A stretch of 64,000 bases of DNA from an uncultured Oxalobacteraceae bacterium (GTDB lineage: Bacteria; Pseudomonadota; Gammaproteobacteria; Burkholderiales; Burkholderiaceae_D): NCBI GenBank assembly GCA_903862415.1, contig CAIOYD010000020.1:1-64000 (forward strand), in the 5' to 3' direction. This document shows positions 1 through 64,000 of the stretch, piece after piece. Each line of letters begins with the position of its first letter. Position 1 is the stretch's first letter. A model generated the notes under the pieces. It saw only the letters and a program-made list of their open reading frames with translations, was not told where the DNA came from and searched no databases. The position numbers and the translations under genes were made by a program.

Positions 1-228
1 CGAGGGAAGCGCGCTGATAATTTTTAAACCAGGACAACATGCCAAGTCTGGCATGTCCGACGTTCTCATGCATACGATGACTCCTTATTTTCAGCACAGA
101 TGGTCCATTCTCAGGCATTCTGATCGAATGTGCAATGTCCGGCCTGATCACTAATTGACCGGACTATGAATTTCATTAATACTTATCCGCTCATTAACCC
201 AGCAAAAATTCAGCACCAGAAACAACCT

Positions 229-1173
229 ATGATAAAAACTCTGAAGATCATTGCACTTAGCACTTTAATGACCATGTCTATGCCGCTCATCGCTGCGACC
301 AATGAAAGAACAACCTTGCCAAGGATGCCTGTGGTTCAGTCCGGAACCATCGAGCGCATGCCTTTGTTTCAGTCAAAATTTGTCCAGGCACGCCATATTG
401 ATGTCTGGTTGCCAGCAAATTACACTCCCAAAAAACGTTACAGCGTGCTGTATATGCACGATGGCCAGATGCTGTATGACGCTTCCATCACCTGGAATAA
501 GCAAGCCTGGCATATTGATCGGGCCGTGAGCCAGTTGATGGAGCAAGGACGGCTTCCAGATACCATCATCGTTGGCGTCTGGAATATCAGTGCATTGCGG
601 CACAGTGAATATTTCCCAGAAAAAGCACTTGCACTGATCACCGAACCAGCACGCAGTCAGTTTATCGAAAAAGGCATGGACGGAACGGTGCTCGCGGACC
701 GTTATTTGCGTTTTTTGGTAGAAGAACTTAAACCGGCAATCGACCAACACTATTCCACACTGCCTGACCGCGAACATACTTTTATCATGGGATCAAGCAT
801 GGGTGGTCTGATTTCTCTTTATGCAATCAGCGAGTACCCAGATGTCTTTGGCGGTGCAGCCTGCCTTTCAACACACTGGACTGGCTATTTTGTAGCCAAT
901 TCGGTGGTTCCTTTGGCCTTATTTAATTATGTGCAGTTACACCTGCCTGATCCGGCACATCATCGGATTTACATGGACAGAGGAACCGAAACACTGGACG
1001 CACTGTATGCGGTTCCTCAACCCGTTGTCGATCAACTCATTTTGGATAAAGGCTATGACCATGATCATTTTATGAGCCGGGTGTTTCAGGGGGCAAAGCA
1101 CACTGAGATCGACTGGTCAGGCCGGCTTGATCTGCCACTGCAATTTATTATGGGCGAAAAAATTGTTCAATAA
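229..1173 (+). CDS. secreted alpha/beta-hydrolase, putative esterase (esterase D / Fes-like family)
   Basis: ORF 166-1173; internal ATG at 229 begins a signal-peptide-like stretch (MIKTLKIIALSTLMTMSMPLIAA); nucleophile motif GSSMGG, SVLYMHDGQ. Confidence 0.8.
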   Translation: MIKTLKIIALSTLMTMSMPLIAATNERTTLPRMPVVQSGTIERMPLFQSKFVQARHIDVWLPANYTPKKRYSVLYMHDGQMLYDASITWNKQAWHIDRAVSQLMEQGRLPDTIIVGVWNISALRHSEYFPEKALALITEPARSQFIEKGMDGTVLADRYLRFLVEELKPAIDQHYSTLPDREHTFIMGSSMGGLISLYAISEYPDVFGGAACLSTHWTGYFVANSVVPLALFNYVQLHLPDPAHHRIYMDRGTETLDALYAVPQPVVDQLILDKGYDHDHFMSRVFQGAKHTEIDWSGRLDLPLQFIMGEKIVQ

Positions 1174-1221
1174 GCATACGCCGCGTTAATTTAATTTCAT
1201 CGATAAACAAAGGAAACTGCC

Positions 1222-2058
1222 ATGTCCAGACTAACCCTGCGCAACAAATTGAACACCGCCATCGGGAGCGCGTTGTTATGCTGCTGCGTTGGTGCGATTG
1301 CAGATAGCACGGCTGCATTCCATTCTGCCAGTCCAACAGCACGGGTGGAATACTGGCAGCAGCGTCAACTTCAGATTGAACGTGATCTGGCTGATAAAAA
1401 CACCCTCTCGAAGGTGAAATTACTTTTTTTAGGGGATTCCATTACCGATTTCTGGCAAATGGGAGAAGATATTTGGGTTGGCAATCAGTGGCATGGAAAG
1501 AAAATTTGGGACCAAAGTTTTACTGGGACACCTGCTGAAAATTTTTCCCAAAATTTTGGCATTTCTGGCGATCGCACGGAACATATTCTGTACCGCATTG
1601 AACCTAAAAAAAATGGTGGTCTGGGTGAGTTAGACAGTCCGGAACTTAATCCGGAATACATCATCATTATGCTGGGAATTAATAACTCATGGGCTCCTGA
1701 GTATCCGGTCGCTGACAGCATTTTTGCAGGCGTCAGCGCTGTAGTGCGTGCGGCACATCAACGCAAACCGCATGCGCGCATTATTCTTGAGTCCATATTG
1801 CCGACCAACGATGTCGTCAAAAATGCCAGCGTTGTCAAGCCAGTTAACCTGCGTCTTGCTGAATTAGCCGCAAGCGCCGAATTTTCAGGCAGCGCTTCTT
1901 ATCTTGATCTGTATCCTTCCTTTGTTGAAAGTAATGGCCAGCAGAAAGCCGATTATTTTGTACAAGATGGTTTACATCCAAATGAAAACGGCTACCGGGT
2001 TTGGCGCGATCAACTGCTTCCTTTGATTGCAAATGATCGGAAAAGCCATTCACACTGA
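1222..2058 (+). CDS. SGNH/GDSL-family hydrolase, secreted
   Basis: Block I FLGDSITDFW, block III GINNSW, C-terminal DGLHPNENGY; N-terminal hydrophobic segment. Confidence 0.85.
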   Translation: MSRLTLRNKLNTAIGSALLCCCVGAIADSTAAFHSASPTARVEYWQQRQLQIERDLADKNTLSKVKLLFLGDSITDFWQMGEDIWVGNQWHGKKIWDQSFTGTPAENFSQNFGISGDRTEHILYRIEPKKNGGLGELDSPELNPEYIIIMLGINNSWAPEYPVADSIFAGVSAVVRAAHQRKPHARIILESILPTNDVVKNASVVKPVNLRLAELAASAEFSGSASYLDLYPSFVESNGQQKADYFVQDGLHPNENGYRVWRDQLLPLIANDRKSHSH

Positions 2059-2096
2059 TCAACGTTGCCCTGTTCGGTTCGATCTATAGCGCCAGA

Positions 2097-3449
2097 TTAA
2101 CGTTGATGCACCTGCCGTCCGGCGGCATAGGTGGCCAGCACAGTCCGGTCATCGCCCAACAGCGCCAAGGCAAACAGCAATTCTTCCAGCGTGTTGGTGT
2201 TGGCGGTGCGGCGCGCCAGCAGTGGTGTGGCCTGTGGGTCGAGTATGATAAAGTCAGCTTCCGTACCGATGGCAAAATTGCCGATCACGCCTTCAAGTTG
2301 CATGCTGCGGGCGCCGCCGAGAGTAGCAAGATAAAACATACGCAAGGCCGGCATATAGCTGCCGCCCATGCGTGCCACTTTGTAGGTTTCATTCATGGTT
2401 TGCAGCATGGAAAAGGACGTGCCGCCACCCACATCGGTGGCCAGCGACAACAACATCTGCTCACTGTCGGCGCGTGGAAAATCAAACAGGCCACTGCCGA
2501 GAAACAGATTCGACGTCGGGCAAACCGCCACGGCCGACTGGGTGGCGGCCATTCTGGCGCGATCGGCATCGTCTAGCCAGATGCAGTGGGCATACATCGA
2601 ACGTGGACGCAACATGCCGTAATGATCGTACACATCCATGTAGCTGCGTGCTTTGGGAAAGAGCGACTTCACCCACGCGACTTCGTCGGTGTTTTCGGCC
2701 ACATGGGTTTGCAGGTAGGTGTCAGGATAGGCACGTGCCAACTCACCGGCGAGCTGCAGTTGCGCTTCGCTGGAAGTGGGAGCAAAGCGCGGCGTGATGG
2801 CGTACAGCTGACGGCCTTTTTTATGCCACTTGTTAATCAGTGCCTCACTCTCACGCACACCGCTCTCGGCAGTATCGCGTAAAAATTCCGGGCAGTTCCG
2901 GTCCATCAATACTTTACCGGCGACCATGCGCAAATTGCGCTCGGAGCTTTCGGTAAAAAAGGCGTCCACCGATTGCGGATGCACGGTGCAATACACCATC
3001 GCGGTGGTGGTGCCACAGCGCAGCAATTCATCGATAAAAAAATGCGCTACCTGACTGCTGTGATTGAGATCAGAAAACTGCCTCTCAGTCGGAAAGGTGT
3101 ACGTTTCCAGCCACGGCAACAAACCCGGTGCGGGTGAAGCGATCATGTCGGTTTGCGGATAATGAACATGGGTGTCGATAAAGCCGGGAATGATCAGCTT
3201 GCCACGGTAATCGGCTATCGTCACATCGTCTGGCAGTGTGGATTTGAGCGCGACATAATCACCCACTTGCAGCACCTTGCCATCACAAATCAACAGCAAG
3301 CCATCTTCAAACCAGGCATGCGCATCGTTATGAAACGCCGGATCGTTGGTGAAGTGCAGTACGCTGGCGCGATAAGCCTGCATAGCCCCTGGGGTACTGG
3401 CCGGGTGGCCGGAATTGGTTTGCATAACATCCTTCAAAATAGTACTCAT
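2097..3449 (-). CDS. guaD: guanine deaminase
   Basis: Amidohydrolase motifs IPGFIDTHVHYPQTD, TNLFLGSGLFDF, ATDVGGGTSFSML; start at MSTILKDV overlaps the xdhC stop. Confidence 0.9.
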   Translation of the reverse strand: MSTILKDVMQTNSGHPASTPGAMQAYRASVLHFTNDPAFHNDAHAWFEDGLLLICDGKVLQVGDYVALKSTLPDDVTIADYRGKLIIPGFIDTHVHYPQTDMIASPAPGLLPWLETYTFPTERQFSDLNHSSQVAHFFIDELLRCGTTTAMVYCTVHPQSVDAFFTESSERNLRMVAGKVLMDRNCPEFLRDTAESGVRESEALINKWHKKGRQLYAITPRFAPTSSEAQLQLAGELARAYPDTYLQTHVAENTDEVAWVKSLFPKARSYMDVYDHYGMLRPRSMYAHCIWLDDADRARMAATQSAVAVCPTSNLFLGSGLFDFPRADSEQMLLSLATDVGGGTSFSMLQTMNETYKVARMGGSYMPALRMFYLATLGGARSMQLEGVIGNFAIGTEADFIILDPQATPLLARRTANTNTLEELLFALALLGDDRTVLATYAAGRQVHQR

Positions 3450-4456
3450 GCCTGATCCTGCGCTTCCCATTGTTGCAATAACTGCGCCACCACGGCCACT
3501 GCCAACACCGCTGGCGACTTGCCTTTGATACCGTCGATACCGATCGGACACACCATGTTCCCGAGTTGTTCTGCATTGATACCGCGCTCCTGCAAACGTC
3601 GTTCAAACAGGCTGCGTTTGGTGTGTGAACCGATTAAGCCAAACCAAGTCAACTGCGCACGCCGCAAAATATGTTCAGCCAGCAGCTGATCGAGCGCATG
3701 ACTGTGCGTAAGCACTAAAAACATGACGTCTGCTGGTGCCGATGCAATCAGGGCTTGCGGCGTGTCGGTCAATTCCAGCGTGACGTTGGCTGGTAACGGG
3801 GTAGGAAACTGGTCTGCACGTTCATCCACCCAGGTGACGATACAGGGCAACTCAGCCAGCAAACGAACGATGGCACTGCCCACATGACCGGCACCAAACA
3901 ACATCACATGTGGACGATAAGCCAGGCAGGGATCGGACATCCATTGGTGACCATACTCATCAAGAAACAGCTGACAAGTGTCGGCCTTCTGATGCGGCAC
4001 CGGCACTTCGGTGGCCAGCAAACTGACTCCTTCTGCGTCGCGCAAACTGGGTGCGGTCAACTGATCGAGTGACACCAGCCTCCAACTGTCTGCGCCCTGA
4101 TAAAACCGCGTATGCAGACAATCCAGATAGTGCTGCATGCCGCAAGCCGTCAGATCTATGCGTTCAAAAACCAGTTGCACCACCCCGCCGCAACACTGCC
4201 CCAGAGCTGGCCCCAGAGGGAACCGTTGCAGCCGTCGTTCCGCTGTCAGTTTGCCTGCTGGCAGCAACAACATCTCGCGGGCAATTTCCAGCGCGCGCAT
4301 TTCCAGATGACCACCACCAATGGTGTCGAACGCAGCATTCGCTGTCACCAGCATTTTGGCACCAGTCTCGCGCGGACCGGACCCCACCACACTGGCCATA
4401 GTGACCACTATGCCGGGTTCGGTCAGTTGCCTGAGTGCGTTCAGCCAGTGTTTCAT
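3446..4456 (-). CDS. xdhC: xanthine dehydrogenase accessory protein XdhC
   Basis: GSGPRETGAKMLV N-terminus, FGAGHVGSAIVRLLAELPCIVTWVDER; adjacent to xdhB. Confidence 0.9.
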   Translation of the reverse strand: MKHWLNALRQLTEPGIVVTMASVVGSGPRETGAKMLVTANAAFDTIGGGHLEMRALEIAREMLLLPAGKLTAERRLQRFPLGPALGQCCGGVVQLVFERIDLTACGMQHYLDCLHTRFYQGADSWRLVSLDQLTAPSLRDAEGVSLLATEVPVPHQKADTCQLFLDEYGHQWMSDPCLAYRPHVMLFGAGHVGSAIVRLLAELPCIVTWVDERADQFPTPLPANVTLELTDTPQALIASAPADVMFLVLTHSHALDQLLAEHILRRAQLTWFGLIGSHTKRSLFERRLQERGINAEQLGNMVCPIGIDGIKGKSPAVLAVAVVAQLLQQWEAQDQA

Positions 4457-6801
4457 GTGCGCTGTGAGTGCATGGATTTCACGGCGGTGACCGCCTTAAG
4501 AATCGCCTCACAGGTGGCCGGTGCATTCAGTGGTGGATTAAACTGTTGTCCGGTCACACTGGCAATGGCGTCGCGAATGGCAAAAAAGGCCGAGAACGCC
4601 AGCAGCAGAGGCGGTTCACCCACGGCTTTAGAACGATGTATGCTGTCCTGGACATTGCGATTCTTATACAGCTGCACGCGAAAATCTTCCGGACAATCCG
4701 AAATCGATGGAATTTTATAGGTCGACGGCGCATGCGTCATCAGCTTGCCGCTGGCATTCCACCATAATTCTTCGGTCGTCAGCCAACCCAGTCCCTGCAT
4801 AAATGCGCCTTCCACCTGACCGATATCGATGGCCGGATTGAGTGACTGTCCGGCATCGTACAAAGCATCAACCCGCAGCAGACGTGATTCACCGGTGAGG
4901 GTATCGATGAGCACTTCCGAAACGGCCGCGCCATAAGAAAAATACGAGAACGGATTGCCGCTCATGGTTTTTGGGTCCCAGTGCAAACCGGGGGTGGCAT
5001 AAAAACCATCCGACCATAACTGAATGCGCGCCAGATAGGCCTTTTGGGTGAGTTCAGAAAATGCCATGGTTTTCTGGTTAACAAACACCATACCGCCCGC
5101 GAACACCACCTCAGACTCGCTGCCACCCAATAATTTCACCGCAAAACCAGCGAGCCGGTCACGGATAGTGCGGGCCGCATCTTGCGCCGCTTTACCGTTC
5201 AGATCCGCACCGGTTGAAGCGGCGGTGGCCGAGGTATTGGCGACCTTGCTAGTATCGGTGGCAGTCGCACGCACGGCGTTTAAGGGAATGCCGAGTTCAT
5301 GCGCGACCACCTGACAGACTTTGGTATTGATCCCCTGCCCCATTTCGGTACCACCATGATTAACCAGAACCGAACCATCGGTGTAGACATGTACCAGGGC
5401 ACCGGCCTGGTTGAAATGGGTGACGTTAAAGGCGATACCAAATTTGAGCGGCGTGAGTGCCAAACCTTTTTTGAGCACGGCACTGCCGGCATTGAAGGCG
5501 TTGATGTCGGCGCGGCGCTGGCGATAATGGCTGCTGATTTCCAGTTCAGCCACCAGCTCATGGATCACGTTATCGACCACTTTCTGCCCATACTGAGTAA
5601 CGTTGCGGCCTTCCTGGTCGTTGCGGCCATAAAAATTAATTTTACGTACATCGAGTGCATCTTTATGCAGATTGCGTGCGATGCCATCGAGTATATATTC
5701 AATCGCAATCGCCCCCTGCGGGCCGCCAAAACCACGGAAGGCAGTGTTCGATTGGGTATTGGTTTTGCCACACAGGGCAATAATGTCGGCCGCAGCCAGA
5801 TAATAGGTATTATCGAAGTGGCACATGGCACGGGTGGCCACGGGAGCGGATAAATCGGCTGAAAATCCAGCGCGTGTGACCATTTCAACTTTGGCACCGA
5901 GAATGCGGCCGCTGTCATCATAAGCAACTTCGTACTCATAATAAAAACAGTGGCGCTTGCCGGTGACGAGCATATCGTCATCCCGGTCGGCACGCAGTTT
6001 AACCGGTCGTTTTAAGTGTGCCGCGCACAGCGCCGCCAGCGCCGCCCATAAGCCGGACTGAGATTCTTTGCCACCAAATCCACCACCCATACGGCGACAT
6101 TGAACTACGATATGATGCAGTGGCAACCCCAACGCATGCGCAATGATATGCTGCATTTCAGTCGGATGCTGGGTTGAACAATGCACCAGCATGCTGTGAT
6201 TTTCGTGCGGTATGGCGTAAGAAATCTGTCCTTCCAGATAAAACTGTTCCTGCCCGCCGACAAACAATTCACCTTTGATACGATGGGGTGCATGGGTAAA
6301 GGCCTGCAGCACACTGCCGGTTTGCAGACGCATTGGGGGAATCACGAATGACTCTACCGCTCTGGCGGCCTGCGGCGTCAGGATTGCCGGCATTTCCTGA
6401 TAATGGATTTCGGCTTTTCTGGCGGCGCGGCGGGCATGATCATGGCTGTCGGCCACGACCACAAACACAGGCTGGCCGACGTATTCGACCACGCCGGCGG
6501 ATAAAATCGGATCGTCATGAATGATCGGACCACAGTCATTGGTGCCGGGAATGTCCTCAGCCGTGAATACCGCCACCACACCGGGCGAATTTCTGACCGC
6601 ATCAAGATTGAGTTCCACTATCGTGGCATGCGCTTTGGCAGACAGTCCCAAAGCAGCATGCAGCGTACCGTACACTTCGGGAATATCATCGGTATACACC
6701 GCTTCACCCAACACATGCAGGGTGGCCGATTCATGCGGGTGCGATTTACCCACTTCAGTCCATGGATGGGTGGCGGAGGTCGAGACAGGTGGCTTGGTCA
6801 T
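4453..6801 (-). CDS. xdhB: xanthine dehydrogenase, molybdopterin-binding subunit
   Basis: GEAVYTDDIP, RRMGGGFGGKESQ, FRGFGGPQGA, GTEMGQGINTKV, VGEPPLLLAFSAFFAIRDA. Confidence 0.95.
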   Translation of the reverse strand: MTKPPVSTSATHPWTEVGKSHPHESATLHVLGEAVYTDDIPEVYGTLHAALGLSAKAHATIVELNLDAVRNSPGVVAVFTAEDIPGTNDCGPIIHDDPILSAGVVEYVGQPVFVVVADSHDHARRAARKAEIHYQEMPAILTPQAARAVESFVIPPMRLQTGSVLQAFTHAPHRIKGELFVGGQEQFYLEGQISYAIPHENHSMLVHCSTQHPTEMQHIIAHALGLPLHHIVVQCRRMGGGFGGKESQSGLWAALAALCAAHLKRPVKLRADRDDDMLVTGKRHCFYYEYEVAYDDSGRILGAKVEMVTRAGFSADLSAPVATRAMCHFDNTYYLAAADIIALCGKTNTQSNTAFRGFGGPQGAIAIEYILDGIARNLHKDALDVRKINFYGRNDQEGRNVTQYGQKVVDNVIHELVAELEISSHYRQRRADINAFNAGSAVLKKGLALTPLKFGIAFNVTHFNQAGALVHVYTDGSVLVNHGGTEMGQGINTKVCQVVAHELGIPLNAVRATATDTSKVANTSATAASTGADLNGKAAQDAARTIRDRLAGFAVKLLGGSESEVVFAGGMVFVNQKTMAFSELTQKAYLARIQLWSDGFYATPGLHWDPKTMSGNPFSYFSYGAAVSEVLIDTLTGESRLLRVDALYDAGQSLNPAIDIGQVEGAFMQGLGWLTTEELWWNASGKLMTHAPSTYKIPSISDCPEDFRVQLYKNRNVQDSIHRSKAVGEPPLLLAFSAFFAIRDAIASVTGQQFNPPLNAPATCEAILKAVTAVKSMHSQRT

Positions 6802-6813
6802 CGGGTTCTGCCT

Positions 6814-8289
6814 TCAGGAGTTAGATACATCAGCACAACCAGCGGCAAAGACACTCATACTGACTGGTGTACCACTGGTTTCAAGCCAGAAGCGTCGCAG
6901 CAGATTTTGTGCCGTTGTCATGCGGTAGTTATCTGAAGCACGCATATCAGACAGCGGCGTGTAATCGAGTGCCAGCATCTGCATCGCCTGCTCAATCGTG
7001 GCTTGAGTCCACAACTGGCCATTCAGGGCTGCTTCGGCTTTGGGTGCGCGTCTGGACGTCGCGGCCATGCCGCCATAGGCAATATGGGCATTACAGATCC
7101 GGTCACCATCGAAGGTAATAGCATACGCGGCGCACACGGCAGAAATATCCTGATCATAGCGTTTGGCCAGTTTGTAGGTACGGAACTGTTGTTGCGGCTG
7201 CGGCAGTGGAATACGCACCGCTTCGACAAATTCGCCTGGCTGCCAGTCTTTTTTCATATAGTCGAGATAAAAGTTTTCCAGCAGCAGTACGCGCTGACCA
7301 GCGGGGCCGCGCAAGACAATTTCTGCACTCAGGGCGATCATCCACGGGGCCGAATCGCCTATCGGTGAACCATTGGCGACACTGCCGCCGAGTGTGCCAG
7401 AATTGCGTATCGGTAAAGAAGCAAACCGCTGCCACATTTCCTGCAATTGCGGATAGTGGCCCGTCACTGCCGCATAGGCGTCGTTTAACGACACCGCTGC
7501 GCCGATGTGAATCTTGCCGTCACTTTCGCTGATGTGGCTCAATTCTGCCACCTGACGGATATAGATAATGTCGCCGAGTGCACGCATCTGTTTGGTGACC
7601 CACAAACCAACATCGGTGGAGCCGGACAAGATGCAGGCCAGCGGATGTTGCGCCCGCACGGCGACTAACTGTTCCAGCGTGCGCGGGGCATAAAAGGTTT
7701 GCCCATGCTGTTCATACACAAACATGTCGGTGCGCTGCAGATCGTTTAATTGCCGCGTCAGTGCTGCGCGGTCAAATGCCACTTTGGGCAATTCGGTCAT
7801 GCGTCTGGCGGCATCGATGATGGGACGATAACCTGTGCAGCGACACAAATTGCCGGAGAGGGTTTCATTGATTTTTTCACGGCACGGGCTGCCGCTGCTG
7901 CCTTCCTGGCTTAAATACAAACTCCACAACGACATGGCAAACCCCGGGGTGCAAAATCCACACTGCGAACCATGACATTCCACCAGTGCCTGCTGTACCG
8001 GATGCAGCTGAGCATTTTGCTGTTTCAAATCTTCGATAGTAAACAAGGCCTTGCCATCGAGCGCTGGCAAAAACTGAATACAGGCATTAACCGATTTCAT
8101 TTCCAGCTGACCATGGACCAATTCCCCGGTGACCACCGTGCAGGCACCACAATCGCCTTCGGCACAGCCTTCCTTGGTGCCGGTACAGTGCAAATCTTCA
8201 CGCAGATATTGCAGCACGGTTTTGGTGGGCGCAACCGAGTCTACCTCATGGACCTGATGTTGATAATAAAAACGGATGGGGTCGGACAT
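6814..8289 (-). CDS. xdhA: xanthine dehydrogenase small subunit (2Fe-2S and FAD domains)
   Basis: GTKEGCAEGDCGACTVV, HGSQCGFCTPGFAMSL, NLCRCTGYRPI, LGGSVANGSPIGDSAP. Confidence 0.95.
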   Translation of the reverse strand: MSDPIRFYYQHQVHEVDSVAPTKTVLQYLREDLHCTGTKEGCAEGDCGACTVVTGELVHGQLEMKSVNACIQFLPALDGKALFTIEDLKQQNAQLHPVQQALVECHGSQCGFCTPGFAMSLWSLYLSQEGSSGSPCREKINETLSGNLCRCTGYRPIIDAARRMTELPKVAFDRAALTRQLNDLQRTDMFVYEQHGQTFYAPRTLEQLVAVRAQHPLACILSGSTDVGLWVTKQMRALGDIIYIRQVAELSHISESDGKIHIGAAVSLNDAYAAVTGHYPQLQEMWQRFASLPIRNSGTLGGSVANGSPIGDSAPWMIALSAEIVLRGPAGQRVLLLENFYLDYMKKDWQPGEFVEAVRIPLPQPQQQFRTYKLAKRYDQDISAVCAAYAITFDGDRICNAHIAYGGMAATSRRAPKAEAALNGQLWTQATIEQAMQMLALDYTPLSDMRASDNYRMTTAQNLLRRFWLETSGTPVSMSVFAAGCADVSNS

Positions 8290-8392
8290 GTGGGCTCCAC
8301 TAAGTATTCTTTCCAGCGTAGATTAGCATTCACGCCGTTACCAGCTATATGTTTTAACAGATGGTAACTATCACCTATGGGCAATAGTTTCT

Positions 8393-9307
8393 CTAAAGAG
8401 GATTTTGCAGCCAGTAATCCGGTTGCGCATACACGGTTTTGAGCATATCGATGAAAAATCGGGTTTTGGCAGGCAGATGGCGCTGTTGCGGATATACCGC
8501 CATGATTTCATATTGTGGCAAAGCATACTCATCGAGTACCGTAATGAGTTGCCCTGAAGCCAGTTGCGCCTGAATTTCCCAGGTTGAGCGCCAGGCCAGA
8601 CCGAGTCCTTCGCTGACCCAACGATGCAGTAATTCGCCATCATTACAGTCCAGATTACCGGCTGCCCGGACGACCACCTGTTTGCCCTGTTCCTGAAAAT
8701 ACCAACCCCGTTGCTGCCCGCCCTGCAAATTGAACGACAGACAGTTATGCTGCGCCAGATCAGCCAGCGTGTGGGGAATACCATGACGTTCCAGATACTC
8801 TGGCGTGCCACACACTACCCGCCGGTTGCTGGCCAGTTTCACCGCCACAAAATTGGGGTCGATGGTGCCACCAATGCGGATACTGAGGTCATAACCTTCA
8901 CGCACCAAATCGACCACCCGGTCGGTCAGATTAAAGGAAATCTGCACCTCCGGATGCATGGCGACAAAGTCGGGCGCGTGCGGTGCCACATGTTTTCTGC
9001 CGAAGGCCGCGGGCGCGGACACAATCAAATGGCCAGTGGCCTTGTGCCGCCCCTGCGCCACCAGGCTGTCGGCATAACCCAGATCGCTGAGCAATTTACG
9101 GCAATGGTCCAGATACAACAAACCCTGTTCAGTTAACGTCAGATGCCGGGTGGTGCGATGCATAAGCTTCACCCCGAGGCGTTTTTCCAGCGCATCAATG
9201 CGACGCCCGAGCATGACCGGGGTGATGTTTTTTTCCAGTGCCGCGCGCGCCAGACTGCCTTTTTCGGCCACATCGACGAAGGCTTCGATTTGAGTGAGCT
9301 TATCCAT
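8393..9307 (-). CDS. LysR-family transcriptional regulator
   Basis: N-terminal HTH (LTQIEAFVDVAEKGSLARAALEKNITPVMLGRRIDALEKRLGVKLMHRTTR), periplasmic-binding-like effector domain. Confidence 0.9.
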   Translation of the reverse strand: MDKLTQIEAFVDVAEKGSLARAALEKNITPVMLGRRIDALEKRLGVKLMHRTTRHLTLTEQGLLYLDHCRKLLSDLGYADSLVAQGRHKATGHLIVSAPAAFGRKHVAPHAPDFVAMHPEVQISFNLTDRVVDLVREGYDLSIRIGGTIDPNFVAVKLASNRRVVCGTPEYLERHGIPHTLADLAQHNCLSFNLQGGQQRGWYFQEQGKQVVVRAAGNLDCNDGELLHRWVSEGLGLAWRSTWEIQAQLASGQLITVLDEYALPQYEIMAVYPQQRHLPAKTRFFIDMLKTVYAQPDYWLQNPL

Positions 9308-9314
9308 GCAAAGA

Positions 9315-9341
9315 GTATTGCATACTTTAAGTATGGAATAC
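9315..9341. promoter_or_regulatory. candidate operator between divergent lysR and gcl
   Basis: gtattgcatactttaagtatggaatac: two GTATNNNATAC units 16 bp apart, containing the perfect palindrome CATACTTTAAGTATG (9321-9335). Confidence 0.5.
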
Positions 9342-9429
9342 AACGATGTTTTGTCATCTTATCAAAGCCAGAGTTTACTTTTATGATGGGGAAAAATTTA
9401 GTCCTACCTACCCCATATGGAGAAGTGAC

Positions 9430-11205
9430 ATGGCAAGAATGACCGCAGCACAGGCAGCCGCCTTTGTACTGGAAAAAGAAGGTGTTCATCAGGTTTTTGG
9501 TGTGCCGGGAGCCGCCATCAATCCATTTTACGCAGCGATGAAGCAACAGGGCAGCATCAAACACATCCTCGCACGCCATGTGGAAGGGGCTTCCCACATG
9601 GCTGAAGGCTATACCCGTGCGTGCCAGGGGAATATCGGCGTATGCATCGGCACCTCCGGTCCCGCTGGCACCGACATGATTACCGGACTGTATTCAGCTC
9701 AGGCAGATTCGATACCCATACTCTGCATTACCGGACAGGCGCCACGGGCGCGACTGCACAAGGAAGATTTTCAGGCAGTCGATATCGAATCGATCGCCAA
9801 ACCGGTGACCAAATGGGCCGTGACGGTACGCGAACCGGCGCTCGTTCCGATGGTATTTCAACAGGCTTTTCATGTGATGCGTTCAGGCCGTCCGGGTCCG
9901 GTGCTGATCGATTTGCCTTTCGACGTGCAAATGGGCGAGATCGAGTTTGATCCTGATACTTACCAGCCGCTGGAAGTCTACCAACCCCGGGCCACACGGG
10001 CACAAATAGAAAAAGCCTTTGACATGCTCAATGCGGCCGAGCGGCCACTGATTACAGCCGGGGGCGGCATTATCAATGCCAATGCATCAGCTTTGTTGGT
10101 GCAGTTTGCCGAACTGACTGGCATCCCGGTAATTCCCACGCTTATGGCCTGGGGTTCGATTGCCGATGATCACCCGCTCATGGCGGGCATGGTCGGACTG
10201 CAAACCAGTCATCGTTACGGCAATGCCACCATGCTCGACTCCGACTTTGTCATCGGCATCGGCAACCGCTGGGCCAATCGCCACACCGGCTCGATAGAGG
10301 TGTTTACCAAAAACCGCAAATTTGTGCACATCGATATTGAACCCACCCAGATAGGCCGGGTGTTCGGTCCCGATTTCGGTATCGTTTCCGATGCTGGCGC
10401 CGCCCTGACATTGTTGATCGAGGTTGCACAGGAATGGAAAGATCAGGGGAAATTGAAAGACCGTTCAGCCTGGTTAGCCGCCTGCCAGCTGCGCAAGCGT
10501 TCCATGCAGCGGCGCACGCACTTTGACAATAGCCCGATCAAACCGCAGCGTGTGTATGAAGAAATGAACAAAGCTTTTGGACGCGAAACCTGCTACATCA
10601 GCACCATTGGTTTATCGCAGATTGCGGCCGCCCAGTTTTTGCATGTGTATTACCCGCGCCACTGGATCAATTGCGGTCAGGCTGGCCCGCTCGGCTGGAC
10701 TATTCCGGCGGCACTCGGCGTGTGCGCGGCCGACCCGAAACGTCAGGTGGTGGCGATTTCAGGCGATTATGATTTTCAGTTCATGATTGAAGAATTGGCC
10801 GTCGGCGCCCAGTTCAAACTGCCGTATCTGCATGTGGTGGTTAACAATTCCTATCTGGGTTTAATCCGTCAGTCACAACGTGGTTTTGATATGGATTATT
10901 GCGTGCAGCTGGCGTTTGACAACATCAATGCACCTGAACTCAATGGCTATGGAGTGGATCATATCGCCGTAGTACAGGGACTGGGATGCAAAGCAATCCG
11001 GGTGACCGAAGCGGGAGATATTCAGGCTGCCTTTGCTCAGGCACGCGCCTGGATGAACGAATTTAACGTTCCTGTCGTCGTGGAAATCATTCTCGAACGC
11101 GTGACCAATATTTCCATGGGCACGGAAATCAACAACATCAATGAATTCGAAGAACTTGCCACCAGCGCGGAGCATGCGCCCACCGCCATTACTTTATTAG
11201 ACTGA
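9430..11205 (+). CDS. gcl: glyoxylate carboligase (tartronate-semialdehyde synthase)
   Basis: TPP-enzyme protein with [17 protein letters not shown] and the [10 protein letters not shown]-terminus; followed by hyi and glxR. Confidence 0.95.
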
Positions 11206-11231
11206 TCCAAACAAGCAGAGATGGAATAATC

Positions 11232-12011
11232 ATGACCAAATTAGCCGCCAATTTAAGCATGCTGTTTACCGAATACGATTTTCCCGATCGCTTTGAAGCC
11301 GCCGCACTGGCCGGCTTCAACGGGGTGGAATTTCTTTTCCCCTACGCTTACGAAGTTCACCAGATTGCCGACTGGCTGAAAAAATATCAGCTCGAACTGG
11401 TGTTACACAACTTACCTGCAGGCAATTGGGAAGCCGGTGAGCGTGGCATTGCCTGCGACCCGAAACGGGTGCGCGAATTTATGGAAGGCGTCGATCAAGC
11501 CATACATTACGCCACAGCGCTCAATGTCAGGCAAGTCAACTGTCTGGCTGGCATACTACCGGCCAATACCAGTGTCGAACAGGCGCAACAAACCCTGATT
11601 AGCAACCTGCGCTATGCGGCCGAAAAACTCGCCGCCGTTGGTATCCACCTGTTGATCGAACCCATCAATAGCATCGATATTCCGGGATTTTTTCTGACCA
11701 CCAGCAAACAGGCCGTGGCACTCATCAGGCAGGTTGGGTCTGACAATCTGTTTTTACAGTACGACATTTACCACATGCAGCGCATGGAAGGCGAACTACT
11801 CAATACCATCAAAGCCAACTTCACTCTGATCAAACACATACAGGTGGCAGACAACCCCGGACGTGGAGAGCCAGGCACAGGTGAAATCAATTACCGTTTT
11901 TTGTTTGAACAACTCACGCAATTGCATTATGCGGGCTCGATAGGCTGTGAATACAAACCCAAAGCCGGAACCGCAGCCGGTCTGGACTGGCGGGTTGCTC
12001 ACGGCGTATAG
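11232..12011 (+). CDS. hyi: hydroxypyruvate isomerase
   Basis: NLSMLFTEYDFPDRFEAAALAGFNGVEFLFPY, QYDIYHMQRMEGEL, GRGEPGTGEINY. Confidence 0.95.
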   Translation: MTKLAANLSMLFTEYDFPDRFEAAALAGFNGVEFLFPYAYEVHQIADWLKKYQLELVLHNLPAGNWEAGERGIACDPKRVREFMEGVDQAIHYATALNVRQVNCLAGILPANTSVEQAQQTLISNLRYAAEKLAAVGIHLLIEPINSIDIPGFFLTTSKQAVALIRQVGSDNLFLQYDIYHMQRMEGELLNTIKANFTLIKHIQVADNPGRGEPGTGEINYRFLFEQLTQLHYAGSIGCEYKPKAGTAAGLDWRVAHGV

Positions 12012-12052
12012 CATTTTACGGACACTTGACTACTATTTTAACGGAGAACAGC

Positions 12053-12940
12053 ATGACAAAAATCGGCTTTATCGGCTTAGGAATTATGGGAGCGCCCATG
12101 GCACTGAATTTACAGGCCGGCGGACACAAACTGTATCTGCACGACAATAAAAATCCACCTGCGGCACTCATTGAAGGTGGCGCAACCGTCTGCACCTCGG
12201 GCGCAGAAGTGGCCAGACGTGCCGACATTATTATTATCATGGTGCCCGATACACCGCATGTGGAAGCGGTGTTATTTGATCCGACTGGTGTGGCCTCAGG
12301 ATTGTCACCAGGAAAAATTATCGTCGACATGAGTTCCATTTCTCCGATCGCCACCAAAGAATTTGCCAAAAAAATAAATAAACTCAACTGTGACTATCTC
12401 GATGCCCCCGTCTCGGGTGGCGAAGTCGGTGCCAAAGCTGCGTCCTTAACCATCATGGTTGGCGGCCCGGAACAGGCATTCACTACCGTCAAACCGCTGT
12501 TTGACTTGATGGGTAAAAATATCACACTGGTGGGCGCAAACGGTGATGGTCAAACCACCAAGGTTGCCAATCAAATCATCGTCGCACTCAACATTCAGGC
12601 CGTGGCCGAAGCGCTGCTGTTTGCCTCCAAAGCCGGTGCCGATCCCGCTAAAGTGCGTCAGGCTTTAATGGGAGGGTTTGCCGCTTCACGGATCCTCGAA
12701 GTGCATGGCGAGCGCATGATCAAACGGTCTTTTGCCCCCGGCTTCCGGATTGAGTTACATCAAAAAGACTTGAATCTGGCACTGCAGGGTGCCAAGGCAT
12801 TAGGAATTTCTTTACCAAATACGGCCATGGCGCAAGAACTTATGAACTCCTGCGCTGCCAATGGTATGAGTGGACTGGATCATTCGGCCTTGTGTTGTGC
12901 TATCGAACGGATGTCCAACCACGAAATTGCCACACCCTGA
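12053..12940 (+). CDS. glxR: 2-hydroxy-3-oxopropionate (tartronate semialdehyde) reductase
   Basis: KIGFIGLGIMGAPMALNLQAGGH, DAPVSGGEVGAKAASLTIMVGG; operon context. Confidence 0.93.
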   Translation: MTKIGFIGLGIMGAPMALNLQAGGHKLYLHDNKNPPAALIEGGATVCTSGAEVARRADIIIIMVPDTPHVEAVLFDPTGVASGLSPGKIIVDMSSISPIATKEFAKKINKLNCDYLDAPVSGGEVGAKAASLTIMVGGPEQAFTTVKPLFDLMGKNITLVGANGDGQTTKVANQIIVALNIQAVAEALLFASKAGADPAKVRQALMGGFAASRILEVHGERMIKRSFAPGFRIELHQKDLNLALQGAKALGISLPNTAMAQELMNSCAANGMSGLDHSALCCAIERMSNHEIATP

Positions 12941-13008
12941 CGCCACTTTCTGAAAGCCAAAGGTTTTCCGGTTAGTGATTTTAATACGTGATATGGAAAC
13001 TGAATGCC

Positions 13009-14277
13009 ATGGATAAAAAATCCTCTCAACATTTTTTACTTGCCATCTACCGCAGCGCCATCGATGCGGTAAATCCGGAAAAATGCCTGTATAAATTTTT
13101 ACCTCCCAAACCACCACGAGGACGAACTCTGGTCATTGGTGCCGGCAAAGCCGCTGCTTCCATGGCCCAAACCATCGAAAGCTTTTGGCAGGACAACATT
13201 TCCGGGCTGGTTGTCACCCGTTACGGTCATGGCGCCGAATGTCGCCTGATCGAAGTTGTTGAAGCGGCTCATCCAGTGCCAGATGAAGCCGGTATGCAGG
13301 CAGCTGCCCGCATACTGGAATTAGTGCAGGAATTAACTGCCGATGATTTGGTTATATGCCTGATCTCCGGTGGTGGATCTGCTCTGCTCACCCTTCCGGC
13401 TGAAGGCATCACACTGGGACAGAAACAGACGATCAACAAAGCCTTACTCAAAAGTGGCGCCACAATTGCCGAAATCAATTGTGTGCGCAAACATTTGTCG
13501 GCCATCAAAGGTGGTCGGCTGGCCCTGGCGTGCGGCGCAGCCAAGGTCGTCACATTGCTGATTTCGGATGTGCCCGGTGATGACCCCGCCCTGATTGCCA
13601 GCGGCCCGACCTTACCTGATGATACTACCTGCGCTCAGGCACTGGCGATACTCAACAAATATCACATCAAAGTGCCCGTCAATATTGGAGCTCATCTGCA
13701 ATCGGAAGCCGCTGAAACTCCAAAATCGACGGATCCGCGCTTTGCACATCATTCCCATCACGTGGTCGCCTGCGCACAGGATGCGTTAGAAGCAGCAGCC
13801 TGCGCGGCGCGTATGGCCGGAGTAACGCCCTATATCTTATCTGACAGCATGGAAGGTGAAGCACGCGATGTCGGCATTGTGCACGCCGCCATCGCCAAAC
13901 AGATCGCCACTCATAATCAACCCTTCTGCAAACCCTGCGTACTGATTTCAGGCGGTGAAACTACTGTCACTGTGCGCGGCAAAGGCAAGGGTGGGCGCAA
14001 TGCCGAATTCCTGCTCAGCCTGGCCATTGCACTCAACTCCCATCCCGGCATCTATGGGCTTGCCTGCGATACTGATGGAATTGATGGCTCAGAAACCAAT
14101 GCCGGTGCCGTCTGCAGTCCGGACTCGCTTGACATTGCCAGAGAAAAAAACTGCGATCCACGCGCCATGCTGGATAACAACGATGGTTATGGTTTTTTTG
14201 ATGCCATCGGCGACCTCGTCGTCAGCGGCCCTACCCGCACCAATGTCAATGACTTCCGCGCTATTCTGATTTTATAA
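13009..14277 (+). CDS. glycerate kinase, MOFRL/GckA-TtuD type
   Basis: LVIGAGKAAASMAQTIE, CLISGGGSALL, VLISGGETTVTVRGKGKGGRNAEFLLSLA, DTDGIDGSETNAGA. Confidence 0.92.
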   Translation: MDKKSSQHFLLAIYRSAIDAVNPEKCLYKFLPPKPPRGRTLVIGAGKAAASMAQTIESFWQDNISGLVVTRYGHGAECRLIEVVEAAHPVPDEAGMQAAARILELVQELTADDLVICLISGGGSALLTLPAEGITLGQKQTINKALLKSGATIAEINCVRKHLSAIKGGRLALACGAAKVVTLLISDVPGDDPALIASGPTLPDDTTCAQALAILNKYHIKVPVNIGAHLQSEAAETPKSTDPRFAHHSHHVVACAQDALEAAACAARMAGVTPYILSDSMEGEARDVGIVHAAIAKQIATHNQPFCKPCVLISGGETTVTVRGKGKGGRNAEFLLSLAIALNSHPGIYGLACDTDGIDGSETNAGAVCSPDSLDIAREKNCDPRAMLDNNDGYGFFDAIGDLVVSGPTRTNVNDFRAILIL

Positions 14278-14280
14278 CGA

Positions 14281-14314
14281 CAAAGGGGACAGGATTTTCA
14301 ACCTGTCCCCTTTG
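14281..14314. terminator. bidirectional terminator-like hairpin
   Basis: Perfect 13-bp inverted repeat caaaggggacagg / cctgtcccctttg, 8-nt loop, between convergent genes. Confidence 0.7.
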
Positions 14315-14355
14315 TTGCAAACAACTACCGTCTTATTCAACCGAAGGTAAGCTGT

Positions 14356-15447
14356 TTATTTACCTGGTAATTTTCCCGATACGCCATCAACAAAGTAATC
14401 CATTTTTTCCAGCATGGTGTCATTCATCGGACCGTTTTCAAGGCGGACTTTACCTTCGTTATCTTTTAACGGACCAGCAAACGGCGTCAGAGTACCGGCA
14501 ATGATTTGCTTCTCTTTGTCAGCGACAAACTGTTTAACGTCAGCGGGAACGGTCGGGCCAAAGCCTTCGAGCGAAACCATACCATCTTTGATGCCACCCC
14601 AGACGTTGGAGGATTTCCATTTACCATCGATAACTTGTTGCGCTGCCTGAGTATAATAAGCACCCCAGTGATGGGTCACGGCAGCAATTTGCGCATGCGG
14701 GCCAAACTTGCTCATATCGGAATGGTAGGACACCACCATCTGACCTTTTTCTTCAGCCGCCTGAGTGACGGCAGTGGAATCCGTATGGTGAGACAGAACA
14801 TCGGCGCCCTGTCCCATCAGTGTGATGGCAGCGTCGCGTTCTTTGCCCGGATCAAACCAGCTATTCACCCAGATCACTTTAACTTCTGCTTTCGGATTCA
14901 CACTGCGCATACCGCGGGTGAAGGCATTAATTCCCTGCAATACTTCAGGAATAGGGAAAGCCGCCACATAACCAGCCACATTGGTCTTGGTCATTTTTCC
15001 GGCCAGGATACCGGCCAGATAACGTCCTTCATAAAAACGCGCATTCACCGTCGCAACATTGGCACTGGTTTTATAACCGGTCACATGGATGAATTTCACA
15101 TTCGGAAATTGCTTGGCCACTTTGAGCGTCGGGTTCATGTAACCAAACGAAGTCGTAATAATGAGCTTGTTACCCTGCTGCGCCAGATCGCGGATCACGC
15201 GTTCAGCATCAGCACCTTCGGGCACATTTTCAACAATCTTGGCTTTTACCTTGGCACCAAGATTCTTTTCCATTTCCTTTCGACCCTTATCTTGCTGAGT
15301 CGTCCAGCCAGCATCACCAATCGGGCTGACATAGACAAAACCGACACCAAGCGGAACTGCATCCGCGGCCACAGAAACAGGAGACACCAACAACCCTGGC
15401 AATACAGCCAGAGCAATCAGGGCACTGCGCATAAAGTTTTTTGACAT
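14356..15447 (-). CDS. BMP-family ABC transporter substrate-binding protein (nucleoside/purine-type)
   Basis: Signal peptide; GVGFVYVSPIGDAGWTTQQDKGRKEME, typical Bmp/PnrA-type architecture; upstream of matching permeases and ATPase. Confidence 0.9.
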   Translation of the reverse strand: MSKNFMRSALIALAVLPGLLVSPVSVAADAVPLGVGFVYVSPIGDAGWTTQQDKGRKEMEKNLGAKVKAKIVENVPEGADAERVIRDLAQQGNKLIITTSFGYMNPTLKVAKQFPNVKFIHVTGYKTSANVATVNARFYEGRYLAGILAGKMTKTNVAGYVAAFPIPEVLQGINAFTRGMRSVNPKAEVKVIWVNSWFDPGKERDAAITLMGQGADVLSHHTDSTAVTQAAEEKGQMVVSYHSDMSKFGPHAQIAAVTHHWGAYYTQAAQQVIDGKWKSSNVWGGIKDGMVSLEGFGPTVPADVKQFVADKEKQIIAGTLTPFAGPLKDNEGKVRLENGPMNDTMLEKMDYFVDGVSGKLPGK

Positions 15448-15803
15448 AGTTTGCCTCGTTATATTTCCCGCTTGATCAACCACTGAATGACTGCATCGTG
15501 CGGGATAAACGACGCGGCTGATTCTACTTCTCCAGATTGAGTCTGCTTCTGTATCATCAATACGAACTTGAATTATGCGCATACTGATATACAGCGGTAT
15601 CTGTTACTGCATATAGTTGATATTCAAATTTCAGGAGGCTGGGATATCACCAATCACACCACTGCCTAAAAAATTCATCGATTTCAAACTGTTATCCGAA
15701 TATTGGTTTGGCAACAACGCTTTCTTTACCGGTCTCCTGTGCGCTGGTGCCAGGCACCACTGTCGCCACTGAGCTTTGTTTATCATGTTATTTTCCCTGA
15801 TGA

Positions 15804-16718
15804 TTAATGTGGATTAAAATTCTTTCCCAACGAAGCTGGCATATTCAACTTGATCCAGACAGCATTTCTTGAAATCAGCACTAACACAATAATGGTAGCC
15901 AGATACGGCAACATCGACAGCAATTGCGAAGCCACGGCAACGCCCTGACCCTGCACATAAAACGTCATAATCGTCACGCCACCAAACAGATAGGCACCGA
16001 TCATGATACGGGCAGGCCGCCAGGTGGCAAACGTGGTCAGTGCCAACGCCACCCAGCCGCGTCCGGCGACCATGCCTTCGGCCCATAACGGGGTATACAC
16101 CAGCGACAGATAAGCACCAGCCAGACCACAGCAGGCGCCACCAAACAATAACGTATACAAGCGAATCCGGCGAATGTTATAGCCCAGCGCATGCGCGGAA
16201 GACGGCGATTCACCCACCGCGCGCAACACCAGTCCGGCGCGCGTATGGTACAAAAACCACATAATTGCCCAGCACAGAACGACCGAGACATACACCATCG
16301 GATGTTGCTTAAACAGTGCGGTACCAACATAGGGAATGTCGGAAAGAATCGGGAAAGCATGTGCTTTATTTTGCAGCGTGCTGCCTACATAGCGTATGCC
16401 AATATAGGCCGAAGCACCGGTACCAAAGAGCGACAGCGCCAGTCCGGTGGCATACTGATTGGTTCCCAGCCAGACCGTGAGCAGGGCAAAAAAACCCGCC
16501 ATGAGCATACCGGCGGCTGCACCGGCTGCAAAACCGAGTGTGACACTGCCCGTATTTATAGTCACGGCAAAGCCAACAATGGCAGCCACGAGCATCATGC
16601 CTTCCGCACCCAGATTAACGACACCGGATTTTTCATTGATCAGCAAACCCAGTGCTGCCAACATCAATGGCGTTCCGGCATTAATTGAGGCCGCGATCAG
16701 TGGAGCCAGTATTTCCAT
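15804..16718 (-). CDS. ABC transporter permease (BPD_transp_2 family, nucleoside-type)
   Basis: Multi-TM; ALGLLINEKSGVVNLGAEGMMLV motif. Confidence 0.9.
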   Translation of the reverse strand: MEILAPLIAASINAGTPLMLAALGLLINEKSGVVNLGAEGMMLVAAIVGFAVTINTGSVTLGFAAGAAAGMLMAGFFALLTVWLGTNQYATGLALSLFGTGASAYIGIRYVGSTLQNKAHAFPILSDIPYVGTALFKQHPMVYVSVVLCWAIMWFLYHTRAGLVLRAVGESPSSAHALGYNIRRIRLYTLLFGGACCGLAGAYLSLVYTPLWAEGMVAGRGWVALALTTFATWRPARIMIGAYLFGGVTIMTFYVQGQGVAVASQLLSMLPYLATIIVLVLISRNAVWIKLNMPASLGKNFNPH

Positions 16719-17779
16719 TATTTTCTCCAGCTTAATTTGTAGTGAATCAAGACATCACAGGCTAACAACGAGAACAACAAAATCCCCTGAAACACGCCGG
16801 TAATGGCGTTCGGCATACCCAGACGCGACTGCGACAGTTCGCCGCCGATATAAAACAGCGCCATAATGAAACTGGAAAAAATCACCCCGATCGGATGGAT
16901 GCGACCGACATAGGCAACAATGATGGCGGCAAAACCATAGCCCGGTGAAATCGTCGGCGTGAGCTGTCCAACCGGCCCCAGCACTTCACATACACCAGCA
17001 AGACCGGCCAGTGCGCCACAAATCATCATCGACACCCAAAGTGATTTGCGCGATGAAAAACCGGCATAACGGGCTGCCATTGGTGCCATGCCGCCCACCT
17101 GCAATTTAAAGCCGGAAAAACTTTTGGAAAGAAACAGCCAACCCAGCACCGACGCCATCAGTGCCAACACAATCCCCAGATGCAACCGGGTACCGTCGAG
17201 CAAAATCGGCAGCAGAAAACCATCATCGAGCATTTTCGATTGCGGAAAATTGGCACCATCCGGATCCATTAACACGCCATGCACCAGATAACTCAGCAAC
17301 AGCTGAGCCACATACACCAGCATCAAGGACACCAGAATTTCACTGGTATTGAAAAAGTCACGCAATGCCGTGGTAATCGCCGCCCAGAACATACCACCTG
17401 CCATACCGGCAATGAGCACCAGAGTAATCATCCAGGCGCCACCGACGCTGCTTTCATTCAGACGCAACGCCACCCAGCCACCGGCAATGGCGCCCAGGAT
17501 CAACTGTCCCTCGGCACCAATATTGAACACACTGGCGCGATAACACACCGACAGGCCGACAGCAATCAGCAATAACGGCGCCACTTTAAGACCGACTTCA
17601 GACCAACCCTGCAAGGTAGAAATCGGTTCATAAAAAAATATTTCCAATCCTTCGAGTGGATTTTTACCCAGCGACAAAAACAGGAACACACCGCACAGCG
17701 CAGTCAACAACACGGCACAGACCGGCGACATATAAGACATTACTGCGGAAGGAGAACTCCGCGCCTGCAGCTTAAGCAT
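16718..17779 (-). CDS. ABC transporter permease (BPD_transp_2 family, nucleoside-type)
   Basis: Multi-TM; CYRASVFNIGAEGQLILGAIAGGW; overlaps neighbouring genes. Confidence 0.9.
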   Translation of the reverse strand: MLKLQARSSPSAVMSYMSPVCAVLLTALCGVFLFLSLGKNPLEGLEIFFYEPISTLQGWSEVGLKVAPLLLIAVGLSVCYRASVFNIGAEGQLILGAIAGGWVALRLNESSVGGAWMITLVLIAGMAGGMFWAAITTALRDFFNTSEILVSLMLVYVAQLLLSYLVHGVLMDPDGANFPQSKMLDDGFLLPILLDGTRLHLGIVLALMASVLGWLFLSKSFSGFKLQVGGMAPMAARYAGFSSRKSLWVSMMICGALAGLAGVCEVLGPVGQLTPTISPGYGFAAIIVAYVGRIHPIGVIFSSFIMALFYIGGELSQSRLGMPNAITGVFQGILLFSLLACDVLIHYKLSWRK

Positions 17780-19307
17780 AGTTGGCCTCATTGATTTCAA
17801 CAGCATCCTGCTGAGTCCACAAACCACTCATCCACAGTCCGATTTTCTCTATCGTCGCATCCTCACTTTGAATCGATGGGGAAATACGTCCTTTGGCAAT
17901 CACCAACATGCGGTCGGCGATTTCAAATAATTCTTCCAGTTCTTCGGAAATCACCAACAAGGCACATCCGGCATCCCGCAGCGCCACCAGTTCGCCGCGA
18001 ATCTGCGCCGCCGCACCCACATCCACACCCCAGGTAGGCTGGGCTATAATCAACACCTTGGGGTTGCGCATCACCTCGCGCCCGACAATATATTTTTGCA
18101 GATTTCCACCTGACAAACTGCCCGCCGTGGCCGCCGGCCCGCTGGCTTTGACTTTGAAGCGTTCGATAATGCCAGCGACAATTTTTCTGGTGGCACTGAG
18201 GCGCACAAATCCATGCGAAATGGTTTCATCTGTCTGATGGGTTAATAACAAATTATCAGTCAGCGATAATTCCGGAACCGCACCACGGCCCAGACGTTCT
18301 TCCGGCACAAAACCCAGACCCAGCAGACGACGGCCAGTCACATTCATCCGACCCACAGGAATACCCTGCAACACGATCGCCTTATTCTCTGCACGGGGAT
18401 CTTCCCCTGACAGTGCGGCGAGCAATTCCTGCTGCCCATTACCGGACACACCGGCGATACCGACAATTTCACCGGCACGCAAATCAAAACAAATGTCGGA
18501 CAGGGTGGTGCCAAACGGATGACTCTTGAGCAGCGACAACTTGTTGACCTGCATCCGGACTTCACCCGGCTCACGCTCCACGTGCTTGATCGCCGGAGGT
18601 TCTGCGCCAATCATCAGACGCGACAGGCTGGCTGCGCTTTCCTCGGTCGGATCGCAGTTACCGGTCACTTTGCCGCCGCGCATCACGGTGCAGATATGGC
18701 ACAGTGCGCGAATTTCGTCGAGCTTGTGACTGATGTACAAAATGCTGCAGCCTTCGGAAGCCAGTTTGCGTAAAGTTTCAAACAAGCGTTCCACTGCCTG
18801 TGGCGTCAGCACCGAGGTCGGTTCATCGAGAATCAATAATTGCGGTTTGGTCAGCAAGGCGCGCACGATTTCGACCCGCTGGCATTCCCCCACCGACAAG
18901 GTATGCACGTGACGCTGCGGCTCCAGATCCAGACCATACTGTTTAGCGGTCAATTCAATCCGTTGGGCCAGTTCATGCAGATTAACGTCTTCAGGCAGTC
19001 CAAGCGCGATGTTCTCTGTCACCGTGAGCGTATCGAACAAGGAAAAATGTTGGTAGACCATCGAAATGCCCAACCCACGGGCAGCAGCTGGATTGGCAAT
19101 ATGTAATTCCTTGCCGTTCCACAGCACCTGACCCTGATCCGGTTTGACCGCGCCATAAATGATTTTCATCAACGTCGATTTACCGGCACCGTTTTCACCC
19201 AGAATCGAATGGATTTCGCCTGGACGAACGATTAAATCAATGCCGTCATTGGCAGTCACCGAGCCATACTTTTTGGTGATTCCGCGAAGTTCTAGTCGTG
19301 TATTCAT
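17772..19307 (-). CDS. duplicated ABC ATPase of a sugar/nucleoside-type importer
   Basis: Walker A GENGAGKST, signature LSVGECQRVEIVRAL, second NBD LSGGNLQKYIVGREV. Confidence 0.93.
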   Translation of the reverse strand: MNTRLELRGITKKYGSVTANDGIDLIVRPGEIHSILGENGAGKSTLMKIIYGAVKPDQGQVLWNGKELHIANPAAARGLGISMVYQHFSLFDTLTVTENIALGLPEDVNLHELAQRIELTAKQYGLDLEPQRHVHTLSVGECQRVEIVRALLTKPQLLILDEPTSVLTPQAVERLFETLRKLASEGCSILYISHKLDEIRALCHICTVMRGGKVTGNCDPTEESAASLSRLMIGAEPPAIKHVEREPGEVRMQVNKLSLLKSHPFGTTLSDICFDLRAGEIVGIAGVSGNGQQELLAALSGEDPRAENKAIVLQGIPVGRMNVTGRRLLGLGFVPEERLGRGAVPELSLTDNLLLTHQTDETISHGFVRLSATRKIVAGIIERFKVKASGPAATAGSLSGGNLQKYIVGREVMRNPKVLIIAQPTWGVDVGAAAQIRGELVALRDAGCALLVISEELEELFEIADRMLVIAKGRISPSIQSEDATIEKIGLWMSGLWTQQDAVEINEANYA

Positions 19308-19486
19308 GTCTCTCTTTATTAATCGTAAATCGATGCCGTTTTTTGCAAGTTACAGGATATTCCAAAGAGCAATATCAGTAGCTCTCAATGAACGTTATTC
19401 GGAATCCGATATACCTGAAAACCCGCTGCACCGCACCAACTTCAGACACCCTGAAATCGATCCGGATGCAACATTCAAGCTTAACA

Positions 19487-19888
19487 CTAAGCCTGCTGTT
19501 GCAGGGCAGCTGTTTCCACTTTCATGGCACCCCGGATACGACCTCCACCAATGACATGCATGTGCAAGTGGTAAATTTCCTGCCCACCATCCGGGCCAGT
19601 ATTAATGAGCGTCTTAAAACCACCGCTACGACTGCCATCCACCTCCATCTTGACTTCACAGCCATGTCCGGCCGTGAGCAACGGCACCAGCGCCAGCATC
19701 CGACCCAACATGCCGGTATCACGCCCCCTGCAATCCGACAGGGTAGAAATATGTACTTTGGGAATAATCAAAAAATGCACTGGGGCTGCCGGATAAATAT
19801 CCTTAAAAACCAGCAATTCGTCGTTTTCAAATACTTTATCCGCAGGAACCAGATTCGCGGCAATTTTACAAAAAAGGCAATCTTCCAT
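19487..19888 (-). CDS. HIT (histidine triad) family protein
   Basis: [52 protein letters not shown]. Confidence 0.9.
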   Translation of the reverse strand: MEDCLFCKIAANLVPADKVFENDELLVFKDIYPAAPVHFLIIPKVHISTLSDCRGRDTGMLGRMLALVPLLTAGHGCEVKMEVDGSRSGGFKTLINTGPDGGQEIYHLHMHVIGGGRIRGAMKVETAALQQQA

Positions 19889-19934
19889 GTCTTTCTTTAC
19901 ACTCTCAAGCGTGTGACGGAACAAAAATACCCAA

Positions 19935-19960
19935 AAAAAAGCACCAGACGGTGCTTTTTT
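19935..19960 (-). terminator. rho-independent terminator of the porin gene
   Basis: aaaaaagcacc-agac-ggtgctttttt. Confidence 0.8.
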
Positions 19961-19977
19961 GGGGTGACAAACCTGAC

Positions 19978-21075
19978 TTAAAAACGATGACGAACACCAA
20001 CACCAAAGCTGCTGATGGCATACGCATACAACAACTCTTTATCATTCATGTAAGCAGTATATATATCGGTCGATTTGGAGAGATTGTAATCATAACCAAG
20101 CGCATAGGTTTTGTGATCCAGCACTCCACCCGTTTTGGCATACGACAACATAAAATTACCCTGTCCGGCAGCCACGGTTGCACCCGCCTGTAAGGTGTTC
20201 AACTTAGTTTCTGCTACTGCTGTTAGCGTCGTTTCGGTATGCTGGTATTGTAAAAACAATTTAACCGGTGCAAAGTCATACGATGCGCCAAGCTGTGACA
20301 CTTTTTGCTTGGTGCCCACCGGATACGCGCCACCCAAAGTAAAGGTATTATTGCTCGGACCGGTCACCGTGGTATCTTCATACGCCACAGTCGCAGCAAA
20401 TGGACCGTGGAAATACAAGGCATTGGCACTGAACGAACTTGACTGTCCATTGGCACCGGACAGCGAATACAGCAATTCAGCACTCAACCCTTCAAAGTTT
20501 GGTGTGGAATAGCTCACTGCATTTGAATAGCCGGTATCTGCGCTGTTCACGGCAAAACCGGAACCGGCACCAAATTGCGGCTGACCGCCGGTAGTCGCAT
20601 AGGTTTGTTGAATGATCGGGCTGTAGCTGAAAGAATCTGCAAACGGATTAAAGATCAGCGTGGACAAAAACACCGGATTGATTTGACGTCCCAGAGTCAC
20701 ACCACCAAAACCGCCTTTTAAAGACACATTGGCATCGCGCGAGAACAGCACATCACCGTTAAAACGGCCAGAACTGCCATTACCAGGCTGGACAAAAGTA
20801 CCCAAAGCAAAACTGGCTTTCAGACCGCCGCCCAAGTCTTCATCTCCGGCGAATTGAAAATACGACGTTTGCATTCCGCCGTTCGGTCCACCATCTGCGC
20901 CATTGATACTGGAAACACGTTGACCGGTTGTGGAATTGGTTTGTGAATTGACTTCGACGTCAATCAAACCGGATACAGTCACGCTGGTTTGAGCCATCGC
21001 TGGCGCTACATAAATCACAGCGGATGCAGCCATGGCCAGCGAACTCAACGCAAATACAGTTTTATTTCGGATCAT
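19978..21075 (-). CDS. Gram-negative porin (betaproteobacterial type)
   Basis: Signal peptide, SVTVSGLIDVEVN, FAGDEDLGGGLKASF, terminal F (GVGVRHRF). Confidence 0.93.
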   Translation of the reverse strand: MIRNKTVFALSSLAMAASAVIYVAPAMAQTSVTVSGLIDVEVNSQTNSTTGQRVSSINGADGGPNGGMQTSYFQFAGDEDLGGGLKASFALGTFVQPGNGSSGRFNGDVLFSRDANVSLKGGFGGVTLGRQINPVFLSTLIFNPFADSFSYSPIIQQTYATTGGQPQFGAGSGFAVNSADTGYSNAVSYSTPNFEGLSAELLYSLSGANGQSSSFSANALYFHGPFAATVAYEDTTVTGPSNNTFTLGGAYPVGTKQKVSQLGASYDFAPVKLFLQYQHTETTLTAVAETKLNTLQAGATVAAGQGNFMLSYAKTGGVLDHKTYALGYDYNLSKSTDIYTAYMNDKELLYAYAISSFGVGVRHRF

Positions 21076-21375
21076 AATTATTAGCTCCTGAAGATTTTGT
21101 AGTTTTGAATAAATTAGACGACCATCACTGGCGCTTCGAGAAGAATGCTTGAATTAAAATCAAACATTCATAAATATAACGAATAGCAACTATATCAAAA
21201 TAAATATAATGCCTACCCCACTGTGGTGCACACCTCAGGATAACGCCCGCAACTGAGGAATCTACCGAGAGATTGTCAACAGACAAGCTCTCGTAGCTGC
21301 TGCCACAGTCTGAACCAAATTGGTGCACGAACAAATAAAAATATTGTGCACCTCGTTGTTGGATTACAACACAAT

Positions 21376-23418
21376 CTAAAACTCTTCCCAACCTTCATTA
21401 TCATTCGCTGATGCTGCCACCGGTTTCGACTTGACCGTAGCGACAGTCTTGATTTTTGCCGGACGAACGTTGCCAGTCAGTTTAGGTGCGACCGCTTTCA
21501 CGACGCGTTTGATTCCGGCCGACGGCCGAACTAATGTAGCTGGGGTATCGGCTTCATCGAGCTTAAATGCACTCACTACTTTAGCCAGCGATGCAGCCTG
21601 ATCCTGCAACGATTGCGCTGCTGCAGCAGCCTGTTCAACCAGCGCCGCATTCTGCTGGGTAGCATCATCCATTTCGGTAATGGCGACATTGACCTTTTCT
21701 ATTCCTTCGCTCTGCTCAATACTGGCAGCGGCGATTTCGCTCATGATATCGGCTACCTGCCTGACCGAAGTTACAATCTGCTCCATCGTGGCACCGGCTT
21801 CATCCACCAGCTTGCTGCCCACATCGACCTTACCGACCGAATCATCAATGAGTGCCTTGATTTCTTTGGCTGCTGATGCTGAACGCTGCGCCAGACTGCG
21901 CACTTCAGACGCCACCACCGCAAAGCCACGCCCCTGCTCACCGGCACGGGCGGCTTCCACGGCGGCATTGAGGGCCAGAATATTGGTTTGAAAAGCGATG
22001 CCATCGATGACGCTGATGATGTCGACAATTTTACGCGAACTGTCTTTAATCGATCCCATAGTTTGCACCACATCACCCACCACCTGCCCGCCCTTGGTGG
22101 CCACATCGGACGCCGTCACCACCAGCAAATTCGCCTGTCTGGCATTATCAGCATTCTGCCGCACAGTGGAAGTGAGCACCTGCATTTGCGTCGCCGTCTG
22201 CTCCAGACTGGCAGCCTGATCTTCAGTACGTCGCGACAAATCCAGATTACCTGCAGCGATTTCACTCGACGCATGCGCAATCGTATCTGTGCTGGCGCGG
22301 ACCGCACTGATGGTGCCATTGAGGGACTTCACGAAACGATTAAACGCTTGCGCCAGTGCGCCGATTTCGTCTTCCGACTCGACCTTCATGGAGCGGCTCA
22401 GATCGCCATCACCATCGGCTATTTCACCCAGCATACGTGCCGCTCCGGCCACTGGTGCAGCAATCGCCTTGCTGATCAAAAAGATGATGAACAACCCTAC
22501 GCCACCACCCACCACACCAGCCACCAACGCGGCAATGGTCGCCGTTTTGGTGACATTGCCCAGCACTTCCGCTTCCGGCACCTGGGCAATCACATACAAA
22601 TTGAGTTCCGGCACGAACGACGACGCCACTATTTGTTTGCCACTATCGTTAGAAAATACCGCACTGGTGAATTTTTCCTTATTGAGCAATTGTTTGCTCA
22701 GTTCTTCATTAAAGCCCGGTAAATCCCTGAGTAAATGTTTACCATCGGCCAAAGCAGCATCGTGATGCATCAACACACTGCCATCGGCACGCAACAAGAA
22801 GACGAATCCGGAACTGCCAACATGATAAGCACTGATCGTGCTGGCCAGCGATTCCATTGACAATCCCAGTCCGGCGATTCCGCGTTTGCCTTCGCCCTCA
22901 AACCGGGCATTAATAAACAACATGTAGGCATTCGCTTTACTGTCCTTATCGATATCGATGCTATACGGTTTGCCTGAATCGATAAAACTGTAAAACCAGC
23001 CATCATTACCAGATGCTTTACTGACGGTGCGATTAAGCCCGTCTTCAGTAAAATATTTTCCGCTGGCTTCAGACACCCAGAATACGGTTGCGGCATGATT
23101 TTTGTCTTTCAGGTTTTTGGCATACCGCTTCCAGCCATCCACGCCGTCATCGGGCAAACCCTTGCTCTCCCAGTCCAGCAAATAGGTGTTGTTGCTAATG
23201 CCCTGCGCAATGGTCATCGGATTCCCGATCTGGCGCAAAATATCGTTACGAATTTCGCCCACCACGGCGGGTAGCTCCTGATTGACCACCCGCTCCTTAA
23301 TCCCCTTGCTGGTCATCATGATCGACAATACCGACGAAATCAGCAAAAACAACAGCAGACAAAAAGCCATGCTGATGAGCAGCTTTTTTTGGATGGATAA
23401 TCGTTGCAACATAGTCAT
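21376..23418 (-). CDS. methyl-accepting chemotaxis protein with Cache-like periplasmic domain
   Basis: Two TM segments, HAMP, signalling hairpin [52 protein letters not shown]-terminal GWEEF pentapeptide. Confidence 0.95.
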
Positions 23419-23614
23419 GACACACTCCCGGGCTGGAATTAAATAAGTGGCGTTTTTACACCACGCCTGTTTCAGTCTAGTTGCTGTTTTTTCATTTTCA
23501 ATCTGCTATTGTCATTTTTTGACTTTGCGCAAAAAAACCTTGTTATGTATTTTTAATCCTACTCATAAAATACCAATAACATGAACAAAAATACAATTAA
23601 CCGTTACACAATAC

Positions 23615-23668
23615 GTTTCAAATAGCGTCTCATAATTTAAACATGAAACACCAAGCAGGATTTGAAAC
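23615..23668. promoter_or_regulatory. candidate activator-binding inverted repeat upstream of prpB
   Basis: gtttcaaat (23615-23623) and atttgaaac (23660-23668), perfect 9-bp arms, upstream of the -24/-12 element. Confidence 0.45.
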
Positions 23669-23745
23669 AGCGCGACTTGCAATCAACAACCCGCAAAAAA
23701 ATACAACCTGTTGATTTTAATGATTATTTAAATAAATAAATTTCA

Positions 23746-23761
23746 TGGCACAGGCTTTGCT
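23746..23761 (+). promoter_or_regulatory. sigma-54 (-24/-12) promoter of the prp operon
   Basis: TGGCACaggctTTGCT, GG and GC separated by 10 nt; 36 nt upstream of the prpB ATG. Confidence 0.8.
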
Positions 23762-23797
23762 ATGCATTATCCAGTTTATCCATTTCAGGAGTCATTC

Positions 23798-24688
23798 ATG
23801 AGCACCCATTCTGCCGGAGCGGCCTTTCGCCAGGCTCTGCAAGACGAATCCCCGCTGCAAATTATTGGCGCCATCAATGCCAATCATGCCTTACTGGCTA
23901 AACGCGCCGGCTTTAAAGCCATTTACCTCTCCGGTGGCGGCGTAGCAGCCGGATCACTGGGTTTGCCGGATCTGGGCATTTCCAATCTCGACGATGTACT
24001 CACTGACGTGCGCCGCATTACCGATGTATGCGATTTACCCTTGCTGGTAGATATCGATACCGGTTTTGGTTCTTCCGCTTTTAATGTAGCGCGCACGGTA
24101 AAATCGATGATTAAATTCGGCGCTGCTGCTGTCCACATCGAAGACCAGGTCGGCGCCAAACGCTGCGGTCACCGTCCGGGCAAAGAAATCGTCAGCCAGC
24201 AAGAAATGGTTGATCGCATCAAGGCCGCTGTCGACGCCCGTACCGATGACGCCTTTGTGATCATGGCGCGCACCGATGCGCTGGCAGTCGAAGGTTTTGA
24301 TGCTGCGCTCGCACGTGCACATGCCTATGTGGAAGCCGGTGCCGACATGGTGTTCCCGGAAGCGATCACCGAGCTGCCTATGTATCAGCGCTTTGCCAGC
24401 AAACTGCAAGTGCCGATTCTGGCCAACATCACCGAATTTGGTGCCACCCCGTTATTTACCGTGGACGAATTAAAATCGGTCGGCGTCGGCATGGTGCTGT
24501 ATCCACTGTCGGCCTTCCGCGCCATGAACAAGGCGGCCGAAAATGTCTACAACGCCGTGCGTCGCGACGGCACGCAAAAGAACGTTATCGACAGCATGCA
24601 AACCCGCATGGAACTGTATGAACGCATTAACTACCATAGCTTCGAACAAAAACTGGACGCTTTGTTTGCCCAGCAAAAAGCAAAATAA
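23798..24688 (+). CDS. prpB: 2-methylisocitrate lyase
   Basis: [47 protein letters not shown]. Confidence 0.95.
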
Positions 24689-24722
24689 ATTCCCCACTTC
24701 TCGAAACAGTAAGGAAATCATC

Positions 24723-25874
24723 ATGACTGAAATTACCACACCGTTCAAACCAAAAAAATCGGTCGCACTCTCTGGCGTCACCGCGGGCAATACCGCGCTG
24801 TGCACCGTAGGCAAAACCGGTAACGATCTGCATTATCGCGGCTACGATATTCTCGATGTGGCCAACAGCTGCGAATTTGAAGAAATCGCCCATCTGCTGG
24901 TGCATGGCAAATTACCTAATGTCGCTGAATTACACGCTTATAAAATCCGCCTGCAATCGCTGCGCGGTTTACCGGCAAGCCTGAAAGCAGCGCTCGAATG
25001 TCTGCCCGCGTCCGCCCATCCGATGGATGTGATGCGCACCGGGGTTTCGGTTCTGGGCTGCCTGCTGCCAGAAAAAGACGATCACAATCTGCCCGGCGCG
25101 CGCGACATTGCCGATCAACTCATGGCCTCGTTTGGTTCCATGCTGCTGTACTGGTATCACTTCAGCCATAACGGTCGCCGCATTGAAGTCGAAACCAATG
25201 ACGATTCCATCGGAGGTCATTTCCTGCATCTGCTGCATGGCAAAGCCCCCTCGGCCGACTGGGTCAGTGCCATGCATACTTCGCTGATTTTATATGCCGA
25301 ACACGAATTCAATGCCTCCACCTTTGCCGGTCGTGTTATCGCCGGTACCGGTTCCGACATGCATTCAGCCATTGCCGGCGCGATCGGCGCACTGCGCGGT
25401 CCTAAACATGGCGGCGCCAATGAAGTGGCGTTTGAAATTCAAAAACGTTATGACAATCCGGATGAAGCCGAAGCCGATATCAAAAAACGGGTCGAAAACA
25501 AGGAAGTCGTCATCGGCTTTGGTCATCCGGTGTATACCATTTCTGACCCACGCAATAAAGTCATCAAAGAAGTCGCCCGCCATTTGTCGCAACAGGCAGG
25601 TTCAAGCAAAATGTTTGACATTGCCGAACGTCTGGAAACGGTGATGTGGGATGCCAAAAAAATGTTCCCCAATCTGGACTGGTTTTCCGCCGTCTCGTAT
25701 CACATGATGAACGTTCCTACAGCCATGTTTACGCCGCTGTTTGTGATTGCCCGTACCTCTGGCTGGGCCGCACACATTGTTGAACAGCGCATCGACAACA
25801 AAATCATCCGCCCGAGTGCCAATTATGTCGGTCCGGAAGATTTGCAGTTCGTGCCGCTCAAAGATCGCCGCTAA
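24723..25874 (+). CDS. prpC: 2-methylcitrate synthase
   Basis: [35 protein letters not shown], citrate synthase motifs; operon context. Confidence 0.95.
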
Positions 25875-25939
25875 TCCCGACATTTCCGCTAATCCCGACA
25901 TTTCCGCTGATCCCGTCATTTCCGCTAACCCCGTCATTC
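25868..25939. repeat. four tandem 18-bp units (CCGCTAATCCCGACATTT and variants)
   Basis: 25868-25885 and 25886-25903 identical; 25904-25921 and 25922-25939 degenerate; starts inside the last codons of prpC. Confidence 0.9.
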
Positions 25940-25955
25940 CCGCGCAGGCGGGAAT
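25936..25955. repeat. REP-like palindrome (CGTCATTCCCGCGCAGGCGGGAATCCAG family)
   Basis: attcccgc-gcag-gcgggaat perfect hairpin; the + frame reads PVIPAQAGIQ, a familiar spurious translation of this repeat class. Confidence 0.8.
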
Positions 25956-26019
25956 CCAGTGTCGTTACGTAAATCATTTTTCAGCTTGCCTGCCCCCACA
26001 TTATCATTTTGAGTGAGCC

Positions 26020-28632
26020 ATGAACCCAGCCTTTCGCAAATCTTTACCCGGCACCGCACTGGACTATTTCGACGCCCGTGCCGCCGTCGATGCCATCACC
26101 CCTGGCGCGTACGAAAAACTACCCTACACTTCACGCGTACTGGCAGAAAATCTGCTGCGCCGCAGTGATCCGGCCACCCTCACCGACTCGCTTAAGCAAT
26201 TCATCGAGCGACGCCGCGATCTGGATTTCCCGTGGTTTCCGGCCCGGGTAGTCTGTCACGACATTCTCGGTCAGACTGCACTGGTGGATCTGGCCGGTTT
26301 GCGTGACGCTATTGCTGCTCAGGGTGGCGATCCGGCACTGGTCAATCCGGTGGTGCCCACTCAACTGGTAGTCGACCATTCACTGGCGGTTGAATGTGGC
26401 GGCTTTGATCCGGATGCGTTTGCCAAAAACCGCTTAATTGAAGATCGCCGCAACGAAGACCGCTTTGACTTCATCAACTGGTGCAAAAAATCCTTCAAAA
26501 ACGTCGACGTGATCCCACCGGGCAATGGCATTCTGCACCAGATCAATCTGGAGCGCATGTCGCCGGTGATTCAGGTGCAGGATGGAGTGGCCTTTCCGGA
26601 CACCCTCGTTGGCACTGACAGCCACACACCGATGGTGGATGCCCTCGGCGTCATTGCCATCGGGGTCGGCGGACTCGAAGCCGAAAGCGTGATGCTCGGC
26701 CGTGCTTCCTGGATGCGTCTGCCCGACATCATCGGCGTTGAACTCAGCGGCAAACCACAACCAGGCATTACCGCTACCGACATCGTCCTGACCCTGACCG
26801 AATTTTTACGTAAACAAAAAGTGGTTTCAGCCTACCTTGAGTTCTATGGCTCCGGAGCAGCCAGCCTCACCCTGGGTGACCGTGCCACCATCGCCAACAT
26901 GGCACCGGAATTCGGCGCCACCGCAGCAATGTTTTATATCGATGAGCAAACCATCAGCTACCTCAAACTCACCGGTCGCGATGATGAACTCGTCAAGCTG
27001 GTTGAACTGTATGCCAAAACTACCGGACTGTGGGCCGACAGTCTGGTGCACGCCGAATATGAACGGGTACTGCACTTTGATTTATCTACCGTGGTGCGCT
27101 CAATTGCCGGCCCCTCCAATCCGCACAACCGCGTCGCCACCACCGATCTGGCCGCACGTGGCATCAGTGGCACAGTAGAAAATGAAGCTGGTCTGATGCC
27201 CGATGGTGCTGTCATTATTGCCGCCATCACCAGCTGCACCAACACCAACAATCCACGCAACATGATCGCCGCCGGCCTGATCGCGCGCAACGCCAATGCC
27301 CGCGGCCTGACCCGCAAACCCTGGGTCAAGAGTTCACTCGCACCCGGCTCAAAAACTGTCACCCTGTATCTGGAACAGGCCAAGCTGTTATCCGAACTCG
27401 AACAGCTCGGCTTTGGTGTCGTTGCCTATGCCTGCACGTCCTGCAATGGTATGAGTGGCGCACTTGATCCGGTAATCCAGCAAGAAGTCATTGAACGCGA
27501 TCTGTATGCCACCGCGGTATTATCAGGCAACCGCAACTTTGACGGCCGGATTCATCCGTATGCCAAACAGGCCTTCCTGGCTTCGCCACCGCTCGTGGTT
27601 GCCTACGCCATTGCCGGCACCATCCGCTTCGATATTGAAAAAGATATTCTCGGCATCGACGCCAGCGGCCAGCCGGTTGCTTTAAAAGACATCTGGCCAA
27701 CCGATCAGGAAATCGATGCCATTGTCGCTGCCAGCGTCAAACCGGAACAGTTTCGCAAAGTCTACATTCCGATGTTTGCCAAACAGCTTGACGATGGCAC
27801 CAGCGTGAAACCACTCTACGACTGGCGCCCGCAAACCACGTACATCCGCCGCCCGCCTTATTGGGAAGGTGCGCTCGCCGGTGCACGCAACATGCACGGC
27901 ATGCGTGCTTTGGCCGTCCTGGGTGACAACATCACCACCGATCATTTGTCGCCATCCAATGCCATTATGCCCGACAGTGCCGCCGGTGCTTATCTGGCCA
28001 AAATGGGCTTGCCGGAAGAAGATTTTAATTCCTACGCCACCCATCGCGGCGATCACCTCACCGCACAGCGCGCCACCTTTGCCAATCCGACCCTGAAAAA
28101 CGAAATGGTGATCGAAAACGGCAAAGTCAAAGCCGGCTCACTCACACGCGTCGAACCTGAAGGTCAGGTCATGCGCATGTGGGAAGCGATTGAAATTTAT
28201 ATGGAACGCAAACAACCGCTGATCATTATTGCCGGCGCCGATTACGGTCAGGGCTCGTCGCGCGACTGGGCGGCCAAGGGGGTACGTCTGGCCGGTGTGG
28301 AAGCCATTGCCGCCGAAGGCTTTGAACGCATCCATCGTACCAATCTGGTTGGCATGGGCGTATTGCCGCTGGAATTTTTCCCGGGCGTCAATCGCCTCAC
28401 ACTCGGACTTGACGGCAGCGAAACTTATGACGTTACCGGAACACGTCAACCACGCACTACCCTGACGCTGGTGATCCATCGTAAAAATGGGGAGCGCCTG
28501 GAAGTTCCAATGCTGTGCCGACTCGACACCGCCGAAGAAGTCTCAATCTATGAAGCTGGCGGCGTCTTGCAGCGGTTTGCCAAGGACTTTCTCGAGTCTG
28601 CCAACCCGTCAACCAATCAGGCGAAAAAGTAG
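26020..28632 (+). CDS. acnD: Fe/S-dependent 2-methylisocitrate dehydratase (AcnD)
   Basis: Aconitase-family motifs (VGTDSHTPMVDALGVI, AAITSCTNTNNP, GADYGQGSSRDWAAKG); located between prpC and prpF. Confidence 0.93.
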   Translation: MNPAFRKSLPGTALDYFDARAAVDAITPGAYEKLPYTSRVLAENLLRRSDPATLTDSLKQFIERRRDLDFPWFPARVVCHDILGQTALVDLAGLRDAIAAQGGDPALVNPVVPTQLVVDHSLAVECGGFDPDAFAKNRLIEDRRNEDRFDFINWCKKSFKNVDVIPPGNGILHQINLERMSPVIQVQDGVAFPDTLVGTDSHTPMVDALGVIAIGVGGLEAESVMLGRASWMRLPDIIGVELSGKPQPGITATDIVLTLTEFLRKQKVVSAYLEFYGSGAASLTLGDRATIANMAPEFGATAAMFYIDEQTISYLKLTGRDDELVKLVELYAKTTGLWADSLVHAEYERVLHFDLSTVVRSIAGPSNPHNRVATTDLAARGISGTVENEAGLMPDGAVIIAAITSCTNTNNPRNMIAAGLIARNANARGLTRKPWVKSSLAPGSKTVTLYLEQAKLLSELEQLGFGVVAYACTSCNGMSGALDPVIQQEVIERDLYATAVLSGNRNFDGRIHPYAKQAFLASPPLVVAYAIAGTIRFDIEKDILGIDASGQPVALKDIWPTDQEIDAIVAASVKPEQFRKVYIPMFAKQLDDGTSVKPLYDWRPQTTYIRRPPYWEGALAGARNMHGMRALAVLGDNITTDHLSPSNAIMPDSAAGAYLAKMGLPEEDFNSYATHRGDHLTAQRATFANPTLKNEMVIENGKVKAGSLTRVEPEGQVMRMWEAIEIYMERKQPLIIIAGADYGQGSSRDWAAKGVRLAGVEAIAAEGFERIHRTNLVGMGVLPLEFFPGVNRLTLGLDGSETYDVTGTRQPRTTLTLVIHRKNGERLEVPMLCRLDTAEEVSIYEAGGVLQRFAKDFLESANPSTNQAKK

Positions 28633-28658
28633 GGTGTATTAGCGCAGCGTAATACACC
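28633..28658. repeat. REP-like hairpin between acnD and prpF
   Basis: ggtgtatta-gcgcagcg-taatacacc, perfect 9-bp stem. Confidence 0.75.
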
Positions 28659-28697
28659 ATATGCCGGACTTTACCCTCAGCCAAAACAGGAGTTTCC

Positions 28698-29894
28698 ATG
28701 CCCCACGTTCCGCAAATAAAAATCCCCGCCACCTATATCCGTGGCGGCACCAGCAAAGGCGTATTCTTTCGTCTTCAGGACTTACCGCTGGCGGCACAAA
28801 TTCCCGGCGCTGCGCGCGATGCCCTGCTGCTGCGCGTCATAGGCAGTCCCGATCCGTATGGCAAACAAATTGATGGCATGGGTGGCGCGACGTCGAGTAC
28901 CAGTAAAACCGTCATTCTGTCCAAAAGCAGTCAGCCCGGACACGACGTCGACTACCTGTTTGGCCAGGTCGCCATCGACCAAGCTTTTGTTGACTGGAGC
29001 GGCAATTGCGGCAATCTGTCAGCTGCAGTCGGTTCCTTTGCCATTGCCAGTGGACTCATCGATGTCAGCAGCCAACTCACCAATGGCAGCGGCATGGCTT
29101 GTGTGCGCATCTGGCAGGCCAACATCCGCAAAACCATTATTGCTCACGTCCCGGTCAGCTACGGTGAAGTGCAGGAAACCGGTGACTTTGAACTTGATGG
29201 CGTGACCTTTCCGGCAGCCGAAGTACAACTGGAATTTCTCGACCCGGCAGCCGAAGAGGAAGGCGGCAGCGGCGCGATGTTCCCGACCGGGAATCTGATA
29301 GACAATCTCATTGTTCCCGGCGTAGGCACCCTCAAAGCCACCATGATTAATGCCGGTATTCCCACCATCTTCATTAACGCGGCCGATCTCGGTTACAGCG
29401 GCTGTGAACTGCAGGATGTCATCAACAGCGATGCTGCTGCACTGGCGCGCTTTGAAACCATACGAGCGCATGGTGCTCTGCGCATGGGACTCATCACCAG
29501 CCCGGAGCAAGCCCAGCAACGCCAGCATACCCCCAAGGTCGCCTTTGTCGCGCCACCTGCGAGCTATACCGCCTCCAGCGGCAAACCCGTACATGCCGCC
29601 GATATCGATTTACTGGTGCGCGCCATGTCCATGGGCAAACTGCATCACGCCATGATGGGCACTGCTGCCGTCGCCATCGGCACCGCCGCCGCCATCCCCG
29701 GCACGCTGGTCAATCTGGCCGCCGGTGGCGGTGCCAGAACCGCAGTACGCTTTGGCCACCCCTCGGGCACCCTGCGTGTCGGCGCCGCCGCCAGCCTGCA
29801 CAACGGCGTCTGGACGGTCACCAAAGCCATCATGAGCCGCAGTGCACGGATACTCATGCAAGGCTGGGTCCGCATCCCCGGCGACAGCTTTTAA
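28698..29894 (+). CDS. prpF: 2-methylaconitate cis-trans isomerase
   Basis: IPATYIRGGTSKGVFFRLQDLP, GMGGATSSTSKT, RIWQANIRKTI. Confidence 0.95.
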   Translation: MPHVPQIKIPATYIRGGTSKGVFFRLQDLPLAAQIPGAARDALLLRVIGSPDPYGKQIDGMGGATSSTSKTVILSKSSQPGHDVDYLFGQVAIDQAFVDWSGNCGNLSAAVGSFAIASGLIDVSSQLTNGSGMACVRIWQANIRKTIIAHVPVSYGEVQETGDFELDGVTFPAAEVQLEFLDPAAEEEGGSGAMFPTGNLIDNLIVPGVGTLKATMINAGIPTIFINAADLGYSGCELQDVINSDAAALARFETIRAHGALRMGLITSPEQAQQRQHTPKVAFVAPPASYTASSGKPVHAADIDLLVRAMSMGKLHHAMMGTAAVAIGTAAAIPGTLVNLAAGGGARTAVRFGHPSGTLRVGAAASLHNGVWTVTKAIMSRSARILMQGWVRIPGDSF

Positions 29895-29922
29895 ACAACC
29901 GCAGCCACTGCCACCGATCAGC

Positions 29923-31353
29923 TCAGCGTGAGCTCAGATGATCGCGCAGGCAGGAACGGTAGCCGAGTATTTTGCCGTTTTTCTGATAACTGCTGCAGGC
30001 TGCGGCCAGCGCCGTTTGCTCTGCCGCAGTGAGTTGATTCATGTCCGGCAGCATCCCGTCGGCCGCCAGCAGCGCCATCTGATTGTGCATACAGGACTGA
30101 TAACCGGCAATATCCCCATTGTGCTGCAGCGTGCTGCAGGCCGCTGCCACGGTAGCACTTTCGCCCGCCGTCAACCCCTGCTGCGATGGCAGCGGACCGG
30201 CCGACGTCGCCAGAGCCACCTGCGTGCGCAGACATGACTGATAATTCCGCTCATTCTGAATCGCATGACAGGCTGCCACTACCGTGCTTTTTTCACCTGC
30301 CGTCAAACTGGTGCCAGCAAAGGTCGGCGCTGTGCGATGACTTCTGGCATGCGGTGCACTGCTGCTGAGCTGCGTTTTATCCACCGTCATCGTGACACCG
30401 TTATACAGATTTTCCTGCGCCATTTCCCGCCCCTGCTCGGTCGCCAGCATGGTCACTGCCTGGGCGGCCAGATGATGCAGCGGCGGAATAAAATGCAGGC
30501 ACAGCGACGTGATCACCAACAACGGCAGCGCAACCGCTAACCAGCCCAGCATCGCCATCAATCGGGGCAACACTTCATAGCCAGCGAATCCACCATGACT
30601 ATCCGCGTAGGACTGAACCTCATCACTGTACGTACTGAGCTGCCGACGCTGTGAGCGTCGTTGCCCGCGACGTATCAGCCAGACCAGCAGCGCCAGCACC
30701 AACAGCGGCACAATGTACATCAACCCAGCCTCAGTCAGCCCGGCATCCGGCGCAACATTAAGCAGATACGCCATCACGCCCAGGTTATAGCCCATCAACA
30801 GCATCGCCACCCAAGGTGCAAAAAAACGTGACTCCGTCAGCGCCGCTGCGCAACCCAGCAACGTCAGCACCCCGAAGCCGAGCACAAAATCCGTACGCAC
30901 AGTAAAATCCTGCTGCAAGTCACCCAAATACAGCAGCACCGCGAACGACATCAGCGTCAGGCACACCACCCAGCACAGCAGCCCAGTCAGCTTGCTCAAC
31001 ATCACCCCCAGCCGTCCGCCAGCAGGCTCAGCACGACCCGACATGAAAGATTGCCGCGTTGCACTGCCCGCAGCCACTGCGCTTCGCTGTGGTGCTGCGG
31101 TCTGTTCCTCAAGCCGGAGCTGATTTTCATTATAGGCAATCCAGGCATCATGTTCCGCCTTGCGCAGCGGATCCGATAACACCCGGAAAGCTTCATTAAT
31201 GATTTTCATCCTGGCTTCGGCCTGGCTCAAATTATCCGGATTTTTATCCGGATGAAATTTCTGCGACAGCACTTTGTAAGCGGCGCGGATCACCGAATCG
31301 CTGGCAGTGCGGGCGATCTGCAAATTGTCGTAATGGGTGCGGAGAGGAGTCAT
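29923..31353 (-). CDS. membrane protein with N-terminal J domain and three C-terminal Cys-containing repeats
   Basis: J domain with FHPDKNPDN; several TM segments; three tandem LTAxE..AAC..Q.N...Y.SC units. Confidence 0.85.
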   Translation of the reverse strand: MTPLRTHYDNLQIARTASDSVIRAAYKVLSQKFHPDKNPDNLSQAEARMKIINEAFRVLSDPLRKAEHDAWIAYNENQLRLEEQTAAPQRSAVAAGSATRQSFMSGRAEPAGGRLGVMLSKLTGLLCWVVCLTLMSFAVLLYLGDLQQDFTVRTDFVLGFGVLTLLGCAAALTESRFFAPWVAMLLMGYNLGVMAYLLNVAPDAGLTEAGLMYIVPLLVLALLVWLIRRGQRRSQRRQLSTYSDEVQSYADSHGGFAGYEVLPRLMAMLGWLAVALPLLVITSLCLHFIPPLHHLAAQAVTMLATEQGREMAQENLYNGVTMTVDKTQLSSSAPHARSHRTAPTFAGTSLTAGEKSTVVAACHAIQNERNYQSCLRTQVALATSAGPLPSQQGLTAGESATVAAACSTLQHNGDIAGYQSCMHNQMALLAADGMLPDMNQLTAAEQTALAAACSSYQKNGKILGYRSCLRDHLSSR

Positions 31354-31469
31354 GGCGTATGCTTAATGGATAACAAGGCAGAGCATAACTCCTATTACCC
31401 GCGAAAGAAATGCCCTATTCAGGTAATTCACCTCCAGCAACGTAAATCAAACTATTGTTCAGGAGCTGC

Positions 31470-32690
31470 TCACCATTTCTGATAACTTGAACTCATCGGC
31501 GCTGCTGCCAACAATTGATCCCGCTGTTCAATCCAGCCAATAAGTGTATCTCTTTCGTTAGCCAGTTTTTTAAATTTTTCAATCTCACCACCTTTATCGG
31601 GGTGATGTTGAGGAGAATTTTTCCTGAAAAACCTGGACACATCATCCTTGGTCAATTTCTCAGAATACTGCATTCCCATTTTGTCGCACAGTTGCTTTAT
31701 TTCAGCATCAACTACGTAATTCGATAAAGGAACTTCCTCCTCAGGCAAGTCATCAAAATGAAACGTCCCTTCGTCTGATTTTTCTTTTCCCTTGGTATTT
31801 GAACGAACATACTCAGTCGAGGACGAATCAGTAAACGAAGTAGCAAAACAAAAAGCATAGCTTTCAAAATCACACTTAACAGGGAACTTATTTTTGTCTA
31901 AATTGTGACACATGGTGAACCTTGTTACCTCACCCAGCGTTGTATCCATAAAACTCGCACCCCATAATTCTGTACGAATAAAATGGGTTGTAGTCATTCT
32001 TGCGCCATCAAAGATGGCACCAGGTAACAGGCAATTGGCAAATGTAATCTTTTCAAAATTTGCCCCTGTAAATAAAGCACCCATACCAAAATCAACTTTT
32101 GTAAATGTAATTCCATCCGGTGCCAGCCTGGCAAAATCAACATGCCTGAAATCATAAAAAAAGCCAGTCTCCCTGACAGGAAGTTTATCCGGAAAATAAT
32201 TATCCTGTACAGATTCAGGGTTGACATCTTTATATAACGCCCTGATCGAGGGGTCAGAAGCATAATCACTCAGTTGCACCAGCATCCATGCATCCAGTGT
32301 GGTAAACACACCCTCGTCCCCGGTACAGGATGTTTCTCCCCGGTAGCTGTAGGTCAACGTTGGCTGTTCTGTTGTTCCCGTTTGAGTTACTGTCAGCGGG
32401 TAACCATCAAGCATGGTAATGATTTGTATTTGATCATATTCATTTATTTTCACATTTCCTGTGAGATACTCATTCCACAGCCCCACATTACCGCGCAGGT
32501 ACTGATCGATTTTTTTATCCTGGTTATAGCTATGCTGATAAATGGCACGTATACCTGCCCCGATGCCAAGACTGATCACCGCAAGAAAAATTGCCCCCGC
32601 GGACCATGGGCTTTGCCGGACCAATTCTTTGACCCTGCCTGCCTCCTGTGCAGTGCCAGCCCGTACAAATGTTGCTGATGAAATACCCAC
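31470..32690 (-). CDS. membrane protein with pentapeptide-repeat-like region and C-terminal J-like domain
   Basis: TM near N-terminus; DFARLAPDGITFTKVDFGMGALFTGANFEKITFANCLLPGAIFDGARM; C-terminal HHPDKGGEIEKFKKLANERDTL. Confidence 0.7.
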   Translation of the reverse strand: MGISSATFVRAGTAQEAGRVKELVRQSPWSAGAIFLAVISLGIGAGIRAIYQHSYNQDKKIDQYLRGNVGLWNEYLTGNVKINEYDQIQIITMLDGYPLTVTQTGTTEQPTLTYSYRGETSCTGDEGVFTTLDAWMLVQLSDYASDPSIRALYKDVNPESVQDNYFPDKLPVRETGFFYDFRHVDFARLAPDGITFTKVDFGMGALFTGANFEKITFANCLLPGAIFDGARMTTTHFIRTELWGASFMDTTLGEVTRFTMCHNLDKNKFPVKCDFESYAFCFATSFTDSSSTEYVRSNTKGKEKSDEGTFHFDDLPEEEVPLSNYVVDAEIKQLCDKMGMQYSEKLTKDDVSRFFRKNSPQHHPDKGGEIEKFKKLANERDTLIGWIEQRDQLLAAAPMSSSYQKW

Positions 32691-32948
32691 AATATCCTCC
32701 TGTCATTGCTGAATAAAATTAAACAACGAAAATTTTATTGAAAAATTTTCATGTAGCAATCATTTGCTTCAATGTTAAATTAATACAGCCTAAGGTACTA
32801 TTGTGGAAAAACACAAGCAAGTGCAAGCATCTTATTGCTCATGCAATGCAGAAAACAGGATTAGGGGGTAGTACGACAGTCAGGTTGCAGCAACAACTCA
32901 GACTTTATTTGAATAACCATGCCTATGAATAGTTGCTTGCAGCCTCCA

Positions 32949-33584
32949 TCATTTGAGCAACACAATACTCACACTCAGAGCCGCACTGAAATCCATACGC
33001 ACCGGATTGTCGGCCATACCCAACTTATGCACCCGTGGTGCCAGATTGAAAAACTGTCCAATGAGCTCACGTTGGCTTTCATTGGGTTGAGGGTTGCACT
33101 CCATATGCTCGCCGGTATCCTGCATGCAGACCATACTGACGGAAATGAGTGGAGCCAATTGCGCAGCAATGACTGACAGCTCTGCGCTGATGGCGTCTAC
33201 CTGCAAAGCCTGCTGGCGTGCGAGTTGAGATTGCCGCATCAGTTCGTCGTTGTTGCCCGGCTGATTTGTTAAAGGGGCATGCCAGATCGCATTCCGCCAG
33301 GCCGGATTTCCCGGCACAGTAGTTTGTAACGCTACCGCATCCTCAGCTGGTGGAATTTCCTGAGCTCGCACGTGCAGCGTTTTTGCTGCGGTCTCGCTGG
33401 CCCGAGCCACTTTGTTGATTGCCACGGGCGCCAGTGAGTGATGGCTATCCTGCAACAAAAACAGCCTCGCCGGAACCAGCATATCCTCAGAAGTTGACGG
33501 CTTTTGACTTTGCACAGGCGCCACAAACGCGACCAGCAAGGTCGCGTGCGCGGAACGAGTAAATAAACTTTTTCTGCAGATCAC
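32949..33584 (-). CDS. hypothetical exported protein
   Basis: 211-aa ORF with weak N-terminal signal-like sequence; no family recognised. Confidence 0.5.
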   Translation of the reverse strand: MICRKSLFTRSAHATLLVAFVAPVQSQKPSTSEDMLVPARLFLLQDSHHSLAPVAINKVARASETAAKTLHVRAQEIPPAEDAVALQTTVPGNPAWRNAIWHAPLTNQPGNNDELMRQSQLARQQALQVDAISAELSVIAAQLAPLISVSMVCMQDTGEHMECNPQPNESQRELIGQFFNLAPRVHKLGMADNPVRMDFSAALSVSIVLLK

Positions 33585-33753
33585 ATTATCATTTATCGAC
33601 TTAATGAAAATGATACGATTGAAATTTTGACGGTTGTTTCGACTGCCATGAGTTGGGTAAAAAGCGGAGCTGAAAAAGTGAAAGCTGCTGTTAAAAATTC
33701 GAAATTTAAGTAAGAAGATACATTAACAAGCACAGCATCAACCCATACCTGAT

Positions 33754-34209
33754 TTATTCCCGCGCCGCTGCAATGCAATCAACTTCAACCCGGGCACCCA
33801 AAGCGAGTCCGCTTGCACCAAAGGCGCTGCGTGCCGGATAGCGGTTATTGAAATAGCTTTTGTAAACCTCATTGAAGGCGGGCCAGTCGGCCATATCTGC
33901 CAACATGACGGTACATTTGACCAGATTGCGCATGCCATAGCCATGCGCTTCCAGCACGGTCTTGATATTTTCCATGGTTTGCCTGGCTTCTTCCCTGATC
34001 CCACCTTGAACCAGTGTCAGCGTGCCCGGGACATTTCCCAGTTGACCAGACAGAAATAACATACCGTTGACGTTGACAGCTTCGGAAAATGGTAACGTTG
34101 TTGGAACGACTTTTCCTGAATTCAAAAATTCAACCCTGCCCGATTCCTGTGCCAATGCAGAAATGCTGAAGGCGCAAACAATGCAGAGCGCAGTGACTGA
34201 CTTTTTCAT
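33754..34209 (-). CDS. RidA/YjgF family protein with signal peptide
   Basis: MKKSVTALCIVCAFSISALAQ then NVNGMLFLSGQLGNVPGTL, ARVEVDCIAA. Confidence 0.9.
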   Translation of the reverse strand: MKKSVTALCIVCAFSISALAQESGRVEFLNSGKVVPTTLPFSEAVNVNGMLFLSGQLGNVPGTLTLVQGGIREEARQTMENIKTVLEAHGYGMRNLVKCTVMLADMADWPAFNEVYKSYFNNRYPARSAFGASGLALGARVEVDCIAAARE

Positions 34210-34239
34210 AGTTTGTCCTTGACCTGATTAGTTCAGAAA

Positions 34240-34274
34240 GCAAAAAGCCCAGTCAAAGGGACCGGGCTTTTTGC
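34240..34274 (-). terminator. terminator, apparently the ancestral tRNA-Thr terminator
   Basis: gcaaaaagccc ... gggctttttgc, directly beyond the duplicated tRNA 3' end. Confidence 0.75.
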
Positions 34275-34277
34275 CTG

Positions 34278-34331
34278 AATACTGGTGCCGACTGCAGGAC
34301 TTGAACCCGCCACCCCCTGATTACAAGTCAG
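34278..34331. repeat. att direct repeat (distal): 3' part of tRNA-Thr
   Basis: aatactggtgccgactgcaggacttgaacccgccaccccctgattacaagtcag, identical to 41453-41506. Confidence 0.95.
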
Positions 34332-34468
34332 ACTAAATACCCATTTATTGCCGTTGATTGATATATCAGCAAATCCCATAAAACAAATTTTTCCCATAAA
34401 AATCAATAACCTATTAGCATTTCACAATTCCGTTGTTTTTATTTCCGTTGATTGCTATACTCAAATTC

Positions 34469-34490
34469 GGGGTACACAGGGAGTACACGG
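34469..34490. repeat. paired GTACAC motifs, candidate integrase arm sites (left)
   Basis: ggggtacacagggagtacacgg; similar pair at 41370-41391. Confidence 0.5.
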
Positions 34491-34511
34491 ATTAACGAAC
34501 GGGGAAATTTA

Positions 34512-35843
34512 ATGGCAAAAGTGAAATTTACAGCGGGTAGGATTGCTGAATTTAGCGCGACCTCCGAAGCCATCCCGGCCTTCTTTTGGGACTCTGGCGC
34601 GCCCGGGCTAGGCATCCGAGTTACGCCAGCCGGTGCCAAGTCTTATATTTTTCAGGCCAAGCTCAACGGCAAAGTGATTCGAATCACTATCGGCGCACCG
34701 GACGCATGGGAACTGTCTGCAGCTCAAGCGGAAGCGCGCCGCCTAAAGGTAATTGTCGATAAAGGCGAAGACCCCCGGCAGGTACATGCCGACGAAATAC
34801 AGGCCAAGCAAACAGTGCGCGACCAGCATGCCGCCAAGAAAAACGCGGCTGAAAAGCAGGCCGCCCGCGAGTCCGTGACGGTTAACGAAGTCTGGACGGA
34901 ATATCTAAAGGCCAGAAAATCAAAATGGAGTAGCGGTCATTATGATGACCATATCGCCAATTCATCTGCCGGTGGGCAGGATAAAAAACGGGGAAAGGGT
35001 AAAACCATGCCCGGCGCACTTGCCGCCCTGCTTCCGGTCCGATTGGCTGACCTGACCAGTGGGCGCATCGCGTCTTGGCTTGAAACCGAATCGCTGACCC
35101 GTCCGACCGCCGCCGCTTTAAGTTACCGCATGTTGCGCGCATTTATCCGATGGACGGAAGAACAGCCGGACTATCAAGGCATTATTCCGAGCAACGCATA
35201 CAGCGCCAGAACAGTCCGCGACGTATTACCCAAACCCCAGACCAAAGAGGGAGACAGCTTACAGCGGGAGCAATTGCCGCTGTGGTTTGAGGCAGTACGG
35301 AAAATACCTAATCCGGTTGCCAGCGCCTATCTGCAGGCCCTGTTACTGACCGGTGCGCGCCGCGAAGAAATGGCGGCATTACGATGGGCTGACGTCGATT
35401 TTCAATGGAAGGGTTTGACCATCCACGACAAAATCGAAGGTATGCGCGTTATTCCTTTGACTCCATACCTTGCCAGTCTATTGGGTAACCTGCCGCGCCG
35501 GAATGAATGGGTTTTCAGCGCCCCGGATGCTGAAAGCGGCAGAATCACAGAACCAAGATATGCACATTCAACGGCCATCGAGATTGCCGGATTACCTCAC
35601 CTATCCATACATGGCCTACGCCGGTCATTCGGTACGCTCTGCGAATGGGTCGAAATGCCCGCCGGTATCTCAGCGCAAATCATGGGACACAAACCCAGCG
35701 CCATTGCTGAAAAACACTATCGCCGCCGCCCTTTAGACTTGCTGCGCGTCTGGCATGAAAAAATCGAAGCGTGGATTTTGGAACAGGCCGGAATAAAATT
35801 TGTGCCTGCCAAACCGAGAATGAGAGTTATTACCGCCGCCTGA
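34512..35843 (+). CDS. int: P4-type tyrosine integrase
   Basis: N-terminal arm-binding (DUF4102-like) FWDSGAPGLGIRVTPAGAKSYIFQAKLNGK; catalytic LLTGARREEMAALRW, HGLRRSFGTL, MGHKPSAIAEKHY. Confidence 0.95.
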   Translation: MAKVKFTAGRIAEFSATSEAIPAFFWDSGAPGLGIRVTPAGAKSYIFQAKLNGKVIRITIGAPDAWELSAAQAEARRLKVIVDKGEDPRQVHADEIQAKQTVRDQHAAKKNAAEKQAARESVTVNEVWTEYLKARKSKWSSGHYDDHIANSSAGGQDKKRGKGKTMPGALAALLPVRLADLTSGRIASWLETESLTRPTAAALSYRMLRAFIRWTEEQPDYQGIIPSNAYSARTVRDVLPKPQTKEGDSLQREQLPLWFEAVRKIPNPVASAYLQALLLTGARREEMAALRWADVDFQWKGLTIHDKIEGMRVIPLTPYLASLLGNLPRRNEWVFSAPDAESGRITEPRYAHSTAIEIAGLPHLSIHGLRRSFGTLCEWVEMPAGISAQIMGHKPSAIAEKHYRRRPLDLLRVWHEKIEAWILEQAGIKFVPAKPRMRVITAA

Positions 35844-35924
35844 CGTTTTAATGCAAAGAGAACCGCCCAAGCACGAACGTACCGAAGCGATTTAAAAATA
35901 AACCCGTTTAATAGGAAAATAACA

Positions 35925-36203
35925 GTGGATAGTTTTGACTTCACGCCCGACTCGCTCGATGGGTTTGCGCCGGTTTCCATCTTGGAAATCGAATGTGTTT
36001 CGAATGTTGCAAGCGAACAGGCGTCCATCATACGAACAATTTTCCGCGCCATTGCACGGCTAACCGAAAATAGCGAAATAAAGGGGCTATGCGAGCATGG
36101 GTCGCTACAAGCCGAAATGCTGGCCGGTGACCTTGACGCTTTCCGGGGGCAAGCTATGCGGGCGGCTTTGGCCGATACGAACATCAAAACATATAACTGT
36201 TAA
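35925..36203 (+). CDS. hypothetical protein of the element
   Basis: 92-aa ORF, no family recognised. Confidence 0.55.
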   Translation: MDSFDFTPDSLDGFAPVSILEIECVSNVASEQASIIRTIFRAIARLTENSEIKGLCEHGSLQAEMLAGDLDAFRGQAMRAALADTNIKTYNC

Positions 36204-36271
36204 AACCAGTAAAAGTTAAAAACATCAAACTATCCCGACGGGGAGAAAAGCAGGTTCCTTCGCCTGCCTGT

Positions 36272-37141
36272 TTGATGTCCAATTGCATGAAGGCGCTTGA
36301 AGGAGCCGGTTTGAAACTTTACCCATGGAATACGATTGATGAAGCGGCAAAATGGCTCACAACTGAACTTTCTGAATCGTTCTCTGAAAAGGATATTCTG
36401 ATACTTGGTGCGAATGCTGAACTGAAACTCAATGCGACCATCCCGACGGGCTGTTTTGCTATGCACTTTGAATCGAACCATAGCGGAGATATTTCAATCT
36501 CAGAAAAACCTATTGCAGAGCAATTTTTACCACTTACGAAGCAACAGTGCGAACAGATTGCCGGTTATTTTCCGTTGTATGGGTATGAAATTAGCATTGA
36601 AATTCCAAGTCCGGCTCTTGATGACTTTAAATTAAAATTCGGAACTGTTATTCCAATAGATACAAACGCTGTAACACTCACATCGCACGAATCTATAAGA
36701 GTATCCAGAGAGGATTTGCTTCATTATGCAAAAGTTCATTCTGTATTGGATGCCGACGCTAGTCCGCTTCCCGCCGAGATGCCTCCTAACGACGTCATCC
36801 CCGGCAAGTTGCCGAGAACCGGATGTGGCAAACTCGCAATTAAAGCAGCATTGCGGCCGACTGTTCCCTGTCCGATTAGCGCGAAAAATAAAATAACCGG
36901 TCGAACACCACCAATATTGACCGCCGAAATTAATGCTGCAAGTGAGGCGGCGCTGAAGCCAAGTGACCCCTCCAGCGTATGGGCAGAACTCACAAAAATG
37001 GCGGGCTGTCGAACTGGATGTCTTTTGGGTATCGACGGAAAAGATATTAAATATCAAGACGGCGAGGAAGTAAAATTTTTCAAAAAAAGAAGCCTGAATG
37101 AAAGAATGCGGCGCGCGTCAACGCGGGACGACGTGCAATGA
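36272..37141 (+). CDS. hypothetical element protein
   Basis: 289-aa ORF; C-terminus KYQDGEEVKFFKKRSLNERMRRAS; no confident family. Confidence 0.6.
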   Translation: MMSNCMKALEGAGLKLYPWNTIDEAAKWLTTELSESFSEKDILILGANAELKLNATIPTGCFAMHFESNHSGDISISEKPIAEQFLPLTKQQCEQIAGYFPLYGYEISIEIPSPALDDFKLKFGTVIPIDTNAVTLTSHESIRVSREDLLHYAKVHSVLDADASPLPAEMPPNDVIPGKLPRTGCGKLAIKAALRPTVPCPISAKNKITGRTPPILTAEINAASEAALKPSDPSSVWAELTKMAGCRTGCLLGIDGKDIKYQDGEEVKFFKKRSLNERMRRASTRDDVQ

Positions 37142-37216
37142 CGCGTCGAGACGTGTAACTATCGGATAAAGCAGCCGCTCCGGTAACCATCGGACCTTCA
37201 CAAACAACACGAAGGA

Positions 37217-37441
37217 ATGATGATGCTAACAGCTACCCAATACCCTGCACTGGCAGCAGAAACCCGCACCGCCATTGATACCAATGCCGCCGCCTTTCAC
37301 CTTGGCCGCAAACCCCAGACGCTCAGAAAATGGGCCTGCCATGAAGACGGCCCGCTCCGACCTATTCGCATCAATGCCCGCTTGGCTTGGGCTGTTGCTG
37401 ACATTAAGCGCATCCTGTCTGAAGGGAGCGCCACAAAATGA
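37217..37441 (+). CDS. small HTH DNA-binding protein, possible excisionase/AlpA-like regulator
   Basis: AIDTNAAAFHLGRKPQTLRKWACHEDGPLRPIRINARLAWAVADIKRIL. Confidence 0.65.
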   Translation: MMMLTATQYPALAAETRTAIDTNAAAFHLGRKPQTLRKWACHEDGPLRPIRINARLAWAVADIKRILSEGSATK

Positions 37442-37893
37442 AAAACCCAGCGAGCCTGCAAGCATCCTCTGGGTCTAAGCAATATTCATTTTTGCCTGAA
37501 CCAGAGCTTAACCTAATTTTCCCGACTGCTCAAACCCTGCCCGGACGAGCATTAGCACGAATGCTCAAAGGGGAACGCCTGACCCAGCCAAAGTTTGGCC
37601 TGAATTGCTGGCGACTGGCCGCGTATATCAAAGAATTGGAATATCTAAACTGGCCGATTGAAAAGGTGGATGTTCCCTGTCCGGCTGGCTTCGGTTCTGG
37701 CCGACCAATCCGCGAATACTGGCTGTCAAACGCAACGATTCAGAAGGCGCGAAGTCTCATGCCGCCAAATTACCGAAGCCGCTACGTCCGTTTTGAGCAG
37801 GGCAAACGGCAATGGTCTCAAAATAACCCCTCGGCAACGCCCGCCGAACGTGACGCGGCAATTCGTAAAATTGCTCAGAAATGCGGGGTCTAA
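37438..37893 (+). CDS. winged-helix-like phage protein
   Basis: LTQPKFGLNCWRLAAYIKELEYLNWPIEKVDVPC; overlaps upstream gene by 4 bp. Confidence 0.55.
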   Translation: MKNPASLQASSGSKQYSFLPEPELNLIFPTAQTLPGRALARMLKGERLTQPKFGLNCWRLAAYIKELEYLNWPIEKVDVPCPAGFGSGRPIREYWLSNATIQKARSLMPPNYRSRYVRFEQGKRQWSQNNPSATPAERDAAIRKIAQKCGV

Positions 37894-37894
37894 T

Positions 37895-38620
37895 ATGGCT
37901 CGCATTCGTTCAATAAAGACAGAGTTTTGGACTTCGGAACAAATTGTATCCTGCACCATTACGGCCAGACTGCTTTTCATCGGCATGTGGACTTTTTGCG
38001 ATGACAACGGAATTCATCCGGCTTCAGTAACCAGATTAAAACTTCAGGTCTTTCCCGCCGACTCGATTTCCAACTCTGAATTGCAAAATCTAATCGATGA
38101 ACTGGTCCGCGCCGATTTGCTGATTGAATATCAGGCAGGGATAAACCGTTACTGGCAGGTTACCGGATGGGCTAAACATCAGCGGATAGAAAAGCCAACA
38201 TTTAAGCATCCGACCCCACCAATCAAAGCGGAAGCACCAATAATTCCACAAGTACTCGACGACAATTCGACGACTACTCCGCGACTATTCGACAGCCCCT
38301 CTGGTACGGAGTGGAGTGGAGTGGAGAGTAATACATTGTCGGATAAATCCGACTGCCTTAATGTTCTCAACTACCTAAACTCAAAAATCGGGAGTCGCTT
38401 TCGTTCAGTACCTGCAAACTTGAAACTAATTTCTGCCAGACTGAAAGAAGGTGCGACAGTTGCGGACTGCAAATCTGTCATTGATGCAAAGGTCGCGGAA
38501 TGGTCTGAAGATTCCAAGCTTAAAAAATACCTACGACCAGCAACCCTGTTCAGCGCTGAAAATTTTGCTCAGTACGTTGGGCAGCTTGGTACTCAGGCGA
38601 AGGAGCAGCAATGGGAATGA
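37895..38620 (+). CDS. phage-type replication-initiation-like protein
   Basis: MARIRSIKTEFWTSEQIVSCTITARLLFIGMWTFCDDNGIHPASVTRLKLQVFPAD, resembling N-termini of phage replisome-organizer proteins. Confidence 0.6.
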   Translation: MARIRSIKTEFWTSEQIVSCTITARLLFIGMWTFCDDNGIHPASVTRLKLQVFPADSISNSELQNLIDELVRADLLIEYQAGINRYWQVTGWAKHQRIEKPTFKHPTPPIKAEAPIIPQVLDDNSTTTPRLFDSPSGTEWSGVESNTLSDKSDCLNVLNYLNSKIGSRFRSVPANLKLISARLKEGATVADCKSVIDAKVAEWSEDSKLKKYLRPATLFSAENFAQYVGQLGTQAKEQQWE

Positions 38621-39027
38621 ATTTACCACCCGGTGCCGGACAGATTCTTGCTATCCGAAAAACCGGGAAACGTCCTGCCGACCTAGTCATTGTTTCAAAC
38701 GTTGGCAAATTACCGTTTGAAAATCCAATTGTGACTGTGGGCGGCGTCCAAGACTACGACTGGCGTTGGCTCGTAGGCTTACCATTCGTTTTTTATGGCG
38801 ATGTTGACGCAAGCTTATTCACTCACCTTGAAAACATCTGCAAAGCCCTGAAAGGCCGCTTGCCAAAATCTTTATTAATTTGGGATGTAACCAGCAACGA
38901 GGGCTTTTCAGCGTGGTACCTACCCAAAGCCGAATCGATTCATTTATCGCAATCGATGTGGGAATGGGAGTTCAGCTTTCTGGAATGGACCGATTTTCAA
39001 AACAAAAATTTTATGGGAATTCAATGA
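38611..39027 (+). CDS. hypothetical protein in replication module
   Basis: 138-aa ORF overlapping both neighbours. Confidence 0.6.
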   Translation: MGMNLPPGAGQILAIRKTGKRPADLVIVSNVGKLPFENPIVTVGGVQDYDWRWLVGLPFVFYGDVDASLFTHLENICKALKGRLPKSLLIWDVTSNEGFSAWYLPKAESIHLSQSMWEWEFSFLEWTDFQNKNFMGIQ

Positions 39028-39914
39028 ACGTTATTAATGATGACATCGATTTTAGCGAGTACATGCAAGAAACCGAAAACCATAAAATTCGGTCGGCATG
39101 CGATTTCTTGCCTGAAACCATCGCGGCATTCTATCCGCCGCCGGACACTTCAAAGCCGCCTAAACCACTTTGGGAAAAAGCCAAAGGGAAGATAGCATTC
39201 CGACCCGGAGAGGTTTCGCTTTGGGCTGGCATTAACGGCCACGGCAAATCGATGATGCTTTCTCAGGTAGCACTGGACCTGCTTATTCAGAACCAGAAAA
39301 TACTGATTCTCTCGTTTGAGATGAAACCGGCGCGCCAGATGCAACGAATGAGCCGCCAAGCATATGCGAGGGATGTGCCGCCGGTCGAATTTCTGAGACA
39401 GTTTCATCAATGGACGGACGGAAAATTATGGATGTATGACCATACCGGCGCCGTGCATTGGCAGCAGGTCTTGGCCGTTTGCCGCTATGCCAGTGAGAAA
39501 TTCGGAATCACGCATTTCATTATCGATAGCATGATGAAGTGCGTTAAGGGCGACGACGATTACAACGCCCAGAAAGACTTTGTAAATGAGCTTTGCGGGT
39601 TTGCACAGGCCCGACTGGCGCACGTCCACTTGGTGCACCATGTCCGCAAGGGTGAGAGTGAGGACAAGACCCCCGGCAAATTCGATATTAAGGGAGCTGG
39701 AGCGATTACCGACCAAGTGGATAATGTTTTCACAGTTTGGCGCAATAAACGGGCCGAGCGCGAACAGTCAGGAGACCCAACAGCGATACTCAAATGTGAC
39801 AAGCAGCGCAACGGGGAATGGGAGGGCATGCTGGGTTTTTGGTTCCATCCTGATTCGATGCAGTACCTCGAAAAGATTAGCGGCATACCGATTCGATACA
39901 ATCTTACCGACTAA
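39024..39914 (+). CDS. RepA/DnaB-like helicase ATPase
   Basis: FRPGEVSLWAGINGHGKSMMLSQVALDLL (Walker A), KILILSFEMKPARQMQRM, HFIIDSMMKC (Walker B), HVHLVHHVRKGE. Confidence 0.85.
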   Translation: MNVINDDIDFSEYMQETENHKIRSACDFLPETIAAFYPPPDTSKPPKPLWEKAKGKIAFRPGEVSLWAGINGHGKSMMLSQVALDLLIQNQKILILSFEMKPARQMQRMSRQAYARDVPPVEFLRQFHQWTDGKLWMYDHTGAVHWQQVLAVCRYASEKFGITHFIIDSMMKCVKGDDDYNAQKDFVNELCGFAQARLAHVHLVHHVRKGESEDKTPGKFDIKGAGAITDQVDNVFTVWRNKRAEREQSGDPTAILKCDKQRNGEWEGMLGFWFHPDSMQYLEKISGIPIRYNLTD

Positions 39915-40022
39915 TTGTCGGTTTAATTTGGAACGCATCTGCTAATGCGTTATCACGTTGATGATTATTAACTACTGCGATAGAAGTACCTGCCTATACG
40001 CAAAACACACACAGGTCAAACA

Positions 40023-40484
40023 ATGACAAAATCGACTCTCACCCCTAAGCAATCTGCATTTATTGATGAATATCTTATCGACTTTAATGGGACTCAGGCC
40101 GCTATTCGTGCGGGCTATTCTCCCAAAACTGCTAATACTATCGCCGCTCAAAACTTAGCAAAACTTAGCATTCATTCCGAAATCAAAGAGCGATTAAATA
40201 AACGCGCTGAATCATGCGAGCGTAAAGCCCTCGACATCATCAAAGATTTGCAAGCCATTAAAGATAGTGCAATGCGGCTAATTTTTGATTCTCAGGGTAA
40301 CGAAGTAATGGCGCATCCACCCTCAGCCATTCGAGCGTTAGAGCTTGAAGGCAAATACATTGGAATGTTTACAGATAAATCTGCCGTCGATGTAACAACA
40401 GTAGGAAAGCCAATAGAGGCAGCGCCATTGATTAGCCCGGAAGAACTGGATGCGGCAATTAAACGTGCCCGAGAAGCGGTTTAA
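40023..40484 (+). CDS. terS: phage terminase small subunit
   Basis: LTPKQSAFIDEYLIDFNGTQAAIRAGYSPKTANTIAAQNLAKLSIHSEIKERL, Terminase_2-type HTH domain. Confidence 0.88.
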   Translation: MTKSTLTPKQSAFIDEYLIDFNGTQAAIRAGYSPKTANTIAAQNLAKLSIHSEIKERLNKRAESCERKALDIIKDLQAIKDSAMRLIFDSQGNEVMAHPPSAIRALELEGKYIGMFTDKSAVDVTTVGKPIEAAPLISPEELDAAIKRAREAV

Positions 40485-40672
40485 TGAATTTAAGTCTATT
40501 CAAGCAAGAGGAGGGTAAGTAATTAAAAGCAAACATTCAAAACTAGACATTTAATACACTTTAGCGCTTCGAATGACCTATTTAGGGCATATACAGAATT
40601 CAATTTCGACCTCATACTCAGATGGCATTTATCCAAAATTTTTAAATCAACCTAAAAAATACAAGGCAAAAA

Positions 40673-41266
40673 ATGGCGCTTATAAAATGCAAGGACTGCG
40701 GAAACGACGTGAGTACCGATGCAAAGAATTGTCCGAAATGCGGGGCAAACATCGTTTTACCAAAACCTCCCAAAAAGCCCGCCTCACCAATATTAAAATA
40801 CATTCTCGGCTTTATTGTTGCTGGCTCAATAATCACTATGGCGATGAATGGAAATAAGCAGAGGGAAGCGGAAAAAGCAGACCAAGAACAATTAGCCTCA
40901 ATGCCGCAGGCGCAGAGAGACGCGGTTTTAGCGCAGAGAGCGGCGCAGAAAAAGGCAGACGAGGCCAAGGTGGCAGCGGATGCCAAAGCGAAGGCAGACA
41001 GCGAAGCAATGTTGCACGATATAGGATTGGCAGAAGTAACCTGTCAAATGCTTGCAGAGAAAAGAGCCAACGACCCGGCATCAATCGAATGGTTAAGGCA
41101 GGAGCGGAAATTTGCGTTCACCTCGAAAGACCATATGAAAGCAACGTCGTTTCAGCCGATGCGGGCTAAAAATGCGATGGGAGCGCTGATATTAACTTCT
41201 GTAAAATGCGATTTAATAAAGAGCGGGAATGATTGGCAGGTCAGTAAATTTGATGAGCTGCATTAG
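40673..41266 (+). CDS. zinc-ribbon membrane protein
   Basis: IKCKDCGNDVSTDAKNCPKCGANI zinc ribbon followed by a TM segment and a coiled, Ala/Lys-rich region. Confidence 0.7.
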   Translation: MALIKCKDCGNDVSTDAKNCPKCGANIVLPKPPKKPASPILKYILGFIVAGSIITMAMNGNKQREAEKADQEQLASMPQAQRDAVLAQRAAQKKADEAKVAADAKAKADSEAMLHDIGLAEVTCQMLAEKRANDPASIEWLRQERKFAFTSKDHMKATSFQPMRAKNAMGALILTSVKCDLIKSGNDWQVSKFDELH

Positions 41267-41304
41267 CGGTTTATAGTTGGATTAAAATTGCAAGCCTGAA
41301 AAAT

Positions 41305-41335
41305 AAAACCGCTCGCAGATTATTCGAGCGGTTTT
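41305..41335 (+). terminator. rho-independent terminator at end of element
   Basis: aaaaccgctcg-cagattatt-cgagcggtttt followed by tt. Confidence 0.85.
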
Positions 41336-41369
41336 TTATCGCCCGTGAATCACGGCTAAATATAAAATT

Positions 41370-41391
41370 GGGGTACACAACGGGTACACGG
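41370..41391. repeat. paired GTACAC motifs, candidate integrase arm sites (right)
   Basis: ggggtacacaacgggtacacgg. Confidence 0.5.
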
Positions 41392-41452
41392 AGCCTATAC
41401 AGGCCCTAGAAATGACAAAGGGTTAGTGCCTACTATGACGCTAACCCTTTTA

Positions 41453-41506
41453 AATACTGGTGCCGACTGCAGGACTTGAACCCGCCACCCCCTGATTACA
41501 AGTCAG
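41453..41506. repeat. att direct repeat (tRNA-proximal)
   Basis: 54-bp exact match to 34278-34331. Confidence 0.95.
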
Positions 41507-41533
41507 GTGCTCTACCAGATGAGCTAAGTCGGC
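41458..41533 (-). tRNA. tRNA-Thr (anticodon TGT), CCA encoded
   Basis: GCCGACTTAGCTCATCTGGTAGAGCACCTGACTTGTAATCAGGGGGTGGCGGGTTCAAGTCCTGCAGTCGGCACCA folds as a cloverleaf. Confidence 0.95.
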
Positions 41534-41557
41534 AAACTAGAAGAACGAAATTATAAA

Positions 41558-42025
41558 CTACTTTATTATTGTCAGGCTAGGTTTTTTTCTTTTTTCTGCC
41601 AACTCATCCGGCCTGTCAGAACTGGCTTCAGCATCTTTGCTCGTAGCCAGACTGATGGACGCAGCCGGTTTGGCAGGCACTTCAGCGGTTTCTTCGCTGA
41701 CGGCCAACTCTTCAATCACATCAAAAGCCATGCCCTGGCCGTTTTCACTGGCGTAGATGGCCGTAATGGCGCTGACTGGTACATAGATCTCGCGTGAGAC
41801 GCCGCCAAAACGCGCCTTGAATGCGATCGCCACGTTATCCATGTGCAAGTCGTTGGTGGCGGTAAAAGCAATATTGAGGACAATATCGCCATTGCGGACA
41901 AATTCGCGTGGAACACGCACCTGGCCCTGGACTTTAACGGCAATATGGGGAGTATATCCATTATCGGTGCACCATTCATACAGAGCACGAATCAGATACG
42001 GTTTGGTTGAAGCGACTTCTGACAT
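41558..42025 (-). CDS. sspB: ClpXP protease specificity-enhancing factor SspB
   Basis: KPYLIRALYEWCTDNGYTPHIAVKV; adjacent to sspA. Confidence 0.93.
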   Translation of the reverse strand: MSEVASTKPYLIRALYEWCTDNGYTPHIAVKVQGQVRVPREFVRNGDIVLNIAFTATNDLHMDNVAIAFKARFGGVSREIYVPVSAITAIYASENGQGMAFDVIEELAVSEETAEVPAKPAASISLATSKDAEASSDRPDELAEKRKKPSLTIIK

Positions 42026-42148
42026 AATTTTTCTGCCTTATTTCTGCCTTATTTCTGCCTGCTTACTGCCTGTTACTGCGGTATTGACTTAACAAAACTG
42101 GCAACCCGGTCTGGAAATCTGCGGGCTGCCAACTTTTATCGTGATCGA

Positions 42149-42757
42149 TTAACGACGCATGACTTTTTCTGATGGTGTTAATGCTTCGATATAGGCAGGG
42201 CGGGAGAAAATCCGTTCTGCATATTTCATTAACGGTGCTGCGGTTTTGGAAATTTCAATCCCGTAATGATCCAGACGCCACAGCAATGGCGCAATCGCCA
42301 CGTCGAGCATAGAAAACTCTTCACCCAGCATGTATTTGTTTTTAACAAATAACGGTGCCAGTGTGGTTAAGCGATCGCGGATTTCGGCGCGTGCCTTGTC
42401 GAGAATTTTGCTTGAATTGCCTGATTTGTCATTTTCCAGAGTATGGACATGAATGAACAATTCTTTTTCAAAATTAAACAGCATCAGGCGTGCGCGCGAA
42501 CGCATCAGCGGATCGGCTGGCATCAATTGCGGATGCGGGAAACGCTCATCAATATATTCATTGATGATATTCGATTCATACAGAATCAGATCGCGTTCCA
42601 CCAGAATCGGCACCTGACCATACGGATTCATGGTCGAAATATCTTCCGGCTTGTTGAACAGATCGACATCACGGATTTCAAAATCCATGCCTTTTTCAAA
42701 CAAGACCAAACGGCAACGTTGTGAAAATGGGCAAGTTGTACCCGAATAGAGAACCAT
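42149..42757 (-). CDS. sspA: stringent starvation protein A, GST-like
   Basis: VLYSGTTCPFSQRCRLVLFEKGMDFEIRDVDL. Confidence 0.92.
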   Translation of the reverse strand: MVLYSGTTCPFSQRCRLVLFEKGMDFEIRDVDLFNKPEDISTMNPYGQVPILVERDLILYESNIINEYIDERFPHPQLMPADPLMRSRARLMLFNFEKELFIHVHTLENDKSGNSSKILDKARAEIRDRLTTLAPLFVKNKYMLGEEFSMLDVAIAPLLWRLDHYGIEISKTAAPLMKYAERIFSRPAYIEALTPSEKVMRR

Positions 42758-42874
42758 CATTTTTGCAGTTCCTTAGAAACAAACAGGGTGAGGCTAAAAG
42801 GCTCACCTCCGATAGTACGAACAGCGTACAACAAATAAACTGTGTCGGTAATCAGCGATCACCGACAAGGTTTA

Positions 42875-43633
42875 TTACTTAACTTCTTTCCAGTAAGAGG
42901 CATTCAGACGCCATGCCACAAAACTCAACAGAGTCAACCACATCAGGACCCAGACACCCAGACGCTTGCGGGTGCTTTGTGCTGGCTCGCCCATCCAGTT
43001 CAGGTAGGCAACCAGATCAGCTACCTGATTATCATACTCAAGGCTGGATAATTTTCCCGGGGTGATGGTAGTGAATTTTTTGAATTCCATGGTTTTCTGA
43101 TGATCGTGCTCATCTTCGACTTCTTCAAAATCAGCGCTGCGCACACCCTGCAGCTCCCATAACACGTGCGGCATGCCGACGTTAGGGAATACCATGTTGT
43201 TCCAGCCGGTTGGACGGGAATCGTCTTTGTAATAGCTGCGCAGATAGGTGTAGAGCCAATCCGGACCGCTGCCCGCTTCGGAAGCGCGCGAACGGGCAAT
43301 CACCGACAAATCCGGCGGCACAGCACCGAACCAGGCTTTGGCATCTTTAGCAGCCAGATGGGTGGTCATCAGGTCACCAACTTTATCGCTGGCGAGCAAC
43401 AAATTGGCGCGGATTTGATCATCAGTCAGACCCAGATCTTTCAGACGACTGTAACGCATGGACGTAGCTGAATGGCAGTTGAGGCAATAATTGACAAACA
43501 GCTTGGCACCGTTCTGCAACGCCGCCATATTATTGGCACGATCCGGCGCATGATCCAGCGGAAAACCTTCATTGGCTAACGCCAGTGCTGGCAGCAACAC
43601 CAGGGTGGCGATAATTTTATTAAAAAATTTCAT
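42875..43633 (-). CDS. petC: cytochrome c1 subunit of bc1 complex
   Basis: CLNCHSATSMRYSRLKDLGL, C-terminal TM anchor; downstream of petB. Confidence 0.93.
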   Translation of the reverse strand: MKFFNKIIATLVLLPALALANEGFPLDHAPDRANNMAALQNGAKLFVNYCLNCHSATSMRYSRLKDLGLTDDQIRANLLLASDKVGDLMTTHLAAKDAKAWFGAVPPDLSVIARSRASEAGSGPDWLYTYLRSYYKDDSRPTGWNNMVFPNVGMPHVLWELQGVRSADFEEVEDEHDHQKTMEFKKFTTITPGKLSSLEYDNQVADLVAYLNWMGEPAQSTRKRLGVWVLMWLTLLSFVAWRLNASYWKEVK

Positions 43634-43653
43634 ATCTTCTATCCCTTTGGATG

Positions 43654-45063
43654 CTAGTGAGGCGTGAATGTGACGCGATTCGGTACTGGCTTGAATGTAC
43701 CCTTCGCACTCCACCATGGCATTAACAGGAAGAAGCCAAAATAGATCACGGCGCACACCTGTGAAATACGTTCACGTGTTGGTGATGGCGGTTCAACACC
43801 CAGATAACCCAGAACCAGGAAGGCAATCGCAAACACGATCATGACGGTTTTATGCCAGTCCGGACGATAACGGATCGATTTCACCGGTGACTGATCCAGC
43901 CATGGCATACCAGCCAGAATCATCACCGAAGAACCAAACAGCACCACGCCCCAGAATTTGGCATCCAGACCGAAAGGCATCATGCCGACAATCATCACCA
44001 GACCAGCGCCAGCAATCGCTGCTTTAATCAGTGCAGGCAGATTGGTTTTGAGATAAATCAGGCTGACATAGGCTGCCACACCGGCTTGTACGACATACAG
44101 GAATTCACTGGTGGTAGCACGCAGAATCGAATAGAACGGCGTGAAATACCAGGTCGGTGCAATGTGCAGCGGGGTTTTGAGTGAATCAGCCGGAATGAAG
44201 TTATTCGATTCCAGGAAATAGCCACCCATTTCAGGAGCAAAGAACACGACCGCAGAAAACAGCACCAGGAATACCGTGACACCAAAAATGTCATGCACGG
44301 AATAGTAAGGATGGGAAGGAATCGCATCCACACCGTGGCCGTTGGCATCCAGATTGTCTTTGACTTCAATACCGTCAGGATTGTTGGAACCAACTTCGTG
44401 CAAAGCGATCAGATGCGCAGCAACCAGTCCCAGCAACACTAATGGAATCGCGATCACATGGAACGAGAAGAAACGGTTAAGGGTAGCGTCAGACACCACA
44501 TAGTCACCGCGTATCCACAACGACAGATCAGGACCGATGAAAGGAATAGCACCAAAGAGGTTAACAATAACCTGTGCGCCCCAGTACGACATTTGACCCC
44601 ATGGCAGCAGGTAACCAAAGAAAGCTTCAGCCATCAGGCACAGGAAAATGGCAAAACCGAACAGCCAGACCAGCTCACGTGGCTTGCGATAAGAACCGTA
44701 CATCAGAGCGCGGGCCATGTGCAGGTAAATAATAATGAAGAACGCCGAAGCGCCGGTCGAGTGCATGTAACGCACCAGCCAACCCCAGGGAACTTCGCGC
44801 ATGATGTATTCAACAGAAGCAAACGCCAGAGTGGCATCTGGTTTGTAATGCATCACCAGAATAATACCGGTGACGATTTGCAGCACCAGTACGAACATCG
44901 CCAGCGAGCCAAAAATGTACCAGAAGTTAAAGTTCTTCGGTGCGTAATACTGGCCCCACTGATCGTTCCATAATTTAGTTAAGGGAAAACGGGCATCGAC
45001 CCAGTTCAGCGCCTTATCAACGGCAGGAGCATCTGCCGGCAGTTTTTTTTCAACGAATGCCAT
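43654..45063 (-). CDS. petB: cytochrome b subunit of bc1 complex
   Basis: WNDQWGQYYAPKNFNFWYIFGSLA, YMHSTGASAFFIIIYLHMARALMYGSY, PEWY-equivalent region; multi-TM. Confidence 0.95.
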   Translation of the reverse strand: MAFVEKKLPADAPAVDKALNWVDARFPLTKLWNDQWGQYYAPKNFNFWYIFGSLAMFVLVLQIVTGIILVMHYKPDATLAFASVEYIMREVPWGWLVRYMHSTGASAFFIIIYLHMARALMYGSYRKPRELVWLFGFAIFLCLMAEAFFGYLLPWGQMSYWGAQVIVNLFGAIPFIGPDLSLWIRGDYVVSDATLNRFFSFHVIAIPLVLLGLVAAHLIALHEVGSNNPDGIEVKDNLDANGHGVDAIPSHPYYSVHDIFGVTVFLVLFSAVVFFAPEMGGYFLESNNFIPADSLKTPLHIAPTWYFTPFYSILRATTSEFLYVVQAGVAAYVSLIYLKTNLPALIKAAIAGAGLVMIVGMMPFGLDAKFWGVVLFGSSVMILAGMPWLDQSPVKSIRYRPDWHKTVMIVFAIAFLVLGYLGVEPPSPTRERISQVCAVIYFGFFLLMPWWSAKGTFKPVPNRVTFTPH

Positions 45064-45065
45064 GA

Positions 45066-45680
45066 TCAAGCCTCGCCTTTCTCATCTTTACCGATAACGA
45101 TTTTGGTATCGGACAGGTACATGTGACGCGGAACGTCCAGATTCTGTGGCGCTGGCTTGTTTTTGAAGACCCGACCGGACAGATCGAAGGTCGAACCATG
45201 GCATGGACACAGGAAGCCACCTTCCCAGGTACTTGGCAACGATGGTTGCGGACCAGGAGTAAATTTGGAACTGGGCGAACAACCGAGGTGTGAACAAATA
45301 CCGACGGCGATCAGGATATCGCTGTGTTCTTTACGGGCACGGCTTTGTTTTTCACAATATTCTGGCAGCGGCATAGTGTACGGCTTGAGCGAATCCGGAT
45401 CAGCAACTTCGGTTTGCGTGGCAGCAAGGCTGGCCATCATTTCCGGAGTACGTTTCAGGATCCAGACCGGTTTGCCGCGCCATTCGGCGGTTTTCATTTC
45501 ACCCGGTTTTAATGTGGAAATATCCACTTCAACCGGAGCACCTGCTGCTTTGGCGCGTTCAGATGGCTGAAATGTGCTTACCAACGCCCCCGTTGTAGCC
45601 AAACCTACAACACCACCCGCCGCGCACGTTGCGACGAGCAAGCCACGACGGCCGGAATCGACCTGCTTTTCGTTACTCAT
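45066..45680 (-). CDS. petA: Rieske iron-sulfur subunit of bc1 complex
   Basis: CSHLGCSP and CPCHGSTFDLSGRV. Confidence 0.95.
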   Translation of the reverse strand: MSNEKQVDSGRRGLLVATCAAGGVVGLATTGALVSTFQPSERAKAAGAPVEVDISTLKPGEMKTAEWRGKPVWILKRTPEMMASLAATQTEVADPDSLKPYTMPLPEYCEKQSRARKEHSDILIAVGICSHLGCSPSSKFTPGPQPSLPSTWEGGFLCPCHGSTFDLSGRVFKNKPAPQNLDVPRHMYLSDTKIVIGKDEKGEA

Positions 45681-45942
45681 ACCAACCCCATTCGTCAAAA
45701 CTTATTTGTTGAAAAATTTAAAGTCATCATCGAGCAATACAAACTATTAACCACTAACAACGCGAAATTATAATGGAGCCAGAGCACGAATTAAAGGAAA
45801 ACATTAAAAACCATGCAATCAGGCAGGCTTTTTACGGAATTTCCCGCCAATTACCGAACTTTCGTCTTGGAAACAACCTGCCATCGTGGCGTAAGCGTGT
45901 AAAATAACCACTACTTATTTATTAAACAACACAGGAGCCATC

Positions 45943-46359
45943 ATGCTACAGGAATTCAAATCCTTCATTACTCGCGGCAATGTCGTTGATCTGGCAGTGG
46001 GTGTCATTATCGGCGCTGCTTTCAGCAAGATTGTGGATTCTCTGGTCCAGGATGTGATTATGCCGGTGGTCAGCAAAGTCGTGGGCGGGCTGGATTTTGC
46101 CAACTATTATCTGCCGCTCAATCACCAGGACACCAGTTTAACCTTGGTGGAAGCTAAAAAACTGGGCGCCGTTTTTGCCTACGGTAATTTTTTAACCATC
46201 GTACTGAATTTCCTGATTCTGGCGTTCATTATTTTTCAGATGGTCCGGTTAGTAAATATCGCCAGGAAAAAAGCCGAGGAAGCGCCGGTCGCACCGGCAG
46301 CGCCTTCCGAAGAAGTGCTGTTGCTGCGCGAAATTCGCGATTCTTTAAACAAACCCTAA
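45943..46359 (+). CDS. mscL: large-conductance mechanosensitive channel
   Basis: [31 protein letters not shown]. Confidence 0.96.
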
Positions 46360-47132
46360 ACCGGGTTGGGAATATCGACAAAATGGTGGGCAATACCAAA
46401 CTGACTGGCCACAGCCTGACCGAGTGCCTGCACACCATAGCGCTCGGTCGCGTGATGACCGCAGGCCAGATAGGCCACGCCGGATTCACGCGCCAGATGC
46501 ACGGTGGATTCGGAAATTTCTCCCGACAAATACACACTAGCACCGATCGCCACCGCATCACCGAGAAAATTCTGCGCCGCACCGGTACACCAGGCTACCC
46601 GACCTAGTGGCTGGTCAGGTGCGCCGATGAGCAAAGGCTTGCGTTCGAGTTTTTCTTCTACCCAGCGACTGAAATCCCCAACGGTGTGCAGGCCGGGCTG
46701 CGTGGCGCGACCAATACTGGCCAAGCCCTGCTCGGCAAAACTGCCTTCCACGGTCAACTCCAGCACTCTGGCCAGTTGCGCGTTATTACCCCATTCCGGA
46801 TGCAGATCGAGTGGCAGATGATAGGCAAATAAATTCATCTTGTTGTCGATCAACTTTTTAATGCGCTCAAATTTCGCCCCGGTCAGACAGGGATTTTCGC
46901 CGCGCCAGAAATACCCATGATGGACCAGCAACGCATCGGCATTGAGGGCAATGGCGGCCTTAATCAATGCCAGACTGGCAGTTACACCACTAACGAGCAC
47001 TTTTATTTGCTCAATACCTTCCACCTGCAAGCCATTTGGACAATAATCATTTATTTTCACCGTTTGTAGGTTTGCCTCTAGAAATTGGCTCAAGTCACCC
47101 CGACTTACAGAAGGTACTGTTTTTTGATTCAT
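46356..47132 (-). CDS. Nif3-like dinuclear metal-centre protein
   Basis: [40 protein letters not shown]. Confidence 0.93.
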
Positions 47133-47156
47133 TTTTTTCTCAACCTGTAAAAAATT

Positions 47157-48338
47157 ATGCGACGACTCTGGCTCTTATTCGCTCAGGCAGCAACGGTCAG
47201 CCTGGCACTGTTGTTGATTGTAAATACGCTCAAACCAGAATGGCTGCCGCAATTCAGCGGTCGCGCCGCCCACGTGGTGCCCATGCCGGTTCTGGAAGCG
47301 CCGACCAATCTGGTGGCCCCGGGCAGCTATCGGGATGCGGCCAAACGCGCCATGCCTTCGGTTGTTAATATTTTCACCACTAAAGAAATTAAACGCAAGC
47401 AAAATCCACTCTACAGCGATCCGCTGTTCAAAAAGTTTTTTGGTAATGGTGCCAACCCGCCACCGGTAAAACAGTCCAGTCTGGGTTCCGGCGTGATCGT
47501 CAGCCCGAACGGCTACATTATTACCAACAACCATGTGGTCAATTCAGCCGATGAAATCAATGTGGTGCTCCCCGATGGCCGTAAGGCAATTGCAAAAATT
47601 GTCGGCACCGATCCGGAAACCGATCTGGCGCTGATCAAAATTGATTTATCCGATTTGCCTGCCATCACTCTGGGTCACATCGAACAGGCCAGTGTTGGCG
47701 ATGTGGTGCTGGCTATTGGCAATCCCTTCGGCGTCGGACAAACCATTACCATGGGAATTATTTCCGCCCTCGGGCGCACTCATCTGGATATCAATACCTT
47801 TGAAAATTTCATCCAGACCGATGCTGCCATCAATCCGGGCAATTCTGGTGGCGCCTTAATCGACACCAACGGTAATTTAATCGGCATTAACAGCGCAATA
47901 TTTTCCCAGAATGGCGGCTCGCTCGGTATCGGCTTTGCCATTCCGGTGAGTACCGTTAAATCCATCATGGATGGGATTCTGGCGCATGGTCACATGATTC
48001 GTGGCTGGATCGGGGTCGAGCCACAGGAGATCACCCCTGAACTGGCGGAAAATTTTGGCGTCAAAGAAAACTCCGGCACGCTAATTGCCGGTGTGATCCG
48101 TGGCGGACCGGCAGATCGCGCCGGCATCAAACCGGGTGACGTGCTCATCAAAGTTAACGACATACCGGCCACCGACCGGGTGACGATGATGAATCTGATC
48201 GCCCAGTTGCAGCCAGAAAAAAATGCCAGACTGACTTTTTTGCGTAAAGGTAAAATCCTGGTGGTCGATATCGTCATCGGCACACGCCAGCAGGCGCCAG
48301 CTACTCCCGACGATGAAGAAGATGACGACGGAAAATAA
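47157..48338 (+). CDS. Do-like periplasmic serine protease (DegS/AlgW type, one PDZ)
   Basis: TNNHVV, DLALIKI, NPGNSGGALI catalytic motifs, single PDZ domain. Confidence 0.92.
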   Translation: MRRLWLLFAQAATVSLALLLIVNTLKPEWLPQFSGRAAHVVPMPVLEAPTNLVAPGSYRDAAKRAMPSVVNIFTTKEIKRKQNPLYSDPLFKKFFGNGANPPPVKQSSLGSGVIVSPNGYIITNNHVVNSADEINVVLPDGRKAIAKIVGTDPETDLALIKIDLSDLPAITLGHIEQASVGDVVLAIGNPFGVGQTITMGIISALGRTHLDINTFENFIQTDAAINPGNSGGALIDTNGNLIGINSAIFSQNGGSLGIGFAIPVSTVKSIMDGILAHGHMIRGWIGVEPQEITPELAENFGVKENSGTLIAGVIRGGPADRAGIKPGDVLIKVNDIPATDRVTMMNLIAQLQPEKNARLTFLRKGKILVVDIVIGTRQQAPATPDDEEDDDGK

Positions 48339-48352
48339 ATTCAAGGCACACC

Positions 48353-49042
48353 ATGCACCTCAATGATCTGTGCGGTTATTTGCACGAACTATCAGAAAAC
48401 AATAACCGCGCCTGGTTCGTCATGAACAAGCCGCGTTACGATATTTTGCGCGAAGAATTTCTGCAACTGGTGACTGAGCTGATCGCCCAGATCAGTCGCA
48501 CTGATCCGCTCATCCTGGGCTGCAATCCTAAAAAGGCTTTATTCCGCATCAACCGCGATGTGCGTTTTGCCAAGGATAAAAGTCCGTACAAAACCACGTT
48601 TTCTGCCGCCATCGTGGCCAACAACCTGAAAAAACCCAGTCTGGGTGGTGGACCGGCATATTATTTTCACATCGGTGCTGATGGTCAGGTGTTGTTTGCC
48701 GTGGGTGAATACATGCCGCCAGCCGAACGACTCAAGCAATTACGCACCCACGTCAGTGAAGACGGTGCTGCGCTGGTCAAAATTTTGCGCGCTAAAAAGT
48801 TGCAGCAAACTCTGGGAACACTGCAGGAAGAAGATAAACTGCAACGCGCACCCAAAGGTTTCGATCCGGCCGATCCGTATGTTGAGTATCTCAAGCTGAA
48901 ACATTTTATGGTCTGGGCCGAACTGCCCATCAGCTCGTTCAAACACAGCAAAACCAGCAGCGCGTCTGATGAACTCATCAGCACCATGGCCAGCGCTTAC
49001 AGGGATGCCTATCCGCTGGTGAAGTGGTTGCGGGCGGCGTAA
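48353..49042 (+). CDS. DUF2461/TIGR02453 family protein
   Basis: LHELSENNNRAWFVMNKPRYDILREEF, FRINRDVRFAKDKSPYKTTFSA. Confidence 0.85.
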   Translation: MHLNDLCGYLHELSENNNRAWFVMNKPRYDILREEFLQLVTELIAQISRTDPLILGCNPKKALFRINRDVRFAKDKSPYKTTFSAAIVANNLKKPSLGGGPAYYFHIGADGQVLFAVGEYMPPAERLKQLRTHVSEDGAALVKILRAKKLQQTLGTLQEEDKLQRAPKGFDPADPYVEYLKLKHFMVWAELPISSFKHSKTSSASDELISTMASAYRDAYPLVKWLRAA

Positions 49043-49044
49043 CG

Positions 49045-50331
49045 TTAAAAATACACTCGACCCACCACGGCCCAACTTTGCACCTGTGGTGCAGCGCCAT
49101 AGTTAGTCAGGCGTGAACCGCTGTTGCCCTGCCACTGCAGGGCAAATTCAGAATGACTCAGATGGTAGCGCCATTCCAGCCACGATAAGCGGCTGGAATC
49201 GTTCAGATCCAGCCGCTCCATGGCAGTCAGATCCAGATGGTTGATGCCAACATCCTGCCAGCTCAGATACAGCATCGCCGCCTGTTTGGTGGGGGCATCC
49301 TGCGACGCCTGCAAACGCGTGCGGTACACCGCATACAGCGGCAGCGGACCTTGCCTGAAGGAATCCCATTGAGATGAATTCATACCGGCACCGTTATAGT
49401 TCCATTCGGCCGAGAGCGATATTTTATTGCTGGTGGTATAGGTGAGTCCGGTCGCCAGTCGCTGGCGAAATTCACTGTCGTCACCGGCAGGCAGACCCTG
49501 CTGGCGCAAGGCCTGTGTCAACAGTGACGGGCTGCGACCGCCTGACCATTCCAGATACACGACACTGGCATCATCAATAAGACTGGTGAGATTAAAACCG
49601 AATTGCACCGGCAACTGTTCAGACTGAAAAATCAGCCACTGTGGCGTCAGTCCTTCGGAAAATTGCTGACTGACTTTCAACAGCCAGCGCTGCTCATTAT
49701 TGGTGCTGGCCAAGGCCGGATTAAAACTGCCCGGGTCCCTGCTACCATCGAGTTTGGGGGAATACAGCAGCGTGGCAGCACCACTGTCCCAGAGTTGCTG
49801 GGCACGCAGCATGATGCTGCCCTGGCGGTTGATTTTCAGACTATTGGGATCGACCGACACGATGGAACGCAGCGCGGCAGTTTTAAAGTAATCGGTCGGG
49901 TTGTAACCCAGCGCCACACCATTGCGTTCATTAATGCGACCAAGGTCGAGCAACTGCCCGGTTTGCGCCTGCCAGCTCAGGTAGGCTTCCCTGATGGTAT
50001 TGACGGTGTGGTTTTCCGGTGTTTGCGCGGGATTATTGACATCCAGACGGTCAGCGAACAACACCCTCCAGCCACTGGCAAAGCTGTTGTCATAGTTAAG
50101 ATCGAACGACAGTCGCTCACTGGTTTGACCCTGCCGGTCAGCGCGCATCTGGGTGCCAGCAGCGGCGACTTCGGCAAAATTGCGCCAGTTACTCGGGGTG
50201 GCTGCCACCGGGGCAATCTGGTCGGCCAGATTGAGTGCGCCCAGATCCGGGTCTTCCTGCGCCATGGCATACGGTATCCACCACAACCATCCGCAGACGG
50301 CCAGTAAGGAAAGTAACCTGCGGGAATTCAT
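49045..50331 (-). CDS. putative outer-membrane beta-barrel protein
   Basis: Signal peptide, alternating beta-strand pattern, terminal F (VVGRVYF). Confidence 0.7.
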   Translation of the reverse strand: MNSRRLLSLLAVCGWLWWIPYAMAQEDPDLGALNLADQIAPVAATPSNWRNFAEVAAAGTQMRADRQGQTSERLSFDLNYDNSFASGWRVLFADRLDVNNPAQTPENHTVNTIREAYLSWQAQTGQLLDLGRINERNGVALGYNPTDYFKTAALRSIVSVDPNSLKINRQGSIMLRAQQLWDSGAATLLYSPKLDGSRDPGSFNPALASTNNEQRWLLKVSQQFSEGLTPQWLIFQSEQLPVQFGFNLTSLIDDASVVYLEWSGGRSPSLLTQALRQQGLPAGDDSEFRQRLATGLTYTTSNKISLSAEWNYNGAGMNSSQWDSFRQGPLPLYAVYRTRLQASQDAPTKQAAMLYLSWQDVGINHLDLTAMERLDLNDSSRLSWLEWRYHLSHSEFALQWQGNSGSRLTNYGAAPQVQSWAVVGRVYF

Positions 50332-51098
50332 TCGGGCTTGAAGCGTGGCAGGTATTCGCGTTGCAGCCAGAGCTCCGGCACGTCGCGTTTAGTCAGATCG
50401 GAATAGCGCATTACCGTCACCCAACTGGGATCGAGACCGTCGATAATCACGGTTTCAGTCGGCCGTTCCAGACCGAGCTGTTTTTCGTAATGCCGGTAGT
50501 AAGCACTTTTAAGCAGTTTTCCGCTATCGGTATAAAAACGCGCTTTCACCGGACGGTTATTGGCGAGCTCGATCCACATGTCGATGTGATGATAGGTTGC
50601 ATCCGGTGTGCTGGCCTGCAAAAACAGTTTGTAGCAATGCTTGCTCTGACGTTCACCGTCCTGGGTATCTTCTTCGGTAGCACTGGTGGCCTGATAATCT
50701 TTGGCCAGATTAACTGTCACCACATCACCGTTAGAGGCCTGTCCGAGCAAACGCTGTTGCGGTGACATGCGAATACTGGCTTTGCTGGCGGGATCATAAA
50801 ACCACAGGTCTTTACCGGCAAACAGAATCAGCTTGCCGGCATCGCGCGCCGGAGCGATGTAACGAATCAGGCTGCGAAACTGGCCACTGTGCGGATCGGC
50901 TTTGGAATAAATCCCCAACGTGCTGGTATCGGTTTGTTTACCGGCGCGATATTCAATCAGGGTATTGGTCATGCCGAAAGGGTAATCGGGATTGCGCACC
51001 GCATCGCTGGCGGCAAGAATTTCCTGGGGCGACAATGCCGCCTGAGCACTGCTCACGAACAACAAACTCAGGCAGGCACGGATCAACAGAGAGGGCAT
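50328..51098 (-). CDS. LolA-like outer-membrane lipoprotein-sorting protein
   Basis: Signal peptide; RSLIRYIAPARDAGKLILFAGKDLWFYDPASKASIRMSPQQRLLGQASNGDV. Confidence 0.8.
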   Translation of the reverse strand: MPSLLIRACLSLLFVSSAQAALSPQEILAASDAVRNPDYPFGMTNTLIEYRAGKQTDTSTLGIYSKADPHSGQFRSLIRYIAPARDAGKLILFAGKDLWFYDPASKASIRMSPQQRLLGQASNGDVVTVNLAKDYQATSATEEDTQDGERQSKHCYKLFLQASTPDATYHHIDMWIELANNRPVKARFYTDSGKLLKSAYYRHYEKQLGLERPTETVIIDGLDPSWVTVMRYSDLTKRDVPELWLQREYLPRFKPE

Positions 51099-51120
51099 GG
51101 AATTTCCTTTAGGTGAACGA

Positions 51121-52509
51121 TTACACATGCCGCAAGGCATCGACGATCATCAGTTTTGAAGCACGGTTGGCTGGCCACCAGGCTGAAATCACGGTCACGC
51201 CAATCAGGCCGAGCACGCTGCCGATCAACAGGACTGGATCTTCCCAGACCCGCACCAGAATCAGGTAGGCATACGAATACCCCGGTGGCGTCCATGACAA
51301 ACCGCTGTGATTAATCAGCCAGGCGATGAGCAGGGCCGAGGTAACGCCAGCAACGGCGCCCATGAGGGCGAGTAACAGCCCTTCGCATAAAAACAGTGCC
51401 CGCAAACCAGCGCGTCGCAATCCCATGGCGCGCAGGGTACCGATTTCAACGGTGCGCTCGACCACCGCCGTGCTCATGGTGTTACCTATCGTGAAGAGCA
51501 CGATCACGGCAATCAGGGTGGCGATAAATCCAAACATCGAATTCATGAATTGCGCAGTTTGACCATACATCGGATTGAGCACTTTAAAATCCAGCACTTC
51601 CAGAGGCTGACTGGCAAACTGTTCGCCGATGATGGCCTGCAAACGCGCCCGGGCTGCGGGAATCTGGCTGGTATGGTGCAGTTGTACCTGAATGGCCGTG
51701 ACTTGCGGCTGTGCCGAACCATAGATCAGTTTTTGCGCCTGACTTAAATGCATGGCCAGATAAATATCGTCGAGTGCCTTAATGCCCATGTTTCTGGCAG
51801 CGACCACGCTCAGGCTGGCGACATTGGGCGCACCGTGCGAGGTGGCAGCCAGCATTTCGATGCGGGTGCCGGTTTCTTTGACCGATGCCGTTTCTTCCAG
51901 TGCCGAGAGAGCGGCAATATCGTCCGGTGCGGCCGCACCGGTTGCAGCCACCACATCATCGGTTTGCACACAGTCGGCAATCCGCAAGACATGGCACAGT
52001 TTGAGCTTGCGCGCCACGCCTTCACCAATCACCACTGAATCCGGAGTTGTGCCGGTGAGCAGTAAGGGATGAACATAGCTGAACAGATGGTAATCGTTCC
52101 AGCGCTCCATTTGCTGACGCTCATCCGGCACGACACCACTGGCCATGACCGAACGCGATACCCCGGCAGAAAAATTACCGGCCAGGCCGCCGAGCTGCAA
52201 AGTCGGCGTCACGACAGTCAGCAGAGGTGCAAGCACGCTGTCCTGCTTGATGGCGGCAATAATTTGCTGATAATCATGGATGCCATAGGCAGTCGGATTA
52301 TCACCGCCTTCGAGATAATAATTCTGATGCTGAATTTGCAGATGACCGCTGGCCTGAATGAAGCCGGATTCAATTCCGTAAATGATATTCGAGCGGTAAC
52401 CACCAAAGAGCAGAATCGCGGTCAAGCCCACCACCATGGCCAGCAGGGTGGTCAGCGAGCGACGGCGGTTACGCAGCAGGTTGCGCAGTGCCAGAGAGAA
52501 GGTTCTCAT
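51121..52509 (-). CDS. FtsX/MacB-like ABC transporter permease
   Basis: N-terminal RNLLRNRRRSLTTLLAMVVGL; C-terminal FtsX-type TM domain (TVEIGTLRAMGLRRAGLRALFLCEG). Confidence 0.88.
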   Translation of the reverse strand: MRTFSLALRNLLRNRRRSLTTLLAMVVGLTAILLFGGYRSNIIYGIESGFIQASGHLQIQHQNYYLEGGDNPTAYGIHDYQQIIAAIKQDSVLAPLLTVVTPTLQLGGLAGNFSAGVSRSVMASGVVPDERQQMERWNDYHLFSYVHPLLLTGTTPDSVVIGEGVARKLKLCHVLRIADCVQTDDVVAATGAAAPDDIAALSALEETASVKETGTRIEMLAATSHGAPNVASLSVVAARNMGIKALDDIYLAMHLSQAQKLIYGSAQPQVTAIQVQLHHTSQIPAARARLQAIIGEQFASQPLEVLDFKVLNPMYGQTAQFMNSMFGFIATLIAVIVLFTIGNTMSTAVVERTVEIGTLRAMGLRRAGLRALFLCEGLLLALMGAVAGVTSALLIAWLINHSGLSWTPPGYSYAYLILVRVWEDPVLLIGSVLGLIGVTVISAWWPANRASKLMIVDALRHV

Positions 52510-53207
52510 GGTGCCACCTCCAGTGCCTGACGTTCAATTTTAATGATGCGGCCATCGCGGATAAAGATGGTGTCGTCGGCCGCCGCATGCACCTGCGGAT
52601 CATGCGAAGAAAACACAAACGAGACCTGATGATCACTCTGCATCTGGCGCATCAAACTGATAATGGCTTCGCCGGTCTGACTGTCCAGATTGGCAGTGGG
52701 TTCGTCAGCGAGCACCAGTTTGGGTCCGGTAGCGAGCGCACGGGCAATTGCCACCCGCTGGCGCTGACCGCCTGAGAGCTGACCGGGAAGGTTTTGCGCC
52801 CGGTCAGCCAAACCCACGGCGTCGAGCAATTCCAGCACGCGTGCGCGCCGTTTGGCTGCCGGAACTTTGGTCAGGATCAGCGGATATTCAACATTTTCAT
52901 AGGCGCTCAGTACCGGCAACAAATTGAAGTTCTGAAAAATATAGCCCAGATGGCTGGCACGAAAGTCTGAGAGTGCATCGTCCGACATGCTGTTGACGGA
53001 TTGCCCGGCCACGATCACGTCACCACTGTCGGCACGATCGATACAGCCGATCAGATTGAGCAGCGTAGTTTTGCCGCTGCCAGAAGGACCAGAAATAACG
53101 GTAAAACAGTTGGCGCGGATGTCCAGATTGATATCCGTGAGCGCAGGGACGTCGATAAAATCCAGATGGTAGGTTTTGACAACCTGCTTCATTACAACCG
53201 GAAACAT
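52506..53207 (-). CDS. LolD/MacB-type ABC ATPase
   Basis: GPSGSGKTTLLNLIG, QLSGGQRQRVAIARAL, LADEPTANLDS. Confidence 0.93.
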   Translation of the reverse strand: MFPVVMKQVVKTYHLDFIDVPALTDINLDIRANCFTVISGPSGSGKTTLLNLIGCIDRADSGDVIVAGQSVNSMSDDALSDFRASHLGYIFQNFNLLPVLSAYENVEYPLILTKVPAAKRRARVLELLDAVGLADRAQNLPGQLSGGQRQRVAIARALATGPKLVLADEPTANLDSQTGEAIISLMRQMQSDHQVSFVFSSHDPQVHAAADDTIFIRDGRIIKIERQALEVAP

Positions 53208-53231
53208 AGGACACTCCAGAGACGGGTATTG

Positions 53232-53969
53232 TTAGCTGGTCGCTTTTTTAAACCAGGGTGCTACCAGTAAGCCAATTTCAAACAGCAGACACATCGGGAT
53301 GGCCAACAGTAACTGGCTAGTAACGTCAGGTGGCGTAACGATCGCGGCAATCACAAACGCGCCGACGATGATATAGGGACGCAGTGAGCGCAATTTTTCC
53401 ACCGAAACCAGTCCGGTGCGCACCAGCACCACCACGATGATCGGCACTTCAAAGGTGACGCCAAAGGCCAGAAACATGGTCATGACAAAATCGAGATAGC
53501 TTTCAATATCCGGAGCCACCGAAATCGATTTTGGCGCGAACTGATTCACAAAGGAAAACACCACCCGGAACACAAAGAAATAACAGAACGCCACCCCGCT
53601 GATAAACAAACCCGAAGAAGCAATCACAAGAGGGGCGATCAGTCTTTTTTCATGCGCATACAGGCCGGGCGCCACAAATGCCCAGATCTGATATAACACC
53701 CACGGCAGCGAGATCAGCAGCGAGAGCATCAGGGTGACTTTGACCGGAATTAAAAATGGCGTGATCACGCCGGTGGCGATCATGTGGGCACCGGCCGGCA
53801 GGGTCTGCATCATAGGCGCGGCCAGCAAATCAAAAATTTGTGCAGCAAATGGCATCAGGCCCAAAAACACCAGCACCACCACGACCGAAATACGCACCAG
53901 ACGGTCGCGCAATTCAATCAGATGGGAAATGAAACTGTTCAGGCTGTCGCTGGTGAATTGATCAGACAT
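53232..53969 (-). CDS. tatC: Sec-independent translocase TatC
   Basis: SHLIELRDRLVR, six TM pattern; beside tatB and tatA. Confidence 0.96.
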   Translation of the reverse strand: MSDQFTSDSLNSFISHLIELRDRLVRISVVVVLVFLGLMPFAAQIFDLLAAPMMQTLPAGAHMIATGVITPFLIPVKVTLMLSLLISLPWVLYQIWAFVAPGLYAHEKRLIAPLVIASSGLFISGVAFCYFFVFRVVFSFVNQFAPKSISVAPDIESYLDFVMTMFLAFGVTFEVPIIVVVLVRTGLVSVEKLRSLRPYIIVGAFVIAAIVTPPDVTSQLLLAIPMCLLFEIGLLVAPWFKKATS

Positions 53970-53977
53970 ACATCACT

Positions 53978-54451
53978 TTAATAAAACGACTGATTGGTTT
54001 TAGGTTTCGGGCGGTACCTGGCTACCCGCGCAGCGGCTGACAGTAACTGCGAACGCCGTCCCTGCTGCTGTTTGTACCAGCCGGGAAGCGCTGAATTGCG
54101 CACCAGCCGGTTACGCCGGAAAGCCAGTGCCTTGCGCGCCAGGGCAGACTGCTCGGGCAAACGGTGCTCGCCTTCCCAGAGTGCATTGGCATCCTGACCA
54201 ACCTGGTGAAGTTCTCTGGTGAAGCTGTCACTGAGTTCAGTCACGGATTGCTCCACGCCCTGCTGTACCTTGCGTAACTCATCGAGTTCCATCTCGCGGC
54301 TGACTTCGGCCTTGACCTGATTCAGATAGCGTTGTGCCCGTCCCAGCAGTGAGCCTGCCATGCGGGCAACTTTAGGTAATTTTTCCGGGCCGATGACCAC
54401 CAGCGCCACGGCGCCAATCAGCGCCAGCTTGGCTAAACCCAGATCAATCAT
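53978..54451 (-). CDS. tatB: Sec-independent translocase TatB
   Basis: MIDLGLAKLALIGAVALVVIGPEKLPKVARMAG. Confidence 0.95.
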   Translation of the reverse strand: MIDLGLAKLALIGAVALVVIGPEKLPKVARMAGSLLGRAQRYLNQVKAEVSREMELDELRKVQQGVEQSVTELSDSFTRELHQVGQDANALWEGEHRLPEQSALARKALAFRRNRLVRNSALPGWYKQQQGRRSQLLSAAARVARYRPKPKTNQSFY

Positions 54452-54472
54452 GGTGCAGTTTAAGGCTGAACA

Positions 54473-54688
54473 CTATTTTTTCTCTTTGGCGTCAACATCT
54501 ACAGTGGCTTTGTCGATGGCCGGTTGCGCTGGCTCAGGTTTTTTTTCTGCCTCACCCTTCATGCCATCTTTAAAGCCTTTGACTGCCTTGCCCAGATCTT
54601 CACCGGCACTGCCGAGTTTTTTGGTGCCAAAAACCAGCACCACAGCGATCAAAACAATTAACCAATGCCATATACTCATTGAACCCAT
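54473..54688 (-). CDS. tatA: Sec-independent translocase TatA
   Basis: [39 protein letters not shown]. Confidence 0.95.
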
Positions 54689-54708
54689 GCCTGTTTCCTC
54701 CTGTGTGT

Positions 54709-55083
54709 TTAGCGCTGACCACGCCACGGCAGCGGACCGCCGATCATGTGTAGATGCAGATGATACACTTCCTGTCCACCATCCGGGCCTGAATTAATCA
54801 GTGTCTTGAAACCGCCCTGACGGTTGCCATGTTCATCCTGCTGTACCTGACAGCCTTGCTGCACTGCCAATTCAGGTACCAAAGCCAACATTCTACCAAG
54901 CAACCCGGCATCCGTGCCAGTACAGTCTGACAGCGTACTGATATGTTGCTTGGGAATGATGAGTAAATGCACCGGGGCGGCCGGGTGGATATCTTTAAAA
55001 ACCAGCAATTCCTCGTTTTCATAGACTTTATCGCTCGGTATGCTTCCGGCGGCAATTTTACAGAACAGGCAGTTTTCCATCAT
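54709..55083 (-). CDS. HIT family protein HinT
   Basis: [56 protein letters not shown]. Confidence 0.92.
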
Positions 55084-55091
55084 GGTTTCCG

Positions 55092-55463
55092 TTATTTTTT
55101 GTGTTGTTCCTGTGCATCGCGCAATTCATCCTTGCGCGCGGCTTTTTCTTCGATCCCGGAGATGCCTTCGCGCCGCGCCAATTCGTCCAGCACGGCCTGA
55201 GGGGAAAGATCGAACTGCGCCAGCATCACCAGGGTATGAAACCACAAATCGGCGCATTCATATACCACGCCGCTGGTGTCACCAGAAACGCGGGCATCTT
55301 TGGCAGCCATGACAGTTTCGGTAGCTTCTTCACCGATTTTTTTCAGGATGGCATCATCGCCTTTGGCAAACAAACGTGCAACGTAAGATTGTTGCGGATC
55401 GCCGCCATTGGCCAGTTTGCGTGCTTCGATCACATCGGCCAGTCGCTGCAGTGTTGTACTCAT
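55092..55463 (-). CDS. hisE: phosphoribosyl-ATP pyrophosphatase
   Basis: [37 protein letters not shown]. Confidence 0.95.
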
Positions 55464-55504
55464 GGGTAGAAATTCCAGTGACGGTTTAAAATTAACAGGT
55501 GAGT

Positions 55505-55873
55505 TTACTGCGCATCAGCGATCCATTCACCCTCAGCGCTATTGAGCTGCTGAAAAAAACACGAATGGCGTCCGGTGTGACAGGCAATGTCGCCAACCTG
55601 CTCAATTTTGAGCAAGACCACGTCGGCATCACAATCGAGCCGGATATCGATGATTTTCTGAAAGTGGCCGGATTCTTCGCCTTTGTGCCAGAGTTTTTTG
55701 CGTGAGCGGCTCCAGTAAACCGCTTCGCCCAATTCGACCGTTTTTTCCAGCGCTTCACGATTCATCCAGGCGAACATCAACACATCGTTGGTGCTCGCCT
55801 GCTGGGCAATGACCGGCACCAGGCCGTTGGCATCCCACTGAACCTTATTTAACCATTTACTCGACTTCTTCAT
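55505..55873 (-). CDS. hisI: phosphoribosyl-AMP cyclohydrolase
   Basis: [34 protein letters not shown]. Confidence 0.95.
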
Positions 55874-56634
55874 ACCAACCTCATGGGAATACCACGTGCA
55901 GCCATATAGTGTTTCGCTTCGCTTACCGTATGCTGTCCATAATGAAAAATACTCGCCGCCAGCACCGCATCGGCATGCCCCAACTGAATGCCATCGGCCA
56001 GATCCTGAAGCGAACCAACACCGCCAGAGGCAATCACGGGAATGTTAATCACGTCCGATACGGCACGCGTGAGTGCCAGATCAAAACCAGACTTGGTACC
56101 GTCTTTATTCATGCTGGTGAGCAGAATTTCACCGGCACCGAGTTGTTCCAATTGACGCGCCCAGGCCACCACATCCATCCCGGTCGCCTGACGGCCACCG
56201 TGGGTATACACTTCCCAAAGGCCGGGTGCGGTTTGTTTGGCATCAATGGCCACCACAATGCATTGGGAGCCGTATTTGCGCGCCGCATCGGCGACGAGCT
56301 GCGGATTAACCACCGCCGCACTGTTCATGCTGACCTTGTCGGCACCGGCATTGAGCAAACGGCGCACATCTTCCACCACGCGCACGCCACCGCCCACGGT
56401 GAGAGGAATAAATACCTGCGAAGCCACCGCTTCAATGATGTGGAGAATCAGATCGCGGTCATCTGAACTGGCAGTGATGTCGAGAAAAGTGATTTCATCC
56501 GCACCCTGCTCATCATAACGCCGGGCAATTTCAACCGGATCACCGGCATCACGCAATTCGGTAAAATTGATGCCTTTAACCACCCGCCCCGCGGTCACGT
56601 CCAGACAGGGAATAATCCGTTTAGCTAACGTCAT
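55870..56634 (-). CDS. hisF: imidazole glycerol phosphate synthase cyclase subunit
   Basis: [30 protein letters not shown]. Confidence 0.96.
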
Positions 56635-57401
56635 CCGAGTTCACTTAATTCATCCGCGCGCGCCTGAGCAATTTTCAGGTCCAGCGTGCCTTCATAAATT
56701 GAGCGGCCACAAATCACGGCTTCAATGCCTTCATCCTGCACTGCACACAGTGCTTCGACATCGGCCAGAATATGAACCCCGCCGGAAGCAATAATCGGAA
56801 TACTGACGGCCTGAGCCAGCTTAACCGTGGCTTCAATATTGACGCCACCCATCATGCCGTCACGGCCAATATCGGTATAGACAATGGATTCGACTCCGTA
56901 GCCTTCAAATTTTTTTGCCAGATCAATGACTTCGTGGCCGGACATTTTACTCCAGCCATCGGTGGCCACTTTGCCGTCTTTGGCGTCGAGCCCGACGATC
57001 ACCTGTCCAGGGAAAGCACTGCAGGCCTCGTGCAAAAAGCCGGGACTTTTAACGGCGGCCGTGCCGATGATGATGTAACTTAAGCCGTTATTCAGATAGC
57101 GGTCGATGGTGTCGAGATCACGGATACCACCGCCGAGCTGGATGGGAATTTCTTCCAGACCGTTTTCTTCAGCATACCACTGAACCATTTTGATAATGGC
57201 TTTGACAGCCGCCTCGTTTTTTGGCTTGCCGGCAAAAGCACCATTCAGATCCACCAGATGCAGGCGGCGCGCGCCTTGCTGTAACCAGTGCAGTGCCATT
57301 TCAGCAGGATCGACGGAAAATACCGTGGCCTGATCCATATCACCTTGTTTGAGCCGAACACAATGACCGTCTTTTAAATCAATAGCAGGAATGAGCAACA
57401 T
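56631..57401 (-). CDS. hisA: ProFAR isomerase
   Basis: [22 protein letters not shown]. Confidence 0.96.
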
Positions 57402-57487
57402 AGCGTTTATGAATTAATAAGAAAGAAGATTTAAATTTCAATTAATAAGAATGACAACTTATGTTATAGCTGGTTTTTTACCTTCTG

Positions 57488-58138
57488 TTAAGGATTCCAG
57501 CGTGCAAAATTTTGATACAGCTGCAATCCGACGGTGGAGCTTTTTTCCGGATGAAACTGGGTTGCGAAAATATTATCGCGCGCCACCGCACTGGCAAAGG
57601 GAGCACCGTAATCGGTCCAGCCAGCCACCTGTGCCATTATCGCTGGTTTTGCATAAAAACTGTGTACAAAATAGAAATAACTTTGATCATCAATACCAGC
57701 CCACAACGGATGCCGGGGCCCCTGTTCATCTGCAATGCGTACCCGGTTCCAGCCCATTTGCGGTACTTTGAAGCGCGAACCATCTTGTTGTAATTTGCCC
57801 GCCAGATCAAAACGCTCAACATTGCCCGGCAGTAATCCCAGACCAGGGGTGTCGCCTTCGGCACTCCAGTCAAACAGCATTTGTTCACCCACACACACAC
57901 CAAACAGCGGTTTATTGCGCGCCGCGTCCAGCAAAGCCTGCTGCAAACCGGAATCGCGCAGGCAAGACATGCAGTCCGGCATGGCGCCCTGACCGGGAAG
58001 CACGATCCGGTCAGCCCCGACGATATCAGCCACCAGACCAGAAATACGCACATCGGCTTCGGGAGCAGCGGCCCGCAGGGCTTGCGCTACCGAGCGCAAA
58101 TTGCCCATGCCGTAGTCCACCACGACAATTTTATTCAT
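57488..58138 (-). CDS. hisH: imidazole glycerol phosphate synthase amidotransferase subunit
   Basis: [36 protein letters not shown]. Confidence 0.95.
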
Positions 58139-58141
58139 GAT

Positions 58142-58753
58142 CTATAAACTGCCTTTGGTCGATGGAATCATCCCGGCCGAGCGCGGGTCGAGTTCAACGG
58201 CCATACGCAGGGCACGGCCAAAGGCCTTGAATACGGTTTCGCACTGGTGGTGGGCATTATCACCGCGCAGATTGTCGATGTGCAGACTGACTCCGGCGTG
58301 ATTGACAAAGCCCTGAAAAAATTCATGCGTCAGATCGACATCAAAACTGCCTATCATGGCGCGTTTAAAATCCACATGGAATTCCAGACCGGGGCGACCA
58401 GAGCAATCGAGCACCACGCGTGAGAGCGCTTCATCGAGTGGCACATAGGCATGGCCATAACGGCGGATACCGGTTTTATCTTTTAAGGCCAGCGCAAACG
58501 CCTGACCGAGCGTGATACCGACATCTTCAACCGTATGGTGCGCATCGATATGCAAGTCTCCCTGGGCATGAATATCCAGATCAAAGAGACCATGACGGGC
58601 AATCTGATCGAGCATGTGATCGAGAAACGGCACGCCGGTATTGAGCTTTTGCTGACCGGTGCCATCGAGATTGATGGCCACACGAATCTGGGTTTCGTTG
58701 GTTTTGCGGGTGATTTCGGCGCGACGTGCCGTAGTCGGAGTTTGAGCTTGCAT
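58142..58753 (-). CDS. hisB: imidazoleglycerol-phosphate dehydratase
   Basis: [42 protein letters not shown]. Confidence 0.95.
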
Positions 58754-58784
58754 GGAATAATCCGTTACAAAGGTAAAAAAGCGG

Positions 58785-59870
58785 CTAACTAAGGGGCTCA
58801 CTAAGCAATGAAACAAAGGTCTCGAGGAACAGGCGGTTTTCTTCCGGAGTCCCCACTGTGACGCGCAGACAGTCTGTCAGCAAAGGATGCATTTTACCGA
58901 CATTTTTAACTAAAATTTTATGCTCAAGCAGTTTTTTGAAAATTTGTTCGGCATTTGGCACCTTTATCAGTACAAAATTAGCCTGCGAGGGAAACACCTT
59001 GACCGCTTTCAGTTCTTGCAGTGCCGTACTCAACCAGCTGCGCTGCGCACAAATGGTGGCGGCCTGCTGATCAAACAGCGCGCTGTGTGGCAATAAAAAT
59101 TCTGCCGCCGCCGCGCTCAGGACATTGATATTGTAAGGTGGGCGGACTTTTTCGATTTCGGCCAGCAGTTCCGCCGCCGCCGACATATAGCCCAGACGCA
59201 GACCGGCAAGACCGAGTTTGGACATGGTGCGCATGACGATCAGGTGGGCAAATTGCGGCAGCTGCGCCATCATGCTGCCGGGAGCAAATGGTTGATACGC
59301 CTCATCGAGCACCACAAAACCGATATCGCGCATGGCTTCGATGAGCACGATAAGCTGCTCATGCTCAAACCAGCTACCGGTAGGATTATTAGGGTTGGCT
59401 AAATACAGAATCGCCGGACGTTCAGTGGCTATAGCCTCCAGCATGGCGGGCATATCCAGAGTTAATTCTGCCGTAAGTGGCACGCCGACAAAACGCAAAC
59501 CAGCCAACTGAGCCGAAACCGCATACATCACAAAAGTGGGTATCGGCGCCATGACACAGGCACCGGTTTGAGCGCAGGCCACCGACAACATCGCAATCAG
59601 TTCATCGGAGCCATTGCCCAACATGACGTCATAACCGGCAGGCACACCAAACAGGCGGCAAATAGTTTGTTTTAAATCCAGATAGGAGGGCACCGGATAA
59701 CGGTTCAGGGCAACCTGCGCCAGGTGGGCACCGAGCTGAATTTTTAAGGTTTCCGGCAGGGCATAGGGATTTTCCATGGCGTCAAGCTTGACCATGTTGC
59801 TGGCATCAGCCACATAATAGGAAGTCTGGGAACGAATTTCCGGGCGGATAAGGCGGGTAATGAGTGACAT
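58785..59870 (-). CDS. hisC: histidinol-phosphate aminotransferase
   Basis: [33 protein letters not shown]. Confidence 0.95.
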
Positions 59871-59874
59871 GGCG

Positions 59875-61233
59875 TTATCCGTTGGTGGGGTTCAGACGCA
59901 ATTCGGCCGAACGGGCATGCGCCTGCAAACCTTCACCATAGGCGAGTTCGGCAGCGATTTTCCCCAACGTTTGCGCTCCCGCCTTGCTGACATGCAGCAC
60001 GCTGCTGCGCTTTTGAAAATCGTACACGCCCAGCGGAGATGAAAAACGCGCAGTGCGCGAAGTTGGCAATACGTGGTTCGGGCCGGCACAGTAGTCGCCC
60101 AGCGCTTCGGATGAAAACTGCCCCAGAAACACCGCTCCGGCATGACGGATTTTACCGGCCCAGTATCCGGGATTTTTGGTGGAAATTTCCAGATGTTCCG
60201 GCGCAATCGCATTGGCGATGGTACAGGCTTCCTGCAAATCTTTTACCTGTATCAAGGCACCGCGATCGGTGAGAGAAGTACGGATAATATCCTGACGTGG
60301 CATGGTGGCAATCAAACGTTCGATACTCTGCTGCACCAGATCGAGATAGACCGGATCCGGGCACAATAAAATCGACTGCGCCAGCTCGTCATGTTCAGCT
60401 TGTGAAAACAAATCCATGGCAATCCAGTCGGGATCGGTGCTGCCATCACAGATTATGAGAATTTCTGACGGGCCGGCGATCATGTCGATGCCGACGGTAC
60501 CAAACACCCGGCGCTTGGCGGCCGCCACGTAAGCATTGCCAGGTCCGACAATTTTATCCACCGCCGGAATGGTTTCAGTGCCATAAGCCAAAGCAGCGAC
60601 TGCCTGCGCGCCACCGATAGTAAAGATCCGGTCGACGCCGGCAATTTTGGCGGCCGCCAGTACCAGCTGATTTTTGATGCCGTCCGGCGTAGGCACAACC
60701 ATGATAATTTCTGCCACACCGGCCACTTTGGCAGGAATGGCATTCATCAGCACGGACGAGGGGTAAGCTGCCTTGCCACCGGGAACATAAATTCCCACCC
60801 GGTCGAGCGGCGTGACTTTTTGTCCGAGTATGGTGCCATCGGCTTCGGTGTAACTGAACCCGGCGGAACCACATTCGCGTTTTTGAATTTCATGATAACT
60901 GCGCACACGTGCAGCAGCGGCTTCGAGTGCAGCGCGCCGTTCAGGGGGCAATTGCTGCAGTGCATGTTCCATTTCCTGCTGACTGATTTCGAGTCCGGCA
61001 ACCGTTGCCGCCTCGAGCCGGTCAAATTGTTTGGTAGCCGCCAGAACTGCGGCGTCGCCCTGCTGTTTGACAGCGCTCAGAATTTGCACCACGGCGCGAT
61101 CAATGGCGTCATCCTGCGCACTTTCAAACGCCAACAAGGCCTTAAGCTGTGCCGAGAAATCGGCCGCAGTCGAATTCAGTCGGGCAATGTGGATAGTCTT
61201 GAGTTCTGAAGTAGCAGGCGCCGTCATGATCAA
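59875..61233 (-). CDS. hisD: histidinol dehydrogenase
   Basis: [49 protein letters not shown]. Confidence 0.96.
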
Positions 61234-61238
61234 TTAAG

Positions 61239-61892
61239 TTAAGTTCGATTGAGTGAGGCAGCTTCAAAGGCGGCCAGTATCGGTTGTAAAAATTCACGTT
61301 TCAATTTCAATGCCGCCTGATTGACAATCAGACGCGAAGAAATATCCATAATTTGTTCCACTTCGACCAAATGATTGGCGCGCAGGGTATTGCCGGTACT
61401 GACGAGATCGACAATCACATCCGACAGGCCAACCAGCGGAGCGAGTTCCATCGAGCCATACAGTTTGATCAAATCAACATGCACACCCTTACTGGCAAAA
61501 TGTCGGCGGGCGATTTCAACGTATTTGGTGGCTACACGCAAACGCGCTCCCTGACGTACAGCGCTGGCATAATCAAAACCCTGCGCCACCGCCACCGACA
61601 TGCGACAGGCAGCAATTTTCAGATCTACCGGCTGATACAGACCATCGCCGCCATGTTCGATTAACACATCCTTGCCCGCCACACCAAAATCGGCCGCACC
61701 ATACTGCACGTAGGTTGGCACATCAGAGGCACGGACAATAATCACCCGCAAGAGCGGATTGGACGTCGGCAAAATCAGTTTGCGCGAGGTTTCCGGATCT
61801 TCCAGTACCTGTATACCCGCTGCCTCAAGTAACGGCAGGGTGTCATCAAAAATACGGCCCTTGGATAGCGCCAGCGTCAGTTGCGCGCTCAT
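61239..61892 (-). CDS. hisG: ATP phosphoribosyltransferase, short form
   Basis: [40 protein letters not shown]. Confidence 0.95.
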
Positions 61893-63148
61893 GAAGCTGA
61901 ACTGATGCGCCGGATATTGGCGCCCAGAGCCGATAATTTTACTTCCATGCGATCATAACCACGGTCGAGATGGTAGATACGATCGATCAGGGTTTCGCCT
62001 TCGGCAGCCATGGCGGCAATTACCAGACTGGCGGAAGCGCGCAAATCGGTCGCCATGACCGGTGCGCCTACCAGTTTGTCAACGCCGCGCACAATCGCCG
62101 TATGTCCTTCGATTTCAATCGACGCACCCAGACGATTTAATTCCTGCACATGCATGAAGCGGTTTTCAAAAATAGTTTCAGTCACCTGACTGGTACCCTC
62201 GGCAATACAGTTGAGTGCCATAAACTGCGCCTGCATGTCGGTAGGGAAACCCGGATATTCGGTGGTGCGGAAACTGACCGCTTTCGGACGCGCAGACATT
62301 TGGATGCGAATACTGTCCGGTTCAGAAATGAGGATGGCCCCTGCTTCACGTAATTTATCCATGGCAACATCGAGTATATCGACACGGGTGTTTTTCAGGG
62401 TCACATCACCACCGGTGGCGGCGACCGCACACAAAAAGGTGGCGGCTTCAACCCGGTCAGAAATGATGTGATGACGGGCACCGTGCAATTTTTCCACGCC
62501 ATGAATCACCAGGCGCGAACTGCCGATGCCGGAAATTTTTGCGCCCATGGAAACCAGCAGATTGGCCAGATCGACCACTTCGGGTTCACAGGCCGCATTT
62601 TCCAGCACGGTTTCACCTTCGGCCAGAGTCGCGGCCATCAGCAGGTTTTCGGTGCCGGTGACGGTAATCATATCGGTAACGATACGGGTGCCCTTGAGCT
62701 TTTTGGCTTTGGCATGAATGTAACCGGCTTCGAGATGAATTTCAGCGCCCATGGCCTGCAAACCCTTAATGTGCTGATCCACGGGGCGCGCACCGATAGC
62801 GCAACCACCAGGCAGAGAAACCTTGGCTTCACCAAAGCGTGCCAACAGCGGGCCTAGTGCCAGAATCGAGGCGCGCATGGTTTTGACCATGTCATACGGT
62901 GCTTCCAGGGTATGGATATTGCCGCCATTGAGTACCACTTCGCTGCCGCTGACCTGCATCTTCAAACCCATCTGGGCCAGCAGTTTTTCCATCGTGGCCA
63001 CATCTTTGAGCTGTGGCAGATTGGTCAGATTGAGGTCGTCAGCGGTCAGCAGACCGGCGCACAGAATCGGCAGGGCGGCATTTTTAGCACCGGAAATTTG
63101 TACCTCGCCAGTCAGGCGGGTACCGCCGGTAATAAGTAATTTATCCAT
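61889..63148 (-). CDS. murA: UDP-N-acetylglucosamine 1-carboxyvinyltransferase
   Basis: [60 protein letters not shown]. Confidence 0.97.
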
Positions 63149-63383
63149 GTTGAGCAAATTCTTCCGGCGTCAGGGTTTTCATAGAAAGCGCATGTATTTC
63201 TGCGCGCATACGGTCACCCAGAACGGCATACACCATTTGGTGCCGCTGTATCGGGCGTTTTCCTGCAAAGGCGGCACAAACGATGGTGGCCTGAAAATGC
63301 TGACCGTCACCTTCTACTGTAAGGTGACTGCAGTCCATACCGGCGGCGATGTAATTCTTGATTTGATCTGGTGTTGGTAACAC
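63141..63383 (-). CDS. BolA/IbaG family protein
   Basis: [49 protein letters not shown]; likely GTG start at 63383. Confidence 0.88.
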
Positions 63384-63441
63384 GATGACTTCCTTGAAAT
63401 TCAAAAACCAGTCCGGCTGATTGACACCGGACTGAGACAAT

Positions 63442-64000
63442 TTAGCTGCGTAACTTGTAACCGCTTTTAAGCATGCCCAGAGCGATTCCTGCCAGCACTA
63501 CAAAAAACACCAGCACGATGGCAAAACTGCGCAGCGGATCGATATCGGACTGACCAAAAAAACCGAATCGGAATCCGTCTATCATATAAAAAAATGGGTT
63601 AAAGCGCGAGATCGTTTGCCACAATGGCGGCAATGAGTGGATAGAATAAAACACCCCGGACAAAAACGTTGCCGGCATGATCAAAAAGTTTTGAAATGCG
63701 GCCAGCTGATCGAATTTTTCCGCCCAGATGCCGGCTATCAAGCCCATGGTTCCGAGTATTGCCGCACCCAGCAGGGAAAACACCACAATCCAGAGCGGCG
63801 CCTGAAACGACAGATCAGCAAACCAGGCGGTAATGACAAACACACCCAGACCGACCGCCAGCCCACGCACTATGGAGGCGAGTACATAAGCACCAAACAG
63901 CTCCCAGTATGACAGCGGCGGCAACAAAATAAACACCAGATTACCGGTGATTTTGGATTGCATTAACGACGACGAGGCATTGGCAAAGGAATTTTGCAAC
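63442..64000 (-). CDS. ABC-2 type transporter permease (5' end truncated by window)
   Basis: Multi-TM; MPATFLSGVFYSIHSLPPLWQTISRFNPFFYMIDGFRFGFFG. Confidence 0.9.
   Translation of the reverse strand, partial: LQNSFANASSSLMQSKITGNLVFILLPPLSYWELFGAYVLASIVRGLAVGLGVFVITAWFADLSFQAPLWIVVFSLLGAAILGTMGLIAGIWAEKFDQLAAFQNFLIMPATFLSGVFYSIHSLPPLWQTISRFNPFFYMIDGFRFGFFGQSDIDPLRSFAIVLVFFVVLAGIALGMLKSGYKLRS

Follow-up and report, generated by a model that had tools for sequence, protein, structure and literature searches.

We found that a 7,175-bp element within the window (the whole 64,000-nucleotide stretch analysed, from an uncultured Oxalobacteraceae bacterium) is most probably a PICI-like phage satellite belonging to a Burkholderiales island lineage. 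This reading draws on an island-specific integrase, an integrase gene that points inward and is followed by an AlpA/Xis-like gene, intact sister islands, and lone terminase small subunits (TerS) elsewhere, and it supports the original prediction of a candidate PICI-like satellite. PICI-like satellites are thereby extended to a lineage within the Burkholderiales whose replication module differs and whose late genes are interchangeable. In addition, the element carries the int-alpA structured RNA, an orphan Rfam RNA that is now linked to satellite-like islands, capsid-forming PICIs included; its covariation pinpoints bases, and the family (RF02996) provides a sequence marker with which more such islands can be found.

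Boundaries and gene content of the element

The element is bounded by an exact 54-bp direct repeat (attL at 34278-34331 and attR at 41453-41506), and the spacing of 7175 between the two copies defines the unit. The repeat is the 3' part of a tRNA-Thr(TGT) gene, whose intact copy, the integration target, lies at 41458-41533 on the - strand (ARAGORN; RF00005), and the GC content of the element is 48% against 51-53% in the flanks. In a genome of the same genus (G003), the terminator left of attL continues directly into an uninterrupted tRNA-Thr gene, which represents the empty site. The tRNA-Thr gene is likewise intact in three further genomes of the genus, but their left neighbours differ. At both ends of the element, we observed the word GTACAC doubled with an 11-bp spacing on the + strand, at 34472/34483 on the left (within GGGGTACACAGGGAGTACACGGA, 34469-34491) and at 41373/41384 on the right (within GGGGTACACAACGGGTACACGGA, 41370-41392); none of 500 shuffles of the element ends contained such a shared doubled word. 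Islands L050, L057, L046, L047, and L014 carry doubled words of their own with the same 11-bp spacing at both ends (0-1 of 500 shuffles), and related doubled motifs were seen, by eye only, in L091 (CTACAC on the left and GGTTACAT on the right). We read these words as candidate integrase arm sites. Together, the repeat, the empty site, and the doubled words indicate that the element boundaries do not reflect chance, and the original prediction of about 7.2 kb bounded by a 54-bp repeat in the 3' end of tRNA-Thr is upheld by the exact repeat, the ARAGORN call, and the empty site. A specific att site with flanking repeats is also a feature of Gram-negative PICIs.

All genes of the element lie on the + strand. 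A tyrosine integrase of 443 aa (34512-35843; PF00589, 9.3e-11; arm domain PF13356, 2.2e-10) points inward, and its catalytic R/H/R/H/Y columns are invariant across the family alignment. It is followed by orf2 (92 aa, 35925-36203), which is kept in sister islands with relatives in L017, L053, and L014, and by orf3, a dynamic-zone gene of about 276 aa (36311-37141; TTG start inferred, with 36275 as the alternative) with relatives in L046, L057, and L063. The next gene encodes an AlpA/Xis-like winged helix-turn-helix (HTH) protein of 74 aa (37217-37441; phrog_66, 1.9e-4). Its structural model shows a winged helix and a beta hairpin (pLDDT 83), its best PDB folds are BldC, the RdfS excisionase, and the Xis of mycobacteriophage Pukovnik (all weak, best E 0.0098), and it has no match to Pfam AlpA. 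Judging from the phrog match, the folds, and the gene position, an AlpA/Xis role is likely, if unproven. Downstream lie orf5 (151 aa, 37438-37893), conserved ahead of the initiator; a RepO-like replication initiator of 241 aa (37895-38620; PF09524, 2.2e-26; phrog_428, 2.1e-32); orf7 (138 aa, 38611-39027), a conserved replication-module partner that precedes the ATPase in many loci; and a DnaB/RecA-type replication ATPase of 296 aa (39024-39914; PF13481, 4.1e-15; PF03796, 5.4e-11; phrog_5482, 1.4e-65). The replication module consists of the RepO-like initiator and the ATPase, and a Pfam domain search found no primase domain in it. The last two genes encode a lone TerS of 153 aa (40023-40484; PF03592, 9.8e-25; phrog_51, 7.7e-32) and a zinc-ribbon protein of 197 aa with a hydrophobic, membrane-like stretch (40673-41266; PF13248, 4.7e-5; phrog_14275, 6.3e-14). 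TerS is full-length, and its residues 3-125 align with the solved TerS 3zqp. We consider TerS-based packaging by the element likely.

Pfam and phrog searches of the element's ORFs found no TerL, portal, capsid, protease, or tail gene, as had been claimed, and a full head/tail or lysis gene set is absent, as in Gram-negative PICIs. The original gene list is confirmed by domains for the integrase, replication initiator, ATPase, TerS, and zinc-ribbon protein, but it had overlooked orf7 and the int-alpA RNA. The ORFs adjoining the early genes include no convincing divergent Stl-type regulator, in agreement with the claim that a divergent master repressor is missing, and the int-alpA RNA is a candidate for this role instead. 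PADLOC identified no defence gene among the six element proteins tried, and promoter and terminator scans gave results at or below chance level. When the whole element was searched at the nucleotide level against phages, the only matches were to tRNAs and to one piece of the ATPase gene (68%).

Sister islands, known satellites, and alternative explanations

Relatives of the integrase at 49-66% identity are numerous in chromosomal islands of genomes of the order, whereas no relative above 29% identity was found in 50,697 phage records, indicating that the integrase clade is island-specific. Repeat-bounded islands with a related integrase were found at tRNA-Arg (L050, 7.4 kb; L046, 10.6 kb), at tRNA-Met (L057, 7.9 kb), and, in Undibacterium, at tRNA-His (L091, 11.3 kb), together with L047 (8.7 kb). 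These intact sister islands, which occupy other tRNAs and span 7-11 kb, share a module of integrase, AlpA/Xis-like HTH protein, RepO-like initiator, and ATPase. Searching the genomes with the ATPase added loci in Herminiimonas (L092), Massilia (L095), and others; L092 and L017 have identical gene positions, and L017 (genome G078) comes from the same taxonomic family as the host genome. The replication ATPase family is also present in true phages, indicating that the replication module is phage-derived.

The sister islands diverge 3' of the ATPase, where they carry differing late genes or defence genes. L137 combines a tail-protein relative with a TerS from a different family (phrog_309, 1.6e-42). 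L107 codes for a baseplate hub (phrog_177, 2e-102) together with a tape-measure relative (phrog_2276, 2.4e-45), for which L014 has counterparts near-identical in sequence. L017 has an SLT transglycosylase, and a defence-gene search identified a GajB-like helicase in L091 and a ZacC-like protein in L104. Such variation is consistent with PMC10111431, in which the late zone of Gram-negative PICIs is described as variable. A lone TerS was observed in further island-like loci (L137, L275, and L199). The original prediction had proposed a search of related genomes for the int-rep-terS block; the integrase and replication module were recovered at other tRNAs, but no second element with exactly the same int-rep-TerS set was found.

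Gram-negative PICIs, as opposed to prophages, have an inward-pointing integrase gene followed by an AlpA-like gene (PMC10111431). The element resembles PICIs of the EcCICFT073 type (PMC6092414; PMC10111431) in its inward integrase, AlpA-like factor, single coding strand, dynamic zone, replication zone, and small late zone; some of these PICIs also carry terS, and a protein repressor is not known for them. It differs from them in having a RepO-like initiator and a DnaB-like ATPase rather than a P4-type primase, an AlpA-like gene located past the dynamic-zone genes, a Burkholderiales host, and an island-specific integrase clade. We place the element among the Gram-negative PICIs provisionally: the testable anatomy is present, with the AlpA and primase features represented through analogues only. 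The lone TerS is shared with SaPIs, whose TerS redirects headful packaging, and with other terS-bearing Gram-positive PICIs (PMC6092414), but the element differs from SaPIs in its integrase, replication genes, and host, and we rejected a classical SaPI for want of a convincing divergent Stl-type repressor. One locus with the int-alpA RNA, L253, is by its gene content a capsid-forming PICI, with capsid (PF05065), protease (PF04586), portal (PF04860), TerS (PF05119), TerL (PF20441/PF03354), and AlpA (PF05930). The integrase, int-alpA RNA, and AlpA module are common to L253 and the element, but the latter was rejected as a capsid-forming PICI since it carries TerS only, without capsid, protease, portal, or TerL. 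PICMIs of Vibrionaceae (PMC10803314) are also very small and combine an integrase with AlpA-like and replication genes, but they lack terS, encode a DUF3987/DUF5906 primase, and reside at fis; neither this primase nor this site applies to the element, and this assignment was rejected as well.

In the host genome, a 78-contig draft, we found no TerL (the sole phrog_2 match is RecD by sequence and was ruled out), no portal with the models tried, and no second TerS of the element's family. The co-resident helper prophage with TerL that the original prediction had envisaged was thus not detected, and any helper would probably be external, as judged from TerL, portal, and TerS models in this draft. 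This result, and the existence of sister islands with restriction or defence genes and without TerS, would also fit a helper-independent integrative island that moves by transformation, conjugation, or generalised transduction and carries TerS as a passenger. We regard this as unlikely: Pfam and phrog searches revealed no relaxase or transfer gene among the element's ORFs, several islands carry a lone TerS, and these belong to different families, which speaks for selection, and the tail and SLT genes of sister islands indicate interaction with phages. More improbable still is a reduced prophage, that is, a temperate phage stripped of all late genes after TerS, which would account for the phage-like early order of int, rep, and TerS and for an ATPase common to complete phages, some with TerS and TerL a few kb downstream (L012), but not for the lack of a close integrase relative in phage records, the inward integrase, the intact att and candidate arm sites, the open state of every named gene, the similar-size sister islands with the same module and different cargo, or the int-alpA RNA in the capsid-forming L253.

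The int-alpA RNA as a candidate silencing switch

The int-alpA RNA of the element (36223-36293, + strand) matches RF02996 above the curated threshold (61.5 bits against a gathering cut-off of 35.8, E 2.9e-11, full model). Its loop 2 (UUCCUUCG, 36255-36262) is complementary to its 3' tail (AUGAAGG, 36287-36293), and a second complementary sequence is the Shine-Dalgarno GAAGGAG of orf3 (36299-36305, + strand), ahead of the TTG start at 36311. Across 42 parsed sequences, the pairing of loop 2 with its own tail exceeded all 2,000 reassignments. For 40 viral-contig sequences with distinct loops, retrieved by a pattern from which both loop and tail were excluded, the longest Watson-Crick run between loop and tail averaged 5.3 against 3.36 (z 12.8), in a shuffle test that, like the others here, is inflated by the relatedness of the sequences. 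A reversed-tail control was also above shuffles (z 5.0), since runs of purines or of pyrimidines make up many of the motifs. The loop sequences vary widely yet match their tails (e.g. CACTCAA/TTGAGTG and CACCGA/TCGGTG), and we judge the predicted loop 2-tail pairing to be real. Pairing of loop 2 with the Shine-Dalgarno region is only likely: its z of 6.4 over reassigned regions exceeds that of a reversed-sequence control (3.4) no more than moderately. A Shine-Dalgarno hairpin of at least four Watson-Crick pairs followed by a start codon occurs in 26 of 46 loci (shuffled mean 3.2, maximum 7); the element's own hairpin is imperfect and did not pass this test. Loop 2 covaries with the tail and, to a lesser degree, with the Shine-Dalgarno region of the following gene, which suggests a translational switch; the int-alpA RNA is a candidate for the absent repressor and may keep such satellites silent.

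The C4 antisense RNA of P1 and P7 and the CI RNA of P4 are short structured immunity RNAs that are located near early genes and act by base pairing. The int-alpA RNA is likewise short, structured, and close to early genes, but it forms a separate Rfam family (the CI RNA of P4 is also treated in PMC10111431). We tentatively propose, with somewhat less than even confidence, that int-alpA is what silences many Gram-negative PICI-like satellites, acting as an RNA immunity switch similar to C4 or CI, and that the element represents a TerS-carrying lineage under its control. As a PICI-like satellite, the element would remain silent in tRNA-Thr, and the int-alpA RNA would account for at least part of this silencing: its loop 2 would base-pair either with the 3' tail of the RNA itself or with the Shine-Dalgarno region ahead of the first dynamic-zone gene, thereby switching translation of that gene. 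An incoming helper phage would relieve this silencing, upon which the AlpA-like protein and the integrase would cut out a circle that the RepO-like initiator and the ATPase would copy. The element's TerS, together with the TerL of the helper, would then direct island DNA into helper particles, probably by headful packaging as with the TerS of SaPIs, and the integrase would insert the island into the tRNA-Thr gene of the next cell.

We also found the int-alpA RNA in five similar islands (L057, L095, L017, L050, and L014) and above cut-off in 80 of the 399 genomes of the order. By hand count, an integrase lies upstream on the same strand in 36 of 40 int-alpA loci, and a tRNA or tmRNA marks the island end in 26 of the 40. 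TerL (phrog_2) is nearby in at least one of these loci (L253), several contigs ending shortly past the RNA. A single blastn query gave no match in phage records, which is a weak negative, and no studies on the function of the RNA were found in the literature searched. A 20-nt pattern of the int-alpA core retrieved 61 viral contigs from IMG/VR, 16 of them with an HK97-type capsid and most of these also with portal and protease; some contigs with the core also encode TerL, and thus the RNA is not exclusive to TerL-less satellites. Moreover, 197 of 5,426 E. coli genomes contain a match to the int-alpA RNA, and the two islands that we inspected lie beside yicC and encode an integrase, an HTH protein, AntA/AntB, an Icd-like protein, a P4-type primase, and PerC.

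Structure of the int-alpA RNA

Covariation between loop 2 (36255-36262) and the 3' tail (36287-36293) of the int-alpA RNA (RF02996; window 36223-36293, + strand) suggests that the two pair in a pseudoknot; the Rfam structure line of RF02996 is drawn without this loop-tail pseudoknot. We found no functional study of this RNA in the literature searched.

Other islands with the int-alpA RNA

The RNA is also present in a Burkholderiales genome at locus L253 (G460:C32), which by its gene content is a capsid-forming PICI. A further int-alpA island, L275 (G379:C12), lies at tRNA-Leu, has a candidate repeat of only 17 nt and carries a lone TerS (PF03592) as its final gene.

Late genes and a neighboring repeat

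Downstream of the ATPase gene, the compact islands L014 and L107 each encode a baseplate hub together with a tape-measure relative, with no head genes seen there, and may be tail-modifying satellites. After the replication genes, islands L095, L096, L017, L240, and L255 encode large proteins without a family assignment (about 440-1500 aa), possibly virion ejection proteins, with an SLT domain alongside in L017. Outside the element, TTTCTGCCTTA occurs in short tandem copies at window 42030-42071, upstream of an sspB-like gene.
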